Of a stretch of 64,000 nucleotides of DNA, positions 1 to 64,000 are shown piece after piece. The notes below the pieces were generated by a model that worked only from the letters and a program-made list of their open reading frames with translations, made no database searches and was not told the DNA's origin. Both the position numbers and the translations under genes were made by a program. Each line of letters starts with the position of its first letter. Position 1 is the stretch's first letter. Origin of the DNA: Thiobacillus sp. (lineage in GTDB: Bacteria > Pseudomonadota > Gammaproteobacteria > Burkholderiales > Thiobacillaceae); assembly GCA_018263115.1 (NCBI GenBank), contig JADFDC010000003.1, positions 1 to 64,000 of the forward strand, in the 5' to 3' direction.

Positions 1-841
1 GATCGCGCGACAGGGTATGGATAAAGCCAACCTCTTCATAGACCGCGCGCTGGTTGAAAGGCTCTGGCCCAAGAAAACCGTCGATGTTGCCCGCGCGCAA
101 GTTCGCCACCATGTCGGGCGGCGGCATCATGCGCAGTTCCACATCCTTATCCGGATCGAGACCGTTCTCGGCCAGATAGTAGCGTAGCAGCAAATTATGG
201 ATCGAATAGTCGAAAGGCAGGCCAAACTTCATGCCTTTCCAGGATTTTGGATCCATCTTGTCCTTGTGCTTCAAATGCAGGGTGATGGCCTGGCCGTTGA
301 TGTTCTGGATCGAGGCGACATCCACCGCCTGCCTGGCCGAACCCAGCCCCAGCGACATTGCCAGGGGCATCGGTGAAAGCATGTGCGAGGCGTCATATTC
401 CTTGTTCAGCACCTTGTCGCGTACGACCGCCCAGCCCGCGGTCTTCTGCAGGCTGACATTGAGACCTTCGCGCGCGTAGAAACCCATCGGACCCGCCATG
501 ATGATGGGCGTGGAACAGGTGATGGGAATGAAGCCAATTTTCAAGTCTGACTTTTCGGGCTTGCCGGCCTCCGCGGCAAGCGCCCTGGCTGCCCCCAACG
601 GGAAGAAGGAAGAGATTGCCGCCATTGCCGTGCCTGCGCCTACCGCACGCAGAAAGGCGCGTCGCGTCTGATCATCCGGAAACAGACCTCGCATCACAGC
701 AGACTCGACAACACGTGAGACGCGCGCATCGTCATTACTCATATCCGCGTCATGGTCAACCTGTGTGTGATGGCGACCGCATGAACAACCTGACTTGTTC
801 AACCGCGTATCGGGGTCGAAAGGGTTATCGAAGCCTGACAT
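1..841 (-). CDS. NrtA/CmpA-family ABC transporter substrate-binding protein, partial (C-terminus beyond window)
   Basis: Reading the minus strand from an ATG at 841 gives 280 codons open to the window edge. The N-terminus has an unusual roughly 55-residue leader containing CSCGRHH, then a twin-arginine signal (TRRAFLR around residues 59-65, followed by a hydrophobic AVGAGTAMAAI stretch). The mature part contains KIGFIPITCSTPIIMA and GFYAREGLNV, typical of periplasmic nitrate or bicarbonate binding proteins of the NrtA/CmpA family. These deliver the anion to an NrtBCD-type permease, which would lie beyond position 1. An AGGAG sits 6 nt before the start. The ligand cannot be decided from sequence; nitrate is the more common assignment in proteobacteria. 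The upstream region carries a TGCACC/GGTGCA inverted repeat (892-929). Confidence 0.85.
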   Translation of the reverse strand, partial: MSGFDNPFDPDTRLNKSGCSCGRHHTQVDHDADMSNDDARVSRVVESAVMRGLFPDDQTRRAFLRAVGAGTAMAAISSFFPLGAARALAAEAGKPEKSDLKIGFIPITCSTPIIMAGPMGFYAREGLNVSLQKTAGWAVVRDKVLNKEYDASHMLSPMPLAMSLGLGSARQAVDVASIQNINGQAITLHLKHKDKMDPKSWKGMKFGLPFDYSIHNLLLRYYLAENGLDPDKDVELRMMPPPDMVANLRAGNIDGFLGPEPFNQRAVYEEVGFIHTLSRD

Positions 842-1254
842 ATGAACACTCCTGTCTGTTGAAAAAGTATTGGCGTTGCCTGCGTCTGCCATGCACCAAT
901 TCGGTCTTTCCCTCGCCTGTTTTGGTGCAGAACAATTCACCCCATGTTGTTGCCAATTCGATGAAAATCCCTGCAAACACTGAGGATTAAGCCCTCATGG
1001 TCCAATTTGGCAATTCGCTACAACCCTGTTTATTCATGAATCGTGCCAGGTGTCTATATCTGCTCATACCGATATGGACTGCAAGAGAAATTCACCGTAA
1101 ATCTTTCCTGTGAAACGGGCCTTCAATCAGCTCTTGTTTTGGCATTTGATTGGTGATTGTGATTTTCAGGCGCAGTGACCTGCTCGATGATCATGCGTCT
1201 GTCAAGAAGGGCTTGATTTCAGCTTTCCTCGCTAGCCCGGTAAAATTCGCCCAC
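842..1254. other. Divergent intergenic region of 413 bp
   Basis: Apart from the inverted repeat at 892-929, I see no gene, hairpin terminator or recognisable element. Short open frames here have no ribosome-binding site and no recognisable product. The region should hold the promoters for the binding-protein gene (leftward) and the esterase gene (rightward). Confidence 0.6.
892..929. promoter_or_regulatory. Inverted repeat TGCACCAA-N22-TTGGTGCA upstream of the nitrate-type binding protein
   Basis: Two perfect 8-bp arms (892-899 and 922-929) flank a 22-bp spacer, 51 bp upstream of the 841 start. TGCACC and GGTGCA are the half-sites of the NtrC consensus (TGCACC-N5-GGTGCA), and each arm here has a degraded partner at the N5 distance. 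This would suit nitrogen control of nitrate uptake, but a LysR-type operator is also possible. A sigma-54-like GG/GC pair between the repeat and the gene (about 876-891) is one base short of the usual spacing, so the promoter is unproven. Confidence 0.4.
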
Positions 1255-1809
1255 ATGATTCTTTATATCCACGGTTTCAATTCCACCTCCGGCTCCGGCA
1301 AGGCGCAGGAGCTGAAAAAATGGCTGGAAGCACAAGGGCGCGGCAGTGAATGGACCTGCCCCGATTTGCCGCACCAGCCTGCTGCGGCAATTGCTGAACT
1401 GTCGCGCATCATCGAGTCGTCAAAATCGCCGGTGAAGCTGATCGGTTCCTCGCTGGGCGGTTTCTATGCCACGGTATTAGCCGCACGCTTCAGCCTTCGC
1501 GCGGTGCTGATCAACCCGGCTGTGCATCCCCACCTGTTGTTGCGCGAAGCGCTGGGGCCTCAGAAGAACTGGCATACCGGCGAGGAATACGAATTTTCGC
1601 AGTCACACCTGAATGCGCTGGCGGCGATGGACGAACCCGCGCCGACACAGCCGACAAACATTTTGCTGATGGTGGAAACTGGCGACGAGGTGCTGGATTA
1701 CCGCAATGCCGTCGCCTATTACCGCGACTGCCATCAGATCATTTTGCAGGGCGGCGATCATGGCTTCAGCCGCTTTGTTGACCTGCTGCCGTTTATTGAT
1801 GCTTTCTAG
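1255..1809 (+). CDS. YqiA-like alpha/beta-hydrolase (esterase)
   Basis: The 184-residue product begins MILYIHGFNS and has the nucleophile elbow GSSLGGF (residues about 65-71), a catalytic-Asp region (VETGDEVLDY) and a late catalytic His in GGDHGF. This is the fold and length (about 190) of the YqiA/UPF0227 esterases, which hydrolyse short acyl esters; the natural substrate is unknown. The frame is open further upstream to 1150, but the homologous start is the ATG at 1255, directly before the first beta strand. No strong Shine-Dalgarno sequence is visible. The protein has no signal peptide and should be cytoplasmic. Confidence 0.8.
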   Translation: MILYIHGFNSTSGSGKAQELKKWLEAQGRGSEWTCPDLPHQPAAAIAELSRIIESSKSPVKLIGSSLGGFYATVLAARFSLRAVLINPAVHPHLLLREALGPQKNWHTGEEYEFSQSHLNALAAMDEPAPTQPTNILLMVETGDEVLDYRNAVAYYRDCHQIILQGGDHGFSRFVDLLPFIDAF

Positions 1810-1825
1810 AACCTCGAAGAAGCGG

Positions 1826-1897
1826 AACCACGAAGGACACCAAGGTCACAAAGAATTGCTTCGTGTTCCTTCGCGTACTTCGTGTCCCTTGTGGTTT
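1826..1897. repeat. Dispersed imperfect inverted repeat (CCACGAAGGACAC type), copy 1
   Basis: The left arm (from 1826, AACCACGAAGGACACCAAGG) and right arm (to 1897, ending TTCGTGTCCCTTGTGGTT) are imperfectly complementary around an AT-richer centre. It fills the gap between the esterase and RNase genes. It belongs to the same style of purine-rich/pyrimidine-rich gene-boundary repeat as 12953-13078, 22215-22291 and 45985-46056. The open frame of the next gene runs back into the right arm, giving a spurious 19-residue leader. Confidence 0.7.
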
Positions 1898-1919
1898 CGC
1901 TTTTAGTCAGAAGATTTTT

Positions 1920-3770
1920 ATGTTTGTTTTTTACGAAGAAGACGGCCAGTTCAAAACCGGCCGCGTCATGAGCGAAACCGATGCGTCCATGCAGGTGGAA
2001 TCCGCTACTGGCAAACGCTCAAAGATCAAGGCCGACCGCGTGTATCTGCGCTTTGCTTCGCCCGAGCCCTCTGCCTTCATGGAGGCCGCCCACCAGAACC
2101 GGGATGAGGCAGACGCGGATTTTCTGTGGGAGGCAGCCGGCACGGAAGAATTCGATTTTCTGGCGTTCGCGGAAGACTACTTCGGCCATGCCCCGCAAGC
2201 CATCGAGGCCGCCGGCATTCTAATGAAACTGCATGAGTCGCCCATGCATTTCTACAAGAAAGGGCGGGGGCGCTACAAACCAGCGCCCGCTGAAAGTCTC
2301 ACCGCCGCCAAGGCCAGCGTGGAACGGAAAGCACGCGAAGCCGCGCAGATCGATGGTTGGGTGAAGGAACTTGCCACCGGCAAACTGCCGGATTGGGGCG
2401 TGGACAGCGCTCGCCTGCTGTTCAAGCCCGACAAGAACACCTTGCCGTGGAAGGCGCTGGATGCCGCCTGCATGCAAACCGGGCTTGCGTCCATGCAACT
2501 GCTGGCGAACTGCGGCGCGTTTCCCGACATTGAAGCCCTGCACACGGCTCAGTTCCTGCTGGAATATTTTCCGAAAGGCACAGACTTTCCGGAAATTGCC
2601 GAACCGTTTGACCCGCCGGGTCTGCCTGAAGCCGAAGTATCCGCCTTCAGCATCGATGATGCGGCCACGACCGAAATCGATGATGCGTTCTCGGTGCAAT
2701 TCAAACCCGAAGGCGGCGCCCGCGTCGGCATCCACATCGCCTGCCCTGCCTTGGGTATCGCGCCTGGATCACAACTGGACGACATTGCCCGCACGCGACT
2801 TTCCACCGTGTATTTTCCCGGCGGCAAAATTACCATGCTGCCGGAGAAAGTCATTTCGCATTACACCCTGATCGAGGGACAGCATTGCCCGGCTCTGTCG
2901 TTGTATCTTGACATCGCGCCGGACTTTTCCATCCAGCATTCGGAAACACGGCTGGAGGCGGTACGCATCGCCGACAACCTGCGCCACGAGAACCTGGATG
3001 CGCAATTCAACGAAGACACCATCGGCCAAGGTTCAGACTATTCCTACAAGCGGGAACTGGAATGGCTGTGGGGGCTGGCCTCGACGCTGGAAGCGGCGCG
3101 CGGTGCGGCCAACCAGGCCAACCGCCAGGATTACAACTTCAAGATAGAAGACGGCCATGTCGAGATCATCCCGCGCAAGCGCGGCAGCCCGATCGATAAA
3201 GTCGTCGCCGAACTGATGATCCTGGCCAACAGCCACTGGGGTAGCTGGCTCAAGGAGAAAAGCCTTCCCGGCATTTTCCGCAACCAGAGCCAGGGCAAAA
3301 CCCGCATGGCGACCCAGCCGGGCATCCATCAGGGGCTGGGGGTGGAAAACTACGCATGGTCTTCATCGCCGCTGCGCCGCTATGTCGACCTGATCAACCA
3401 GCGGCAGATTCTCAGCCTGGTGCAGGACACCGCCCCGCATTACGGTCCGCGCAGCGATTTCCTGTTTGCCGCCGTGCGTGACTTCGAACTTACCTACGAT
3501 GCCTATGCCGATTTCCAGCGCCGCCTGGAACGCTACTGGTGCCTGCGCTGGCTGATCCAGGAAAATGTCACGGCGATCACGGCAACCGTCATCCGTGATG
3601 ATCTCGCTCGTCTTGATGGTCTGCCGCTGGTGGTGAAAACATCTTCGCTGCCGGCCTTGCCGCCCGATACGCCGGTTCGTTTCAAGCTGTCGAATATCGA
3701 CCTGCTCAATCTCGAACTTCACGCCGAATATGCTGGCACGGTGGGGGCAGCTTCCGTAGAATCGGCCTGA
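1920..3770 (+). CDS. RNase II/R-family 3'-5' exoribonuclease (RNB domain)
   Basis: The 616-residue product has an RNB catalytic domain. The acidic metal-binding segment FSIDDAATTEIDDAF lies at about residues 243-257, and the SSPLRRYVDLINQRQ signature is near residue 486. The N-terminal 230 residues resemble the leader of the betaproteobacterial RNase II-like proteins rather than the cold-shock domains of RNase R, and no clear C-terminal S1 domain is seen. It should degrade single-stranded RNA processively, using Mg2+. The open frame extends upstream to 1863, but those codons fall in a dispersed repeat, so I chose the ATG at 1920. It ends one base before the TonB-like gene, so the two are probably cotranscribed. 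Confidence 0.85.
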   Translation: MFVFYEEDGQFKTGRVMSETDASMQVESATGKRSKIKADRVYLRFASPEPSAFMEAAHQNRDEADADFLWEAAGTEEFDFLAFAEDYFGHAPQAIEAAGILMKLHESPMHFYKKGRGRYKPAPAESLTAAKASVERKAREAAQIDGWVKELATGKLPDWGVDSARLLFKPDKNTLPWKALDAACMQTGLASMQLLANCGAFPDIEALHTAQFLLEYFPKGTDFPEIAEPFDPPGLPEAEVSAFSIDDAATTEIDDAFSVQFKPEGGARVGIHIACPALGIAPGSQLDDIARTRLSTVYFPGGKITMLPEKVISHYTLIEGQHCPALSLYLDIAPDFSIQHSETRLEAVRIADNLRHENLDAQFNEDTIGQGSDYSYKRELEWLWGLASTLEAARGAANQANRQDYNFKIEDGHVEIIPRKRGSPIDKVVAELMILANSHWGSWLKEKSLPGIFRNQSQGKTRMATQPGIHQGLGVENYAWSSSPLRRYVDLINQRQILSLVQDTAPHYGPRSDFLFAAVRDFELTYDAYADFQRRLERYWCLRWLIQENVTAITATVIRDDLARLDGLPLVVKTSSLPALPPDTPVRFKLSNIDLLNLELHAEYAGTVGAASVESA

Positions 3771-3771
3771 C

Positions 3772-4656
3772 ATGAGTGTATCCGCCGCGCCGCCGCAACC
3801 ACTTGCCACCCCTTCCGACCGGGAAGTGCGGATGGCGCTGGCACTGGTTGCGTCAATTTCCCTGCACGGCATCATCCTCTCCACGCAGTTCACGCTGATC
3901 AATCCGCGTCACTTCGAGGACCTGACGCCGCCCATCGATGTGGTGCTGGTTAACGCGCAGACACGCGATGCGCCGCTCAACGCCGAAGCGCTGGCCCAGG
4001 TCAATCTTGCCGGCGGCGGCAACGTGGACGAAGACCGCCAGGCAAAAAGCCCGCTGCCCGCAAGCGAAGAAGAGGCCGAAGCCAGCGAGGAAGAAGCGCT
4101 CGACACGCGGGTCAGGCAGCTTGAGGAGCAGGCGCGCAGGCTGTTGACGCAATTGAAGAATAACGTCCCGGTCGAGTCCGCCGAGCAAACCGCGCCAAAG
4201 CCTGCACCCACTGCTTCCGAACTCATGCAGCAGGCCAGCGAAGCGGCCAAATTGCAGGCGCGCATTTCCCAGCAATGGGAGGAATACCAGAAACGTCCCC
4301 GGCGGGAGTTTGTCGGTGCAAGCGCGAAAAGCTACGCCTTCGCCCGTTACGTTGAAGACTGGGTCGCCAAGGTGGAGCGGGTCGGCAACCTTAACTACCC
4401 GGAGGCGGCAAGGCAGCAGGGTATCTATGGCAGCTTGAGGCTGTCCGTTTCAATTTTCGCGGACGGCAAGGTGGAAAAAATCGAAATCGACAAGTCCTCC
4501 GGTTCCAGGGTGCTGGATCAGGCCGCCATACGCATCGTCGAACTGGCCGCGCCCTATTCCGCCTTTTCAAAAGAGATGCGCGCAACTGCCGACATCCTCT
4601 CCATTACGCGGACCTGGACGTTTACTCGGTCGGACCAGCTGGTGGGCACAGACTGA
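3772..4656 (+). CDS. TonB-family C-terminal-domain energy transducer
   Basis: The 294-residue protein has one membrane anchor at about residues 20-42 (ALVASISLHGIIL), a charged, Glu/Ala-rich and probably coiled-coil middle (about 95-180) and a TonB C-terminal domain at about 195-290. Typical segments there are LNYPEAARQQGIYGSLRLSV and RVLDQAAIRIVELAAP. It would span the periplasm to energise outer-membrane receptors or act as an envelope scaffold. The Pro-rich spacer of classical TonB is missing, and no exbB/exbD genes are nearby. The start is 1 nt after the RNase stop, which suggests translational coupling. Confidence 0.8.
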   Translation: MSVSAAPPQPLATPSDREVRMALALVASISLHGIILSTQFTLINPRHFEDLTPPIDVVLVNAQTRDAPLNAEALAQVNLAGGGNVDEDRQAKSPLPASEEEAEASEEEALDTRVRQLEEQARRLLTQLKNNVPVESAEQTAPKPAPTASELMQQASEAAKLQARISQQWEEYQKRPRREFVGASAKSYAFARYVEDWVAKVERVGNLNYPEAARQQGIYGSLRLSVSIFADGKVEKIEIDKSSGSRVLDQAAIRIVELAAPYSAFSKEMRATADILSITRTWTFTRSDQLVGTD

Positions 4657-4750
4657 CTCGCCTGCCACCTGGCAAAATCCGGCCGAATTGGTTGCCATGG
4701 TAGAATATAAGTAGTTGTTAATACTTCTATTCTTAATTACATAGCGTTAG

Positions 4751-4866
4751 AAATCGTAGCGAGCGGCAGGAGGGCAAGGCGCACGGCGCGCAGGAAGCGG
4801 AGTGTATATGGACATACATGAGCATTCCGAGCACCGGGCAACGCAGCTATCCTGACGCGCAGTAGA
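4751..4866. repeat. Intergenic repeat (GTAGCGAGCGG...ATTCCGAGCACCG family), copy A
   Basis: This segment, upstream of fbp, aligns along its length with 24500-24620, where the same element lies inside the ubiE reading frame. Shared blocks are AAATCGTAGCGAGCGG, GCGCAGGAA, a TGTATA..ATACATGAG hairpin core, ATTCCGAGCACCG and GCGCAGTAGATTT. The core can fold (GGAATGTAT against ATACATgaGGATTCC in copy B). I see no coding potential. It looks like a mobile or structured intergenic repeat of unknown function. Confidence 0.7.
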
Positions 4867-4903
4867 TTTATATCGCTATGTATATTTATTGCGGGAGCAA
4901 ACC

Positions 4904-5914
4904 ATGCACTTAGGCACCACCCTAACCCAATTCATTATCGAAGAACAGCGCCACATCCCCGGCGCTACCGGCGAATTCACCGGCCTGCTGAACGACGTCG
5001 CCACCGCCTGCAAGATGATTTCCAACGGCGTCAACCACGGCGGACTTCTGGGCGTCCTCGGTGCGGCCGGCACGGAAAACGTGCAGGGCGAGGAACAGAA
5101 GAAAATGGACATCCTATCCAACGAAATCTTCCTCAAGCGCAATGAATGGGCTGGCCACCTGGCGGCCATGGCGTCCGAGGAAATGGACGAGATTTATCAG
5201 ATTCCCGCAGGCAATCCGCGCGGCAAGTACCTGCTGCTGTTCGACCCGTTGGACGGCTCATCCAACATCGACGTCAATGTTTCCGTTGGTTCCATTTTCT
5301 CCATCCTGCGCTGCCCGGGCATGAAGAACGTGGAAGGCCCGACCCCGGTTGAAGCCTTCATGCAGCCCGGCACCCAGCAGGTCTGCGCGGGCTACGCACT
5401 ATATGGCCCCTCGACCATGCTGGTGATCACCACGGGGCGCGGCGTCAACGGTTTCACCCTTGATCCAAACGTCGGCGAGTTTGTGCTGACCCACGAAAAC
5501 ATGACCATTCCGGTCGACACGAAGGAATTCGCCATCAACATGTCCAACTACCGTTTCTGGGAAGAACCAGTGCGCCGTTATGTGGACGAGTGCCTGAAAG
5601 GCAAGACCGGGCCGCGCGGCAAGGACTTCAACATGCGCTGGATCGCTTCCATGGTGGCCGAAGTGCATCGCATCCTCACGCGCGGCGGCGTGTTCATGTA
5701 CCCGATGGACGAAAAACTGCGCGAGAAAGGCGGCAAGCTGCGCCTGATGTATGAAGCCAACCCCATGGCCTTCATCGTCGAACAGGCGGGCGGCGCCGCC
5801 ACCAACGGCCGTGAGCGCATCATGGAGCTTCAGCCGCAAAGCATTCACCAGCGGGTGCCGGTGGTGCTGGGGTCGAAAAACGAGGTGGATACCATTACCA
5901 GCTACCATTGCTGA
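4904..5914 (+). CDS. fbp: Fructose-1,6-bisphosphatase class I
   Basis: The 336-residue product matches class I FBPase over its full length. The metal/phosphate signature [11 protein letters not shown] is at residues 113-123, with the downstream [11 protein letters not shown] segment and a C-terminal substrate region. It hydrolyses fructose-1,6-bisphosphate to fructose-6-phosphate in gluconeogenesis or the Calvin cycle, in the cytoplasm. The ATG at 4904 is preceded by GGGAG at good spacing. An upstream in-frame TTG at 4889 is less likely. It stands alone between a repeat and a rho-independent terminator. No other Calvin-cycle gene is in the window, so autotrophy cannot be concluded from it alone. 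Confidence 0.95.
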
Positions 5915-5933
5915 TGTTTCCTGCCCCACCAAG

Positions 5934-5960
5934 AAAGCCGGCTCCCATGCCGGCTTTTTT
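5934..5960 (+). terminator. Rho-independent terminator after fbp
   Basis: AGCCGGC-TCCCAT-GCCGGCT stem followed by a T6 run, 20 bp downstream of the fbp stop. Confidence 0.9.
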
Positions 5961-6036
5961 ATTTACCCTGCAAAATTAACAAATCCATCAGAAGCGGCGT
6001 GTAATATTTTGTCCTGCTCGCCAAACAAGAAAAACC

Positions 6037-6690
6037 ATGTCGCCAAAAAAAATTATCCTGCTCAGCCTGCTTGCATTCGCCCTGCTTAGCGCGGCGACCC
6101 TTGCATATTACCTGCCCAGAATTCAGGCCCGCGCCGAGTCCGCACCCAGTGAAAATCTGCCCAATCCGCAGCGGGACTTCGTACCAGAAAACCACAAGCC
6201 CGAGATCGATCAAATCCTGCTGCAATCCATTCCAGCACATCCGGACGATGCGGCAGCGGAAACCCCGCCCGTAGCAGCCCCTCTGAAGTCCGCCCAGGAC
6301 GAATCTGCCCAACCCACCAAGAAAACCGCCGCAGACCCCAAACTGACCGAGTTACTGAAACACCCTCTTGTCCAGTTTGAAATCAGCAGCAGTACCCTCA
6401 CTCCCGCCAGCCGCAATTATCTGGACGAGCTTGCCGCGCTTTTGCAAAACCAGCCGCATATCGAACTCTCGATTGAGGGACATACCGACAGCCAGGACAG
6501 GCTGGGCAAAAACCAGTCCCTGAGCGAAGCACGAGCCCGCGCGGTTCTGGAATACCTGACTGGCAGGGGTGTTGCCTCGACGCGGATGGCTTCAGCAGGA
6601 TTTGGCGGCAGCCAGCCCATTGCCGACAATGAAACCGCCGAAGGCCGGGCAAAAAACCGGCGGATTGAATTCGAAATACTCAGCAAGTAA
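6037..6690 (+). CDS. OmpA-family C-terminal-domain protein, peptidoglycan-binding
   Basis: The 217-residue protein has an N-terminal hydrophobic signal/anchor (about residues 5-25), a variable linker (about 30-100) and an OmpA-like domain (about 105-215). That domain carries the signature IEGHTDSQDRLGKNQSLSEA and ends with GRAKNRRIEF. Such domains bind diaminopimelate in peptidoglycan. There is no N-terminal OmpA barrel, so it is more like a Pal/MotB-type tether. It is followed after 12 nt by a small membrane protein gene, and the two probably form an operon. Confidence 0.8.
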   Translation: MSPKKIILLSLLAFALLSAATLAYYLPRIQARAESAPSENLPNPQRDFVPENHKPEIDQILLQSIPAHPDDAAAETPPVAAPLKSAQDESAQPTKKTAADPKLTELLKHPLVQFEISSSTLTPASRNYLDELAALLQNQPHIELSIEGHTDSQDRLGKNQSLSEARARAVLEYLTGRGVASTRMASAGFGGSQPIADNETAEGRAKNRRIEFEILSK

Positions 6691-6702
6691 AGGAGAAAAC
6701 CC

Positions 6703-7044
6703 ATGGTTGAATTGGCTGCTCAACTCGTCGTCCCTCTTGCGATTGCCACACTTATCGGCTTTGCATGTGCCTGGCTGCTGCAACGGCAAGCCTTGCAGAA
6801 ATCCTGCCGCGAATGCATGGAAGCCCGCCAGCGTCTGGCAGAATTGACCGCTCAGTTCCAGGCATTCCGGGATAATGAAAAGACCATGGCCAAGCCGGAA
6901 TTCCGGCTCAAGGCCTATGAGACTGAACTCCGGGTGCTTGAAAACGAACTGGAAACAATGCTGGGCGAGTTAAAAGACACCCGAATGGAAATTGAACAGC
7001 ACGACAGTCACAACCTTCGTTATTTTTTCAAGCAGGCCTTATAA
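6703..7044 (+). CDS. Small membrane-anchored coiled-coil protein, function unknown
   Basis: The 113 residues consist of one N-terminal transmembrane helix (about residues 5-27) followed by a charged, heptad-like helix (about 35-105, rich in E, L, R and K) with two cysteines in SCREC. I do not recognise a family. A GGAG lies just before the ATG, and the gene follows the OmpA-domain gene by 12 nt, so it may act with it in the envelope. Its last 25 bp overlap the 3' end of the convergent photolyase gene. Confidence 0.65.
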   Translation: MVELAAQLVVPLAIATLIGFACAWLLQRQALQKSCRECMEARQRLAELTAQFQAFRDNEKTMAKPEFRLKAYETELRVLENELETMLGELKDTRMEIEQHDSHNLRYFFKQAL

Positions 7045-8450
7045 AGCATCAACGCTTTCTCGCGCTGCTGCTTGTGGTCCACCAACGGCATCGGGTAATT
7101 CTGACCGACCTGCACGCCGCAAGCTTTCTGGATTGACAGTGGCATTGTCCACGGGCTGTGGACATATTTTTCCGGCACATTATTTAATTCCGGTAGATAG
7201 CGGCGGATGAACTTTCCCGACTGATCGAACTTCTCCGACTGCGTCACCGGATTGAAAATGCGGAACCACGGCTGGGCATCGCAACCCACGGAAGCTGACC
7301 ACTGCCACCCGCCATTGTTTGCAGCCAAGTCGAAATCAATCAACCTGTCCGCGAAATACCGCTCGCCCAGGCGCCAGTCCACCAGTAAATCCTTCACCAG
7401 AAAGCTTGCCGCCACCATGCGCAGCCGGTTGTGCATGTAGCCGGTGTGATTGATTTGCCGCATGGCCGCATCAACGATCGGGTAACCCGTCCTCGCTTCG
7501 CACCAGGCTTCAAAATGGCCAAGTGGATTGGGCCATTCGATTGCATCGAATTCCGGCTTGTAGCATTTACCTTCCGCCAGATTCGGATGGTGCCAAAGCA
7601 GTTGCTGATAAAACTCCCGCCAGATCAGCTCGGACAACCAGGTTTCCGCCCCCGCGCCGCCTGTCCCATAAGCTGTTGCTGCCAGTTCACGGATAGAGAT
7701 TGTGCCAAAGCGCACATGCACGGACAGATACGACGGCCCTTTGAGGAACGGAAAATCCCGAGCCTCACGGTAACGATTGATACGGCCAAGAAAGTCTTCA
7801 AAGAGGGCCCGAGCACCGAGGGTAGCTGTCTGAACGCCCAGCGCTGCAAGATTGGTGCGCCGGAACCCGAGTGACTCCAATTCGGGCAGCGTCGCGGGCG
7901 GTGTTTTCTGAAGCCGGTCGAGATATGACCTGACAGGATAGGGCTTGAGATAAAAGCCATCGATTTTTTTCAGCCATGCATTTTTATATGGGGTAAACAC
8001 GCCAAACGGCTTGCCTGCCTGGGTTAGCACCTCACTTTGTTCAAAAACCACCTGATCCTTGAACAACTGAAAGGCGATGCCATTAGAACCGAGCGAATGT
8101 TCCACTGCCTGATCGCGTTTGACCGAAAAGGGTTCGTAATCCCGGTTGCAAAACACGGCCTGTGCGCCAACTTGCCGGGCAAAATCAGGAATCAGTTGCC
8201 TGGCGGACCCGTGCAACACATGCAGCGTTGAGCCCATGGCCTCCAGTTCGGCTTTCAGGCTGGCGACGCTTTCATGGATGAATTCCACCCGCCGGTCGTC
8301 GGGCGAAGTCAGGGAATCCAGGATATCCGTGTCAAAAACAAAGACGGGGCATACCGCACGGCTTGATTTGAGCGCGTGATACAGCGCAGCGTGGTCATCC
8401 AGGCGCAAGTCGCGCCGAAACCAGATGAGGGAAACACCAAATTCAGGCAT
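7020..8450 (-). CDS. phrB: Deoxyribodipyrimidine photolyase (cryptochrome/photolyase family)
   Basis: The 476-residue protein has the N-terminal antenna-binding Rossmann domain (LIWFRRDLRLDDHAAL) and the C-terminal FAD-binding domain. Diagnostic segments are LSELIWREFYQQLLW, TGYPIVDAAMRQ, HNRLRMVAASFLVKDL and FDLAANNGGWQWSASVGCDAQP. It repairs cyclobutane pyrimidine dimers using blue light and FADH-. The WREFY, GYPIVDAAM and NNGGWQW motifs fit class I CPD photolyases. It is a single gene, convergent with and overlapping the small membrane protein gene by 25 bp. Confidence 0.95.
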   Translation of the reverse strand: MPEFGVSLIWFRRDLRLDDHAALYHALKSSRAVCPVFVFDTDILDSLTSPDDRRVEFIHESVASLKAELEAMGSTLHVLHGSARQLIPDFARQVGAQAVFCNRDYEPFSVKRDQAVEHSLGSNGIAFQLFKDQVVFEQSEVLTQAGKPFGVFTPYKNAWLKKIDGFYLKPYPVRSYLDRLQKTPPATLPELESLGFRRTNLAALGVQTATLGARALFEDFLGRINRYREARDFPFLKGPSYLSVHVRFGTISIRELAATAYGTGGAGAETWLSELIWREFYQQLLWHHPNLAEGKCYKPEFDAIEWPNPLGHFEAWCEARTGYPIVDAAMRQINHTGYMHNRLRMVAASFLVKDLLVDWRLGERYFADRLIDFDLAANNGGWQWSASVGCDAQPWFRIFNPVTQSEKFDQSGKFIRRYLPELNNVPEKYVHSPWTMPLSIQKACGVQVGQNYPMPLVDHKQQREKALMLYKACLKK

Positions 8451-8557
8451 GAGGATTGCTACATTTTTTTGTGAAACAGGCCGATTTGAACCATTTTCAA
8501 ATGTTCAGATTCTTAGCAGGGTGAACCCTCGGTTAGAGGATTAAAATAGCAAATGAG

Positions 8558-9115
8558 ATGGAAACCGTTAACCTGACCAACCACTTCCTGATCGCCATGC
8601 CCAACATGGCTGACCCCAATTTTTCGGGAACGCTGACCTATATTGCCGACCATGGCGAGCAGGGCGCGCTGGGGGTTGTGGTCAATCGGCCCATCGATCT
8701 CGATCTTTCCGCCCTGTTTGATCAAATCGGCCTTCCGCTGCCCGAGAATCTTCGCAGGAAAATCGTTTACTTTGGCGGCCCGGTCCAGACCGAGCGCGGA
8801 TTTGTGCTGCACACACCGCCGCAAAAATATTCCTCCACGCTTAACGTCAATGACACTGTCAGCCTGACGACCTCAAAGGATGTACTGGAAGCCGTATCCA
8901 ATGGCGAAGGCCCGTCAAAATTCATGGTATCACTGGGCTACGCTGGCTGGTCTGCCGGCCAGCTTGAAGAGGAAATGGCGCAAAACGCCTGGCTGTCGGT
9001 CGAAGCCGATCCCAAGGTCATTTTCGACCTGCCGCCAGAGGAACGTCTGCCCGCCGCCATGAAGCTGCTGGGCATCGATTTCTCAAATCTGTCTGACGAG
9101 GCCGGCCACGCGTGA
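8558..9115 (+). CDS. YqgE/AlgH (UPF0301) family protein
   Basis: The 185-residue product has the family features: [20 protein letters not shown] near the N-terminus, [25 protein letters not shown] and a C-terminal [14 protein letters not shown]. The biochemical role is unknown; AlgH was linked to alginate regulation in Pseudomonas. In betaproteobacteria the gene usually precedes ruvX and pyr genes, as here (yqgE-ruvX-pyrR-pyrB-pyrX), which supports the assignment. Cytoplasmic. Confidence 0.9.
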
Positions 9116-9116
9116 A

Positions 9117-9157
9117 AACACCGCCATTCATCTGCTACGCAGTTGAATGGCGGTGTT
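9117..9157. terminator. 14-bp perfect hairpin between yqgE and ruvX
   Basis: Arms AACACCGCCATTCA (9117-9130) and TGAATGGCGGTGTT (9144-9157) flank a 13-nt loop and start 2 bases after the yqgE stop. No T-run follows on either strand, so it may be a transcript-stabilising or processing hairpin rather than a true rho-independent terminator. Confidence 0.5.
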
Positions 9158-9257
9158 GTGATGTGCTCGGCATCCTCATGTATCCCTCATACACTCCGGT
9201 TCCTGCGCGCATCACGCCTTGGCCTTCAATTGCTGACGATGCCTGGGGGGATTTTGA

Positions 9258-9680
9258 ATGAGCGGGACGGTCCTTTGCTTTGACTTAGGCCTGAAAAAAA
9301 CGGGCGTTGCCTCGGGCGAACTGGAAATCGGTGTTGCCCACCCCCTGACCACCATCAAGGCAGACTCCCGCCCGGCGCGTTTTTCCGCCATCGACAAACT
9401 GATCACCGAATGGCATCCGGGCCTGCTGGTTGTCGGCCTGCCCTTGTATCCAGACGGTTCGGAACACGAGATGACGCGTGCGGCCCGCAACTTCGCGGCC
9501 GAACTGGAAGCGCGCTACGCCCTGCCTGTTTTTCTCCACGACGAGCGTTACACCAGCGCGGTTGTCGAGGATGAAATGCGCGCGGATGGCCATGGCATGG
9601 CAAAATCACGTCATTCTGTTGATGCGCTTGCCGCCCAACTCATTCTGCAAGGCTTTTTTGATGAACGCGCCACTGCCTGA
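9258..9680 (+). CDS. ruvX: Putative pre-16S rRNA nuclease / Holliday junction resolvase (YqgF/RuvX)
   Basis: The 140-residue RNase H-fold protein has CFDLGLKKTGVASG (first catalytic Asp), LLVVGLPLYPDGS, HDERYTS and a C-terminal HSVDALAAQLIL segment. YqgF trims the 5' end of pre-16S rRNA in E. coli, and the resolvase function is inferred. A GGGGGG precedes the ATG. The end overlaps pyrR by 20 bp, so the two genes are translationally linked. Confidence 0.92.
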   Translation: MSGTVLCFDLGLKKTGVASGELEIGVAHPLTTIKADSRPARFSAIDKLITEWHPGLLVVGLPLYPDGSEHEMTRAARNFAAELEARYALPVFLHDERYTSAVVEDEMRADGHGMAKSRHSVDALAAQLILQGFFDERATA

Positions 9681-10155
9681 TACGGCAACCCTGCTCAATA
9701 CCCTGGCGGAAGCCATCCGCCCGAACCTGTCGCCAGAGACAGCACTGGTCGGCATCCATACGGGCGGCGTCTGGGTCGCGGAGTGGCTGCACAGGGCGAT
9801 GGGCATCAAAACTCCATTGGGTACGCTGGATATTTCCTTCTATCGCGACGATTTCTCCCAGCGCGGGCTGCATCCTGAAGTCAAGACCACCCAGCTTCCA
9901 TTCAACGTCGAGGATCATCCGATCATCCTGGTGGACGATGTGTTGTATACCGGCCGCACGATCCGCGCGGCCATGAATGAGCTGTTTGATTACGGCCGGC
10001 CCGGCGGCATCCATCTGGCGGCGCTGGTAGACCGTGGTGGCAGGCAATTGCCCATCCAGCCGGATTTTGCTGGCGCGAAAATCGAGCTGCCCGCCGGAAA
10101 AAACATCCAGTTGCAGCGAAATGAACAAGGAAACCTTATACTGCTCATCCAATAA
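9661..10155 (+). CDS. pyrR: PyrR: UMP-responsive regulator / uracil phosphoribosyltransferase
   Basis: The 164-residue protein belongs to the type I PRTase fold, with the PRPP-binding loop [17 protein letters not shown] (about residues 85-101) and the N-terminal [15 protein letters not shown] segment. In Gram-positives PyrR binds pyr mRNA for attenuation; in proteobacteria it is often a weak UPRTase of uncertain regulatory role. I chose the ATG at 9661, inside the end of ruvX, because homologous proteins begin shortly before the helix [10 protein letters not shown]. Its stop overlaps the pyrB start (TAATG). Confidence 0.9.
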
Positions 10156-11111
10156 TGACCCGCTCACTTCAATTGACCGCCGACGGGCAGCTCAAGCACC
10201 TGCTCACCCTGGATGGCCTTTCCCCCGCCATCCTGACCAGAATTCTGGATACGGCGGAATCATTCATCGATGTCGGCGAGCGCGAAGTCAAGAAAGTCCC
10301 GCTGCTGCGCGGCAAGGCAATCTTCAACCTCTTCTTCGAACCCTCCACCCGCACGCGTACCACATTTGAAATCGCCGCCAAGCGGCTGTCGGCCGATGTC
10401 GTCAACCTGAACATTGCTGCCTCTGCCCAGAGCAAGGGCGAAACCGTGCTGGACACCGTCTCCAACCTGACGGCCATGCATGCCGACATGTTCATCGTGC
10501 GGCATGCACAATCCGGGGCCGCGCACTTCATCGCCCAGCATGTCGAACCGCACATCTCGGTGGTCAATGCCGGAGACGGCCGCCACGCCCATCCGACGCA
10601 AGGCCTGCTGGACATGTTCACCATCCGCCGCTACAAGGGCGCGTTTCACAACCTGCGCGTGGCCATCGTCGGAGACGTGCTGCATTCGCGCGTAGCCCGT
10701 TCGCAAATTCATGCGCTCACCACGCTGGGCGTACCGGAAGTGCGCGTCATCGCCCCGCGCACCCTGTTACCCACGGGCGTTGAACAGATGGGCGTGCATG
10801 TGTTCCACGACATGCAGGCAGGCTTGAAGGATGTAGATGTGATCATCATGCTGCGCCTGCAAAACGAACGCATGAAAGGCGCGCGCCTCCCTTCCGCGCA
10901 GGAATATTTCAAGCAATATGGCCTCACGCCTGAAAAACTCGCGCTGGCCAAACCCGATGCCATCGTCATGCATCCCGGCCCGATGAACCGGGGCGTGGAA
11001 ATCGATTCCGAAGTGGCGGACGGCCCGCAGTCCGTGATCCTGCCGCAGGTCACCTACGGTATCGCGGTGCGCATGGCCGTCATGTCTTTGCTGATGGGGC
11101 CTGCGCAATGA
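10155..11111 (+). CDS. pyrB: Aspartate carbamoyltransferase catalytic subunit
   Basis: At 318 residues the length is normal for class B/A2 ATCases. The carbamoyl-phosphate loop [12 protein letters not shown] (about residues 61-72), HPTQGLLD and the C-terminal [12 protein letters not shown] are all present. It makes N-carbamoyl-aspartate in UMP synthesis. It overlaps pyrR by one base and pyrX by four. The pairing with an inactive dihydroorotase homologue matches the Pseudomonas-type PyrB/PyrC' dodecamer, in which the pseudo-enzyme is structural. Confidence 0.96.
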
Positions 11112-12385
11112 AACTGCATATCAAGGGCGGCCATCTGATCGACCCCATGAACGGCATCGACCAGCCGCTTGACGTATTTGTCGCCGCCGGAAAAATCGCT
11201 GCCATCGGCCAGATGCCCGACGGCTTCCACCCCAACAAAACCATCGACGCAACTGGCTGCATCGTCTGTCCGGGCCTTGTCGATCTCTCCGTGCGCTTGC
11301 GCGAACCCGGCTTTGAATACAAGGCCACGCTGGAATCAGAAATGCTGGCCGCGGCCGCCGGCGGCGTGACCTCGCTGGCCTGCCCGCCCGACACCGATCC
11401 GCCACTGGATGAGCCGGGGCTGGTCGAAATGCTCAAGTTCCGCGCCAGAAACCTGCCTGGCCCGCGCGTGTATCCCATCGGCGCGCTGACGCAAAAAATG
11501 AAGGGCGAAGCGCTGACGGAAATGGCCGAGTTGACCGAAGCCGGCTGCGTGGCATTCACCCAGGCCGATACGCCCATCACCGATACCCAGGTGCTGCTGC
11601 GCGCGCTCGACTATGCGACCACCTTCAATCTCCCGGTGTGGCTGCGCCCGCAGGATTTTTATCTCGCCCGCGGCGGCGTTGCGCATGACGGACCGGTTGC
11701 ATCAAGACTTGGCCTGCCTGGCATTCCCGCAGTAGCGGAGACGGTAGCGCTTTCCACCATCCTGCTGCTTGCCCGCCAGACCGGCGCGCGCATTCATCTC
11801 GCCCGCCTGTCCACCCGCGAAAGCGTCGCCATGGTGCGCGCCGCCAAGCTGCAAGGCGTCAATGTCACCTGCGATGTTTCGGCCAACCATTTGCACCTTT
11901 CAGAGATCGACCTGACCAGTTTCAACAGCAACCTCTACTTCATGCCGCCGGTTCGCAGCCTGCGCGACCGTGACGGACTGGCCGAAGCGCTCAAGGATGG
12001 CAGCATCGACGCGGTATGCTCGGATCACGCGCCGGTGGACGACAACGAGAAACAGCTTCCATTCGGAGAAGCCTCGCCCGGCGCCTCGGGTGTGGAACTG
12101 CTGCTGCCGCTGACCCTGAAATGGGCGGAAGAGCACGGTGTGCCGCTCATCGACGCCATCGACCGCATCACCTGGAAACCCGCGCAGATTCTGGGCGTGC
12201 CGGGCGGCCAGCTCGGCGCGGGATCCTGCGCGGACATCTGCGTGTTCGATCCCAGGACACGCTTCACCGTCTCGCCAAAAACCCTCAAGAGTCAGGGCAA
12301 GAACACGCCATTCCTTGGCATCGAACTGCCCGGTGTCGTCAAGGCTACCGTCATCGACGGCCACGTGGATTACGAATCAAACTGA
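11108..12385 (+). CDS. pyrX: Dihydroorotase-like non-catalytic ATCase subunit (PyrC'/PyrX)
   Basis: The 425-residue amidohydrolase-fold protein aligns with dihydroorotase, but the metal-binding HxH is lost. Where active enzymes have D-x-H-x-H-L-R this protein reads [10 protein letters not shown] (residues 59-68), so both His are replaced (Ser61, Arg63). The late CSDHAPV is retained. It should not hydrolyse dihydroorotate and probably assembles with PyrB, as shown for Pseudomonas PyrC'. A true PyrC must be encoded elsewhere. The ATG overlaps the pyrB stop (ATGA). Confidence 0.9.
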
Positions 12386-12936
12386 AGCACGGCCCGGCTC
12401 GCGATCATTGGGTTGCGCTGCTTTGGGGTTGGTCCGAAGCCGTGTTCTTCTTCATCGTCCCGGATGTCTGGCTCAGTCTGCTGGCAAGAAAATCGCTCGG
12501 CCAGGCACTCCTGGCCAGTCTGTTTGCCCTGGCGGGCGCGCTGATCGGCGGCATTCTCGTTTATCTATGGACCAGCCACGATCCCGCAACGGTCACCGCG
12601 CTGATCGAAAAAGTCCCCGCCATCAGTCCCGGCATGATCGACCAGGTGCGTGGCGAGCTTGAACAGCAAGGCGCGTGGGCGATCGTACAGGGCCCTCTGC
12701 AAGGCATCCCGTACAAAGTCTTTGCCAGCCAGGCTGCCGTCACCGGAATGCCGCTGGCAACCCTGCTTGCCTACTCCATTCCCGCACGGCTGCTGAGATT
12801 CATCGCGGTGACGCTATTGTGTTTCGCTGGCGTTCGTTTGCTGGAACGCTGGCTTTCGCTAGGGCGGGTGTTGCGTGTCCTGCTTGGGTGCTGGATTGTG
12901 TTTTACGGTTTTTATTTCTGGCACATGCCAGGCTGA
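12382..12936 (+). CDS. Small integral membrane protein; start codon uncertain
   Basis: The frame is open from within pyrX to 12936. The recognisable protein starts around VALLWGWSEAVFFFIVPD, just after the pyrX stop, and has about four hydrophobic segments with a central amphipathic loop. It resembles a conserved proteobacterial membrane family of unknown function. No ATG, GTG or TTG lies in frame at the expected place. The candidates are a CTG at 12382 overlapping the pyrX TGA, or a GTG at 12442 that would cut into the first helix. Expression is presumably coupled to pyrX. Confidence 0.55.
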   Translation: MKHGPARDHWVALLWGWSEAVFFFIVPDVWLSLLARKSLGQALLASLFALAGALIGGILVYLWTSHDPATVTALIEKVPAISPGMIDQVRGELEQQGAWAIVQGPLQGIPYKVFASQAAVTGMPLATLLAYSIPARLLRFIAVTLLCFAGVRLLERWLSLGRVLRVLLGCWIVFYGFYFWHMPG

Positions 12937-12952
12937 TCATCCTAAATTCCTC

Positions 12953-13078
12953 ACCACAGAGACACAGAGGCACAGAGACAAACAGGAAACCAAGGGAGAA
13001 ACTGGCCTGCTCATTCGATGGGTGATTGCAGGTCGACGCATTGTTTTACTCAGTGTTCTCCGTGCCTCCGTGTTTCAA
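12953..13078. repeat. Dispersed inverted repeat (CACAGAGGCACAGAG type), copy 2
   Basis: The left arm (12953-12989, ACCACAGAGACACAGAGGCA) and right arm (13049-13078, CTCCGTGCCTCCGTGTTT) are imperfectly complementary around about 60 bp of unrelated sequence. It occupies the gap between two convergent genes. The same word family occurs at 45985-46056. Confidence 0.7.
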
Positions 13079-13093
13079 CTGAAGCTTTCAGGA

Positions 13094-13732
13094 TCATTCC
13101 CACTCGCTGAATTTACCTTCCGCAGTCAGGGCTTCAAAGGCCGATTTCAACGCGGCCATGAATTCCGTCCGGTTTTCGATGCCACGGATTTCCTCACCAA
13201 CGAATCCGTCCACGAAAAAGGGGATCGGCAGCCAGTCACCCTTGGGCAGCACCTTGCCCAGGCCATGAAGATACACGGGAACCACCGGCACATCGGGGCG
13301 CAGGCTGGTCAGGTGCGCGATGCCGTTCTTGAACTGGCTCATTTTTTCCGGCTCGCCCCGACTGCCTTCAGGAAACAGGATCAGGATGCGGCCCTTGTCG
13401 AGTTCGTCGAGCAGGGGCGCAAACAAATCGTCCCCGCGCTCCACTTTTCTTTTCAGCGGCAGGATGCGGATGATGTTTTTTGAAAACCACGCCACCAGCG
13501 GATTGCTCAAAAAATAATCCGCCGCCGCCACCGGCCGCAGCAAGTGCAACTGACTCTGTGGGAACAGGCTCATCAACAGCAGCGTATCGAGATGGCTGTT
13601 GTGGTTGGCCGCGAGAATCGCCGGGCCGTTTTTGGGAAAGCGTTCCGCGTGGCGCAGGTTCACGCCCAGCACGAGGGCGAGGAAGGGACGGACGATCAGC
13701 AGGAAGAAGAGGGCTTGGAGCCAGCGGGACAT
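13094..13732 (-). CDS. 1-acyl-sn-glycerol-3-phosphate acyltransferase (PlsC-like)
   Basis: The 212-residue protein has an N-terminal hydrophobic segment (residues 4-24) and the acyltransferase motifs NHNSHLD (43-49) and FPEGSRG (about 119-125). PlsC-type enzymes acylate lysophosphatidate at the inner membrane. It is the last gene of an operon with a CDP-alcohol phosphotransferase and a CDP-diacylglycerol synthase homologue, but an uncharacterised gene separates it from them. Confidence 0.88.
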   Translation of the reverse strand: MSRWLQALFFLLIVRPFLALVLGVNLRHAERFPKNGPAILAANHNSHLDTLLLMSLFPQSQLHLLRPVAAADYFLSNPLVAWFSKNIIRILPLKRKVERGDDLFAPLLDELDKGRILILFPEGSRGEPEKMSQFKNGIAHLTSLRPDVPVVPVYLHGLGKVLPKGDWLPIPFFVDGFVGEEIRGIENRTEFMAALKSAFEALTAEGKFSEWE

Positions 13733-13799
13733 TAATGTTTGACGTAACTGGGTGGCACAAAGCGTAGCTGCCTGCCGGTCCGGTTGACGGCGTCATGCA

Positions 13800-14258
13800 T
13801 TATGGCCACCTTGTCGAAATACCTCGGTTGTGGGCTCGAATTTTTTCTGCTTGTTGGCGACGCCTTTCGGCAAGCTCCTGATCTTGACGCTGCAAATCGT
13901 CCAATGAGACTGCATCAACTGGCATGGCAAGTGGAACCTTGAAACTAATGCGATTCGTGGCTGTGCTCGAGGCATTTGATTGGCCACCAGTGCCTAGATT
14001 GAGCAGGCCCGCGACATTTAACTTTGCCTTGCCTTCAGTCTCGGTCGCTTCAATCACGGTCACTGTGACGTCGAAGTCGACAAGAAAAATGTTCTGGCCA
14101 GAGGTAAGCGAACCAAAATGCGATTTGTCCTGCTCTTGTTTTCCAACTCGATGGGCTGGGTTTACAAAACCACCGGCGTCTCGCACTTCCGTTTGAGCCC
14201 CTTCGACGCCTGCAGCGATCTGCGCAAGTGTTTCTCTGATGAACTCCTTCAGTTCCAT
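13800..14258 (-). CDS. Uncharacterised conserved protein (MELKEFI... family)
   Basis: The 152-residue soluble protein has an N-terminal helix (MELKEFIRETLAQIAAGVEGAQ), a beta-rich core containing FDVTVTVIEATET and a Gly/Ser linker. A second strand pair (ISFKVPLAMP) and a charged C-terminal helix (DLQRQDQELAERRRQQ) follow. I have seen this family across bacteria without a function. The core pattern faintly recalls 'trypsin-co-occurring' conflict-system domains, at low confidence. GGGAG lies 6 nt before the ATG. It sits inside the phospholipid operon, 33 bp after cdsA-like and 67 bp before plsC-like, and looks like an added cargo gene. Confidence 0.6.
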   Translation of the reverse strand: MELKEFIRETLAQIAAGVEGAQTEVRDAGGFVNPAHRVGKQEQDKSHFGSLTSGQNIFLVDFDVTVTVIEATETEGKAKLNVAGLLNLGTGGQSNASSTATNRISFKVPLAMPVDAVSLDDLQRQDQELAERRRQQAEKIRAHNRGISTRWP

Positions 14259-14291
14259 ACGTATCTCCCTACTGGCGCTAATTGGCCATCC

Positions 14292-15218
14292 TCAGTAATG
14301 CAGGTAATAAACAAAATGAAAAAACAGCGGCGCGGTATACGTCAGGCTGTCCACCCGATCCAGGATGCCGCCGTGTCCCGGAATCAGTGAGCCGCTGTCC
14401 TTGATGCCCAGATCGCGCTTCAACGCCGAGATCGTCACGTCGCCGACAAAGCCGCCGATGCCGATGATGAGGCCGGCGGCGATGGGCTGCCAGCCGGCCA
14501 GCGGGGTGAGGTAAGGCGCGGCAAGCCAGGCGACGAGGGTGGTGGTGGCGACGCCGCCGACGAAGCCGGCTACGGTTTTGCCGGGGCTGACCTTGGGGAT
14601 GACCTTGCGACGGCCGGCGAGCTTGCCCCAGACGAACTGCATGACGTCGTTGAACTGGGTGAGGAAGACCAGGAACAGCAGCAGCCCGGCGCTGCCCGCT
14701 GCGGGGTTGCCGCTGTCCGGCAGCGCCAGCAGGAAGGCGGCGTGCGAGAGCGAGAACACGGTGGTCATCAGGCCCCAGTGGATGGTGCCAGCGGCTTTCA
14801 GGAAGCCCTGCGTCTCGCCGACAATGACCATCTTCAGGGGAATGAGCAGGAACAGGTAGACCGGGATGAAGATGATGAACATGCCAAACCAGGCCTCAAA
14901 CACCCAGAAGTACTGCACGGGAATGGCGAGGTAGGCCCAGAACAGCACGCGCCGGTCGGCGCGGCGGGTGGGGATGATGCTGAAATATTCCTTGAGCGCG
15001 AGGAAACTCACCAGCGCGAAGAAGACGATGGACAACGCGCGGTTGACCGCGATGGCGAGGATGAATAGGCCGGCCATGATCCACCACGAACGCATGCGCA
15101 GCCAGAGTTCGCGGTCGCCGGGGCCGGGTTTTAGCCATTTCTTCAGCCCGATGATCACGGTGCCCAGCACCAGCAGGGCGAGGATGCCGTAGAGGGCAAG
15201 TTTCAGGTTATGCGGCAC
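14292..15218 (-). CDS. Phosphatidate cytidylyltransferase-like membrane protein (CdsA family)
   Basis: The 308-residue protein has about eight transmembrane helices and the complete C-terminal CdsA signature SALKRDLGIKDSGSLIPGHG followed by GILDRVDS. It would form CDP-diacylglycerol from CTP and phosphatidate. The start is a GTG at 15218 that overlaps the end of the CDP-alcohol transferase gene by 11 bp. Pairing with that transferase recalls E. coli ynbA-ynbB, so this may be a second CDP-DAG synthase rather than the housekeeping CdsA. Confidence 0.88.
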   Translation of the reverse strand: MPHNLKLALYGILALLVLGTVIIGLKKWLKPGPGDRELWLRMRSWWIMAGLFILAIAVNRALSIVFFALVSFLALKEYFSIIPTRRADRRVLFWAYLAIPVQYFWVFEAWFGMFIIFIPVYLFLLIPLKMVIVGETQGFLKAAGTIHWGLMTTVFSLSHAAFLLALPDSGNPAAGSAGLLLFLVFLTQFNDVMQFVWGKLAGRRKVIPKVSPGKTVAGFVGGVATTTLVAWLAAPYLTPLAGWQPIAAGLIIGIGGFVGDVTISALKRDLGIKDSGSLIPGHGGILDRVDSLTYTAPLFFHFVYYLHY

Positions 15219-15819
15219 GGGTTTCCTTCAGGGCGGCACGGGCGCGGTTGACGATGGTAAACACGAGCAGGACCAGCATCACGCCCAGGAGTGCATTGAT
15301 CCAGTTGCCGGGCGCCACGCCCAGGCCGAGGACCAAGCCCAGCGCACCGAACCAGAACGCACGGTCGCTCTTGCCCATGGGGCCCTGGTACTGGCGCTTC
15401 GCGCCGATCTGTACCGCGACCACGCCGGTCATTTCCGAGATCACCGCGAGCACGACGAAGACTTCGACCAACGGCACCCAAACGAAGGGCACCCAGGCCA
15501 GCGGAAGATAAAGAGCGGTATCCGACACCACGTCGCCGAGTTCGTTGAGGATCGCACCGAGCTTCGATTGCTGGCCGAACTCACGCGCCAGCATGCCGTC
15601 GATGGCGTTGAGCCCCATGCGCAGGAACAGGATCAGCGGCAGCAGCAACAGCGGCCAGGTCTCGAAGGGCCGCCAGGCGATGAGCCCGCCGCCGATGACT
15701 GACAGCACGATGGCAGCGATGGTCACCTGGTTGGCGGTGACGCCGGCGACGGCTAGCCGCGCGACCAGCGGACGCAGCAGGGCCTGAAATTTGGGTTTGA
15801 GGTCGTAGACAGAAGCCAT
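15208..15819 (-). CDS. CDP-alcohol phosphatidyltransferase family protein (YnbA/YnjF-like)
   Basis: The 203-residue polytopic membrane protein carries the family signature in the form NAIDGMLAREFGQQSKLG then AILNELGDVVSD. The canonical pattern is DxxDGxxAR(x8)GxxxDxxxD; here the first and third Asp are Asn. These positions bind metal and substrate in structural work on the family, so the substrate may differ or activity may be altered. I chose the ATG at 15819 over an earlier in-frame start at 15903, which would run into the divergent dehydrogenase gene. It heads the operon with the CdsA-like and PlsC-like genes. Confidence 0.82.
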   Translation of the reverse strand: MASVYDLKPKFQALLRPLVARLAVAGVTANQVTIAAIVLSVIGGGLIAWRPFETWPLLLLPLILFLRMGLNAIDGMLAREFGQQSKLGAILNELGDVVSDTALYLPLAWVPFVWVPLVEVFVVLAVISEMTGVVAVQIGAKRQYQGPMGKSDRAFWFGALGLVLGLGVAPGNWINALLGVMLVLLVFTIVNRARAALKETRAA

Positions 15820-15901
15820 GACGGATTCAGGGACATGATTTGCCGCAGTATATCGCCCAATGCCGTAAAATGCGGTTTTGAAAGCGTTTTTCACCTGCTT
15901 C

Positions 15902-18900
15902 ATGAATCGCCTGCGCGAAATTCCCTACAACTACACCTCGTTTTCCGACCGCGAGATCGTCATCCGCCTGTTGGGCGATGAGGCGTGGGCCACGCTCAAT
16001 ATTTTGCGCGGCGAACGCAAGACTGGCCGCTCGGCGCGCATGCTGTTCGAGGTGCTGGGCGACATCTGGGTGGTGGACCGCAATCCCTACCTGCAGGATG
16101 ATCTGCTCGACAACCCCAAGCGCCGGGTGGCGCTGATCGAAGCACTGAATCACCGTCTGCGTGAAATCGAAGCCCGCCGCCAGGGCAATGATCAGGTCGC
16201 CAAATTACTGTCAGCCGCCCATGCGGCTGTCGAGAAATTCTCCTCGCAGTTCGAACGCGCCGCGAAACTGCGCCGCGACACGCTGCGTTTGCTTTCACGC
16301 TACACACGCAAGGACAACATCCGCTTCGACGGCCTGTCCCGCGTCTCGCATGTTACCGATGCCACCGACTGGCGGGTGGAATATCCCTTTGTGGTACTCA
16401 CGCCCGACACCGAGCAGGAAATCGCCGATCTGGTGGCAGGCTGTATCGAACTGGGTCTGACGATCATTCCGCGCGGCGGCGGCACGGGTTACACCGGCGG
16501 CGCGATTCCGCTGACCGAACTGTCCGCCGTTATCAATACTGAAAAACTTGAACAGCTTTCCGGCATTGAAATGCTGCGCCTGCCCGGTGTGAATAGCGAA
16601 GTCGCCACCATCCACTGCGGCGCGGGCGTGGTCACCCGGCGCGTGATGGAGGCCGCGGAAAACGCCGGGCTGGCCTTTGCGGTGGACCCGACTTCCGCCG
16701 ACGCTTCCACCATCGGCGGCAACGTCGCCATGAACGCGGGCGGCAAGAAGGCCGTGCTGTGGGGCACGGCGCTGGACAACCTGGTGTCGTGGAAAATGGT
16801 TACGCCTGACGCTACCTGGCTCGAAGTCACGCGGCTCGACCATAACCTCGGAAAAATTCACGATGTCGAAATGGCGCGGTTTGAAATCCGCCGTTATGCA
16901 CGCGACGGCAAGTCTGAAATCGTGCCGCCGGAAATCCTGGAAATTCCCGGCGAGCATTTCAGAAAAGTTGGACTGGGCAAGGACGTCACCGACAAGTTTC
17001 TTTCCGGCCTGCCCGGCATACAGAAAGAAGGCTGCGACGGCCTCATCACCTCGGCGCGCTTCGTTCTTCATCGGCTGCCAGAATTTACCCGTACAGTCTG
17101 CCTGGAGTTTTTCGGACAAGTCAGAAGCGCGGTGCCCGCCATCATCGAGGTCAAGGACTATCTCGACGCGCATCCTTCCGCCATCCTCGCCGGCCTCGAA
17201 CACCTCGACGCTCGCTATGTGAAAGCTGTCGGCTACGCCACCAAGGCCAATCGCAACCAGCGTCCAACCATGGTGCTGCTGGCTGACATCGTCTCGGATG
17301 ACGAGAGCGCCGCGATGGAGGCCGCTTCGCACATTGTGCGTCTGGCCAATGCGCGCGATGGCGAAGGCTTCATCGCCGTCAGCCCGGAAACGCGCAAGAA
17401 ATTCTGGCTCGACCGCGCCCGCACGGCGGCCATTGCCGCGCACACCAACGCCTTCAAGATCAACGAGGATGTGGTCATTCCGCTGCACCGGCTGGCGGAT
17501 TATTCCGACGGCATCGAACGCATCAATATCGAACTGTCCATCCAGAACAAGCTGGCGCTGCTTGACCGGCTGAATGATTTTTTCGCGGGCGCCTTGCCGC
17601 TGTTCGAAGACGAAGACACGGTGGCGGACACCGGGATGACCGAGGAACGCCGCAAGCGCGCCTTCGCGCTGCTGGACAAGGTGCGCGCGCGCTGGACCTG
17701 GCTGCTGGACAATCTGGACGCCTCGCCCGCCAGCGCGGAGCTGGCCATCGCCACCACAGACATGGTGTCCGCCAGCAAACACCCCAGCGTGTTTCATGCG
17801 CTCCAGGACCACACCCTGCGGGTGTCCTGGAAACGCGAGTTGCGCAAGCCGCTGCATGAAATCTTCGTCGGCCGCGAATACCAGACCGTGCTCACGGAAT
17901 GCGACCGCATCCACAAGGAAGTGTTGAAGTCGCGCGTGTTCGTGGCGCTGCACATGCACGCGGGCGACGGCAACGTGCATACCAACATCCCGGTCAACTC
18001 CGACGACTACGCCATGCTGCAAACCGCGAATGCCGCCGTTGCACGCATCATGCGGCTGGCGGAAGACCTCGGCGGCGTCATTTCCGGCGAGCACGGCATC
18101 GGGTTGACCAAGCTCGAATTTTTGTCGAAAAGCGCCATTGCCACGTTTGCCGATTACAAGGATCGCGTCGATCCCAAGGGACACTTCAACAAGGGCAAGC
18201 TGCTTGAAGGCGCCGATCTGCGCAATGCCTACACGCCATCGTTCTCGCTGCTGGAAATGGAATCGCTCATCATGGAGCAGTCGGAAATCGGCTCCATCGC
18301 AGACTCCATCGCAGACTGCCTGCGTTGCGGCAAGTGCAAGCCGGTGTGTAACACGCACATCCCGCGTGCCAACCTGTTGTACTCGCCGCGCAACAAGGTA
18401 CTCGCCACCTCGCTGCTGATCGAAGCCTTTCTGTATGAAGAGCAGACCCGGCGCGGCATTTCGCTGGCGCATTTCGACGAATTCAACGACGTGGCCGATC
18501 ATTGCACCGTCTGCCACAAGTGCCTGAACCCCTGCCCGGTCAACATCGATTTTGGCGACGTGTCGATTGCCATGCGGAACTTCCTGCGTGCACAGGGCAA
18601 GAAAAAATTCAATCCCGGCTCGGCGCTGTCCATGCTCTTCCTCAACACGCAGGATGCACGCGTCATCAAGTCGATGCGCAAAGGCATGATCGAATGGGGC
18701 TATGCCGGCCAGCGCTGGGCGCATGGCGTGGGCAGAAAACTCGGCATGATCCAGTCGCAGACCCGCCTGCCGCCTTCCACCACCGGCAAGCCGTCGATCC
18801 CGGTGCAGGTCATTCACTTCATCAACAAGCCCATGCCCGGCAACCTGCCGAAGAAAACCTCGCGCGCGTTGCTCGGCCTGGAAGACCCGCGCATCGTGCC

Positions 18901-19711
18901 AGTCATCCGCAACCCAGCCAAGGTGAACGAGGATTCCGACGCGGTGTTCTACTTCCCCGGCTGCGGATCGGAGAGACTTTTCTCCCAGGTTGGGTTGGCC
19001 ACGCAGGCCATGCTGTTTGAACTGGGCGCGCAAACCGTGCTGCCGCCCGGTTACCTGTGCTGCGGTTATCCGCAGACCTCGGCCGGCCGCGCCGACCTGG
19101 GTGATGCCATCACCATGCAGAACCGCGTCCTGTTTCATCGAATCGCCAACACGCTCAACTATCTCGACATCAAGACCGTCATCGTGTCCTGCGGCACCTG
19201 CATGGACCAGTTGCTGAAATACCAGTTCGGAAAAATCTTTCCCGGCTGCCGCCTGCTCGACATCCACGAATACCTGCTGGAGAAGGGCGTAAAACTTGAT
19301 GGTGTGGAAGGGGTTAAATACCTGTACCACGACCCCTGCCACACACCGATGAAGACGCACAACCCCATCAAGGTTGCCAGCACGTTGATGGGTCAGGAGG
19401 TAAAACTCTCCGACCGCTGCTGTGGCGAATCCGGCACGCTGGCCGTATCGCGGCCCGACATCTCAACCCAGATCCGTTTCCGCAAACAGGAAGAGTTGGA
19501 GAAAGGCAAGCCAGCCCTGGGCGGTGGCACAACGAAAATCCTCACCTCCTGCCCATCGTGTTTGCAGGGTTTGTCACGCTACCAGGAAGACACCGGCATC
19601 GAGCCGGATTACATCGTGGTCGAAATGGCCAGGAAAATACTGGGCGAGAACTGGATGACGGACTACATCAGCAAGGCCAGCAACGGCGGCATCGAAAGAG
19701 TGCTGCTTTGA
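15902..19711 (+). CDS. FAD-linked oxidase / 4Fe-4S / CCG-domain fusion dehydrogenase (GlcD-GlcF type, DUF3683)
   Basis: The 1269-residue protein combines a roughly 120-residue N-terminal helical domain (DUF3683-like), a vanillyl-alcohol-oxidase-type FAD domain ([16 protein letters not shown] near residue 190) and the GlcD C-terminal region. Two [4Fe-4S] motifs follow ([11 protein letters not shown] about 805, [11 protein letters not shown] about 868), then two CCG domains (CCGYPQ 1053, CCGESG 1174). It fuses what glycolate or D-lactate dehydrogenases split into subunits and should pass electrons from a 2-hydroxy acid to quinone. The exact substrate is unknown. The ATG at 15902 gives the conserved [20 protein letters not shown] start. 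Confidence 0.88.
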
Positions 19712-20118
19712 ACTGCCCGCTTTGCGATACACCCGGAGGAGAAGTGCTCTGGCAGGATGATTTCTGCCGCGTGGTACTGGTAACGGACACCCCCGACTAT
19801 CCTGGTTTCTGCCGCGTGATTATCAATGGTCACATGAAGGAAATGACCGACCTGACCGCGGAAGAACGCAGCCGCCTGATGAGCGTCGTCTGGAAAACCG
19901 AACAGGCCGTGCGCGACGTGATGCACCCCGACAAGATCAACCTCGCCTCACTCGGAAATGTCGTCCCACACCTGCACTGGCATGTGATTCCGCGCTTTGA
20001 GAATGACCGGCATTTTCCGAATCCGATCTGGGGAGAAGCGAAGCGGGATGCCAGAACTGCAGCGCCGCCGAACTTGATTGAATTGTTGAGCGCTGCGCTC
20101 AAAACCGGCAGTTATTGA
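19708..20118 (+). CDS. HIT-family hydrolase (histidine triad)
   Basis: The 136-residue protein has the histidine triad HLHWHVIPR (about residues 88-96) and an N-terminal CPLCD zinc-like pair. HIT proteins hydrolyse nucleoside phosphoramidates or dinucleoside polyphosphates. The only suitable start is a TTG at 19708 whose last two bases belong to the TGA of the preceding dehydrogenase gene, indicating translational coupling; there is no ATG before the conserved NCPLC. Confidence 0.85.
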
Positions 20119-20143
20119 CCCAAAGCAAATTGAATGACATCAA

Positions 20144-20246
20144 GCTCCCTCCCCGCTCGCCGGGGAGGGTTGGGGAGGGGTAAACGAATTGGCTCGATGC
20201 AGCAGACATTTACCCCCTCCCAGCCTCCCCCGGCAAGCGGGGGAAG
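20144..20246. repeat. G/C-rich intergenic inverted repeat
   Basis: CTCCCTCCCCGCTCGCCGGGG and its partner CCCCGGCAAGCGGGGG form nested hairpins. The two halves (20144-20183 and 20210-20246) are also mutually complementary (GGGGAGGGGTAAA / TTTACCCCCTCC). It fills the space between the convergent HIT and ABC-F genes and could act as a bidirectional terminator. This is a common type of intergenic palindrome in betaproteobacteria. Confidence 0.65.
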
Positions 20247-20317
20247 TGTGTAAAGTACCTTCGTTTCACATCAGTAACCTCCATCCTTCGGGCGACTCTC
20301 TTTATCAAAGGTAAGAA

Positions 20318-22207
20318 TCAGGCGATTTTCTCCAGCGCCTCCCAGCGTTCCAGACATTCCAGCAATTCAAGTTCGATTGCTTCCAGCCGCGCGCTCATGG
20401 CAGCGGTGTCGCTGGCTGCGTCGAGATAGGTATTGGGATCGGCAAGTTTCGCTTGCAATGTGACCTGCTCCTGTTCCAGTGACTTGATTTTCTCCGGCAT
20501 GGCGTCGAGCTCGCGCTGTTCCTTGTAGCTGAGTTTGCGCTTGTCGCGGCGCGGCTCCTGTGCCGGCACTGGCTTGGGGGAGGGCCTGGCTTCCGCAGAA
20601 AAACAGGCAGTACGCGCAACACGCTCACGCTTCCAGTCTTCATAGCCGCCCGCCACGTTGATCAGTTTTCCATCACCTTCAAATGCAATGGAAGTGGTGA
20701 CGACGTTATCGAGAAAAACCCGGTCGTGCGAAACCAGGATGACCGTGCCGGAATAATCCTGCAGCAGATGCTCAAGCAGTTCCAGGGTATCGATGTCGAG
20801 ATCGTTGGTGGGTTCATCCAGCACCAGTACGTTAGCTGGCCTTGCGAATAATCTCGCCAGCAACAGCCGGTTGCGTTCGCCGCCGGACAGGGCGGACACC
20901 TTGGCGCGAGCGCGTTCGGGCGGAAACAGAAAGTCTTCCAGGTAGCCGATGACGTGTGTTTTTCTGCCTGCGATTTCGACGTAATCGGAACCGGGTGAAA
21001 TGGTATCGACGAGGGTTGCGTTGTCGTCGAGCACATTGCGGAACTGGTCAAAATAGGCCACCTGCAAATTGGTACCGCGCTTGATGGTTCCGCTGTCGGG
21101 CTTGAGCTCGCCCAGGATGAGTTTGATCAGCGTAGTCTTGCCCGCTCCGTTTGGGCCAAGCAATCCAAGTTTGTCACCACGCAGAATGGTGGTGGAAAAA
21201 TCGCGGATGAGAATGCGCTCGAGAATGGCATAGCTGACATCGATCAGCTCGGCCACGATCTTGCCGGAGCGTTCGCCTGAATCGAGATTGAATCCGACTT
21301 GTCCCAACTGGTTTTGCCGCGCTTCACGCACGCGGCGCAATGCTTCCAGCCTGCGTACGCGGCCTTCGTTGCGGGTACGGCGGGCCTCGATGCCTTTTCT
21401 TATCCAGACTTCCTCCTGCTTCCAGAACTTGTCGAACTTGCGGTTCTGTGCAGCTTCGACTTCCAGCTGTTCGGCCTTCCTGGTCTGATAGGCGCTGAAG
21501 TTGCCTGCGTATTCGCGCAAAGCCCCGCGATCGAGTTCGACGATGCGGTTGGCCACGGCGTCCAGAAATTTGCGGTCGTGGGTGATGAAAAACAGGCCAC
21601 CGGAGAAATCACGGAGCAGGTTTTCCATCCATTCGATGGCGGCGAAATCCAGATGGTTGGTCGGTTCGTCCAGCAGCAGCAGTTCGGGATCGCCTGCCAG
21701 CGCACGGGCCAGCGCCACGCGCTTCTTCTGCCCGCCGGAAAGATTCTCGACCAACGCATCGGCCGGCAATTCAAGCCGGGCCAGCACTTCCTCGATCTTC
21801 TGGTTCAGCCGCCAGGCGTCGTGCGCTTCCAGTTCATGCGTGAGCCTTGCCAGTTCATCGTGAACGGCTTCGTCGCCTTCCGCCATGCGATGCACCACGG
21901 CATGGTAGGCAGAAAGCAGGGCCTGCAATTCGCCCACGCCTTCGGCGACCGCTTCGTATACGGTGTGGCCCGGCGAAAACTGCGGCTCCTGCGGTACATA
22001 CGCCAGCCGCAGACCGGGCTTGCGCCAGACGTCGCCGGCATCGGGTTTGATCTCGCCCGCAATGATTTTCATCAGGCTGGATTTGCCCGTGCCGTTGCGG
22101 CCGATGAGTCCGATGCGTTCTCCTGCATCGATGACGAGCGAGGCACCGTCGAGCAACGGCCAGTGGCCGTAGGCGAGTTCGAGCTTGTCAAGAATGGCTA
22201 AAGGCAT
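20318..22207 (-). CDS. uup: ABC-F family ATPase (Uup-like)
   Basis: The 629-residue protein has two ABC domains without membrane segments: Walker A GRNGTGKSS (36-44) and GPNGAGKTT (about 350), and signatures LSGGQKKR and LSGGERNR. They are joined by the ABC-F linker (about 235-310), and a C-terminal coiled coil (about 555-629) typical of Uup follows. Uup binds DNA and ribosomes and affects precise excision and translation. Both LLLDEPTNHLD and LVLDEPTNDLD Walker B/D-loop motifs are intact. Monocistronic and flanked by repeats on both sides. Confidence 0.92.
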   Translation of the reverse strand: MPLAILDKLELAYGHWPLLDGASLVIDAGERIGLIGRNGTGKSSLMKIIAGEIKPDAGDVWRKPGLRLAYVPQEPQFSPGHTVYEAVAEGVGELQALLSAYHAVVHRMAEGDEAVHDELARLTHELEAHDAWRLNQKIEEVLARLELPADALVENLSGGQKKRVALARALAGDPELLLLDEPTNHLDFAAIEWMENLLRDFSGGLFFITHDRKFLDAVANRIVELDRGALREYAGNFSAYQTRKAEQLEVEAAQNRKFDKFWKQEEVWIRKGIEARRTRNEGRVRRLEALRRVREARQNQLGQVGFNLDSGERSGKIVAELIDVSYAILERILIRDFSTTILRGDKLGLLGPNGAGKTTLIKLILGELKPDSGTIKRGTNLQVAYFDQFRNVLDDNATLVDTISPGSDYVEIAGRKTHVIGYLEDFLFPPERARAKVSALSGGERNRLLLARLFARPANVLVLDEPTNDLDIDTLELLEHLLQDYSGTVILVSHDRVFLDNVVTTSIAFEGDGKLINVAGGYEDWKRERVARTACFSAEARPSPKPVPAQEPRRDKRKLSYKEQRELDAMPEKIKSLEQEQVTLQAKLADPNTYLDAASDTAAMSARLEAIELELLECLERWEALEKIA

Positions 22208-22214
22208 GAATGAT

Positions 22215-22291
22215 CTACACAGAGGTAACAGAGGGAGCTGAGGAAGCGCATTTATTTTGTTCCTCTGTTACCTCTGCTCCCTCTGTGTAAG
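22215..22291. repeat. Dispersed inverted repeat (CACAGAGGTAACAGAGG type), copy 3
   Basis: The left arm (22215-22240, CTACACAGAGGTAACAGAGG) and right arm (22262-22290, CCTCTGTTACCTCTGCTCCC then TCTGTGTA) are complementary with an internal GAGCTGAGG difference. It lies between phoR and uup, 20 bp from the phoR stop. Confidence 0.75.
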
Positions 22292-22309
22292 AAGGTATTT
22301 GGCAGTTAG

Positions 22310-23644
22310 CTATTTTACTAGCGCAAGGCGGGGTTTCTGGTCTTCGACCTTTGAAGGAATCAGACGCGTTTCAGGGAACATGGCCGAGAAGGTGCTGCCC
22401 TTGCCGGGAATGCTCTGGATATCCAGCCTGGCGCCATGACGCGTAAGGATGTGCTTGACGATGGCCAGCCCCAACCCGGTTCCGCCAGTTTCGCGCGAGC
22501 GCGAACGGTCCACGCGATAGAAGCGTTCGGTCAGGCGCGGAATATGTTCGGAAGCAATGCCCTCGCCTGTGTCAGTAACCGAAAAAACCGGCTGCCCCTC
22601 CTGTTCGAACCAGCGCAGGGTCACCTGCCCGCCTTCCGGCGTGTAGCGTACGGCATTGGAAACCAGGTTGGAAAAAGCGCTTTGCAGTTCCTGCAAACTG
22701 CCCAGAAGCCATGCCTTGGATTGAATCTCGACACGAACCGTGTGTTTTCCGCGGCTCAACGACTCTGCTTCGCGAGCAAGTTCACGCATCAAATCAGGCA
22801 TCTGCACCTGTTCTTCGGCAACAGCGTTATCAGAGGACTCCAGCCGCGACAACGTAAGCAAGTCATCAAGCAACCGCTGCATGCGTTTGGTGTGATTGTG
22901 CATGATGCCGAAATAATGCTTGAGGTCGGCGTCAGCCGGCTTGTCCATCTCGCCCAGTGTCTCGACAAAGCCCCCGACCACGGTCAGGGGCGTGCGCAGC
23001 TCGTGCGAGACGTTGGCAACAAAGTCACGGCGCATGGCGTCAACACGTTCCAGTTCGGTGATGTCACGTGCCATCAGCAGTTTTTGTTCCGCGCCGAAGG
23101 GAACAAGCTGCAACGTCAGCAGGACATCGCGGTTTGCCGGGGAGCGGCAGGTCAAGGTTTTCGAGTAATCACGTTCGTTCAGAAAATCGACGAAATGCGT
23201 CTGCCGAAGCAGATAGTGGATGTACTGGCCCTTGTCGCGCACGCAATCCAGGCCTAGGTAGCGTCTTGAAGCAGGGTTGCACCACTCGATCTGATCCTGC
23301 TGGTTGAGAATGACAATGCCGTCGGGTACCGCCTCGGCGGCGTGCTGGAACTGCCCCAGCGCGCTGACCAGTTCCGATTTGCTCTGGATCTGATGTTTTT
23401 GCAGTTTTTCCAGACGGTAGAAGATGTCGCCCCAGGCGCCTGAATCACGCGGGGCGGGGCTTGATCCGCCTTTTTCAAGCCAGCGCGAAAGCCTGGCCTG
23501 CTGCCAAAGCTGGCGGAACAGATAGGCCAGCAGCACCACAACGGAGAACTTGAGCGCCGCGTTCTGGCCGCCGGCCGCCCAGAAGATCAAGGCCACCAGA
23601 CCAAAGCCAAACAACGTGGTGAAAGGCCGCCACCAGAAACCCAT
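22310..23644 (-). CDS. phoR: Phosphate regulon sensor histidine kinase PhoR
   Basis: The 444-residue kinase has two short N-terminal transmembrane segments (about 8-24 and 30-46) with almost no periplasmic loop, as in PhoR. A PAS domain follows (VPDGIVILN...WCNPASRRYLG, about 106-190), then HisKA with H214 in VSHELRTPL and an HATPase domain (TGEGIASEH, GGTGLGLAI). With PhoB and the PstSCAB/PhoU system it controls the phosphate-starvation response. It lies 35 bp downstream of phoB, in the same operon. No pst genes are in the window. Confidence 0.93.
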   Translation of the reverse strand: MGFWWRPFTTLFGFGLVALIFWAAGGQNAALKFSVVVLLAYLFRQLWQQARLSRWLEKGGSSPAPRDSGAWGDIFYRLEKLQKHQIQSKSELVSALGQFQHAAEAVPDGIVILNQQDQIEWCNPASRRYLGLDCVRDKGQYIHYLLRQTHFVDFLNERDYSKTLTCRSPANRDVLLTLQLVPFGAEQKLLMARDITELERVDAMRRDFVANVSHELRTPLTVVGGFVETLGEMDKPADADLKHYFGIMHNHTKRMQRLLDDLLTLSRLESSDNAVAEEQVQMPDLMRELAREAESLSRGKHTVRVEIQSKAWLLGSLQELQSAFSNLVSNAVRYTPEGGQVTLRWFEQEGQPVFSVTDTGEGIASEHIPRLTERFYRVDRSRSRETGGTGLGLAIVKHILTRHGARLDIQSIPGKGSTFSAMFPETRLIPSKVEDQKPRLALVK

Positions 23645-23679
23645 TTTCCGTCCGCGCAGGATGAGGTAGGGGCATTATG

Positions 23680-24369
23680 CTACTTCTGGACGGAAAAGCG
23701 GTAGCCCGATCCCCGAACGGTCTGCACCAGATTGTCGTGACCACTTACTTCCAGCGCAAGCCTTAAACGGCGTATATGGACATCCACTGTGCGTTCCTCG
23801 ACGAAGACATCGTCGCCCCATACCTGGTCCAGTAATTGGGAACGGCTGTAGACACGTTCGGCATGGGTCATGAAGAAATGCAGCAGCCGGAATTCGGTCG
23901 GGCCCAGTTCAATGGGTGTGCCGTTGCCTGTAACACGATGGCTGACGGGGTCAAGTCTGAGCCCTGCAATATCGACCTGCTCTTCGGTCATCTGCGGCGC
24001 CCGGCGGCGCAACACGGCGCGGATGCGGGAAACCAGCTCGCGCGGGGAAAACGGCTTGGTGATGTAGTCGTCCGCGCCGGTATCCAGCCCCGCCACCCTG
24101 TCCTGTTCCTCGCCACGCGCGGTCAGCATGATGATGGGAACCGGCTGGTAGCGGTTATCCGCCCGAAGCCGCTTGCACAGATCTATGCCGGACATGCCCG
24201 GCAACATCCAGTCCAGCAGAATCACATCCGGCAGGGCACTCTTGAGGTATTGCAGCGCATCCTCGGCATCGGACGCCGCCGTGACCTGATGCCCGGCCTG
24301 CCCCAGATTGAGCTTGAGCAGTTCCTGGATACCTGGCTCGTCTTCCACCAGCAGAATATTCGCAGCCAT
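23680..24369 (-). CDS. phoB: Phosphate regulon response regulator PhoB
   Basis: The 229-residue protein has a receiver domain (phosphoacceptor D53 in LLDWMLPG, Lys in [10 protein letters not shown]) and a C-terminal winged-helix OmpR/PhoB DNA-binding domain ([22 protein letters not shown]). Length and order before phoR fit PhoB rather than other OmpR members. Three 11-bp-spaced Pho box repeats lie just upstream, consistent with autoregulation. Confidence 0.94.
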
Positions 24370-24406
24370 GACTTAGCCTTACGTTTTATTAACCTGCACA
24401 AATAGT

Positions 24407-24435
24407 ATGACGGCAAAATGACAGCTTTGTGACAG
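24407..24435 (-). promoter_or_regulatory. Pho box (PhoB binding site) upstream of phoB
   Basis: Read on the minus strand, CTGTCACAAAG-CTGTCATTTTG-CCGTCAT gives three direct repeats of CTGTCA-like heptamers at exact 11-bp period (24435-24429, 24424-24418, 24413-24407). The consensus Pho box is two CTGTCAT repeats at 11 bp. It lies 38 bp before the phoB start, and ubiE is divergent on the other side. Confidence 0.9.
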
Positions 24436-24469
24436 CCCGATATCGCCCATCCCTCAGGTAAAATGCCGC

Positions 24470-25357
24470 ATGGACGACAAAAACACTCAAACCCGGCAAG
24501 AAAATCGTAGCGAGCGGGCGTCAGCTGGGGAAGGCAGGAGCGCAGGAACCGGAATGTATACGAAAATACATGAGGATTCCGAGCACCGCCCGACCCCAGA
24601 TCACGCCCGCGCAGTAGATTTTGTGCCGGGTTCCACCCATTTCGGCTTCAAGACCGTCGCCGAATCCGAAAAAGCCGCCAAAGTCGCTGAAGTTTTCCAT
24701 TCCGTGGCGCGCCGCTATGACTTGATGAACGATCTCATGTCTGGCGGCCTGCACCGCATCTGGAAGCGCTTCACCGTCAGCCAGGCCGGTTTGCGCCCTG
24801 GCCACAAGGTGCTGGATATCGCGGGCGGCACTGGCGACATGAGCCGGCTGTTCCTGAAGGAAGTCGGCCCAACCGGCCAGGTCATCCTGACCGACATCAA
24901 CTATTCCATGCTCAACGAGGGCCGCAACCGTTTGCTTAACGAGGGCACGCTCACGCCAGTGGCCCAATGCGATGGAGAAAAGCTGCCCTTCCCGAATGAC
25001 TATTTTGACCTTGTCTGCGTGGCCTTCGGACTGCGCAACATGACGCACAAGGACATCGCGCTCGGGGAAATGTATCGCGTGCTGAAACCCGGCGGCCGCC
25101 TGCTGGTGCTGGAATTCTCGAAAGTCTGGAAGCCGCTGGAGCCCGTCTACGATGCCTATTCTTTCAAGATTTTGCCGAAAATGGGCCAGTTGATCACCAA
25201 CGACGCGGGTAGTTATCAATACCTGGCCGAATCCATCCGCATGCACCCGGGCCAGGAAGAACTCAAGTCCATGATGGAAGAAGCGGGCTTTGAACGCGTG
25301 ACTTATCACAACCTGACCGCGGGTGTGGTGGCCTTGCACCGGGGCTTCAAGTTCTGA
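24470..25357 (+). CDS. ubiE: Demethylmenaquinone/2-methoxy-6-polyprenylbenzoquinol C-methyltransferase with repeat-encoded N-terminal extension
   Basis: The core (from [18 protein letters not shown], about residue 55) is a full-length UbiE. It has the SAM-binding [11 protein letters not shown], the [12 protein letters not shown] motif and the C-terminal [11 protein letters not shown]. The 295-residue open frame is about 45-50 residues longer than usual. The extra residues 10-50 ([20 protein letters not shown] onward) are encoded by the same repeat found upstream of fbp (copy A). Translation may start at 24470, at an internal ATG (24554) or at a GTG close to the core. It makes ubiquinone (and menaquinone) precursors and forms an operon with ubiJ and ubiB. 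Confidence 0.92.
24500..24620. repeat. Repeat (GTAGCGAGCGG...ATTCCGAGCACCG family), copy B, inside the ubiE reading frame
   Basis: It aligns with 4751-4866, sharing AAATCGTAGCGAGCGG, GCGCAGGAA, CGGAatGTATAcGaaaATACATGAG, ATTCCGAGCACCG and GCGCAGTAGATTT. The copy keeps the ubiE frame open and would encode about 40 residues N-terminal to the conserved methyltransferase core. Confidence 0.75.
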
Positions 25358-25935
25358 TGGATTTGTCTGGCCTCGCGCTCGCTGGCGTTCTGAACCATCT
25401 CGTCGCCCAGACGCCGGGCGGCTGCGCGGGGTTGGCGAAGCATGCCGGCCGCAGACTGGCCATTGACGCCATCCTCACCCGGCATGTCTTTCTCATCAAG
25501 GAGGATGGCCAGCTTTCTCCGGGGCAGGATGCAGTAGCCGACGCAAGCATCAAATTGACACCCGATTTGCTAGCCCGGCTACCATTCGAAGGCAAGGATG
25601 CCTTCCGTTCCGCCCCCACTGAAGGCGACGCGGAACTGCTATCCGCATTCAACGATGTGTTCCACAACATGCAGTGGGACGCCGAATCCGATCTCGCGAA
25701 ACTGTTTGGTCCTGTTGTTGGCTTCAGGCTGGCGGAAGCCGGGCGCAGTTTTACCGGCTGGCTAGGCCAGGCTTCCCTGGACACGGCAAAAACCCTGGCC
25801 GAATACGCCACCGAGGAAAACCCGATGCTGGCCAGCCCGCTGGATATCAAGCATTTCAATGCGGAAGTCGACACCCTGCGGGACGACGTGGCACGACTGG
25901 AAGCACGGCTGGCAAAACTGGAAAAACCCGCATGA
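25357..25935 (+). CDS. ubiJ: Ubiquinone biosynthesis accessory factor UbiJ (SCP2 domain)
   Basis: The 192-residue protein has an SCP2 sterol-carrier-like lipid-binding domain (about 15-110) and a C-terminal charged helix ([19 protein letters not shown]). It sits between ubiE and ubiB, the conserved order. UbiJ binds lipid intermediates and supports the soluble Ubi complex. The start overlaps the ubiE stop (TGATG) and its end overlaps ubiB (ATGA). Confidence 0.9.
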
Positions 25936-27461
25936 AATTTTTGCGGCTGCTCACCATCGGCTGGGTTTCGCTGCGCTACGGGCTGGATGATTTTCTGCTG
26001 GGCCATGCCAAAACCCGCTGGCTGCGGCCTGTTGTCAAAGGTTTGCTGTTCTGGCGCGACCTGTCCAAACCACGCGGGGTGCGCCTTCGACTGGCGCTGG
26101 AGTCTCTGGGCCCGCTGTTCGTCAAGTTTGGCCAGATGCTGTCCACCCGCCGCGACCTGCTGCCGGACGACATCGCCAATGAACTGGCGCTGTTGCAGGA
26201 TCGCGTTCCGCCTTTTCCCTTTGCCCAGGTCGATACAGTTCTGAATGGCGCTTATGAACGTCCCTGGCAGGACACCTTCAGCGAATTCAATCGCGTACCG
26301 GTCGCCTCCGCTTCGGTGGCGCAGGTGCATTTCGCCACCTTGTGCGATGGCCGTCTGGTGGCGGTCAAGGTATTGCGGCCGGGCATCGGGCGCATCATCG
26401 ATCACGATCTTGGCCTGCTGGATGCCGGCGCGTGGCTGATCGAGAAACTCTTTGCCGACGGCAAGCGGCTGCGCCCGCGTGAAGTGGTCGACGAATTTCG
26501 CAAGACGCTGGCCGACGAACTGGACCTGATGCGCGAAGCCTCCAATGCCGCGCTGCTCAAGCACAATTTCGAACGCTCTACCCTCACGCGCATGCCTGAG
26601 GTGTATTTCGATTACTGCCGCGAAACGGTGATGGTCATGGAGCGCATCCACGGTGTACCCATCAGCCAAAAGGAAGCACTGCAACTGGCCGGGGTCGACA
26701 TACCGAAGCTTGCTCGTAACGGCGTGGAAATCTTCTTTACCCAGGTTTTCCGCGACGGCTTTTTTCATGCCGACATGCATCCCGGCAACATTTTTGTCGG
26801 CACCGAAGGCGCGGACAAGGGCAAATATCTGGCGGTGGATTTCGGCATCTGCGGCACGCTGTCCGAAACCGACAAGAATTATCTCGCCGTCAATTTTCTG
26901 GCGGCATTCCGCCGCGATTACAAACGCTTTGCCGAGGCGCACATCGAATCCGGCTGGGTGCCCGCCAATACAAGGGTGGAAGAACTTGAGGCCGCAGTAC
27001 GTTCCTGCTGCGAACCGTATTTCGACAAGCCCCTCAAGGACATATCATTTGGCCATCTGTTGATGCGGCTCTTCGCCATGTCCAGAAGATTCAATGTGGA
27101 AATCCAGCCGCAACTGGTACTGCTGCAGAAAACCCTGTTGCAGGTCGAAGGTCTCGGGCGGCAGCTCGATCCCGATCTGGATCTATGGAAAACCGGCAAG
27201 CCCTATCTGGAACGCTGGATGAATGAGCAGCTTGGCTGGCAGGGCTTTGTCCGCCGCATGAAGGAAGAAGCGCCCGAATGGAGCCGCCTGCTGCCGCAGA
27301 TGCCGCGTCTGGTTCATGCCTTTCTCAATCGCACGCCTGACCAGCACGAACTTGAAGCGAAGCTGGAAAAACTGGCCGAACGGCAGCGCATCAATACCCT
27401 ACTTCTGATTGCCACATTCTGCCTGGCCATCTGGGCAGCGGTACTGGCGATTTTCAAATAA
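25932..27461 (+). CDS. ubiB: UbiB family atypical kinase/ATPase for ubiquinone synthesis
   Basis: The 509-residue protein has the UbiB KxGQ motif ([10 protein letters not shown], 64-73), nucleotide-binding Lys in VAVKVLRPG, catalytic [11 protein letters not shown] (about 280) and VDFGICG. A hydrophobic C-terminal membrane segment follows ([18 protein letters not shown], about 488-505). It is an ADCK-type ATPase that assists ubiquinone precursor extraction. The start at 25932 overlaps the ubiJ stop by 4 nt. It is convergent with the DUF5666 gene, 45 bp away, with no clear terminator between them. Confidence 0.94.
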
Positions 27462-27506
27462 GCATACCCCCAACACCAGGCAGGCAGTATTTCCGCCAAT
27501 TCCTAA

Positions 27507-29018
27507 TCAATCGTCTTTCTCAGGCTTTTCCGGTTTTTCTGGCTTTTCTACCTTCTCGGGTTTTTCCGGCTTTTCGGGTTTCTCAGCCTTTTCCGGCTTC
27601 TCCACCTTTTCGGGTTTTTCCGTTTTTTCCGGCTTCTCGGCTTTTTCTGCTTTCTCAATCTTTTCTGCTTTTTCCGGTTTCTCAACGGGTTCGAATTTCT
27701 GGGCTTTTTCTGTTTCCTCATGCCGTTCCGAACGCTCATTCAATTCCCGCTCATGCGACTCCGGCTGCTCCACCTCGCCACGATCACGCTCCTCCCTGGA
27801 TTCGTTTTCATGCCGCTCGCCTTCGTGGTGTGCATCCTTTCCGGGCATTGCCGTGCCCGCGCCAGCGCTGTTGCCGCTCCCCTTCAACTCGGTTTCCTTT
27901 TCCTTCGGAACCTGGTCCTTGGCTTCGCCGCGAATTTCAATACGTTCGATAACCGTCTGGCCATTCTTTTGCCGAGCCTCAACCCTCACCAGTTGGCCGG
28001 GCTGCAAGTCCTTGATGTTGCCGCCCTTGATGCGGGTATCCGCACTCAGGGCAAAATCAACGCCTCCGACACGCACCATGCCGCCGTTGCCAGAGTGGAT
28101 ACTGTCCTGAACCACCATACGATCAACCTTGTCCAGTAAATCCTGCTTGCCGCTCGAATCAATCCGATCGGCTTTGAAACCGCCGCCTTCAGGTTTTCCA
28201 ATGGCACGGAATTCTTTTCCGGATTTCACTGAGCCAGTTCCTTCCGGCAGATGGACCCTCACACCGTTTATCGTGGCGACTCCGTTCTCGACGGTTTCCG
28301 CCTCGCCGCTGATCAAATCCGCTTCCCGCGGTTTGGCGGCATCGATCCGCGTTGCAAAAATGGAACCGGCATTCAGCCGATAGCCGCTGACCTTGATGCG
28401 GTCTCCCTGCTTGAGCCCATGTGCGCCCGGCAGGCTGACCCACTGACCCCAGACCTTGACCTTGTCGCCTTCAACAGCCTGGACGCGCCCGATCAGGGCA
28501 TGCTGAACATGAATTTGCCGGGCAACCAGATTCCCGCCTTTACCCACGGCTTCTACTGCAACCATTTGTCCGACTGCGAGCTGATCCGCTGCAACGGGTG
28601 AGCCGTTGGACACCACAGGCGTTCCGGCATCGTAGTGAATTTCAAGGCCATTCACGCACACGCTGCCGAAGCCGGTAATCTCACCGACCACGCCAGTGCC
28701 TCCCGTACCCATTCCATCGTCCTGACGGGCTTGTATGCCGGTGCCGCCATTGCCGCTGCCATCACGATGCCCCGTCCCACCTGAGCCGGAACCATCGCCA
28801 TCACGGACCTGTTTCCCAGTACCGCCGTTTCCGCTGCCATCGCGATGCCCGGTTCCACCGATGCCCGACCCATCGCCATCCGCCGGTTTCAAGCCCGTCC
28901 CGCCGATGCCTGAGCCATGCTCGACCGGGAAGGGCCGTCCACCCAGCGCGCAGGGATTTGCGGAAGCTTCGAGGCTTAATAGGATTAAGAGTAGTGCGAA
29001 AGACTGCCGAACAATCAT
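27507..29018 (-). CDS. Secreted DUF5666 protein with GGTG repeats and an EKPEK-repeat tail
   Basis: The 503-residue protein has a signal peptide (1-20), then six Gly-rich repeats of the form GSGxGGTG (about 35-108). Several beta-rich DUF5666 modules follow (about 110-370), and then a charged region and a tail of EKPEKxEK repeats (about 440-503). The tail is nearly all Glu, Lys and Pro. DUF5666 has no established function. It is the last gene of the multihaem-cytochrome operon and overlaps the DUF6502 gene by 4 nt (ATGA). Its export and flexible charged tail suggest a periplasmic or cell-surface role; linkage to electron transfer is inference from position. Confidence 0.8.
   Translation of the reverse strand: MIVRQSFALLLILLSLEASANPCALGGRPFPVEHGSGIGGTGLKPADGDGSGIGGTGHRDGSGNGGTGKQVRDGDGSGSGGTGHRDGSGNGGTGIQARQDDGMGTGGTGVVGEITGFGSVCVNGLEIHYDAGTPVVSNGSPVAADQLAVGQMVAVEAVGKGGNLVARQIHVQHALIGRVQAVEGDKVKVWGQWVSLPGAHGLKQGDRIKVSGYRLNAGSIFATRIDAAKPREADLISGEAETVENGVATINGVRVHLPEGTGSVKSGKEFRAIGKPEGGGFKADRIDSSGKQDLLDKVDRMVVQDSIHSGNGGMVRVGGVDFALSADTRIKGGNIKDLQPGQLVRVEARQKNGQTVIERIEIRGEAKDQVPKEKETELKGSGNSAGAGTAMPGKDAHHEGERHENESREERDRGEVEQPESHERELNERSERHEETEKAQKFEPVEKPEKAEKIEKAEKAEKPEKTEKPEKVEKPEKAEKPEKPEKPEKVEKPEKPEKPEKDD
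27510..27690. repeat. Low-complexity tandem repeats encoding the EKPEK tail
   Basis: Short degenerate units of CTTTTCCGG / CTTTTTCGG type (15-18 bp, on the plus strand) repeat through this stretch, each giving EKPEK or EKAEK on the minus strand. Such arrays are prone to length change by slippage. Confidence 0.8.
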
Positions 29019-29920
29019 GATGATTTATCCTGCTTTTCCTCTGCCGACTCGTTTGCCTGATAGAAATACAAACCGAAAGTAATCCGGTGCGTAGCCTTCA
29101 ACTTGCCGAAGTCAGCCTGTTGCAATTCCAGCGCCTTGCGATTCAGCGCCTGCATTGCTTCTGCCGCCAGGGTTCTTGAATAATCTGCCAGTTGATCGGC
29201 TGAATGTTCCGTCAACTGGTCAAAATAAACGCATCGGTCGAGCATGGGCGATTGCCCTGTCGTGAGGTTGTGGCCGCTTGCCGCAAGATGATCATGAATC
29301 ACCTTACCGAAATAAAACAGCTTTTCTTCCTGACCATGCGCGGGAACAAAGGCCTCGGTTCGCAGCACAACGCGCCCTTTGTCATCAACATCGGCAACCC
29401 CAAGCCTGAGCCACTCATCCAGCACGACGCGCGGGCGGATGTCCTTATTGACGCTCTGTACCAGCCGCTCGAATGAGGCATCACCACCATCTGCGGCAAG
29501 CCTGGCCAAAGGCTTGGGTCGGCCATTTGCATCCAGGTAAATCACCTCGCCCATCCATCTTGACACCAGTTGCGCGCCCAGCGAAACAGCGGGGGGCGGG
29601 CTGGACTCCGAAAGCATTTCACCACGCAGTCTTTTCACATCCTGGCGATGAATGCCAGTCAATAGACTGATCCTGCTGTCGGTTTGCGGCTTTTGGTCAA
29701 GCGGAAATTCCCGCGTAGCCACCTCGACATAAGTCAGCTTGAGCAAATTGGCCAGATAGGGAAATTGCACGCTATACGACAGCAGCAGCCGGACCAGCGG
29801 CCGTAGTATTCTCCTCAGCGCCATGACCAGCGGCAGAGGCGGCGTCACCGGACCAGAATCAATTTTGGGCTTTAGTGAAGGAAGCGGCATGCTCTTTGAA
29901 ATTTCGAACGGGCTGAACAT
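29015..29920 (-). CDS. DUF6502 family protein
   Basis: The protein of about 301 residues has the family's opening (ALRRILRPLVRLLLSYSVQF), the segment LLKLTYVEVATREF and an HTH-like region (SRISLLTGIHRQDVKRLRGE). A C-terminal alpha-helical part rich in Asp/Gln follows. DUF6502 proteins are often encoded next to DUF5666 proteins, as here; function unknown, possibly regulatory given the HTH-like segment. The ATG at 29920 is used; a later ATG at 29890 has a better AAGAG and is an alternative. There is no signal peptide, so it is cytoplasmic, unlike its operon neighbours. Confidence 0.75.
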   Translation of the reverse strand: MFSPFEISKSMPLPSLKPKIDSGPVTPPLPLVMALRRILRPLVRLLLSYSVQFPYLANLLKLTYVEVATREFPLDQKPQTDSRISLLTGIHRQDVKRLRGEMLSESSPPPAVSLGAQLVSRWMGEVIYLDANGRPKPLARLAADGGDASFERLVQSVNKDIRPRVVLDEWLRLGVADVDDKGRVVLRTEAFVPAHGQEEKLFYFGKVIHDHLAASGHNLTTGQSPMLDRCVYFDQLTEHSADQLADYSRTLAAEAMQALNRKALELQQADFGKLKATHRITFGLYFYQANESAEEKQDKSS

Positions 29921-29941
29921 CAAACTTATGCAGACAAGTAC

Positions 29942-31234
29942 TTAGGGTACTACGTTATCGATGCTGACTTGAATACCCTGGCTGCCCGGCTTGACCGGGC
30001 CGGCCGCGCCCTCCAGATCGCCGCTTTGCGCAGAGGCGTTGCCAGACCGCGAAATTCGCGCAACCACTTTCACCGAGGTTGCGTCTGATAACTTCATGTC
30101 CGGCGACATGCCGCTGGAATCGTCCAGGCTGAACCGCAAGGGCAGCTCGCTGGCCTTGTAGCTCGCAATGGCCAGCGGCATGCGCGGGCCTTTTTCAGCC
30201 CTGGCAAAAATGAAAACCGTGTCATCTGGCCTGACCTTGCCAGCCAGTTGTGGCGCAAGCTTGACGTTGCCGGTGATACTGGCGCCGCCCGGAGCCAGGC
30301 TGGCCGATGCAGAGCGGGCAGGCATGATGTCTGGTAACGCTGCGACAGGAGGACGGCCCTCCATCCGTGCGTGCGCTTCTTCGAGGCTGCCCTGAATAGA
30401 ACGGGCAAACTCTGAATCAGCCGGGGCGGTTTGAACTACCTTTTCCCAATAGCCAACAGCCTCCTTGTAATCCTTGTGCTCGAAGGCCGCGGTGCCGGCC
30501 AGCGCCAGCGCTTTCAGGTTGGTGGGGTCGGTCTTCAGCGCCCATTTGATGATTTCCAGCGGCTTGCCATCCAGCTTCTGGCCTTGCGACATGGCCAGCG
30601 CATCGGCATAGTCCGCCATCAACTGGGCATCGGGCGGCAGCAGTGAAGCCGCCTTCTCGTAGGCCGAAGCCGCTTCCTGATAACGTCCCAGCACGTTCCA
30701 GGAACGCGCGAGCATGGCCCAGCCCTCGCCGTCAGAAGGATTGGCCTGCATGCGTTGCGCCAACTTGTCCGCGCTTTCGCGAATCTGTTCAAATGACATG
30801 CCGTGCGGGCTTTCCGGTTGAGCAGACCCGCTGGCAATAGCCACAGTGCCGGACGCAGGCGCGAGTGACGCTGCTTCTGGAGAGCCCAGTTTGAGATAGA
30901 TGCCAATAGCTGCGACAGGCAGTAGAACCGCTATGACGACTGGTACCCAACGCGATTTCTCCGTCTGTCCGACAGGAATATCGTTCAGCGAAGACAACGC
31001 ATCCTCGATCGCCCGTCGTCCCAATTCCTGACGTTCGGATTCGAACTGGACGGAGTCCAGAGTCCCCTTGTCCGCCTCCGATTGCAGTTCTTTCAGCTGG
31101 TCTCGGTATATCTGTGCATTGGAGCGAATGCGTGACATCTGGTTTTCGCCATCCCTGCTCCGAGTCAAGGCTGGCAAGACAAATGCCAGGCCCAATGCGA
31201 CCATCAACCCCATCAAAACCAGAAACCCCGTCAT
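29942..31234 (-). CDS. ccmI: CcmI-like cytochrome c biogenesis protein (TPR)
   Basis: The 430-residue protein has two N-terminal transmembrane segments (about 2-20 and 95-112) flanking a cytoplasmic coiled-coil loop (YRDQLKELQSEADKGTL). Periplasmic TPRs follow (about 150-290) and then a C-terminal beta domain. This is the CcmI/NrfG layout: CcmI presents apocytochrome to the haem lyase CcmF/H. The other ccm genes are absent, so this copy sits directly in the multihaem cytochrome operon, where it could chaperone cytochromes with tens of haem sites. Confidence 0.82.
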   Translation of the reverse strand: MTGFLVLMGLMVALGLAFVLPALTRSRDGENQMSRIRSNAQIYRDQLKELQSEADKGTLDSVQFESERQELGRRAIEDALSSLNDIPVGQTEKSRWVPVVIAVLLPVAAIGIYLKLGSPEAASLAPASGTVAIASGSAQPESPHGMSFEQIRESADKLAQRMQANPSDGEGWAMLARSWNVLGRYQEAASAYEKAASLLPPDAQLMADYADALAMSQGQKLDGKPLEIIKWALKTDPTNLKALALAGTAAFEHKDYKEAVGYWEKVVQTAPADSEFARSIQGSLEEAHARMEGRPPVAALPDIMPARSASASLAPGGASITGNVKLAPQLAGKVRPDDTVFIFARAEKGPRMPLAIASYKASELPLRFSLDDSSGMSPDMKLSDATSVKVVARISRSGNASAQSGDLEGAAGPVKPGSQGIQVSIDNVVP

Positions 31235-31292
31235 GCCAGTTTCCTGCAGCCTTTCTGCTCAAACATGTGCTTGCTTGATCCTGTTAAGAGCC

Positions 31293-33776
31293 TCAAAAAT
31301 CCCAACGATAGCCCAGCGAAAAATAATGGGTTTGTGAAATGTCCTGCGTGCCTGGGCTATCCGTGGTGGCATGTTCATAAATATATTCGCCATCCAGGCT
31401 CACGGATTCCCTGATGCGGTAACTGACTCGAATACCCGGCGTCCAGCGTTTCAATTCCGTGCTGGGGTCGGTTTGCTGCCGATAGTATTTGAGCGAAGGC
31501 TCCAGCGACCACTTGTCGCCAAGGTAGGTCGTATTGTTATATGCAATCTGCACGCCGGTGAACGAAGGCGTGGACTCAGGCGCATCGGTATAGGACAGTG
31601 AGAACACATTGATGTCGCGTCCGGAAAACAGATTGGTGCCGATGGCACGAAGCGCGTAATTCATGATGTTCCCGGTTGCCGGACTTGGATTGAGCACCGT
31701 TCCGTCATCCAGCGTCACCTGTGGAAGCGCGCCAATATTGGTCAGCCCGATATCCGCGCCAAGCTGCCAGCCTGGATTGAGCGGCGTGGTCAAACCAAAC
31801 TGGGCCTGCGTGGCGATGGCGGTGGCATCCTCGGCCAGGGCTCGGATCTGGTCTTCCGTGCGCACCGTGAGCAACTGCTTGATGGATGTAGGAATGGGAA
31901 TCAGCGATGTCACTACACTGTTATACAGCGCATTGTGCGTGGAGAGGGTGGGCGCACGCCGCCGGTCCAGCAGTAGGTTGAATGTGGTCTGCCCCGCGGT
32001 TTGCCACGAGCCCTGCAGCATGGCGATATTCAGGATGTCATAGCTGACGTCATAATCCACCAGCGAATACAGCGAACGGCGCTCGTCAAAGTAGCGCACC
32101 TCTCCGCCGACTGCCCGCCGGTCCAGGATGCCATCCACCTGCTGCTCGACAAAAAAGGCATTGCCGCTCCAACGGCCGGCCAGATTCTCGGCATCAAGGC
32201 TCAGCCCCCAGAACTTGCGGTCGGAATCCAGCGTAGGAAATTCCACCGGCAGGCCAAGCGCAAAATTGACCTTGTACTTGGGCATGAAGCCATAACCCAA
32301 TGTCGCGCCATCAAAGCGGTTGGGCAAGCCGCTGCCGTAGCCGCTCTGGCGGCCGACTCTGGCATTGAAATTGTTCTGCAAGCCCTTGTAATCGTAATAG
32401 GCCGCAGTCAGGCGGTTTCGTGTCGGCACGGATTCCAGGAAACTCCACGTATGCGTGTCGCGCACGACGAACCGGTGATCCGCATTGACATCACGGTAAC
32501 GGCCATTGAGATCGACGTTGGTGACGAGCGATGACTGATCGATGCCCGAAATGGAGGATTTTTCAACTGTGGTGGGCGTGTTGAACGCCGTCTGGGTCTG
32601 CGATTGGCCGCCGTAATAATACTGGGATAGGCTGCCGCTGAAGGTCTTGACTATTTTGGTCTCAGGAACCCGCTTCGCCACGGCATCCGGCGCACCTGGC
32701 ACAGATTGCTGCTGCACATTCAATGCAGCCAGCCGCTCACGAATCCTGGCTGCACCTTCGCCTTCCGGGAACAGTTTGAGATAAAGCTCGTACTCGGTTT
32801 TTGCCTTGGCCAGTTCGCCATTGCGCTCACGTGCCAGGCCGATCAGCTCCTGGCCCTCCTGCGAATGCGCATTGGGCGGCAGGAATAGAAGCTGGTTGAA
32901 CAGGTTGACTGCCTGCTCGTTGTTGCCGGCTTCCAGCGCGGCTTTGGCCTGTTTCATCAGGCTGGCTGCCTGTTCCTCCACTTCAGGAATCGCGGCCTGC
33001 TCGACAGGCGGCGCGGGCTGCGCTTCCGCTGGTGCGGGCTTCCTTGCCACAGAACCAAGCGTCTGTTGCCTGCGGCTGGCCATATCGACAACGGCCGCCT
33101 CGGTAAACACGGAAACCAACTGGCCGCGGAGTTTTTCAGCCGCCGCAGCATCCGGCAGATAGCCCAGATAAAGCTCGTAGACAGTCTTGCCATCCCTGGT
33201 CTGCTGGGACGTGAACACATCGTAATCCGCGAAGCGCGCGGGCACGGCTCTATCCCCGAGCGCCTCCTTGCTGGCGGCGCTCAACAACCTGACCGCATAA
33301 CGCCTGTTGTCCTTGACCGCTGTTTTGCCCGCATCCTTGAACACGATGTCCAGGCTGCGATCGTCCGGGCCAGCCTTGATCGTGGCTTCCGTCCGCTTGC
33401 TGAATTTGACCAGCAGCTTCTTGATCTGCGTCCCCGACTGGGGCGGAAACGACACCGACACGCCGGGCAGGGAAGCAACAGGTTTGGTTTTCAGCAGTTC
33501 CTCAACCTTGAGTTGCAGCTCCGAGCCTTCCACGATCCTGAAATACACAATGGCCGCACTGCCATTCTCTGCCGCGGCCTGCCGAATGTAATGAATGCGC
33601 GCGTTGAATTTGATGCGGACAACATTGTCCGTCCTGCCCGGTTGGACCTGCAATTCCTCCATCACGTTCGCCAGCGCGGGCGGCACACCACCCATGCATA
33701 AACCCAGGCTGATGAGTGAGATGGCGGTTTTCTTTCTTGCGCATACGTGCATGGGTTGAGTCTTTCCTTTAATCAT
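31293..33776 (-). CDS. Outer-membrane SPOR/TPR/beta-barrel protein of the multihaem cluster (putative porin)
   Basis: The 827-residue precursor begins with a signal peptide (AISLISLGLCMGGVPPALA; a second start at 33752 gives a cleaner leader). It continues with an AMIN-like beta domain (about 40-150), a SPOR-like segment (YAVRLLSA...KLRGQLVSVF, about 160-235) and TPRs (about 265-345). From about residue 385 there are alternating amphipathic strands with aromatic girdles, ending HYFSLGYRWDF: an outer-membrane beta-barrel with a terminal Phe. With 35-plus and 24-haem cytochromes immediately upstream in the operon, it is the best candidate for the barrel that carries a cytochrome through the outer membrane. 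No database match was possible here. Confidence 0.72.
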   Translation of the reverse strand: MIKGKTQPMHVCARKKTAISLISLGLCMGGVPPALANVMEELQVQPGRTDNVVRIKFNARIHYIRQAAAENGSAAIVYFRIVEGSELQLKVEELLKTKPVASLPGVSVSFPPQSGTQIKKLLVKFSKRTEATIKAGPDDRSLDIVFKDAGKTAVKDNRRYAVRLLSAASKEALGDRAVPARFADYDVFTSQQTRDGKTVYELYLGYLPDAAAAEKLRGQLVSVFTEAAVVDMASRRQQTLGSVARKPAPAEAQPAPPVEQAAIPEVEEQAASLMKQAKAALEAGNNEQAVNLFNQLLFLPPNAHSQEGQELIGLARERNGELAKAKTEYELYLKLFPEGEGAARIRERLAALNVQQQSVPGAPDAVAKRVPETKIVKTFSGSLSQYYYGGQSQTQTAFNTPTTVEKSSISGIDQSSLVTNVDLNGRYRDVNADHRFVVRDTHTWSFLESVPTRNRLTAAYYDYKGLQNNFNARVGRQSGYGSGLPNRFDGATLGYGFMPKYKVNFALGLPVEFPTLDSDRKFWGLSLDAENLAGRWSGNAFFVEQQVDGILDRRAVGGEVRYFDERRSLYSLVDYDVSYDILNIAMLQGSWQTAGQTTFNLLLDRRRAPTLSTHNALYNSVVTSLIPIPTSIKQLLTVRTEDQIRALAEDATAIATQAQFGLTTPLNPGWQLGADIGLTNIGALPQVTLDDGTVLNPSPATGNIMNYALRAIGTNLFSGRDINVFSLSYTDAPESTPSFTGVQIAYNNTTYLGDKWSLEPSLKYYRQQTDPSTELKRWTPGIRVSYRIRESVSLDGEYIYEHATTDSPGTQDISQTHYFSLGYRWDF

Positions 33777-33781
33777 GAAAA

Positions 33782-36553
33782 TCAGAAATCTCCGCCGGTG
33801 GATTTATGCTCGCCACTGCGTGTTTTCTTGATGGTGGTAAACGTGTTGTTCGTGTACTCATGGCAACTGCCCGAGCAATCCTTCAATTCCCCGACCGTGT
33901 ACAGAATCTTGGGCGAATCCACCTTCTTGTGCGCATCCGGTTTGAACTTGCTGGCATGGCATCCCGCGCAATCCGGTTTGTAGGCGGCAAATTTCCACAC
34001 AACCACCTCGTTGTTCGTGGTATGGCATGAAGCGCATGTCACGCCGGAATTGTGCGGCTTGTAGAACGGCGAGGTGTGCGTATAGGCCTTTGTGGGCGTC
34101 CAGGCCGTGGTCGTGTGGCAACTGTCGCATGAGCGGGTCGTCACAAAATGCCCGGACGATTTACCGGTAGCCGTGGATCCGTTATGACAGGTTGCGCAAG
34201 TCCCTGGAGCAACGCTCGCATGACTGAAAGTCGCAGGCAGCCACGCAGTCGTCTTGTGGCAGGAGTCGCAAGAGGCCGTCGTTGCCAAATGCGTGCCGGG
34301 CTTGCCAGTCGCGCTTGAACCGTTATGGCAGGTAGCACACGTTCCGGGGACAACACCCGTATGACTGAATGTGGCTGGCAGCCAGGCGGTGGTGCGATGG
34401 CAGGAGTCGCAGGATGAAGTCGTCGGAATGTGAGCGCTCGGCTTGCCCGTGGCGGTCGAGCCATTGTGGCAGGTCGAACAGGTGCCAGGCGCCACCCCAG
34501 TATGACTGAACGTGGCCGGCAGCCAGGCCGTGGTCTTGTGACAGCTGTCGCACGAAGCAGTGGTCGGGATATGGCTGGTGGGCTTGCCCGTTGCGGTCGA
34601 TCCGTTGTGGCAGGTCGAACAGGTGCCGGGCGCTACGCCGGTGTGGCTGAAGGTTGCTGGCAACCAGGCCGTGGTCTTGTGGCAAGAGTCGCAGGATGCA
34701 CTGGTTGGAATATGCGTCGATGGTTTGCCGGTGGCAGTCGACCCGTTATGGCAGGTCGAGCACGTTCCCGGCGCAACACCAGTATGGCTGAACGTGGCCG
34801 GCAGCCAGGCCGTGGTCTTGTGGCAGGAATCGCAGGACGCTGAAGTCGGTATGTGGGTCGACGGCTTTCCAGTGGCAGTGCTGCCATTGTGGCAAGTCGA
34901 ACACGTTCCCGGCGCTACGCCAGTATGGCTGAACGTGGCAGGCAGCCAGGCCGTGGTCTTGTGGCAGGAATCGCACGAGGTGGTAGTCGGGATGTGCGTC
35001 GACGGCTTTCCAGTGGCAGTGCTGCCATTGTGGCATGTCGAACAGGTTCCCGGCGCAACGCCAGTGTGACTGAACGTGGCAGGCAGCCAGGCCGTAGTCT
35101 TGTGGCAGGAATCGCACGAGGTGGTAGTCGGGATGTGCGTCGACGGCTTTCCCGTTGCGGTGCTGCCATTGTGGCAGGTCGAACAGGTTCCCGGTGCAAT
35201 GCCAGCGTGACTCATTGTGGCAGTATTCCAGGATGAGGTCTTATGACAGGTATCACACGCCGCGCTGGTTGGGATATGCGTGCTGGGCTTGCCCGTTGCC
35301 GTTGAGCCGTTATGGCAGGTCGCGCAGGTCCCGGGGGCAATGCCCGCATGATTCATGGTCGCGGGTTTCCATGCCGCGGTCTTGTGACAGTTGTCGCATG
35401 AAGCAGTCGTGGGAATATGGCTGGACGGCTTGCCCTTTGCCGTTGAACCATTGTGGCAGGTCGAGCAGGACCCGGGCGCCACGCCTGAATGATTGAAGGT
35501 GGCAGGCAGCCACGCCGAGGTTTTATGGCAGGAATCGCACGAGGCAGAAGTCGGCACATGCTTTGCCGGCTTGCCTTTGGCGCTGATGCCATTGTGGCAG
35601 GTCGAGCAGGTGCCCGGTGCAACGCCAGTGTGACTGAAAGTGGCTGGCAGCCATGCAGTTGTTTTGTGGCAACCGTCGCATGAAGCACTGGTAGGAATAT
35701 GACTGGATGGTTTGCCTTTCGCGGTCGAACCATTATGACAGGTTGAGCATGTACCGGGGCTGACGCCGGCATGGCTGAACGAGGCCGGGAGCCATGCCGA
35801 GGTTTTGTGGCAGGAGTCGCACGAAGCCGAAGTTGAAATGTGTTTTGCCGGTTTGCCTTTGGCGCTGGTGCCATTGTGGCAGGTCGAGCAGGCGCCCGGC
35901 GCAACGCCGGCGTGACTGAATGCCGCCGGTGTCCATGCGGTGGTCTTGTGGCAACTGTCGCAAGCCGAAGTTGTGGGGATATGCCCGGAGTGTTTGCCCC
36001 TGGCGGACGATCCGTTATGGCAGCTTGCGCAGCTGCCGGCAGCCACAGTGGAATGGCCGAATTTCGCCGGCGTCCAGGCAGATGTCTTGTGACAGCTGTC
36101 GCAAGGCGCGGGGGTGGCGATGTGCCCAGCGGGTTTCCCCTTGGCCTTGCTGCTGTTGTGGCAGCTTGCGCAGGAGCCTGCCGCAACTCCCGAATGATCA
36201 AACCTGGCGCCGCTGAACGTTGTCGTGTTGTGACACGTGCTGCAAGACTGCTTGGTGGGAATATGATTAGTGGGCAAGGTCGTTGTTGCGCGCTGACTGC
36301 CCGCCGTGTGGCAGCTCGAACACTGCGTGGGCGTGCCCTTGAATACGCCACGGACGTGGCAGGATTCGCAGCGTGTGTTTGCATGCGCGCCCGTCAGCGC
36401 AAAACCCGTCGTGATGTGGTCGAAGCGGGTTTTACCCGGTTGCGCGGCAAGAGCATCGGGCAGGAAACCTGCCAGCAAACAGACCAGCAGAATCGCAATG
36501 ATAGTTGCGAGCAATGGATAGCGCGTACGCTCATGGATAAACAAGTGCATCAT
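33782..36553 (-). CDS. Giant multihaem c-type cytochrome: 35 CXXCH plus one CX3CH
   Basis: The ATG at 36553 (AGGAG 4 nt upstream, 4-nt overlap with the previous stop) gives 923 residues with a signal peptide (YPLLATIIAILLV...PDALAA). I count 35 CXXCH motifs and one C-terminal CSGSCH (CX3CH). Fifteen repeats of exactly 47 residues (pattern HIPTxxxCDSCHKTTAW-LPATFSHTG-VAPGTCSTCHNG) each hold two haem sites. They also carry two extra conserved His (HIPT and FSH), enough for bis-His ligation of both haems. Two haems precede the array and three CXXCH plus the CX3CH follow. It should form a long haem wire, periplasmic or extracellular. No known enzyme domain is present. Confidence 0.93.
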   Translation of the reverse strand: MMHLFIHERTRYPLLATIIAILLVCLLAGFLPDALAAQPGKTRFDHITTGFALTGAHANTRCESCHVRGVFKGTPTQCSSCHTAGSQRATTTLPTNHIPTKQSCSTCHNTTTFSGARFDHSGVAAGSCASCHNSSKAKGKPAGHIATPAPCDSCHKTSAWTPAKFGHSTVAAGSCASCHNGSSARGKHSGHIPTTSACDSCHKTTAWTPAAFSHAGVAPGACSTCHNGTSAKGKPAKHISTSASCDSCHKTSAWLPASFSHAGVSPGTCSTCHNGSTAKGKPSSHIPTSASCDGCHKTTAWLPATFSHTGVAPGTCSTCHNGISAKGKPAKHVPTSASCDSCHKTSAWLPATFNHSGVAPGSCSTCHNGSTAKGKPSSHIPTTASCDNCHKTAAWKPATMNHAGIAPGTCATCHNGSTATGKPSTHIPTSAACDTCHKTSSWNTATMSHAGIAPGTCSTCHNGSTATGKPSTHIPTTTSCDSCHKTTAWLPATFSHTGVAPGTCSTCHNGSTATGKPSTHIPTTTSCDSCHKTTAWLPATFSHTGVAPGTCSTCHNGSTATGKPSTHIPTSASCDSCHKTTAWLPATFSHTGVAPGTCSTCHNGSTATGKPSTHIPTSASCDSCHKTTAWLPATFSHTGVAPGTCSTCHNGSTATGKPTSHIPTTASCDSCHKTTAWLPATFSHTGVAPGTCSTCHNGSTATGKPSAHIPTTSSCDSCHRTTAWLPATFSHTGVVPGTCATCHNGSSATGKPGTHLATTASCDSCHKTTAWLPATFSHASVAPGTCATCHNGSTATGKSSGHFVTTRSCDSCHTTTAWTPTKAYTHTSPFYKPHNSGVTCASCHTTNNEVVVWKFAAYKPDCAGCHASKFKPDAHKKVDSPKILYTVGELKDCSGSCHEYTNNTFTTIKKTRSGEHKSTGGDF
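34151..36265. repeat. Tandem array of fifteen 141-bp repeats in the cytochrome gene
   Basis: The H codons that begin unit 1 (36265) and the partial unit 16 (34150) lie exactly 15 x 141 bp apart, so no unit has gained or lost a net codon. Neighbouring units in the middle (about 34.4-35.2 kb) are nearly identical, pointing to recent duplication or homogenisation; end units are more diverged. Confidence 0.9.
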
Positions 36554-38463
36554 GAGTCTCCTCTTTCCGCGGCCCGGTTGAACGGATGAGCCGCCTTCCC
36601 GCACAGCCCGTGTGTTACTGACGGGCAAACGGGAATTTCTGCCGGCATGTGCCGGATGAGCGTATCCCCTCCCACGCGGAGCCTGATCCGCTTGAAGGAG
36701 GATGTTTCGTGACATTTCTGACACTGGGGACCGTAGCTGCCATCGTGCACGTCGTCTTTTTCATGACAACTTATGCAGTTCATCGGCAGCACGGCCTTGC
36801 TGGAAACTGGATTCTTGTGACAGGCGTAACAATCCAGCGGCTTGTGGCCGCCATCCAGACGAAACCGGGTCTTGGCGTCATGGTTGAAATCCCACAGGCG
36901 CCAGTTGCGCGCGTTGTGGCAGCTCTCGCATTGCGCGCCGAGACGCCGCTTGTGCACGTCCTCCTTGTCGTGGCAGGCCACGCACTCCGTTTTCGCATCC
37001 TTGAACTGCGCTGTAATATGGCACTTCTTGCACTCGACAACGAGATGCTTGCCGGCCAGCGGAAAACGTGAACGCCCGTGATTGAAGGTCGTGCGCTTCC
37101 AGTTGCTGGCGTCGTGGCAGACTTCGCACTTCTCGCTTTGCTGCCCCTTGTGCACGTCATCTTTCTTGTGACAGGCCAGGCAGGCTGACGGCGTGTTTTT
37201 GTATTTCATATCCTTGTGACAGTCATCGCACTTCACTTCGCGGTGCTTGCCCAGCAGCACAAACTTCGTCTTGTCGTGATCAAAGCGGTGTTCCTTCCAG
37301 TTGCGTTCGCCATGGCAGTCGCCGCACTGATCACCCAGCGTGCCTTTGTGCTTGTCATCTTTTTTATGGCAGGCAAGACAGGTCATGGGCGTATCCTTGA
37401 ACACCGCGGTCTTGTGGCAGGCCTTGCATTCAATTTCATCGTGCTTCCCGCGCAGAGGGAAGCGTGATTTGCCGTGATCGAATCGCGCTTCCTTCCAGTC
37501 GCGCTCGACGTGGCAGTCCGCGCATTTTTCGCCCAGGGTGTTCTTGTGCTTGTCATCCTTCTTGTGACACGCAATGCAGGCGGTTTGCAGCTTGTCGCGA
37601 TAAAGATTGCCGGTATGGCAGTTGTCGCACTTCGTCTGGCGATGTTTGCCACGCAGGGCGTATTTCGTGTCCGCGTCGTGATCGAACAGAATTTCATCCC
37701 AGGCCCTGGCGTTGTGACAGGTCTGGCATTTTTCGCCATAGCGGCCCTTGTGCTTGTCATCCTTGCGGTGACAGGACACACAGGTCGTGGGCGTGTTTTT
37801 GAAGGCATTGTTCTTGTGGCAATCCTTGCATGGCACCTTGACATGCTTGTCTTCCAGCTTGAATTTGGTCTTGTCGTGATCAAACCTGGCTTCCTTCCAG
37901 TCATTTTCTGTGTGGCAGTCGGCGCACTTGGTGCCCAGCTTGCCTTTGTGCTCATCATCATTCTTGTGGCAGGCGATACAGACCGTCTGCGCGTTCCGGT
38001 ATTTGGCGCCGGGCCGGTGGCATTTATTGCATTCCGTCTCCGCGTGTCTGCCTTTGAGCAGATAATCCGTCTGCCGGTGGTCAAATTTCTTTTCATCCAG
38101 TTCAACCACGCGGGCATCCCTGCCCTTGTGGTCGGTATGGCATTCGCGGCAGAACCTGTCTTCCTTTGCCCTGCCGTGATAACCCTGTTTCAGCGAGACA
38201 TCCCGCGCAACCTCCTTATGACAATCACCGCACAGCGCATCCTGGCCTGCCCGGTTGAAACGGACATGGCATTTGTTGCACTGGCTTTCCGTCTTGGCAT
38301 GGCCTTTTATGACCTTGCCCGGCATCAGCACACTTTCCAGCGAATCCGCCCTGACACCGCTGGCAAGCGGCAGCATCAGCATCGCCAGCAGGACAAGCCA
38401 TCCCGCTATTGCCAGCACGGCGCGCATAGTCTGCATCCGCGCCACTTCCCGCAGATGATTCAT
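36550..38463 (-). CDS. 24-haem-site multihaem cytochrome c
   Basis: The ATG at 38463 overlaps the stop of the upstream membrane-protein gene (TGATG) and gives 637 residues with a signal peptide (LAIAGWLVLLAMLMLPLASG). I count 24 CXXCH motifs. From about residue 90 they recur in triplets on a roughly 62-residue module: CxDCH..W..xxFDH..T.F.L.GKH, then C..CH...F, then CxxCHKKDDKHKG. Each module offers three additional His (FDH, GKH, DKH), suiting bis-His haems. The protein is Lys/Asp-rich and quite unlike the Ser/Thr-rich neighbour, so the two may act in different compartments, for instance periplasm versus surface. Confidence 0.93.
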   Translation of the reverse strand: MNHLREVARMQTMRAVLAIAGWLVLLAMLMLPLASGVRADSLESVLMPGKVIKGHAKTESQCNKCHVRFNRAGQDALCGDCHKEVARDVSLKQGYHGRAKEDRFCRECHTDHKGRDARVVELDEKKFDHRQTDYLLKGRHAETECNKCHRPGAKYRNAQTVCIACHKNDDEHKGKLGTKCADCHTENDWKEARFDHDKTKFKLEDKHVKVPCKDCHKNNAFKNTPTTCVSCHRKDDKHKGRYGEKCQTCHNARAWDEILFDHDADTKYALRGKHRQTKCDNCHTGNLYRDKLQTACIACHKKDDKHKNTLGEKCADCHVERDWKEARFDHGKSRFPLRGKHDEIECKACHKTAVFKDTPMTCLACHKKDDKHKGTLGDQCGDCHGERNWKEHRFDHDKTKFVLLGKHREVKCDDCHKDMKYKNTPSACLACHKKDDVHKGQQSEKCEVCHDASNWKRTTFNHGRSRFPLAGKHLVVECKKCHITAQFKDAKTECVACHDKEDVHKRRLGAQCESCHNARNWRLWDFNHDAKTRFRLDGGHKPLDCYACHKNPVSSKAVLPMNCISCHEKDDVHDGSYGPQCQKCHETSSFKRIRLRVGGDTLIRHMPAEIPVCPSVTHGLCGKAAHPFNRAAERGDS

Positions 38464-39404
38464 CAATACATGTGCACCGCAACCACATGCGCGATTGCGC
38501 TCAGGACCAGCATGTAAACCAGCGGCACATGCAAAACGTGCCACAGTGAAAACAAGCGTTCGTAGGTGCTGAAATGCGCGACGTTCTGTACGCCCCGCAG
38601 ATAGGCAAGCACCACCTGCAGTGCCGCCTTGGACCTGCGCTGGGTCTTGGCCTTGTCCCAGCCTCGCGCGCGCGCCTGTTCAGCATAGAGGCCTTTAAGT
38701 TCCCGCGAGCAGTTCAGATAAACCACCCAGGCACGTACCGGCAGCGTGAGAAAGGCCCACGCGTCTGAAACAGGATTGCCGCGTTTTTGCAGCACACAGG
38801 ATTCAAAGGCGGCCAAGGCGGCTTCCACCCTGGGCGCAAAAGACAGTTTGGACTGGACCTCCTGCGAGTTCAGGCCTGAAATCTCCCGCACTTCTTCCAG
38901 ACTGGCCCGGTGTCCGTACAGGCCATGGTGGATTTTTGTATAAATGAAACGGCCGATGATGCCGCTGCCCGCAACCAGGGACATGCTGGCCAGGGCAACA
39001 CCTGCATTGATTGAACCAACCTGAAACCGGGAATGCGCCAGGATGAACAACGGCCCCAGGATGCCCATCGCCATGTGAATGGCAAACCAGTATTTGGCCG
39101 GACCCAGACCGCGCATGAAACGGAAATGCTTGCGCAGCGGATAGAGGAACAGAACCAGCATCATGATACCGCCGGCCAGACCCAAGTTGTAGCCGGTTTC
39201 CGAACCCGGTTTATAGTCGCCCCAATAACCGATCAGCCAGGCCGCGCCGATCAGCAGGGCAACGGCAAGCACGAAACCCAGGGGTTGGGGATCGTGACGT
39301 ACATGTATCTTTTGGGGAAAGGCGGGAGACTCGCCAGCCCGGACGTTCAGTATTAATGTTTCCTGCATGTTGCGATCTTGATTTTCTGCCGTGGTTGAAT
39401 GCAT
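38463..39404 (-). CDS. Cytochrome b-like inner-membrane protein of the multihaem cluster
   Basis: The protein of up to 313 residues has about five transmembrane helices: residues about 42-62, 73-90, 105-124, 131-152 and 285-310. His residues stand at helix faces (AIHMAMG, ILAHSRF, LWHVLHVPLVY, AIAHVVAVH), suggesting b-type haem ligation as in ferric-reductase or b561-like proteins. A soluble loop (about 160-275) separates helices 4 and 5. As first gene of the operon it could link the quinone pool or the divergent flavoprotein to periplasmic haems. An alternative start is the ATG at 39368. I do not recognise a named family. Confidence 0.7.
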   Translation of the reverse strand: MHSTTAENQDRNMQETLILNVRAGESPAFPQKIHVRHDPQPLGFVLAVALLIGAAWLIGYWGDYKPGSETGYNLGLAGGIMMLVLFLYPLRKHFRFMRGLGPAKYWFAIHMAMGILGPLFILAHSRFQVGSINAGVALASMSLVAGSGIIGRFIYTKIHHGLYGHRASLEEVREISGLNSQEVQSKLSFAPRVEAALAAFESCVLQKRGNPVSDAWAFLTLPVRAWVVYLNCSRELKGLYAEQARARGWDKAKTQRRSKAALQVVLAYLRGVQNVAHFSTYERLFSLWHVLHVPLVYMLVLSAIAHVVAVHMY

Positions 39405-39452
39405 CTGTGTTGAACAACTAACGGATGCATGACGTGTTAATTTACCCCATTG

Positions 39453-39471
39453 CGTGTAAAAAGTTCACACG
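39453..39471. promoter_or_regulatory. 19-bp near-palindrome in the divergent promoter region of the cytochrome cluster
   Basis: CGTGTaAAAAGTTcACACG has matching arms except for one pair, with a further CGTGTTAA half-site 20 bp to its left (39433-39440). It lies between the divergently transcribed cytochrome operon and the flavoprotein gene and is a good operator candidate. The regulator is unknown; the centre does not fit the CRP/FNR consensus well. Confidence 0.45.
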
Positions 39472-39597
39472 TTTTTTTAAATTACATTGATTATTAAGGG
39501 GATTTTTTTGAAATTGCCGGGTAAAATCTGTCCATGCAAGGTGTTTTCTTAAAAATGGAAATGGCCGCGATTCATCAGCGGGCCGCCAAGTTCTGAA

Positions 39598-40902
39598 ATG
39601 AGCGCATCCATCCTGACAGGCATACTTCTGTATGTCATTCCGCTGGTTATCGTCTTCTTCCTGTATTTCCGGCGCCGGGCAAAGCGGGCGATCCGGCACG
39701 CGGAAGCGTTGCAGGAATCGCGCGAAAGCGGCCTGACCGAGCCGGTCAGCCTGCACCCTGTCATTGATCCCGTTCGATGCCTTGGTTCTTCCTCCTGCGT
39801 GCGCGCCTGCCCGGAAGGATCGCTGGGCATCATCAACGGCAAGGCTTATCTGGTGAACCCGACTGTTTGCATCGGGCACGGCGCCTGCATGGCGGCCTGT
39901 CCGCTGGATGCCATCAAGCTGGTGTTTGGCACGGAAAAACGCGGCGTGGATATTCCCTATGTCACGCCAAAATTCGAAACCAACGTGCCGGGCATTTTCA
40001 TTGCAGGGGAACTGGGTGGCATGGGTCTGGTGCGCAAGGCCGCGGAACAGGGGAAACAGGCCATCGCCGCCATCAAGGAATTACAGGGCAGCGGCAAGGA
40101 CCTGGACGTGGTCATCGTCGGTTCGGGCCCAGCGGGAATCACGGCCGGCCTGGGCGCCATCCAGCACAAGCTGCGCTATCGCATTGTCGAGCAGGAGGAT
40201 TCGCTGGGCGGAACGGTCTACCACTATCCGCGCAACAAGATCGTGATGACGACGCCGGTCAATCTGCCCCTGGTGGGCAAGGTAAAAATGGCTGAAATCA
40301 GCAAGGAGGCCCTGCTTGAATTCTGGCATGGCATCGTCGGCAAAACCGGGCTGCGGATCAGCTTCAATGAACGCATGGAAGAAATCCGGCCGGATGGCGA
40401 AGGCTTTGTTGTCAAGACATCGCGGGGCGAATACGCCACCCGCGCCGTGCTGCTGGCGATTGGCCGCCGCGGCACGCCACGCAAACTGGGGGTGGAAGGC
40501 GAGGAACTGCCGAAGGTTGTTTACCGGTTGATTGATCCCGAACAGTACCAGGGACAGAAAGTGCTGGTGGTGGGCGGTGGCGACAGTGCGCTGGAAGCGG
40601 CACTGGCCATTTCGGAACAGCCGGGGACGGATGTGACATTGTCTTACCGGAGCGATGCATTCGGGCGCGTCAAGATCAGGAACCGCCAGCGGCTTGAGGA
40701 CGCCCAATCGAATAAGCGTGTCCGGGTCATACTCAATTCCAATGTACTTCGCATTGATCCCGCCACCGTCCTGTTGAAATGCGCGGAAGAACAAATTGAA
40801 CTGCCGAATGACGCCGTCATCATCTCGGCGGGCGGCGTGTTGCCGATTGATCTGCTGAAAAAAACCGGTATCCGGTTCGAGACCAAGCACGGTACAGAAT
40901 AA
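39598..40902 (+). CDS. Membrane-anchored 2x[4Fe-4S] ferredoxin / FAD-NAD(P) oxidoreductase
   Basis: The 434-residue protein has one N-terminal transmembrane helix (about 4-23) and a two-cluster ferredoxin domain (CLGSSSCVRACPEG about 61-74 and CIGHGACMAACPLD about 92-105). A thioredoxin-reductase-like flavoprotein follows, with FAD-binding VVIVGSGPAGITAG (about 167-180) and NAD(P)-binding VLVVGGGDSALEAAL (about 322-336). The CxxC of thioredoxin reductase is absent. It would shuttle electrons between NAD(P)H, flavin and Fe-S at the cytoplasmic face. It is divergent from the cytochrome b-like gene across a 193-bp region, suggesting co-regulation with the haem conduit. Confidence 0.85.
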   Translation: MSASILTGILLYVIPLVIVFFLYFRRRAKRAIRHAEALQESRESGLTEPVSLHPVIDPVRCLGSSSCVRACPEGSLGIINGKAYLVNPTVCIGHGACMAACPLDAIKLVFGTEKRGVDIPYVTPKFETNVPGIFIAGELGGMGLVRKAAEQGKQAIAAIKELQGSGKDLDVVIVGSGPAGITAGLGAIQHKLRYRIVEQEDSLGGTVYHYPRNKIVMTTPVNLPLVGKVKMAEISKEALLEFWHGIVGKTGLRISFNERMEEIRPDGEGFVVKTSRGEYATRAVLLAIGRRGTPRKLGVEGEELPKVVYRLIDPEQYQGQKVLVVGGGDSALEAALAISEQPGTDVTLSYRSDAFGRVKIRNRQRLEDAQSNKRVRVILNSNVLRIDPATVLLKCAEEQIELPNDAVIISAGGVLPIDLLKKTGIRFETKHGTE

Positions 40903-40957
40903 TGTCGCACCGAATCCCTTACAATTGGCAGTGTTTTATCCTGCCTCCAGGTACTCC

Positions 40958-41713
40958 ATGACCAGAACAATAACCGCCATCCTCGCCCTGCTCGTCAGCT
41001 GCCAGGCATTTGCCGAAGACAACCGCCTGAGCCTGTCCACGGGTCTTGACTACAGCGTGGGGGATTACGGCACACCGGACGATAATGAAACCTGGTTTCT
41101 GCCGCTCAACCTTAAATACCAATCTGGTGATTACAGCTTCAAGCTGGGCATGTCCTACCTATGGGTACGAGGCCCGCAAAATGTGACGCCAGATGGCGAA
41201 CCGATTCCTGGCGGCGGCGTTGTGACCACCACCCATGGGTTCGGTGATGTGACCGCGTCACTCACCGCCGACATACTGAATGAAAAGAGCCATCCATTCG
41301 GGCTTGACCTGACCGGCAAGATCAAATTCGGCACGGCAAGCGAAAGCAAGGCGCTTGGCACGGGGAAAAACGACTACGCGTTGCAGGCTTCATTCTATAA
41401 ATCACTAGCCGGATGGATGCCTTATCTTGACATTGCCTACCGCTGGAAGGGTGACCCGACTGGCATCAATTACCGGAATGTCTGGTATGTGACAGCCGGA
41501 ACCAGCTACCGTTACAACAAGATCTGGTCGGTGGGCACGGACTACGCATGGCGCGAGAAGCTGACACCCGGTGGTGACGAAATCAGTGAATCCACGGTTT
41601 ACGCCAACTACAAAATCAGTAACCACAACAAACTCAACTTGTATGGCGTGGCAGGCTTTTCCGATGCCAGTCCAGACTGGGGACTGGGTTTCATGCTGAC
41701 ACACGTCTTTTAG
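40958..41713 (+). CDS. Outer-membrane beta-barrel protein (transporter-like)
   Basis: The 251-residue precursor has a signal peptide (MTRTITAILALLVSCQAFA) and then alternating aromatic/polar strands ending in GLGFMLTHVF, with the C-terminal Phe of an outer-membrane barrel. Composition resembles small barrels of the 'phenol-degradation MetA-like' class, whose cargo is unknown. I chose the ATG at 40958 because the earlier in-frame codons (from 40925) break the leader. It follows the flavoprotein gene by 55 bp and ends at a terminator, so it might belong to the same transcript. Confidence 0.7.
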   Translation: MTRTITAILALLVSCQAFAEDNRLSLSTGLDYSVGDYGTPDDNETWFLPLNLKYQSGDYSFKLGMSYLWVRGPQNVTPDGEPIPGGGVVTTTHGFGDVTASLTADILNEKSHPFGLDLTGKIKFGTASESKALGTGKNDYALQASFYKSLAGWMPYLDIAYRWKGDPTGINYRNVWYVTAGTSYRYNKIWSVGTDYAWREKLTPGGDEISESTVYANYKISNHNKLNLYGVAGFSDASPDWGLGFMLTHVF

Positions 41714-41736
41714 CCCGATCCCGTCAAGGCGTTGCT

Positions 41737-41765
41737 AAAATCCCGGGAGTCCCGGGATTTTTATT
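41737..41765 (+). terminator. Rho-independent terminator after the outer-membrane barrel gene
   Basis: AAAATCCCGGG-AGT-CCCGGGATTTT stem with a short T-rich tail, 24 bp after the stop. Confidence 0.85.
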
Positions 41766-41775
41766 TGGAGCGCCC

Positions 41776-43224
41776 ATGAACCACACCCTGCTGGGTTTCG
41801 TCATCCTGTATCTGGTCGTGTCCATCGGCATCGGCATGTATGCCGCGACCAAGGTGAAAAATACCGAAGACTATGTGGCGGCGGGCCGCTCCTTGCCGAT
41901 GTTCATGGTCATCGCCATGGTGTTCGCCACCTGGTTTGGCGCGGAAACCGTGCTGGGCATTCCCGCGACCTTCCTCGATGAAAACCTGGGCGGCACGATT
42001 TCCGATCCCTTTGGTGCCTCGCTCGCGCTGATCCTGTTCGGGCTGTTTTTCGCCCGCAAGCTTTACAGAATGAACCTGCTGACGCTGGGCGATTTCTTCC
42101 GCAAGCGCTACAACCGGCCGGTTGAAATCGTCATTTCACTGGCCATCGCCTTGTCCTATCTCGGCTGGGTGTCGGCACAGGTCACCGCGCTGGGACTGGT
42201 GTTCAATGTTCTGTCAGACAACGCCATCAGCCAGTCCGAAGGGATTCTGATCGGCGCGGCGGTGGTGTTGCTATATACGCTTTATGGCGGCATGTGGTCG
42301 GTGGCGCTGACCACCTTTGTGCAGATGACGATCATTGTCATCGGCCTGCTGTGGATTTCAAAACTGGTGGGCGACATGCCGCAGGTCAATGGCATCGCGC
42401 CGGTGGTCGACCACGCTGCCGCCGCCGGCAAGTTCCAGTTCTGGCCCGAGGCCAACTTGGCGGCCATCATCACTTTCATCGCCGGACTGCTGACCATGGG
42501 CTTCGGTTCGGTGCCGCAGCAGGACGTGTTCCAGCGCGCCAACTCATCCAGAAGTGAAACCGTGGCGGTTTGGGGTACGGTGATCGGCGGCACAATGTAT
42601 TTCCTGTTCGCCGCCGTGCCGATTTATCTGACCTACGCCGCGACGATGGTGGACCCGGCCATGACAACCGAATTGCTGGCACAAGACGCGCAGCTGGTGC
42701 TGCCAAGCTTCGTCAAATCGCATTTGCCGCTTTTCGCGCAGATCATTTTTTACGGCGCGCTGTTGTCGGTGATCATGTCCACGGCTTCCGGCACCCTGCT
42801 TGCCCCATCCGTCACCATCTCGGAAAACATCATCAAGGAATTCATGCCGCGTCATCGCATGAGCCAGAAAAAGCTGCTGTGGATCACACGCAGCGTGGTG
42901 CTCGGATTTTCAATACTGGTGGTTGCGTACTCGCTGTGGGCGCTGGAATCGGAAACCAGCATTCATCAGATGGTGGAGAACGCTTACAAGATCACCCTGG
43001 CCTGCGCCTTCGTGCCGCTGGTAGCAGGGCTCTACTGGAAACGCGCCACCAACACCGGCGCCGGACTGTCCATCGTGCTGGGGCTCGCAGTGTGGATCGT
43101 GATGGAATTCGTCGCACCCGAGACCGCGTTGCCGCCGCAGTTCGCTGGTTTCATCGCCAGCGCCATCGGCATGGTCGCTGGCTCGCTGGGGCCGCAGTTG
43201 AAAGTGGCCAGGCAACATCATTGA
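41776..43224 (+). CDS. Sodium:solute symporter family (SSS) transporter
   Basis: The 482-residue protein has about 13 transmembrane helices and typical SSS segments: an early DYVAAGRSLP, the GFGSVPQQDVFQR segment and the GLYWKRATNTGA loop near the C-terminus. It would cotransport an organic solute with Na+. The substrate cannot be read from sequence. It lies 21 bp before potA, so polyamine or amino-acid-type solutes are conceivable, but that is only positional. GGAG precedes the ATG. Confidence 0.88.
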   Translation: MNHTLLGFVILYLVVSIGIGMYAATKVKNTEDYVAAGRSLPMFMVIAMVFATWFGAETVLGIPATFLDENLGGTISDPFGASLALILFGLFFARKLYRMNLLTLGDFFRKRYNRPVEIVISLAIALSYLGWVSAQVTALGLVFNVLSDNAISQSEGILIGAAVVLLYTLYGGMWSVALTTFVQMTIIVIGLLWISKLVGDMPQVNGIAPVVDHAAAAGKFQFWPEANLAAIITFIAGLLTMGFGSVPQQDVFQRANSSRSETVAVWGTVIGGTMYFLFAAVPIYLTYAATMVDPAMTTELLAQDAQLVLPSFVKSHLPLFAQIIFYGALLSVIMSTASGTLLAPSVTISENIIKEFMPRHRMSQKKLLWITRSVVLGFSILVVAYSLWALESETSIHQMVENAYKITLACAFVPLVAGLYWKRATNTGAGLSIVLGLAVWIVMEFVAPETALPPQFAGFIASAIGMVAGSLGPQLKVARQHH

Positions 43225-43245
43225 TCGCCTTTTTGAAAATCTGCC

Positions 43246-44331
43246 ATGGCGCTTCTTGAACTCAGAAATCTGACGCGACGCTTCGGCAATCTCACCGCGA
43301 TCGACAACGTCAGCCTGTCGGTCGAAGCCGGTGAATTCTTCACCCTGCTGGGCCCCTCCGGCTGCGGCAAGACCACCATCCTGCGCATGATTGCCGGCTT
43401 CGACTTGCCGGACGGGGGCGAGATCCTGCTCGACGGGAAAGACATCGCCGCCACGCCGCCGGAGAAGCGCCCACTGCATACTGTGTTCCAGAGTTACGCG
43501 CTGTTTCCGCATCTGTCGGTTGCTGACAATGTCGCCTTCCCATTGCGCATGTCGAAAGTGTCTGAGCAGGAAACCCGACAACGGGTGAAGGAAATGCTGG
43601 AAACCGTTCACCTCGCGGATAAGTCCGATGCCTTTCCGCATGAACTTTCAGGCGGGCAGAAGCAGCGGGTGGCGCTAGCGCGCGGGCTGGTGAACAAGCC
43701 GCGCCTGCTGCTGCTGGACGAGCCGCTGGGCGCGCTGGACCACAAGTTGCGCGAGGAAATGCAGATCGAGCTCATCAACCTGCAACGCAATGTAGGCGTC
43801 ACTTTCGTCTTCGTCACCCACTCCCAGCCCGAGGCGCTTGCGTTGTCTCACCGCATCGCCGTGATGAACGAAGGCCGCGTCGAGCAGATGGATTCGCCTG
43901 CCAACATTTACAGCCGGCCCAGTAACCGTTTTGTCGCAGACTTCATCGGCGACATCAACATGATGAACGCGCAAATCGATGTGGTTGACGGGATGCAACT
44001 CCGACTGTCGGTTGCAGGCTTGGGCGCCATAGTTGCGCCAGCCCACATCGAAACAAGTACTGGCCAGGCAGGTGCCTTCGCCATCCGCCCCGAACAGGTC
44101 GTGATCGGAGCACCTGATGAACATGCAGAACTGGCGAACCGTTTTTCCGGCACCCTGCGAGACTTTCTCTATGTTGGCGATGTAACCACCTACAAGGTCG
44201 AGGTCACCAATGGCACGCTGATCCAGGCGCTACTGCCCAATGCCGCGCCCGGCAAGGCCCGCTTCTTTGAATTGGGCGACAAGGTAACCGTCGCCTGGTC
44301 ATCAGAATCGGGAATGTTCCTGCATGAATAG
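43246..44331 (+). CDS. potA: Spermidine/putrescine ABC transporter ATPase PotA
   Basis: The 361-residue protein has Walker A GPSGCGKTT (about 34-42), signature LSGGQKQRVALARG, Walker B LLLDEPLGALD and a C-terminal TOBE regulatory domain (about 265-360). It drives polyamine import with PotBC and PotD. It overlaps potB by 8 bp. Confidence 0.93.
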   Translation: MALLELRNLTRRFGNLTAIDNVSLSVEAGEFFTLLGPSGCGKTTILRMIAGFDLPDGGEILLDGKDIAATPPEKRPLHTVFQSYALFPHLSVADNVAFPLRMSKVSEQETRQRVKEMLETVHLADKSDAFPHELSGGQKQRVALARGLVNKPRLLLLDEPLGALDHKLREEMQIELINLQRNVGVTFVFVTHSQPEALALSHRIAVMNEGRVEQMDSPANIYSRPSNRFVADFIGDINMMNAQIDVVDGMQLRLSVAGLGAIVAPAHIETSTGQAGAFAIRPEQVVIGAPDEHAELANRFSGTLRDFLYVGDVTTYKVEVTNGTLIQALLPNAAPGKARFFELGDKVTVAWSSESGMFLHE

Positions 44332-45202
44332 AGAACGCATCACCCGCTGGCTGGTCTCCGGTCCACCCTTCGTATTCATGGTGGTGTTCTTCGTGCTGCC
44401 GGCGCTGATCATGGTGGTGGCCTCGTTCCGTTTTCCCGGCGAGCATGGCGGGCTCGCGCCTATGTTCGAAAACGGAACCTGGCAGTTCACGCTGGAAACC
44501 TACCAGTTCTTTTTCAGCGATTTCATCTACACGGAAATTTTTCTCAAGTCCTTTTTAATCGCCGGTCTGACCACCGTCATCTGCATCGCCATGGCCTACC
44601 CTGTGGCACTCCTTATTACCCGCGTGCCAAAACGGTTCCGGGACGTGATGATCCTGCTGGTGGTGCTGCCTTTCGCCAGCAACTTCCTCATCCGCGTGTA
44701 TGCCTGGATGATCATCCTTGGTCCGCAAAGCGCGTTCAGCATCGCGATCAACAGCGTGGTGACAGCGTTCGGTTTCGAACCGGTGACGCTGCTGTTTTCG
44801 CCCTTTGCCGTCATCGTCGGCATGGTCTATGTACACTTGCCCTTCATGGTCTTGCCTCTCTATACCAATCTGGAAAAGCACGACCCCATCCTGCTCGATG
44901 CCGCGCAGGACCTGGGCGCCAATGCCTGGAAACGATTCTGGAAAGTGACCTGGCCCTTGTCTCTGCCCGGCGTCTATGCCGGCTCGGCGCTGGTGTTCAT
45001 CCCGGTGCTGGGTATGTTTGCAGTGCCCGACATTCTTGGCGGCACCGGCGACATCCTTATCGGCAACCTGATCAAGGAACAGTTTCTCGGCACCCGCGAC
45101 TGGCCCTTCGGTTCCATGCTGTCGATCATGCTCACCCTGGCGGTGCTTGCCATTGCAGCGCTGGCGATGCGCTTTTCGCGCAAGAGTTTGAGCTATGCGT
45201 AG
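44324..45202 (+). CDS. potB: Spermidine/putrescine ABC transporter permease PotB
   Basis: The 292-residue permease has six predicted membrane segments and the EAA loop DAAQDLGANAWKRFWKVTWP (about 186-205), typical of the first permease of Pot systems. Together with PotC it forms the inner-membrane channel. It overlaps both potA and potC by 8 bp, indicating tight coupling. Confidence 0.92.
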   Translation: MNRERITRWLVSGPPFVFMVVFFVLPALIMVVASFRFPGEHGGLAPMFENGTWQFTLETYQFFFSDFIYTEIFLKSFLIAGLTTVICIAMAYPVALLITRVPKRFRDVMILLVVLPFASNFLIRVYAWMIILGPQSAFSIAINSVVTAFGFEPVTLLFSPFAVIVGMVYVHLPFMVLPLYTNLEKHDPILLDAAQDLGANAWKRFWKVTWPLSLPGVYAGSALVFIPVLGMFAVPDILGGTGDILIGNLIKEQFLGTRDWPFGSMLSIMLTLAVLAIAALAMRFSRKSLSYA

Positions 45203-45974
45203 GACATCACGTTGGTTGTGGTTCGCCGCCCTGCTGGTGTACCTGTTCCTGTACCTGCCACTCACAGTTGTTGTCATCTATTCCTTCAACGACTCGCGCC
45301 TCAACGCCGAGTGGGTGGGCTTTACCTGGCGCTGGTATGAAGTGCTGTTCCAGGACGAGGAAATGATCCAGGCCGCGGTCAACTCCATCCTGATCGCCGT
45401 CGGCGCCAGCTTCATCGCCACCCTGCTTGGCACCATGGCCGGCATCGCCATCCACCGCTACAAGTTGAAGGCGCTGCCGTTTCTGGTCATCACGCCGGTG
45501 GCGATGCCGGAAATCCTGCTCGGCGTCTCGCTGCTGCTGTTCTTCATTCAGGTGCTGCATCTCACGCTGGGTCTGCTGTCGGTGCTGGTCGCCCACATCA
45601 CTTTCTGCGTCGGCTTTGTCGCCATCGTTGTGCGCGCGCGGCTGGCCGGCATGGACGAAAGCATTTTCGAAGCCGCGCGCGACCTGGGTGCCACACCCTG
45701 GCAGACCTTCAGGCTGGTGACGCTGCCGCTCATCCTGCCTGCGGTCATCGCCGGCGCGCTGATGTCCTTCACCCTCTCGATCGACGATTTCGTCATCACC
45801 TTCTTCACCGCCGGCGTGGGCGTATCGACCTTGCCGCTGCAAATCTATTCCATGATCAAGATCGCGGTAACGCCCGAGGTCAATGCCGTCTCCACACTCC
45901 TGATGCTCGTCACCCTGGGCATGATCCTGCTCGCGGCAAGGTTCGACAAGACCGTGCTACGAGGGCAAGAATGA
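45195..45974 (+). CDS. potC: Spermidine/putrescine ABC transporter permease PotC
   Basis: The 259-residue permease has six membrane segments and the EAA loop EAARDLGATPWQTFRLVTLP (about 156-175). Its opening region, YSFNDSRLNAEWVGFTWRWY, is characteristic of PotC. It overlaps potB by 8 bp and potD by 4 bp (ATGA). Confidence 0.92.
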   Translation: MRRTSRWLWFAALLVYLFLYLPLTVVVIYSFNDSRLNAEWVGFTWRWYEVLFQDEEMIQAAVNSILIAVGASFIATLLGTMAGIAIHRYKLKALPFLVITPVAMPEILLGVSLLLFFIQVLHLTLGLLSVLVAHITFCVGFVAIVVRARLAGMDESIFEAARDLGATPWQTFRLVTLPLILPAVIAGALMSFTLSIDDFVITFFTAGVGVSTLPLQIYSMIKIAVTPEVNAVSTLLMLVTLGMILLAARFDKTVLRGQE

Positions 45975-47098
45975 AAACTTCTTTCACCACAGAGGCACAG
46001 AGGCACAGAGGGTTCATGAAAAAGCTCTTCTCCGTGTCTCTGTGCCTCTGTGGTGGATTCCTCTTTTTTCTATTCACGAACACTGCCTATGCCCGCGACG
46101 AACTGCATCTCTACAACTGGAACAACTACATTTCCGACGATACCGTCGCCCGCTTCGAGCAATCCTGCCGCTGCAAACTGGTGCAGGACTATTACTCGGA
46201 CAACGAGGAAATGCTGGCCAAGCTGGCAGCCGGGGCTTCGGGCTACGACCTCATCGTGCCCACCGGCAATGCCGTCGAATCGCTGATCAAGTCAAAACAG
46301 TTGAGGCCAATCAACAAACAGCTTCTGCCCAATCTCAGGAATATCGACCCGGCCTATCTCAATACTGCGTTCGATCCCGGCAACCGCTATTCCGTCCCCT
46401 ACGCCTACACCATCACGCTGATCGGCTACAACGCCCAAAAGATGCGCGAGCTGGATCTCCCAACCGACACCTGGGCGGTGATCTTTGAACCCAAATACCT
46501 GAAAAAACTGAAAGGCCGTGTGACCGTGTTGGATTCACAACGGGAGTTGATGGCCGCGGCGCTCAAATACCTGGGTTACTCGGCCAACGACACCGACGAA
46601 GCGCACTGGCGCCGCGCCCGCGACCTGATCATCCGCGCCAAGCCCTACTGGGCAGCGTTCAACGCGTCGAGTTATATAAAAGAACTCACCATCGGCAACA
46701 TCTGGCTGGCCCACGGATATTCCAACGACATGTTCCAGGCCCAGCTGGATGCGAAAAACGCCGGCCGGCCCTTCACTATCGCCTACGCCACACCGAAGGA
46801 AGGCGCTGTGCTGGCACTGGATTCGATGGTGCTGCACCAGACCGGCCCGCGCCCCGACCTCGCCCACCGTTTCATCAACTTTATGCTCGAAGGCAAAAAC
46901 TCCGCCGAACTGACCAACCTTATTGGTTCCGGCAATCCCAACCGTGACGCCATGCACCACATCGACCTCGCCATTGCAGCCAACAAAGCGGTCTTCCCTA
47001 CGCCCGAGATTCAAACCAGGCTGGAAATGCTGAAAGACCTCGACCGCAATCAGCGGCGGGTGCTGTCAAGGATATGGACAGAGATCAAGGTCAGGTAA
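45971..47098 (+). CDS. potD: Spermidine/putrescine-binding protein PotD with a repeat-derived N-terminus
   Basis: The mature part (from RDELHLYNWNNYISDD) is a complete family-1 polyamine-binding protein, with YDLIVPTGNAVESLIKS and a C-terminal GNPNRDA region. The first ATG (45971) is coupled to the potC stop; a second ATG at 46016 is preceded by AGAGGG. Both leaders are encoded by an inverted repeat. The left arm gives TTEAQRHRG, and the right arm gives SVSLCLCGG, which is the hydrophobic core of the predicted signal peptide (46016 start, cleavage near TAYA). The periplasmic protein feeds PotABC. Confidence 0.9.
   Translation: MKTSFTTEAQRHRGFMKKLFSVSLCLCGGFLFFLFTNTAYARDELHLYNWNNYISDDTVARFEQSCRCKLVQDYYSDNEEMLAKLAAGASGYDLIVPTGNAVESLIKSKQLRPINKQLLPNLRNIDPAYLNTAFDPGNRYSVPYAYTITLIGYNAQKMRELDLPTDTWAVIFEPKYLKKLKGRVTVLDSQRELMAAALKYLGYSANDTDEAHWRRARDLIIRAKPYWAAFNASSYIKELTIGNIWLAHGYSNDMFQAQLDAKNAGRPFTIAYATPKEGAVLALDSMVLHQTGPRPDLAHRFINFMLEGKNSAELTNLIGSGNPNRDAMHHIDLAIAANKAVFPTPEIQTRLEMLKDLDRNQRRVLSRIWTEIKVR
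45985..46056. repeat. Dispersed inverted repeat (CCACAGAGGCACAGAGG type), copy 4, inside potD
   Basis: CACCACAGAGGCACAGAGGC (from 45985) pairs with CTCTGTGCCTCTGTGGTGG (to 46056). The whole element lies within the 5' coding region of potD and stays in frame. Confidence 0.85.
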
Positions 47099-47316
47099 TG
47101 CCCAAAGAGTCTCCCATTCAGCCAAATAAGTATTTGTCGGAATAGTTTACATTCGTCAAAAATTATATATTCCATATAAAACAACAAGTTATAAATATCA
47201 TGTACGCGGTATCCCCATACCTTGACACCTGAACCTTGTCGATAAATTTACTTATGCAAAGAGTGTCTTTACCAGACTCTTTATCTATCCATATGTTTTT
47301 AAATGATTAATAATTT

Positions 47317-47332
47317 TGGCACAGGCATTGCT
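47317..47332 (+). promoter_or_regulatory. Sigma-54 promoter upstream of the first PEP-CTERM gene
   Basis: TGGCACAGGCATTGCT matches the sigma-54 consensus TGGCAC-N5-TTGCW at every fixed position. Transcription should begin near 47343, giving a 5' leader of about 42 nt that includes a GCAAGAAA/TTTCTTGC hairpin (about 47343-47359). PEP-CTERM genes in betaproteobacteria are often controlled by the sigma-54-dependent PrsK/PrsR system, so this is biologically plausible. The 217 bp before it (47100-47316) are AT-rich and hold no gene. Confidence 0.88.
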
Positions 47333-47384
47333 TAAGTTTGGGCAAGAAATTTTTCTTGCGAACTTTATTGTGAAGGGGGACATC

Positions 47385-48482
47385 ATGAAATTCACTAAAA
47401 AGACCCTGGCTGCAAGCATGGCGGCTACCGGTCTGTTCTTGGTCGCAGGCGCCGCGCAAGCCGGTGCCGTCATTTCCAACGGCACCGTCCGGTTGGGCAT
47501 TAATGATGAAGGCGCCCTCAACTTTGGTGGGGTCGGCCTGCAATCCGTCGCGACCGGCTCCGATTCCACCTATCCTGGCTGCACCTGCGAGGGTTGGGGC
47601 GTGGGCATCGTCAATTTCGGCGGTCCCGGCGTTAATCTCAGCGCCGGGCAGAACACAGCTGTCGGCGGGACTCAGAACCTGAGCCTGGTAAGCTTCACTT
47701 CCACGGCAAGCACTGCGGTATCCGTGGTCAATGTGCTGTCTGCAACCGGGGGAACCGTCCTGCGGGTCACTCATGATTATCATCCCATCGCCGGCACACC
47801 TTACCTCTATCAGGTTGACGTCAGCATCACCAATTTGAGCGGCGCTGACCTGACCGCTGGCCAGTTGGTTTATCGCCGTGTCATGGACTGGGATATTCCC
47901 TTCCCTGGTAGTGAACAGGTTGATATGTATGGCGTTCCCGCCGCGTTGGGCGTGGCCAACGGCAACAACGTTCGCCGCACCGACAACAACGGCTTCAACT
48001 CATACGACCCTTTCTCGTTCAACAGCTATGGTTGTCAGGACGTGAATTTCACTAACCTGCGTGGCGGCGTTGCTTGTCCGGGCAGCGCATCGTCAGGTAC
48101 TTCAGCTAGTAGTGATCAGGGTGCCCTGTTCGACTTCGAATTCGAAGCCCTGGCCGATGGCGCCACCCGCACGTTTGTTACCTTCTACGGTGTTGCACCG
48201 ACCAAGGCGGATATGGATCTTGCCCGCGCCCTGGTTGACGGTGATTCGAGCGACATCGAGATCGGTCTGTATTCTTATGGCTATCCCACTGCAGATACTT
48301 TCGGCATTCCGGCCGATCCTGCCACCGGCGCACCAAACACTTTCATCTTCGGCTTTGGCGCTGCTGGTGGTGTGCTGGTTCCGCCAGATGAACCGAACCC
48401 CACTCCAGAACCTGCATCTCTTGCTCTCTTGGGTTTGGGCTTGGTTGGCATGGCAGCAGCAAGGCGCCGCAAGCAAGCCTGA
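47385..48482 (+). CDS. PEP-CTERM exosortase-sorted secreted protein
   Basis: The 365-residue protein has a signal peptide (TLAASMAATGLFLVAGAAQA) and ends with a PEP-CTERM tail: PEPASLALLGLGLVG, then MAAARRRKQA. The central part is beta-rich, Gly/Asn/Thr-rich and contains four Cys, and resembles no enzyme I know. Exosortase cleaves at PEP and the protein is usually linked to exopolysaccharide. A GGGGGA lies 6 nt before the ATG at 47385; earlier in-frame codons from 47316 overlap the promoter. Confidence 0.9.
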   Translation: MKFTKKTLAASMAATGLFLVAGAAQAGAVISNGTVRLGINDEGALNFGGVGLQSVATGSDSTYPGCTCEGWGVGIVNFGGPGVNLSAGQNTAVGGTQNLSLVSFTSTASTAVSVVNVLSATGGTVLRVTHDYHPIAGTPYLYQVDVSITNLSGADLTAGQLVYRRVMDWDIPFPGSEQVDMYGVPAALGVANGNNVRRTDNNGFNSYDPFSFNSYGCQDVNFTNLRGGVACPGSASSGTSASSDQGALFDFEFEALADGATRTFVTFYGVAPTKADMDLARALVDGDSSDIEIGLYSYGYPTADTFGIPADPATGAPNTFIFGFGAAGGVLVPPDEPNPTPEPASLALLGLGLVGMAAARRRKQA

Positions 48483-48518
48483 GGGTTGCACTAACAAAAA
48501 CAAGGCAGCACAATGGAC

Positions 48519-48546
48519 CCCACCCCATACAGGGTGGGGTTTTTTT
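48519..48546 (+). terminator. Rho-independent terminator after the PEP-CTERM gene
   Basis: CCCCACCC-CATACA-GGGTGGGG stem followed by T6, 37 bp after the stop. Confidence 0.9.
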
Positions 48547-48573
48547 ATTCCCTATTTTTAAAGCAGGAAAATC

Positions 48574-49866
48574 ATGACCAGCCGCAAACTCTTGTTGGCT
48601 CTTTGCCTCGCAGTTGGCTATACCAGCCCTGCATCAGCCATTCTGATTGGCACCTCTGATATGCCGCGTATGCAGGCACGCGCTCAGAACCCCGCTCTCA
48701 GCCGTCATATTGAGGGGCTTCAGGCACTTGAAAAAAATGATCTGGCTGTTGCCGAGCAGGCTTTCCGTGACAGCATGAATCTTGATGCCACAGCACCACA
48801 GCCACTCCTCGGTCTGGCTGACTTAGCTCTTCGAAAAAAGAATACTGCAGAGGCTTGGGCCTGGCTGGAAAAGGCGCTCAAACTTGCCCCCCAGAATGCG
48901 CTAGTTCATCAGGCCATTGGTCGCTACCACTTTGCCTCTGGACAACATTCAAAAGCTATAGAAGCGCTGAAAAAAGCCGAGCAACTCAATCCTAGCAGCG
49001 CCTTGATTCCGATTGATCTAGGCGAAATTTATATGCAAGCGTTGCGTAAACCTGATGAAGCTGCCTCAGCTTATCGACGCGCTCTGAACATCGACCCCCA
49101 ACATGCCGGAGCACATTATGGTTTGGGTACCGCGCTGGCTACCTCTGGCAAACTTGTTGATGCTGAAGTCGAATTCAACAAGGCTTCCTCCCTGTCACCA
49201 AACAACCCTTTGCCCGGTCAATCACTTGGCAGGCTTTATATGCAGCAAGGTCAAACCGACAAGGCAATAAATGCCTTTGACTCGGTTTTACGTGCAGCGC
49301 CAAATTTCGTACCTGCCTTGCTCGACAAAGGCGACATTTACCTGGGCAAAGGAGACCTGAACCGCGCGCTCACCGAATTTCAGAAGGCAGCCAAGGTTTC
49401 GCCTAATAACGACATGGCCCATTTGAAACTTGGGATGGCTTATCAAGGCCAGGGGCACAGGACTGAAGCAGAAAATGCTTATCAGATGGCCATAAAAATT
49501 AATCCGAAACTGGCTTTGGCGTATAACAATCTGGCATGGATGGCCACTGAAAGCGGCAAGAACCTGAATCAGGCAGAACAATGGGCTAAGACGGCTGTGA
49601 AGCTGGGACCGGGCGTTTCGAGTTTCCAAGACACTTTGGGTTGGGTATACCGCTCTCAAAAAAAGCCTGCCCTGGCAGAGCAGACCTTGCTAAAGGCAAG
49701 CGAAATGAAACCTGCATCTGCCGAAACTTTTTATCATCTGGGGATGGTTTACCTGGATCAAAACAAGAATAAGGAAGCTGAAATGGCATTTCGCAAAGCC
49801 CTGTCCATTCAGAAAGATTACATGCCTGCTCAACAAGCGCTGGCGAAACTGAGCCGCAAAAACTAG
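48574..49866 (+). CDS. Secreted TPR-repeat protein
   Basis: The 430-residue protein has a signal peptide (residues 1-22, YTSPASA) followed by about ten tetratricopeptide repeats covering the rest. Typical units are AEQAFRDSMNLDATAPQPLL and DKAINAFDSVLRAAPNFVPA. It is similar in layout to PrsT/EpsL-type TPR proteins near exopolysaccharide loci. It would be a periplasmic scaffold. It is separated from the upstream PEP-CTERM gene by a terminator, so it needs its own promoter in the 27-bp gap or read-through. Confidence 0.8.
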   Translation: MTSRKLLLALCLAVGYTSPASAILIGTSDMPRMQARAQNPALSRHIEGLQALEKNDLAVAEQAFRDSMNLDATAPQPLLGLADLALRKKNTAEAWAWLEKALKLAPQNALVHQAIGRYHFASGQHSKAIEALKKAEQLNPSSALIPIDLGEIYMQALRKPDEAASAYRRALNIDPQHAGAHYGLGTALATSGKLVDAEVEFNKASSLSPNNPLPGQSLGRLYMQQGQTDKAINAFDSVLRAAPNFVPALLDKGDIYLGKGDLNRALTEFQKAAKVSPNNDMAHLKLGMAYQGQGHRTEAENAYQMAIKINPKLALAYNNLAWMATESGKNLNQAEQWAKTAVKLGPGVSSFQDTLGWVYRSQKKPALAEQTLLKASEMKPASAETFYHLGMVYLDQNKNKEAEMAFRKALSIQKDYMPAQQALAKLSRKN

Positions 49867-49875
49867 GATATCTGG

Positions 49876-51696
49876 TCAGTCATCGTAGCCAAATCGATCG
49901 ATGAAGGGTTGCAGGATCGGCATCATGGGCTCGAATTCCCTGGCATAACGCTTCCATCGATATTTGGCGTGCTGATAAATCGGCTGGGTGACCTGATGAT
50001 AGCTGGGTGTATTGATGACACCGCTCTGCTTCGCATGCTCGGTATGATTTAACACCGCTTCATTCCATCCCACCCCAAGAAAATCCAGGAGTGCCCGAGT
50101 CTCCTTTTCAAAGTCTGTTACCAGGTCTTCATAGCGGATAGCGTGGTAGCGCAGTGGCAGGACACGTATAAACTCCTGCCACAACCCCATCACCGCTTCG
50201 TAGGTCTTTATGGTACTTCCCAGGGTGGAAAAGCTCGACATTGCCTCGTTGGCTGTAAAGCTCTGCATGAAGCAGCTAAGACAAACATCGCAGGGATGGC
50301 GCAGGGCAAGGATGAACCGGGCATTGGGAAAAACCCGCCAGATCAGGGGGATACGTATCAGGTTCAGCGGCAGTTTGTCGACAAGCATCGTTCCGGGACG
50401 ACGCTCCAAATGACGTGCCACCTCTGTGAAATAGGCATTTCGCAGCTCACTGATTTGTGCGGAATCAAGTTCTGCAAGCGCTTCCTGGCGATCGCCCAGC
50501 CAACCCTGTAAAACCTGTTCCATGGCGGCGGCGGCCGGCATTTCCTCCAAAGTCTGCAGCGCTGGATGACAATCAAGAATCTGCTCCAGCAATGTAGTGC
50601 CGGAACGAGGGAAACCTACCAGAAAAACAGGTGATTGATCGTCCATATAAGGCTGATTCGACATGACCTTGACCAGCCGATCACTTAAGAATTGACTGGC
50701 CGACCGAATCCTTTCCAGATACCTGCTCGCATCACCTTCACCATATTGGGTCGCCAAGGCAAGGCGTCGGTTACCTTCCATAAAAAGCGGAAAAGCCTTC
50801 TCAGCATCTTTAAGCCCGTCAAAAATCTGACCTTGCAGAATCAGAAACTCTCCCGCCATTCGATGATCCAGGCTTTCTGGATCAACCTCTTCCAGAATCG
50901 TCAAGGCTTCCCGAAGCTGTCCTTCGGCCCTTGCCACCCTTGCAGCCACCAAAGCCAGCGCCGGGGTTTTGGATATCGACAGCCCTCGTCTGACTTGTGC
51001 TTTAGCTTCTTCCACTTGCCCGATCTTTTCCAAAAAGGCGGCCAACCTGGCAATGATCTCAACTGAATCAGGACGTGAGCACACTGCGCGTTGAAGAAAC
51101 AATAACGCCTCCGCTGCCTGGCCCTTCCGTTCAGCCACATTGGCGAGATTGATCAACACTTCGGCGGCGTTAGGCCGGAGCTTCAACGCTTGCCGTAAAG
51201 TCTCATTAGCCTCATCAAGCTGATCCAGCTTGGTCAATACAGCCGCCAAGTTGATCATTGCCTCGAAAAAGTCCGGCTTCAGCGCAATAGCCTTGCGGTA
51301 ACCGATCAGTGCCTCATCCAAACGCCCTGTGTGATGAAGAATATTGCCTCGCAAGTAATGGACAAGCGCGAAACCTGGGTCAAGCTTAAGTGCCTTGTCG
51401 TAGCAGGCCAATGCCTCTTCCATCTTGCCTTGATATTCGAGAGCAATTGCCAATGTGTAGTGCGCTAGAGCAAGAGTTGGCTGCAAAGTTACAACCTGGC
51501 GACCACACGCTTCCGCCTCCCTGCTGTTCCCCAAGCGCCGTTGAATCGCACTTAACTTCATCCAGGCTTCAACATCCATCTTGTCCGTTCGGCAAACCGA
51601 CTCGTAAAGTACGAGAGCTTCCTCCAGACGGTTTTCTTTCGCCAATTGATCTGCCTGGCGTTTCTTTAGATGTGTCAGCTGATTTCTCTTGGCCAT
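49876..51696 (-). CDS. TPR-containing sulfotransferase
   Basis: The 606-residue cytoplasmic protein has N-terminal TPRs (about 20-290) and a C-terminal sulfotransferase domain. The PAPS 5'-phosphosulfate loop VGFPRSGTTLLEQIL is at about residues 357-371, with the 3'-phosphate region ALRHPCDVCLSCFMQ near 445. It transfers sulfate from PAPS to an acceptor, either a glycan or a protein tyrosine (the fold resembles tyrosylprotein sulfotransferase-like bacterial proteins). It lies 2 kb from a PAPS-forming sat/cysC gene in a polysaccharide-type region. It is convergent with the TPR gene, 9 bp apart. Confidence 0.85.
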   Translation of the reverse strand: MAKRNQLTHLKKRQADQLAKENRLEEALVLYESVCRTDKMDVEAWMKLSAIQRRLGNSREAEACGRQVVTLQPTLALAHYTLAIALEYQGKMEEALACYDKALKLDPGFALVHYLRGNILHHTGRLDEALIGYRKAIALKPDFFEAMINLAAVLTKLDQLDEANETLRQALKLRPNAAEVLINLANVAERKGQAAEALLFLQRAVCSRPDSVEIIARLAAFLEKIGQVEEAKAQVRRGLSISKTPALALVAARVARAEGQLREALTILEEVDPESLDHRMAGEFLILQGQIFDGLKDAEKAFPLFMEGNRRLALATQYGEGDASRYLERIRSASQFLSDRLVKVMSNQPYMDDQSPVFLVGFPRSGTTLLEQILDCHPALQTLEEMPAAAAMEQVLQGWLGDRQEALAELDSAQISELRNAYFTEVARHLERRPGTMLVDKLPLNLIRIPLIWRVFPNARFILALRHPCDVCLSCFMQSFTANEAMSSFSTLGSTIKTYEAVMGLWQEFIRVLPLRYHAIRYEDLVTDFEKETRALLDFLGVGWNEAVLNHTEHAKQSGVINTPSYHQVTQPIYQHAKYRWKRYAREFEPMMPILQPFIDRFGYDD

Positions 51697-51897
51697 GATT
51701 GATTAGGAAATATGATATCCGCACACACAATAGCAGACACGCTTGGAGTGCTGGTACCAATGTACGCCCATACTTGAACGGAATGCGTTGCCTGCCAAGG
51801 CAAACGTGGGGCCAGCAATATCAATAATAATTTCTATTTTTTACGAATAATGGCGTGGTCATCACACCGAGCCTGCCGCTAAGACGCAATGGTGATA
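51697..51897. other. Intergenic stretch left of the cysC fragment
   Basis: No gene or element recognised; presumably the promoter of the leftward sulfotransferase gene. Confidence 0.5.
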
Positions 51898-52262
51898 CAG
51901 ATGGCGATGCCACGATTTTTGGTAATTTCGCTGGCAACAAAACCGATGCGCCGCACGTTGATGTCGCGATGCTCTCGCGAAAAACCAAGTTCTGAGGAGA
52001 GATGGTGGCGGACGATGTCGCCATCCAGCAGCGTGACGGGCCGGCCGCCCATTTCCATTAGCCGGATGGCAAGTGCACGCGCAATGGTTGATTTGCCGGC
52101 ACCTGATAAACCCGTAAAAAACACGGTAAAGCCCTGCTTCTCTCTGGGCGGGTAGGCGCGATGCATTTCGGCGACAACTTCAGGAAACGCATACCACTCG
52201 GGAATTTTCAGGCCTGCTCATGCGTTGTCTGAATTCTTCGCCACTTAGCGTCAGGGGGATGA
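51898..52262 (-). pseudogene. Truncated duplicate of the sat/cysC gene (APS kinase fragment)
   Basis: Bases 51898-52217 are identical, base for base, to 53867-54186 inside the intact gene. They cover residues about 362-468: the end of the sulfurylase domain and the first 80 residues of APS kinase, including Walker [10 protein letters not shown]. Beyond 52217 similarity drops abruptly to about 80% for another 45 bp, with a 2-nt deletion. The fragment lacks the start and the 3' half and should be non-functional. The sharp change from 100% to about 80% identity suggests a conversion or recombination tract. A 12-bp palindrome (GATGACGTCATC, 52258-52269) marks its outer edge. Confidence 0.9.
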
Positions 52263-52554
52263 CGTCATCAGCCCCGGCATCCCATCAAGATTATGGCACC
52301 ACCAACATCTTGATATCTCCAACAACTGGGCCATCTCCCATACCAGACAACCAGAGAGCTGACGCTAAGCGTTGAAAAACCCATACCCCAGGATGTCACG
52401 AGAATAGTCAGAGATCAGACAAAATAAGTGACTTTCGAATGTCGAAAAAATTTACTGCTTCAAGAATTGATTGCATTTACCCATTCCTCAATCCACACGT
52501 ATAGATTACTTAACTCTTTGTATTGAATATTGAATTTTACATTAACCTTAGATT
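52263..52554. other. Intergenic stretch before the VWA/PEP-CTERM gene
   Basis: AT-rich sequence without a recognisable gene; a small ACGCT-A-AGCGT hairpin occurs near 52362-52372. It may contain binding sites for a sigma-54 activator acting on 52555-52570, but I could not identify a specific repeat. Confidence 0.5.
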
Positions 52555-52570
52555 AGGCATGGTCTATGCT
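52555..52570 (+). promoter_or_regulatory. Candidate sigma-54 promoter upstream of the VWA/PEP-CTERM gene
   Basis: AGGCATGGTCTATGCT keeps the essential GG (-24) and GC (-12) at the correct spacing, with three mismatches to TGGCAC-N5-TTGCW. It lies about 93 bp before the ATG, and the other PEP-CTERM gene in the window has a perfect sigma-54 promoter, so shared control is likely. Confidence 0.5.
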
Positions 52571-52662
52571 TTCAATTTAGTTAACACTCTCTGCCTCAGC
52601 AAATTGCATGTAACCTTCGCTGCAGATAGGGAATATTTTAGAAATCCTTCAAGGAGGTAAGT

Positions 52663-53505
52663 ATGAAACTAACGAAAATTGTAGCCAGTTTGGCTGTGGC
52701 CATGGGCTTGGGTGTTTCTGGTAGTGCCAATGCCTCCTTGATAATTGGCGGCGACGCCGTGGATTTCGCTTCTGCAACCAGTATCGTCGATATAGTTTTT
52801 GTTATCGATACAAGCGGCAGTATGAGTGACGACATTGCCTCAATAGGAGCTAAAGCATCATCTGTTATCACGAATCTGAGTTGCCCCGACATTGATTGTT
52901 ATGTTCGTGCCCGCTTCATGGGCATTACTGGTACCAGCGGGATTTTCAATGAAACGGTAAGCGGCTATGTTACTGGCAAGGGAGGAACCCCAACTTCAAA
53001 CAGTTCTGAAGACAACGGTCCTGCAGTTGTCGATTTAGTCAATTATTATGATTGGGCTACTGATGCAGGGGCCGGTCAGCAAAATTTTTGGGCAATCGTC
53101 ACAATTGGCGATGAGGGCACCGAGAATGGCTCACCAGTAGACCAAGCTGACTGGGATGTAGCCTTCCTGGCAAACCAGGCCGCCAAAAACGATGGCATCT
53201 TTCTTTTTGCCTGGGTTGCGGATGATCCTGCCACCCCAGCAGTTCCCCCTCTCTTTCAGACAATGGCGGTAGGCGGTAGCGGGGGCATATCTACAATTTA
53301 CAGCTTCTCGGATACGGGCGGCGCCTTCATTTCCGGCCCCCTGACTGATGTAACTGTCGAGCAGCAGCTTGAAGATATTATTTGCCTGACGGGTGGCGGT
53401 GGTACCGGAGGCGGTCCTGCCGGCGTCCCAGAACCAGCCTCTTTGGCTTTGCTCGGTATCGGGTTGGTTGGCTTGGGTGCGTTACGTCGCAGGCAACGCA
53501 TTTAG
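52663..53505 (+). CDS. VWA-domain PEP-CTERM protein
   Basis: The 280-residue protein has a signal peptide (1-24) and a von Willebrand factor A domain whose MIDAS motif DTSGSMSD is at residues 49-56. A Gly-rich linker (GGGGTGGGPAG) and a PEP-CTERM tail (VPEPASLALLGIGLVGLG, then ALRRRQRI) follow. The MIDAS suggests metal-dependent adhesion at the cell surface. AAGGAGG lies 5 nt before the ATG, a very strong ribosome-binding site. The gene lies between the two copies of the cysC segment, on the opposite strand to both, and its composition is more AT-rich than its neighbours, consistent with insertion. Confidence 0.88.
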   Translation: MKLTKIVASLAVAMGLGVSGSANASLIIGGDAVDFASATSIVDIVFVIDTSGSMSDDIASIGAKASSVITNLSCPDIDCYVRARFMGITGTSGIFNETVSGYVTGKGGTPTSNSSEDNGPAVVDLVNYYDWATDAGAGQQNFWAIVTIGDEGTENGSPVDQADWDVAFLANQAAKNDGIFLFAWVADDPATPAVPPLFQTMAVGGSGGISTIYSFSDTGGAFISGPLTDVTVEQQLEDIICLTGGGGTGGGPAGVPEPASLALLGIGLVGLGALRRRQRI

Positions 53506-53531
53506 ATATTAAGGTTATCAAATGAAACAAG

Positions 53532-53560
53532 AACGGCAGCAATCGCTGCCGTTTGTTTTT
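53532..53560. terminator. Terminator between the convergent VWA and sat/cysC genes
   Basis: AACGGCAGC-AATC-GCTGCCGTT stem followed by TGTTTTT, 26 bp after the VWA gene stop. Confidence 0.88.
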
Positions 53561-53571
53561 GGCAAAAATTA

Positions 53572-55269
53572 CTATCGCAAATACCCTTCGTGCTCCAGCT
53601 TGAGCAGGATGCGCTGCACGGCTTCGTCCACGGTCAGGCTGGTGGTGTCGATGGCGATTTCGGGTTTTTCCGGCACTTCGTAGGGGTCCGACACGCCCGT
53701 GAATTCCGGAATCAGCCCCGCCCGCGCCTTGGCATACAACCCTTTTCGGTCGCGTGACTCGCAAGTTTCAATGGGCGTAGCCACATGGATTTCGAGAAAA
53801 CCTCCCACAGCTTCGATCATGGCCCGCACATCCCGCCGGGTCTGCCGGTAGGGCGCGATGGGCGCGCAGATGGCGATGCCACGATTTTTGGTAATTTCGC
53901 TGGCAACAAAACCGATGCGCCGCACGTTGATGTCGCGATGCTCTCGCGAAAAACCAAGTTCTGAGGAGAGATGGTGGCGGACGATGTCGCCATCCAGCAG
54001 CGTGACGGGCCGGCCGCCCATTTCCATTAGCCGGATGGCAAGTGCACGCGCAATGGTTGATTTGCCGGCACCTGATAAACCCGTAAAAAACACGGTAAAG
54101 CCCTGCTTCTCTCTGGGCGGGTAGGCGCGATGCATTTCGGCGACAACTTCAGGAAACGCATACCACTCGGGAATTTTCAGGCCTGCCTTCATGCGTCGCC
54201 TGAATTCTTCACCGCTAAGTGTCAGCGGCCGGGCATCTTCCGGTACCTCGTGCTCGGGCAGGTATTCGTCACGATCTTCCACATACAGCATGCGCGGGAA
54301 GGGAATGACGGTCACGCCCAGTTTATGGGCTTCGGAAACGATATTCACGCCGTCGTGATCGAGCCCTACGTCCTGGCCGCGGCGGCATTGTCCATCCGCT
54401 TCATGTTCGCCGCCCATGATGACATGGGTACAGCCATAATTGCGCGCAACGATGGCACAAAGCAGCTTCTCGCGCAAACCCGATGCCCGCGCGGTAACAG
54501 GCAACATGGCCAGCTGCGTGGTGGCGGAAGGGAAACGCGGCAGCAACGCCTGGTAGGTGCGAATCAGTGTGAAGTAGCCGGCATGGCTGGCGAGGTCGCC
54601 GCCGCCATAAGGTAGCAGCAGCAGGTTGGCTTCGTGTTCGATGGCGCTGCGCAGACAGAATTCAAACTGCGCCTTGTGCATGGGCTGTCGCGCCATATAG
54701 GCAACGATCTTGCGCCAGCCTCGCCGGGCAAGCTGGGCGCGGAGCTCGCCCGGTGCAAGGCGAAGCGGTGCAAAATCATGGTGCTGCGGCATGGAAATAC
54801 CTTCGATTTTTCCGCCCACCAACCAGCTTCCTGCAATCCGTTCCACGCCTTTTGGCGCGGGAGATTTTTCGAGCAGATCCTCGGTTTGCGCAATATCCAG
54901 CTGCCACAATTCACTGATGGTCAGCACTGCCAGCATGAAGCCTTCGCCATCGCGCAGGGCCACTCGATCGCCTGGCTTGAACTGGTTGGCCTGCTTGTCC
55001 TTTAAAGCAAACGTCACGGGCATCGGCCAGGGCGTGCCGTCGGCAAGCGCCAATTTTTCCAGCACGCTTTCGTAATCCGCCCTGCCCATAAAACCAGTGA
55101 GCGGTGAATAGGCGCCTCCCAGCAACATTTCAAGCTCACCGATCTGCTGCCAGTTGAGATCGAGGGATGGGAGGTTGAATGCCTCCTTCTTCAGCATTTC
55201 GGCATGCTCGGAAGAGACCAGCAAGTTGACCAAGCTTCCACCATGCGGCGCTATTAAATGATTCAACAC
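53572..55269 (-). CDS. Bifunctional ATP sulfurylase-like / APS kinase (Sat-CysC), sulfurylase active site altered
   Basis: The 565-residue protein has a PUA-like plus ATP-sulfurylase domain (1-375) and an APS kinase domain (about 388-565; Walker [10 protein letters not shown] 397-405, [27 protein letters not shown]). The kinase makes PAPS. In the sulfurylase part the usual QxRNPxHxxH is ARQPMHKAQ (193-201), so the second His and the Asn are changed. The GRDHAG loop reads GGEHEADG. The domain may be inactive or specialised. The start is a GTG at 55269, three bases after AAGGGG and overlapping nothing; the TTG next to it is an alternative. It probably supplies PAPS to the nearby sulfotransferase. 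Confidence 0.85.
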   Translation of the reverse strand: MLNHLIAPHGGSLVNLLVSSEHAEMLKKEAFNLPSLDLNWQQIGELEMLLGGAYSPLTGFMGRADYESVLEKLALADGTPWPMPVTFALKDKQANQFKPGDRVALRDGEGFMLAVLTISELWQLDIAQTEDLLEKSPAPKGVERIAGSWLVGGKIEGISMPQHHDFAPLRLAPGELRAQLARRGWRKIVAYMARQPMHKAQFEFCLRSAIEHEANLLLLPYGGGDLASHAGYFTLIRTYQALLPRFPSATTQLAMLPVTARASGLREKLLCAIVARNYGCTHVIMGGEHEADGQCRRGQDVGLDHDGVNIVSEAHKLGVTVIPFPRMLYVEDRDEYLPEHEVPEDARPLTLSGEEFRRRMKAGLKIPEWYAFPEVVAEMHRAYPPREKQGFTVFFTGLSGAGKSTIARALAIRLMEMGGRPVTLLDGDIVRHHLSSELGFSREHRDINVRRIGFVASEITKNRGIAICAPIAPYRQTRRDVRAMIEAVGGFLEIHVATPIETCESRDRKGLYAKARAGLIPEFTGVSDPYEVPEKPEIAIDTTSLTVDEAVQRILLKLEHEGYLR

Positions 55270-56235
55270 TTACCCCTTGTAAACCTGGAAAAACATAGTG
55301 ACGAAGCGGTTGTAATCCGCATCGGGCAGATGGTTGATGCCCGCCGCGCCCTTGCGCCCGCCCCCGGTTTCGAACTGGCTGCAGATTTCATCCGCGCCGG
55401 TTTTATTGGCAAGCGGGGCTCGCACGCTGACGACAAATCCACCCTCGGGCCTTTTTGTTAGCACGGCGTGTGCCAGATTGGGCGAGGATTCAGCCAGCCG
55501 GTTGCCCAATACGCCGGAAATGCGGCGCGCCCATTTCTCTGCGGGCAACACATAAATTCTTCCGGAAGGGCGTTCCTCCTCTGACTTGGCGCCGTCCGCG
55601 CGCGCCATGTCGTCGGCAAAACCGTTTCGCAATACCTGAAAAGCGGGTTCGGAAGCGATGAAGTCAAAAGGATCAACATATTGATGCACGATGTTGTACA
55701 AGGCATCCGGTGAGTAATGCAGATCCGCCAGCGTCTCGCCATAGCCGTTGTAATTCAGGCATTCGCCCAGTTCGCGCAACTGGTCAAGCCGGGCTTCATC
55801 AAAGCCAAGCGGCATTGCCGCCTTTCGCGCGGATTGCGCAAGGTTGTCGCCAAACACCGCCGTCACTGCCCAGGGCAGATGCTTGCCCGCGAGGTAGTCG
55901 TTTACAAGCAGGCTGGTGCAGGTTTCCGGGCTGGTATCGATATACGCTTCAAAATTTGGATGAACAGGAATCTCGCCTGGCTGATGGTGATCGAAGTAAC
56001 GCACCCTTGCACCTGCGGCCAGCACAGCATCCAGCGCCTCGCGGTTTTTCGACAGGGCCACGTCCAGCACGGTGACTTGATCTCCTGCCTGCGCCTTGAC
56101 GCGTTTTAACAGGCTGATATCGCGCTTGGGGCCCGTCACCAGCTGTGAATCCGCCGGCTCCACCAGTCGGAGTTGATGCAATGCGCACAGCCCATCCGCA
56201 TCGCCGTTGAAGACATCAATAGTCCTGATTGACAT
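55270..56235 (-). CDS. DHH-family phosphoesterase
   Basis: The 321-residue protein has the DHH superfamily motifs: FNGDADGLCAL (residues 9-19), a mid DVALSKN region, FDHHQPG (about 86-92) and the C-terminal DHHA1-like GGGRKGAAGI. Such enzymes cleave oligonucleotides or 3'-phosphoadenosine-5'-phosphate (pAp). Because it is directly upstream of a PAPS-forming gene (TAA then GTG, no gap), recycling of pAp from sulfotransfer is an attractive role, by inference only. Cytoplasmic. Confidence 0.82.
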   Translation of the reverse strand: MSIRTIDVFNGDADGLCALHQLRLVEPADSQLVTGPKRDISLLKRVKAQAGDQVTVLDVALSKNREALDAVLAAGARVRYFDHHQPGEIPVHPNFEAYIDTSPETCTSLLVNDYLAGKHLPWAVTAVFGDNLAQSARKAAMPLGFDEARLDQLRELGECLNYNGYGETLADLHYSPDALYNIVHQYVDPFDFIASEPAFQVLRNGFADDMARADGAKSEEERPSGRIYVLPAEKWARRISGVLGNRLAESSPNLAHAVLTKRPEGGFVVSVRAPLANKTGADEICSQFETGGGRKGAAGINHLPDADYNRFVTMFFQVYKG

Positions 56236-56260
56236 GGTTATTCATTAATTTTCAAGATTG

Positions 56261-58639
56261 TCATGATTCGTGCGACATGACAATTTCGCCATCCCTGCTT
56301 TCGTGCGATTGAATCCTATCACGATGCGGGCCATGCTTTTTGTGCCTTGACCTGACTGTTTTGAGCAATGGTTCACTTCCAGAACCCGTATTCGACACCA
56401 GCATCGTGACCATTCCCAGCAGATAAAACAGGAAAACGACACGCGGAACATCAACCAGCCCACCGACCAAGCCAACCGACATATAGCTGACCAGGATACT
56501 GAATGCCGCTACCCCCCAAAGTCCACCTTTGCCGGCATACCTGACAGCTGCAAATACCGACGAGAGCAGAAAGGCAATAAACCCCGCCAGCCCCAGCCAG
56601 CCCTGCTCAAAAAATACGTTTACCCACAGATTCTTGATATGCCACGGCATGTGCTCGAAATCATAGTAGGGGAACCATCTCTCCAGCGCACGAGAGAAAT
56701 TTCCGTTCGCAACCAGTTCCTTTCCATACTGATCCTTGATGCTGACAAACTCGATCTCCAACTTTGTGCCCGTACGCTTGTCGCCGCGATACTGGTAGTT
56801 CATGAGTTCAAGCAATAACGGCCGTCTGCCAAATGCCGCGCCATCTCCCAGCGCATCCATTTCAAATGGCCAGACAATGTTCTGCCACTCGCCACTTGAA
56901 TTCTTGAGCGTCTGGTTCATCGAAACACATTGCGGGTTCCAGTCGAATGGGACCAGAATATGTCGGCGACAGATGCGCACACGCAAATTGGCGCTCACGT
57001 CATCGGTCCGTGCATTCATGGTCAAGGTGTAAGAATTCCATGCCGCGAGACTGATGCGCTGGCCGAAAGTCAGATCCTCGCCCCCTCCCAGCACCAGAAG
57101 AGTTTTCCCGTTTTCCCGATGAAATCCGTAATTGCCGTGCTCACCGGACTTGGCAAACAAGTATTCCTGCGGAAATCGACCTGTTCCCATTCCAAACGCC
57201 TGGGTAGCCCAATCGTTCTTCATGATGTCCAGGGCTGCTTTCCAATGCTGGCCGCGGCCCGCGACATCTTCACGATTGGTCGAGAACCGCGTTTCCATGC
57301 GCGAACCAAGCAAGGCTGGCACCACGACGGCGCTTCCCCCAACTACTAGCAGCAGTAACAATACAAATACTCTGGGGCGAACAACGTTAACAAATCGAGC
57401 TCCCGACCAGTATCCGCTTGTTACCGCCAACACCGACAAAATTGTCGCGATCGTCCAGGCGCTAGCGGGTTTATTGGCTACCCACTGGCTCGTCAGCATT
57501 CCACGCGCTATGCCATAACATGCAGCAACGCCGAACATGGCCACAAGCGCAACGCCCAAATATTTCTGCCTGGCCGCAACTAGATAACCTGTCAACATGG
57601 CACCGCCCCAAGCCATCAAAATAGCGCCCAAGCTGATTACGCCACCTTTGGTGTGGATGTAACTTAACGCCACGGGGACAAGCAGACTTGGCATTAACAA
57701 TAATGGTGCTTTCTGCGACATCGGGTTTTTCTGGCGTGACCACCAAACCAGAAGAATGCCCGCAACAAGGCCTGCCGCAAGAGCGAGGTAGCTGGCACGG
57801 GAAAACGTGGTCACAGCCGCATACAAGGCGGACATCAATGTCAGTGAAGCGATGGCAACACCTGTCCTTGTGCGAGCAAGCATGACCGCCAGCAAACCAA
57901 ATGGCCATACCAGCGCGATAAACCCATCGATCGCTTCGCCACCAGTATGCATTTCCGAGAACAAACCCGTGATCCGGTAGGGGGTTGTGAAATCCAGCAA
58001 ATTGCCGAGTATCTGATACCGAGTACCAGCCTCGGCAATGGCATGGAAAACATGCCGTTCCCACATGGCAGCGATGCCTACAACCGCTCCCGCCAGTGCC
58101 AGGCCCCAGGCAAGACTAGTTAATGCCTTGTCTCTCTGGCTGTGTAATAAAGCCGAAATGGCAGGCAGCAACAGCAAAGCCCAGAAAAATCCCTTGGCAA
58201 GACGTAGTGCGTTCCAGTGGCTGTAGTAGCTCGATATTTCAATGTGTCCCCATTCTGGTGTCGGGATGAATCCCCTGGCAAATCCTGTCAGTGTCGCGAG
58301 TGCAAGCAACAAGATCGAGAGCCATTGCGCTGGTGTCAATCGAGCCTGCATGCCATACAGGCCTCGAGCCAGAAACACAGCCAGCGTCACCCCCAGTAAA
58401 AGATCGTAGTCATCGAGATACAGGCTTCCACTCCATGGCGCGAGGTTGATCAAGGCAAGCCATACTGGAACCACGAGCAGCATTAAATGCGGTCGCCAAA
58501 AAACAGCGATGGCGTAGGCCGCTAGCCCCAATGCCAGCTCGAGCCGCGCAAACGGGTAGACAACTATGCCCCATGCCGCTGCGAAAAACACCGGCATGGC
58601 CAGCAATCGTGATGTGATTGAAATGATGCTCGCCGACAT
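56261..58639 (-). CDS. O-antigen ligase / Wzy-like polysaccharide polymerase, large extracytoplasmic domain
   Basis: The 792-residue protein has about eleven transmembrane helices in the first 440 residues. An O-antigen-ligase-type segment (GRGQHWKAALDIMKNDWATQ, GMGTGRFPQEY) follows, then a beta-rich extracytoplasmic domain of about 170 residues (about 500-680) and further helices. The extra domain is unusual in Wzy/WaaL proteins and may bind the glycan. It should polymerise or ligate a surface polysaccharide. The next upstream gene is a beta-helix protein, supporting an exopolysaccharide locus. Confidence 0.75.
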   Translation of the reverse strand: MSASIISITSRLLAMPVFFAAAWGIVVYPFARLELALGLAAYAIAVFWRPHLMLLVVPVWLALINLAPWSGSLYLDDYDLLLGVTLAVFLARGLYGMQARLTPAQWLSILLLALATLTGFARGFIPTPEWGHIEISSYYSHWNALRLAKGFFWALLLLPAISALLHSQRDKALTSLAWGLALAGAVVGIAAMWERHVFHAIAEAGTRYQILGNLLDFTTPYRITGLFSEMHTGGEAIDGFIALVWPFGLLAVMLARTRTGVAIASLTLMSALYAAVTTFSRASYLALAAGLVAGILLVWWSRQKNPMSQKAPLLLMPSLLVPVALSYIHTKGGVISLGAILMAWGGAMLTGYLVAARQKYLGVALVAMFGVAACYGIARGMLTSQWVANKPASAWTIATILSVLAVTSGYWSGARFVNVVRPRVFVLLLLLVVGGSAVVVPALLGSRMETRFSTNREDVAGRGQHWKAALDIMKNDWATQAFGMGTGRFPQEYLFAKSGEHGNYGFHRENGKTLLVLGGGEDLTFGQRISLAAWNSYTLTMNARTDDVSANLRVRICRRHILVPFDWNPQCVSMNQTLKNSSGEWQNIVWPFEMDALGDGAAFGRRPLLLELMNYQYRGDKRTGTKLEIEFVSIKDQYGKELVANGNFSRALERWFPYYDFEHMPWHIKNLWVNVFFEQGWLGLAGFIAFLLSSVFAAVRYAGKGGLWGVAAFSILVSYMSVGLVGGLVDVPRVVFLFYLLGMVTMLVSNTGSGSEPLLKTVRSRHKKHGPHRDRIQSHESRDGEIVMSHES

Positions 58640-58653
58640 TAAGATTTGACAGA

Positions 58654-59940
58654 CTATCTCGGGTACAAGCGTAATAAATTGTGCTTACTTATCCCTGGAA
58701 GGATACCGGCACCGATCTCTAGTTTGTCGTCTATGCCCGGGATGTCTCGCCAGACTGGCTCAGCGTAACCCCTGGTCAGGAATTTAGAAGGCTGCTTCAA
58801 GCCAAAATCAGCACCCTCATCAGGGGTAAACGGATCGTTCAATAATTGGATGGCATCGTCATAGGAATATTCGAGATTGCCAGCCCGCACGCCCCCAACA
58901 ACCGGCTCCTTGGCAAATACCAGATTTCGGGAAACACGCTGCTTCCAGCGCTTATCAATTGAGTTGTTACGAATAGATATTGCCGACCCGCGCGTGATAA
59001 TTGTATTGAAGCTTATTTCTACATGACGGGGAATGTCGTTATGCGGCTGGATATGTATTGACGGTCCGTATGCATTCACAAAAACATTCTTGTAGAGTGC
59101 CAAATTCCCCTCGCCTTGGAATAGTGCTTCACTTGGATTGTGCCAGAACAGGTTTGAATGGATAAGATATCGATCTTCGCTTCCCTCTCCCTCTATGGGC
59201 CAGTGACCAACAAGCACATTGGGACGCGCATTTGTGCCATTAATAGAATTTTCCTTTGAGAAAATATTATTGCTGATGATGGTGTCATGCCTTGATTCAG
59301 ATTCCGGCATTACTTGTGGTCGCTTCTTCTGATGCTTGATCTGCAGGTTATATCCCAGCGTTGCCAGTATGACATTGTGCTCAATCACACCAGCCACAAA
59401 CGGATCCGTTCCATCGGAGTCCCCGAAATACATTCCGGTTCCAACACGCTCGATCAAATTGTTGCGTACCACCCAGCCAAACGTGGGGCATTTGGTCGAA
59501 ATACCCACGTTCTGCTGTGATGCAGCGTAATCATGAATGTATAGATTTTCCAGTGTGACGAAGTGCGCGTAGCTGCCATGCCCTTCAGCCTTAACGGCAT
59601 CCACGGGGTGATTGCGGCCATCCAGTTCCAGATTACGTATAACCAGATGCCGCACATTGGCCAGGCTGACCGTATTGGCGCCTGCGCGTGCGATGAACCG
59701 TGCAGCCGGCTTTGTTCGCGGGCCTTCAATGACAATAGGGTGATCAGGAAGGCCTTGCATATCATGCAAAGGCAATCCTCGAAAATAGTCGCCACTCTCT
59801 AAGAGAAGCCGGTCACCAGGTTTTAACAGTGCGAGATAGCTGCGATAGTCGTCCGGACCGGCCTTGAAATCCACCGCCATAACATTGCCTAGCAGGCATG
59901 ACATTAAGGCAAAGCCCGGCAGCAGCTTTCCCCGATTCAT
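58654..59940 (-). CDS. Secreted right-handed parallel beta-helix protein
   Basis: The 428-residue protein has a short signal peptide (ALMSCLLGNVMA) and repeated beta-helix coils with N/D/H ladders (IEGPRTKPAARFIARAGANT, VIRNLELDG, VVRNNLIERVG, VIEHNVILATLGYN). This fold is common in polysaccharide lyases and epimerases such as alginate epimerase. I see no clear catalytic signature, so the activity is unknown. It sits 13 bp upstream of the Wzy-like gene and directly after aroK. Confidence 0.8.
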   Translation of the reverse strand: MNRGKLLPGFALMSCLLGNVMAVDFKAGPDDYRSYLALLKPGDRLLLESGDYFRGLPLHDMQGLPDHPIVIEGPRTKPAARFIARAGANTVSLANVRHLVIRNLELDGRNHPVDAVKAEGHGSYAHFVTLENLYIHDYAASQQNVGISTKCPTFGWVVRNNLIERVGTGMYFGDSDGTDPFVAGVIEHNVILATLGYNLQIKHQKKRPQVMPESESRHDTIISNNIFSKENSINGTNARPNVLVGHWPIEGEGSEDRYLIHSNLFWHNPSEALFQGEGNLALYKNVFVNAYGPSIHIQPHNDIPRHVEISFNTIITRGSAISIRNNSIDKRWKQRVSRNLVFAKEPVVGGVRAGNLEYSYDDAIQLLNDPFTPDEGADFGLKQPSKFLTRGYAEPVWRDIPGIDDKLEIGAGILPGISKHNLLRLYPR

Positions 59941-59950
59941 GGTTTAATCA

Positions 59951-60508
59951 CTAAGGAAGCGTATCCGGAGCATCGCCCGGCAGTGCATTCAGCAACAAGT
60001 CCAGCTTATCCCTGAGTTGACGAGCCAGACTGACCACGCTCTGCCGTCCGGTATCGATTACAAGGTCAGCCACCTCTCGATAAAGCGGATCACGTTGGGC
60101 ATACAAGGCTTTCAACTTTGCCAAAGGGTCATCAGTCTGCAGCAGTGGACGGTTTTTATCATGCCGCGTGCGTTCGTAAAGCTGTTCCGGACTGCCTCGA
60201 AGATAAACCACCATGCCACGTGACTTGAGCAACTCGCGGCTGGCCCCAGAAAGAACCGCGCCACCACCCGTTCCCAGAACTATGTTTGACTGCGCCGTCA
60301 GCAAATCAATAACGAACTCTTCACGCTTGCGGAAACCTGCTTCGCCTTCAATTTCGAAAATAACCGGAATTCGCACCCCGGTGCGCGCCTCGAGCTCCTG
60401 ATCCGAATCAATGAACGTTTTGCCAAGTTGCTTGGCTAGTTGCCTGCCAACCGTGGTTTTCCCCGCGCCCATCAAACCAACGAGAAAAATATTGTCCTGT
60501 TTGCTCAT
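59951..60508 (-). CDS. aroK: Shikimate kinase
   Basis: The 185-residue kinase has Walker [12 protein letters not shown] (about 11-21), [11 protein letters not shown], the GTGGGAVL motif and the lid segment [10 protein letters not shown]. It phosphorylates shikimate in aromatic amino acid synthesis. The ATG at 60508 is used; the upstream in-frame codons to 60538 overlap a terminator. The gene order pilNOPQ-aroK is conserved, but the usual next gene aroB is replaced here by the beta-helix gene. Confidence 0.93.
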
Positions 60509-60536
60509 TGCGGCATTGTAGCTGAGCTGAGCAGGC

Positions 60537-60567
60537 AAAAAAATAACGCCCCCGAAGGGGCGTTATT
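60537..60567 (-). terminator. Rho-independent terminator after pilQ (UUCG loop)
   Basis: On the minus strand AATAACGCCCC-TTCG-GGGGCGTTATT is followed by T7, with a stable C(UUCG)G tetraloop. It lies 14 bp after the pilQ stop and 28 bp before aroK, separating the pil operon from aroK. Confidence 0.93.
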
Positions 60568-60581
60568 AGAATTGAAGTAAT

Positions 60582-62834
60582 TCAACGTAATGACAACCGT
60601 TCGTCAACAATGCGTGGAGTCAGAAAAATCAGCAGTTCTATTTTTTCTTCCTGCTTGTTGCTATTTTTAAATAAGTTACCCAAGAAAGGAATGTCGCCAA
60701 GAAAGGGGACTTTTTCCAGATCATTTCTACTGATCTCCTCAAAAATTCCTCCAAGGACCGCAGTTTCACCATTATTCACCCTAACTTGGGTTTTTGCCCG
60801 TTTTGTTTCGATCGTTGGAGCAACCAAACCCGCTGCCTGCACAACTGGACCCCTCGCGTCTTTCTGGATTTCCACATTTAAAATGATCGAATCATTATTA
60901 AGAATTTGGGGGTCTACAAGCAAGCAAAGAAAAGCATCTTTAAACGTAACAGTTGTGGTTACTCCCGCAGTTGAAGCTGTTTGAGTAATGTAGGGAATTT
61001 GCTCACCCTGCAGGATAACTGCCGGTTTCTGATTGGAAGTTACGATTCTTGGGCTTGAGATCACCTTACCACGATTATCCGCCTCAAGAGCCTGAAGCTC
61101 CAGACTTACCAAATTCCCAGTAGCGATGTTCAATAATGTCAGGCCAAAGCTGCCAGGGGTAGAGCTGCCCGATACGGGCAGACTAACGTTTGGAGATGCA
61201 GAGCCTCCGGCACTACCGGCATTAGCAATAGCCTGAGAATCAAACAAATTCGAACCAAAGCCTATACCAGTACTGCTCCCGCCAATTTTAGCAACGCCAC
61301 CTCCTGCGACACCAAGCCTCGCTCCTAACTGACGACCCCATGTCGAGTCTGCAATCACAACCCTCGCTTCAATCATTACCTGTTTGGCAGGAATATCTAT
61401 CTTGGCCAGCAAATCGCGCACTTCCTGAATTTTTCGCGGAGTGTCAGTAATTATTAACGTATTGGATTTTAATTCGTAAGTTGCACGACCACGCTTGGAT
61501 AGCATTTTTTGGTCAGTTTTTCCTTCGCCCTGCTGTGATGCCTGAGCGACAGCCGCTCCGCCAATTCCTTGTGCTTGAGCAGAGCAATTAACCGAATTAT
61601 TTGTTGCCGAATTTAAAAACGCACCAGCCGCGAATCCATAAAGCATGGTTTGTGCTTCATCTGCTCGCATATAATTCAAGGACACATATTCGGTAATAAG
61701 TGGCTCAAGATCAGAAACTGCGGCTTTGGCTTCAAGTTCAAGTTTTTCCTTGGACAGCAACTCATCCTTTGGTGCAATCCAGATGACATTGCCGCTAGAC
61801 CGCTTGTCTAATCCTTTGGTTTGCATGATCAGATCCAGTGCCTGATCCCAGGGAACATCCTTCAGGCGAAGCGTCAGGTTGCCAGCTACCGTGTCACTTG
61901 CCACGATATTCAGACCGGTGAAGTCAGCGATCACCTGTAGAACAGAACGCACTTCCACATTCTGAAAATTGAGTGACAGTTTCTCGCCTTTATAAATCGG
62001 CTTGCCGTCCGGTGTTTTCTTGGTACCGTCAGTTGATGGCTTGACCTCGACGATAAACTGGTTGTTGGTCTGGTATGCAGAATATTCCCAGCCGCCTTTG
62101 GGCTCGATCACCATGCGAGTGTTCTCGCCCAGTGAATAGCTCTCGACAATCTGGACGGGGGTTGCGAAGTCAGCGACATCCATCCGGCGTTGCAGAGCTT
62201 TTGGCAATTCTGTGTCAATAAAGTCAACGATGACGCCTTTGGCCTGCTGACGGATATTGATTCCAGTTTGCGTATCCGAGAGGGTTGCAATGATCTTGCC
62301 TTCGCCATTCGGACCACGGCGGAAATCCAAGTCCTTGATGGCATGCCGAGAGCCGCTTGGAGACGCTTCCGCAAACTGGGGCGAAGCATTCACTGAAGCA
62401 GTAGCAGCAACGGTGTCACTCAAACTGACCAGCAGCGTTTTGCCATCTACCTTGGCCTCGTATTCAACTGGCTTATTGAGGTTGAAAACCAATCGAGTGC
62501 GCGTGCCGGCTTGAACCACATTGACCGATACCAATGGCCCGAAATTCGCCTCAACCATATTTTTACCCATGGCATTGCCAGTATCTGCAAGGTCCAGTGC
62601 AATTCGAGGGGGATTGCCCACCGTAAACCCCGCGGGCGTGCCGGTTAAAGGCTGTTTTAGTCCGATGCGAACGACCGTCTTGCCACCTGGCAAGGTGGCA
62701 GGTTCAACGCTTACAACAGAATTGGATGTAGGCGGGTTGGCGGCATGCGCGGAAAAAGCTGCTGCCAGCAACAATACTGCACTCATCCAGAAAATCCGGG
62801 GCAGTTGGAAGGGGGTGAGGGTTACTCTTTTCAT
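60582..62834 (-). CDS. pilQ: Type IV pilus secretin PilQ
   Basis: The 750-residue protein has a signal peptide (MSAVLLLAAAFSAHA), an AMIN domain (about 38-150) and a further AMIN-like segment. A secretin/STN N1 domain follows (LSLNFQNVEVRSVLQVIADF, about 285) and then a C-terminal secretin domain (ILQGEQIPY, then VNNGETAVLGGIFEE and LGDIPFLGNLFKN). It forms the outer-membrane pore of type IV pili. It ends with a terminator. Confidence 0.95.
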   Translation of the reverse strand: MKRVTLTPFQLPRIFWMSAVLLLAAAFSAHAANPPTSNSVVSVEPATLPGGKTVVRIGLKQPLTGTPAGFTVGNPPRIALDLADTGNAMGKNMVEANFGPLVSVNVVQAGTRTRLVFNLNKPVEYEAKVDGKTLLVSLSDTVAATASVNASPQFAEASPSGSRHAIKDLDFRRGPNGEGKIIATLSDTQTGINIRQQAKGVIVDFIDTELPKALQRRMDVADFATPVQIVESYSLGENTRMVIEPKGGWEYSAYQTNNQFIVEVKPSTDGTKKTPDGKPIYKGEKLSLNFQNVEVRSVLQVIADFTGLNIVASDTVAGNLTLRLKDVPWDQALDLIMQTKGLDKRSSGNVIWIAPKDELLSKEKLELEAKAAVSDLEPLITEYVSLNYMRADEAQTMLYGFAAGAFLNSATNNSVNCSAQAQGIGGAAVAQASQQGEGKTDQKMLSKRGRATYELKSNTLIITDTPRKIQEVRDLLAKIDIPAKQVMIEARVVIADSTWGRQLGARLGVAGGGVAKIGGSSTGIGFGSNLFDSQAIANAGSAGGSASPNVSLPVSGSSTPGSFGLTLLNIATGNLVSLELQALEADNRGKVISSPRIVTSNQKPAVILQGEQIPYITQTASTAGVTTTVTFKDAFLCLLVDPQILNNDSIILNVEIQKDARGPVVQAAGLVAPTIETKRAKTQVRVNNGETAVLGGIFEEISRNDLEKVPFLGDIPFLGNLFKNSNKQEEKIELLIFLTPRIVDERLSLR

Positions 62835-62841
62835 ATCATCC

Positions 62842-63348
62842 TCATTCTTGCAAAGTCAGGGCACTGGTTCGTTCGGTCCAATCGCCCGCACTGTCCTGGA
62901 CGATCTCTTTCAAATTGATTTCGCTTTCGGTAATTTTGGTTATCAGGCCAAAATTCTGTCCCACGTAGTTTCCAACATGGACATGGTAAACACCCTTGTC
63001 AGGTGCGGCGACGACCGCATGGGTAAGTCCTTTCTTGCTGACCACGCCCACCATCTTCAGAGTTTCCAGTGAATAGGCTTCGAGCGGTTCTTTCGGGCGG
63101 CTCAGGTCCGGCTGCAAGCCACCACCTCCGCCAGCGGGTGAAAGTTTCCGAGGCTTGAAAGGATCGGGGATGTCAAACGCCTCGTAATTAAAAGGTTCAT
63201 ACGGTTTGATCTGGGGTAGCGGCTCGACTTTTCCTTGCATGTCCTTGCCGGTTTCCGCGACAAATTTTTCCAGATCATCAGTGCCTATTCCCCCACAAGA
63301 AACGAGAAGCAGTGAAATGGCAATTGTGGATAGGCGCCGGCTTATCAT
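62842..63348 (-). CDS. pilP: Type IV pilus lipoprotein PilP
   Basis: The 168-residue lipoprotein has a lipobox LLLVSC (Cys at about residue 18) and a PilP domain (YSLETLKMVGVV, HVHVGNYVGQNFG). It links the inner-membrane PilMNO complex to PilQ. It overlaps pilO (ATGA) and is 7 bp upstream of pilQ. Confidence 0.93.
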   Translation of the reverse strand: MISRRLSTIAISLLLVSCGGIGTDDLEKFVAETGKDMQGKVEPLPQIKPYEPFNYEAFDIPDPFKPRKLSPAGGGGGLQPDLSRPKEPLEAYSLETLKMVGVVSKKGLTHAVVAAPDKGVYHVHVGNYVGQNFGLITKITESEINLKEIVQDSAGDWTERTSALTLQE

Positions 63349-63986
63349 TTGCCACCCCCTTTCTTGTCTTTCTTCTCTTTCTCATTGGCCTTTTTAGCGG
63401 CATTGATTTCTTCTTCGTCCAGATATCGGTAGGTCCTAGCTGTAGTGTCCATAATCAGAACACCGTCTTTATTTGGTTCAATTGCGATATCGTGCAACGT
63501 GACAATCCGCGAAAGCTTTGCCACATCGCTGGTAAACGCCGCGATGTCATGGTATCCGCCCATCACTTTTACCTTGATAGGCAGTTCCGCATAGAACTCG
63601 CTCTGCGTTTCCGATTCCGGCTTGAACAATTCAAACTGCAATCCACGGCCAAGGCCAGCCTGGTTGACATCGGTAATCAGCGCATCCATTTCCTGTTTGT
63701 TGGGTAATTGCTTTAGCAACGCTCCAAAGGATTGCTGAATGTCCGCCAGTTGTTTCTTGTAGGCTTCCAGATTGACGGCCTGCCCCTTCTTGGTGGTAAA
63801 GGACGCGCGTAATTCCTGTTCCTTACGCTGACCGGTTTCGAGTTCCTGAAGACCTGGTTTCCAGAAAAACCACCAACTTGCCCCAACAATTCCCACAAAG
63901 CCGATCACCAACAGACCAAGCTTCGCGCCAAGTGGCCAATCAGCAACCGTCTTGAAATCCAGTTTATTAAGTTCGTCAAGGGTCAT
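63345..63986 (-). CDS. pilO: Type IV pilus assembly protein PilO
   Basis: The 213-residue protein has one transmembrane helix (LGLLVIGFVGIVGASWWFFW, about 27-46), a coiled coil (ELETGQRKEQELRASF) and a ferredoxin-like periplasmic domain. It forms the alignment complex with PilN and PilP. It starts at 63986, overlapping the predicted pilN stop. Confidence 0.93.
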   Translation of the reverse strand: MTLDELNKLDFKTVADWPLGAKLGLLVIGFVGIVGASWWFFWKPGLQELETGQRKEQELRASFTTKKGQAVNLEAYKKQLADIQQSFGALLKQLPNKQEMDALITDVNQAGLGRGLQFELFKPESETQSEFYAELPIKVKVMGGYHDIAAFTSDVAKLSRIVTLHDIAIEPNKDGVLIMDTTARTYRYLDEEEINAAKKANEKEKKDKKGGGK

Positions 63987-64000
63987 GACTGACTCCCTTT
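63983..64000 (-). CDS. pilN: pilN, last five codons only (partial)
   Basis: In the frame +1 to pilO, the minus strand reads ...GSQS then TGA, overlapping the pilO start as ATGA. The conserved pilMNOPQ order makes this the pilN 3' end; the rest is beyond the window. Confidence 0.55.
   Translation of the reverse strand, partial: KGSQS

Follow-up and report, generated by a model that had tools for sequence, protein, structure and literature searches.

The eight genes at positions 27507-40902 of the window (the whole 64,000-nucleotide stretch of Thiobacillus sp. DNA analysed here) include a complete PCC3 porin-cytochrome cluster on the minus strand. Their most informative member is the Fe-S flavoprotein, a conserved core part that an earlier sequence-only reading had listed last. 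PCC3 is a porin-cytochrome type reaching from the inner membrane to the cell surface, described in 2017 (He et al., PMC5566968), with a later survey of the Gallionellaceae (PMC10734462). The system is already known and little studied; its flavoprotein partner is the new result and was apparently overlooked, since it is not named as a component in the main texts of the PCC3 papers that we found, the 2017 description included. Judged from its distribution across genomes, the flavoprotein is very probably a fifth core component of PCC3. We consider it probable that the cluster is a PCC3 trans-envelope conduit with this fifth component at its cytoplasmic end, where the flavoprotein could connect the PCC3 wire to the NAD(P)H pool of the cell.

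Seven minus-strand genes and a divergent flavoprotein gene had been called from the sequence, and all eight were found where they had been placed, with the tight spacing described (gaps of 58, 18 and 5 bp, or overlaps):

39598..40902, plus strand: membrane-tethered ferredoxin-flavoprotein, circularly permuted and TrxR/FNR-like (co-occurrence with the IMP, Fe-S motif, permutation)
39405..39597, no strand: divergent intergenic region separating the IMP and flavoprotein genes, 193 bp, A+T-rich, presumably holding both promoters (position and sequence)
38463..39404, minus strand: PCC3 inner-membrane protein (IMP), predicted di-haem b, five TM segments (WX3HX13H at 106 and 288, SGXXG at 147, AF2)
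36550..38463, minus strand: periplasmic multihaem cytochrome (MHC), predicted signal sequence (24 haem sites, PF14522)
33782..36553, minus strand: extracellular MHC, predicted signal sequence (35 CXXCH and one CX3CH, 47-aa di-haem repeats)
31293..33776, minus strand: outer-membrane barrel ("porin") with an N-terminal AMIN-like/SPOR/TPR periplasmic part (AF2 and structural comparison)
29942..31234, minus strand: CcmI paralogue, an apocytochrome chaperone of cytochrome c maturation (TIGR03142)
29015..29923, minus strand: DUF6502 protein (PF20112), a co-directional neighbour probably outside the conduit
27507..29018, minus strand: DUF5666 protein (PF18914) containing GSGIGGTG and EKPEK repeats, paired with DUF6502 and probably outside the conduit

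Components of the PCC3 cluster

Signature, components and gene order identify the cluster as PCC3, in line with the trans-envelope electron conduit proposed earlier; the likeness to Gallionellaceae porin-cytochrome clusters that had been noted was correct. As in published PCC3 (PMC5566968, PMC10734462), there is an IMP with two WX3HX13H motifs and SGXXG, a giant MHC on either side of the outer membrane, and a barrel; the gene order runs from the IMP through the periplasmic and then the extracellular MHC to the barrel, and recurs in dozens of loci. Linkage of the genes across genomes had been set beforehand as a test, and it is conserved in dozens of genomes. The published definition (main text) has four parts and includes neither the Fe-S flavoprotein nor a CcmI paralogue, both of which are present here.

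The 313-aa IMP carries the motifs of the inner-membrane b-type protein that had been predicted (SGIIG being its form of SGXXG) and matches the PCC3 description of ~300 aa and five TM segments, with WX3HX13H on TM3 and TM5 and SGXXG on TM4. All four His are invariant in an alignment of 66 sequences. The AF2 model has a pLDDT of 85, and the loop of ~120 aa between TM4 and TM5 (~122 aa, 20 K+R) is predicted to be cytoplasmic from positive-inside charge counts. The sequence had no match in the PDB, Foldseek gave none with E < 0.001, and VIA matches were generic helical bundles; no convincing PDB relative emerged. For a ferric-reductase/NOX-like domain (of the PF01794 kind) there was no Pfam or convincing PDB match; the histidine spacing agrees. 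NOX, ferric reductase and MsrQ offer a working analogy, in which a cytoplasmic flavin enzyme passes electrons to a stacked pair of haems b, with HX13H on TM3 and TM5, but here the parts are separate polypeptides, the flavoprotein fold is unrelated, and a common fold of the membrane part is at most a possibility. PCC4 also has an IMP with similar histidine motifs and, in its subgroup II, an Fe-S gene nearby (PMC5566968); however, the IMPs are not homologous overall, PCC4 lacks an extracellular MHC, and its Fe-S gene is pfam13247, unlike the flavoprotein here.

Both cytochromes are haem-rich as in PCC3, and the counts made earlier were exact. The 24 CXXCH of the periplasmic MHC form eight tri-haem modules of ~67 aa each, and the extracellular MHC has 35 CXXCH and one CX3CH, against published PCC3 medians of 21 and 34 (PMC5566968). 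The latter is a 980-aa ORF whose start is very likely at 36550 or 36553, after the Shine-Dalgarno sequence AGAGGAG, giving ~922 aa and an overlap with the previous gene's stop. The repeat cytochrome sequence had no match in the PDB. The 827-aa protein had been predicted to combine SPOR/TPR domains with a barrel, and a non-barrel model had been named beforehand as the contrary outcome. Its AF2 model (pLDDT 86.5) has a C-terminal barrel at residues 376-826 with about 22 strands, mostly at pLDDT > 90, and structural comparison gives Z of 16-18.7 to TonB-dependent and FimD barrels, as expected of the large outer-membrane beta-barrel of PCC3. AMIN-like, SPOR and TPR regions precede the barrel; the SPOR and TPR matches mostly fall below Pfam cut-offs, their support coming from the model. 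MtrCAB and MtoAB work alike, with periplasmic MHC, barrel and extracellular MHC, but no MtrA or MtrB family match exceeds its cut-off here (for the MtrA-type decahaem DmsE family, TIGR03508, a repeat-driven 122.7 bits against 192.2) and the haems are far more numerous.

The flavoprotein accompanies the IMP across genomes

Of 300 genomes from the order, 17 in nine families have the IMP, and exactly those 17 have the flavoprotein; of 299 in a phylum sample, both occur in the same four. Every pair in the two samples lies within one cluster, that of G340 being split between two contig ends. The probability of such co-occurrence by chance is ~10^-27 if genomes are assumed independent and ~10^-9.5 if counted over 51 families. 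The phylum sample also gave weak IMP matches, at E of about 1e-5 to 1e-8 and for the most part in partial or short ORFs, which were left out of the PCC3 count; perhaps these are the shorter IMPs outside PCC3 noted in the 2017 description (PMC5566968). Among 80 named IMP loci the flavoprotein is linked at 68, and for nine of the remaining 12 it is found elsewhere in the genome; two gammaproteobacterial MAGs (loci L091 and L097) have full clusters and no flavoprotein in their assemblies. Within the PCC3 genomes of the order, the flavoprotein is more conserved (57-66% identity) than the IMP (40-52%), and its CIGHGAC motif is present in all 17. The only two CIGHGAC matches outside PCC3 were put down to chance, being non-coding frames 53 and 22 aa long.

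The pairing extends beyond the PCC3 of this order, into Nitrospirota, into Uet-like clusters without a PCC3 barrel and into a Bacteroidota plasmid operon (Emticicia: CcsA-IMP-flavoprotein-MHC23-MHC40-putative barrel). At L050, L057, L063, L089, L096, L100 and L102, the IMP and an 18-24-haem MHC adjoin a tetrahaem / NHL / ~700-aa protein / 12-haem set that resembles the Uet pathway (PMC10734462) by composition only; the flavoprotein is there too, except at L102, where the locus is cut off. The window itself differs from the Uet pathway, as none of its genes encodes a tetrahaem UetA, a UetC barrel, NHL proteins or an 11-12-haem UetJ.

IMP and flavoprotein could also be mere co-inherited neighbours on one mobile segment, and the cluster is evidently mobile, given the Emticicia plasmid and its patchy distribution. 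We regard this as highly improbable: the association persists while the arrangement changes (the flavoprotein being divergent, downstream or inside the operon), the next gene past it (OMP, 40925) recurs at only two of the 80 IMP loci, and invariant residues point to selection.

Architecture of the flavoprotein

The gene had been read as a membrane-anchored FAD/[4Fe-4S] oxidoreductase. The anchor and the flavin (Pyr_redox_3) and Fer4 families were borne out; "[4Fe-4S]" is unproven, as the motif C-x5-C-x3-CP ... CIGHGAC-x3-CP supplies three Cys per site, with Ser64 and the invariant His94 in the usual second-Cys position. By the positive-inside rule the tether is C-in, placing the protein on the cytoplasmic side. 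Its flavin domain is circularly permuted. YpdA, thioredoxin reductase and FNR-type enzymes share its Rossmann domains for FAD and NAD(P)H (the closest solved chains being 7a7b, 7a76 and 2zbw), but differ from the present protein in its permutation, its N-terminal TM segment and ferredoxin-like domain, and its lack of a conserved redox disulphide. The match to YpdA bacillithiol disulphide reductase (TIGR04018) reaches 154.7 of the required 339.9 bits, and the redox-active CXXC of thioredoxin reductase has no conserved counterpart in the NADPH domain. A limited literature search found no circularly permuted flavoprotein of this kind, phage records yielded no relatives, and no consensus sigma-70 promoter was found in the divergent region upstream.

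The nearest solved relatives, thiol-disulphide and FNR-type reductases, and the attraction of CcmI or CcsA to PCC3 clusters would suit a maintenance or maturation enzyme off the electron path, for example one that provides the electrons for haem or thiol reactions in making the cytochromes, or else an Fe-S redox sensor. However, the only conserved Cys are the six of the Fe-S motifs, so no redox disulphide is evident, the protein is tethered to the membrane, and no DNA-binding domain was found among Pfam families, which together make such roles improbable.

Proposed electron path and its direction

In the conduit we propose, the FAD of the permuted flavoprotein would accept electrons from NAD(P)H, a substrate suggested by family resemblance (Arg351 of the NADPH motif is kept, the canonical HRRxxxR is not). 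They would pass to the Fe-S sites with His and Ser, next to the membrane anchor, and, through presumed contact with the IMP, to its cytoplasm-side haem b (His110/His292), then to the periplasm-side haem b (His124/His306) and the periplasmic wire of tri-haem modules. From there they may cross the outer-membrane barrel to the extracellular 35-haem cytochrome and an external acceptor. The CcmI would serve haem attachment to the PCC3 cytochromes.

Outward flow, to which we give an even chance, is favoured because moving electrons inward from Fe(II)-like potentials to NAD(P)+ runs uphill against both redox and membrane potential; with a cytoplasmic NAD(P)H-reactive end, export would be a more plausible role than oxidation of Fe(II). 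PCC3 is a repeatedly cited candidate iron oxidase. In Sideroxydans lithotrophicus ES-1, the one strain compared, PCC3 transcripts fall on Fe(II) (PMC8788666) and neither Fe(II)-citrate nor magnetite gave detectable extracellular cytochrome (PMC12016527); PCC3 is not Fe(II)-induced there, which we count for export. The 2017 model instead runs inward, from extracellular Fe(II) or mineral through PCC3 and the IMP to the quinone pool, where its path ends (PMC5566968), and the flavoprotein would only tune or bypass this last step. Many PCC3 hosts are Fe(II) oxidisers and, in Sideroxydans CL21, one PCC3 copy (copy 2) has an IMP that goes up together with the ability to oxidise iron (PMC12442390), both of which count against export; the window's genome also has a RuBisCO-like match above cut-off, at a contig edge. 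Set against the ES-1 transcripts, and since quinone reduction needs no near-invariant cytoplasmic NAD(P)H-type flavoprotein, we consider the inward conduit rather unlikely.

More tentatively, PCC3 may be primarily an NAD(P)H-powered electron exporter and not an iron oxidase. A NOX-like two-protein inner-membrane module, made up of the di-haem b IMP and the permuted ferredoxin-flavoprotein, one of whose Fe-S sites contains His, would drive a periplasm-spanning tri-haem wire with an interchangeable outer-membrane exit: the PCC3 barrel and large MHC in some clusters, a Uet-like set in others, and in Bacteroidota an unrelated putative barrel. No biochemistry on any PCC3 protein was found in the PCC3 literature, and the near-invariant cytoplasmic partner provides a biochemical handle and a testable direction. 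If NAD(P)H reduces the IMP haems and thereby an external acceptor, PCC3 genomes should be reinterpreted as encoding a way to export electrons, the genetic definition of PCC3 changes, and the flavoprotein, circularly permuted and with an invariant His where an Fe-S ligand is expected, represents a new enzyme architecture.

Neighbouring genes

The composition of the cluster had been called unusual for its dedicated CcmI and its DUF6502/DUF5666 tail, which did not hold. The CcmI paralogue is genuine and turns up repeatedly next to PCC3, in 12 of the order's 17 genomes that have the cluster. Its identity is clear (TIGR03142 N-terminal domain, 89.6 bits against a cut-off of 29.3; CycH Ig-like domain PF23892, 125.3 against 27), but it is not the sole copy, a second CcmI lying inside a complete ccm operon on another contig of the same genome. 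A single clade for PCC3 CcmIs was rejected, as the tree requires several origins. The DUF6502/DUF5666 genes are probably an unrelated two-gene unit, and their place in the conduit was rejected as the default: DUF6502 occurs in five of 19 PCC3 genomes, mostly away from the cluster, and at L158 an overlapping DUF5666-DUF6502 pair is located away from PCC3.

The window locus is a PCC3 cluster

All eight genes named in the sequence-only reading were found where it had placed them, with two gene starts corrected. For the large cytochrome, the start is very likely at 36550/36553, with AGAGGAG before it and an overlap with the preceding stop. The genes run leftward and rightward from a divergent region:

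Genes of the window cluster, in order from the divergent region
39405-39597, divergent region
Leftward:
38463..39404 (-), inner-membrane protein (IMP)
36550-38463, 24-haem cytochrome
33782-36553, 35(+1)-haem cytochrome
barrel protein
CcmI
27507-29923, DUF6502 and DUF5666, overlapping pair
Rightward:
39598..40902 (+), Fe-S flavoprotein
40925-41713, unrelated small outer-membrane protein, OMP-like beta-barrel, shared by just the two nearest loci (L031 and L032)

The suspected resemblance to porin-cytochrome clusters was borne out by the IMP signature, the haem numbers and the barrel: the locus is a member of an already described kind, PCC3. According to He et al. (PMC5566968), the PCC3 IMP signature consists of two WX3HX13H motifs and SGXXG. 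The window IMP matches this precisely, and none of its four histidines varies across a 66-sequence alignment. Haem numbers in the Gallionellaceae survey (PMC10734462) are 21-27 and 10-35, and the window cytochromes have 24 and 35 haems. AlphaFold models the proposed transmembrane barrel with a mean pLDDT of 86.5 and about 22 long strands in residues 376-826; in structural comparison, this part of the model aligns to TonB-dependent receptors and FimD (Z 16-18.7). In the model, the N-terminal half consists of a beta domain and then parts that resemble SPOR and TPR. Closest to the window cluster among the named loci are one from Hydrogenophilaceae and one from a Thiobacillus MAG, which makes a Gallionellaceae host unlikely.

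The flavoprotein accompanies the PCC3 inner-membrane protein

Across 300 genomes of the order, 17 that represent nine families carry the IMP (E <= 1e-10), and the flavoprotein (E <= 1e-60) is present in exactly these 17 and no others. The chance of this 17/17 agreement is about 10^-27 assuming independent genomes and about 10^-9.5 over 51 families. The two genes are neighbours in 16 of the 17; in the other (G264), about 8 kb separates them. Both are also present in the same four genomes of a phylum sample (n=299), in one of which (G340) the cluster is split over two contig ends, the break lying within the extracellular cytochrome gene.

Among 80 named loci found with the IMP, 68 include the flavoprotein, most commonly divergent and directly upstream; as an internal control, the next gene past it is kept in 2/80. 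For the 12 loci without it, nine genomes carry the flavoprotein elsewhere and three do not, including L064, where the IMP stands without any nearby cytochrome gene. IMP and flavoprotein distances correlate (r = 0.89, 28 loci, 0/1000 permutations as high) about as strongly as those of IMP and barrel, and shared ancestry accounts for part of this correlation. The main-text passages searched in PCC3 papers make no mention of the flavoprotein. It is apparently a core component of PCC3 that has so far been overlooked; its permuted architecture is also new, as is the direction that it implies, which can be tested. The gammaproteobacterial MAGs L091 and L097 have complete PCC3 clusters, with no flavoprotein found in the assembly.

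The flavoprotein has a circularly permuted FAD domain

The flavoprotein begins with a single helix followed by a basic stretch, which places its body in the cytoplasm. A ferredoxin-like domain then carries C-x5-C-x3-CPE and CIGHGAC-x3-CP; His94 is invariant (68/68), while Ser, Cys or Ala occupies position 64. Outside the Fe-S site, there are no conserved cysteines. A DNA pattern for CIGHGAC matches in every one of the 17 PCC3 genomes; in two further genomes, its matches are non-coding chance frames.

The FAD domain is circularly permuted, since the segment FETNVPGIFIAGELGG...QGxQA, the canonical C-terminus of the fold, precedes the GxGPAG motif. We moved this segment back to the domain end and rescored the profiles. 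The PF07992 match grew from 2-251 to 2-291 of 291 (83.8 to 97.3 bits), PF13738 was matched over its entire length, and coverage of the thioredoxin reductase model rose from 2-207 to 2-297 of 300. The region gained aligns where solved YpdA chains have their C-terminal part, and the unpermuted domain stops short of it.

Proposed electron path

In the published model, the PCC3 electron path ends at the quinone pool (PMC5566968). The near-invariant cytoplasmic NAD(P)H-type flavoprotein and the di-haem b IMP, with its large basic cytoplasmic loop, suggest an arrangement like that of NOX, where a cytoplasmic flavin part feeds two haems b. Electrons would pass from NAD(P)H to FAD, Fe-S, haem b, haem b and the wire. 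We lean, with about even confidence, towards export as the PCC3 direction, because from an NAD(P)H end export would run downhill, whereas taking electrons inward from Fe(II) as far as NAD(P)+ would be steeply uphill. In Sideroxydans, PCC3 expression in S. lithotrophicus ES-1 is lower on Fe(II) (PMC8788666) and its PCC3 extracellular cytochrome went undetected (PMC12016527), while one PCC3 IMP of CL21 increases with iron-oxidising ability (PMC12442390); these expression data neither prove nor exclude the proposed path or export.

Periplasmic cytochromes vary in steps and the outer-membrane exit varies

The 70 complete periplasmic cytochromes always have 18, 21, 24 or 27 haems because they are strings of ~67-aa tri-haem modules, whereas their extracellular partners have 7 to 60. 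This narrow, stepwise length would fit a need to span the periplasm, leaving the outer cytochrome free to vary. In the window outer cytochrome, central 47-aa di-haem repeats (about residues 490-820 of the ORF) show DNA identity of up to 91%, a sign of recent duplication or homogenisation, and extracellular haem number may change readily through recombination of such near-identical repeats. Contig breaks in L118/L119 also lie in such repeats.

Seven loci (L050, L057, L063, L089, L096, L100 and L102) combine the IMP, an 18-24-haem cytochrome and, apart from the truncated L102, the flavoprotein without the PCC3 barrel, and adjoin a divergent set (tetrahaem / NHL / ~700-aa / NHL / 12-haem) resembling Uet in composition. 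The flavoprotein also occurs in Nitrospirota loci L045 and L046. In the bacteroidete Emticicia oligotrophica, a PCC3-like operon lies on plasmid pEMTOL02:

L171:11043-22841, ResB/CcsA - IMP - flavoprotein - 23-haem - 40-haem - putative barrel

In its IMP, the two histidine motifs and SGXXG are retained, its flavoprotein is 49% identical with the motif CVGHGAC, and its putative barrel has no recognisable sequence relation to the PCC3 barrel. The 23-haem periplasmic cytochrome is an exception to the stepwise counts, its last module being incomplete. These occurrences show a stable core of IMP, flavoprotein and periplasmic wire with a variable outer-membrane exit. In the annotation, the Emticicia genes are given only as hypothetical proteins or members of the cytochrome c3 family. 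The barrel can also be unlinked: in G216:C1, IMP and flavoprotein lie at 66.9-69.3 kb and a PCC3-type barrel at 390.6 kb.

Neighbouring maturation and DUF genes

The CcmI had been read as dedicated to the cluster. A CcmI match recurs beside the cluster or within a few kb in 12/17 PCC3 genomes of the order. The genome holds another CcmI in a full ccm operon, to which the window copy is 38% identical. The CcmI tree requires several independent recruitments to PCC3, and in Emticicia a ResB/CcsA fusion, a cytochrome synthase, takes its place. Three cluster-neighbouring matches contain an internal stop (G028:C2:25207-25965, G182 and G243) and may be decaying copies, as may the PCC3-adjacent matches in L152 and L153, which have an internal stop codon. 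Both genes of the DUF6502/DUF5666 tail are present, but the overlapping pair, also seen in L158, L101 and L057, recurs independently of PCC3. Its DUF5666 member carries GSGIGGTG repeats, and its tail is rich in EKPEK.
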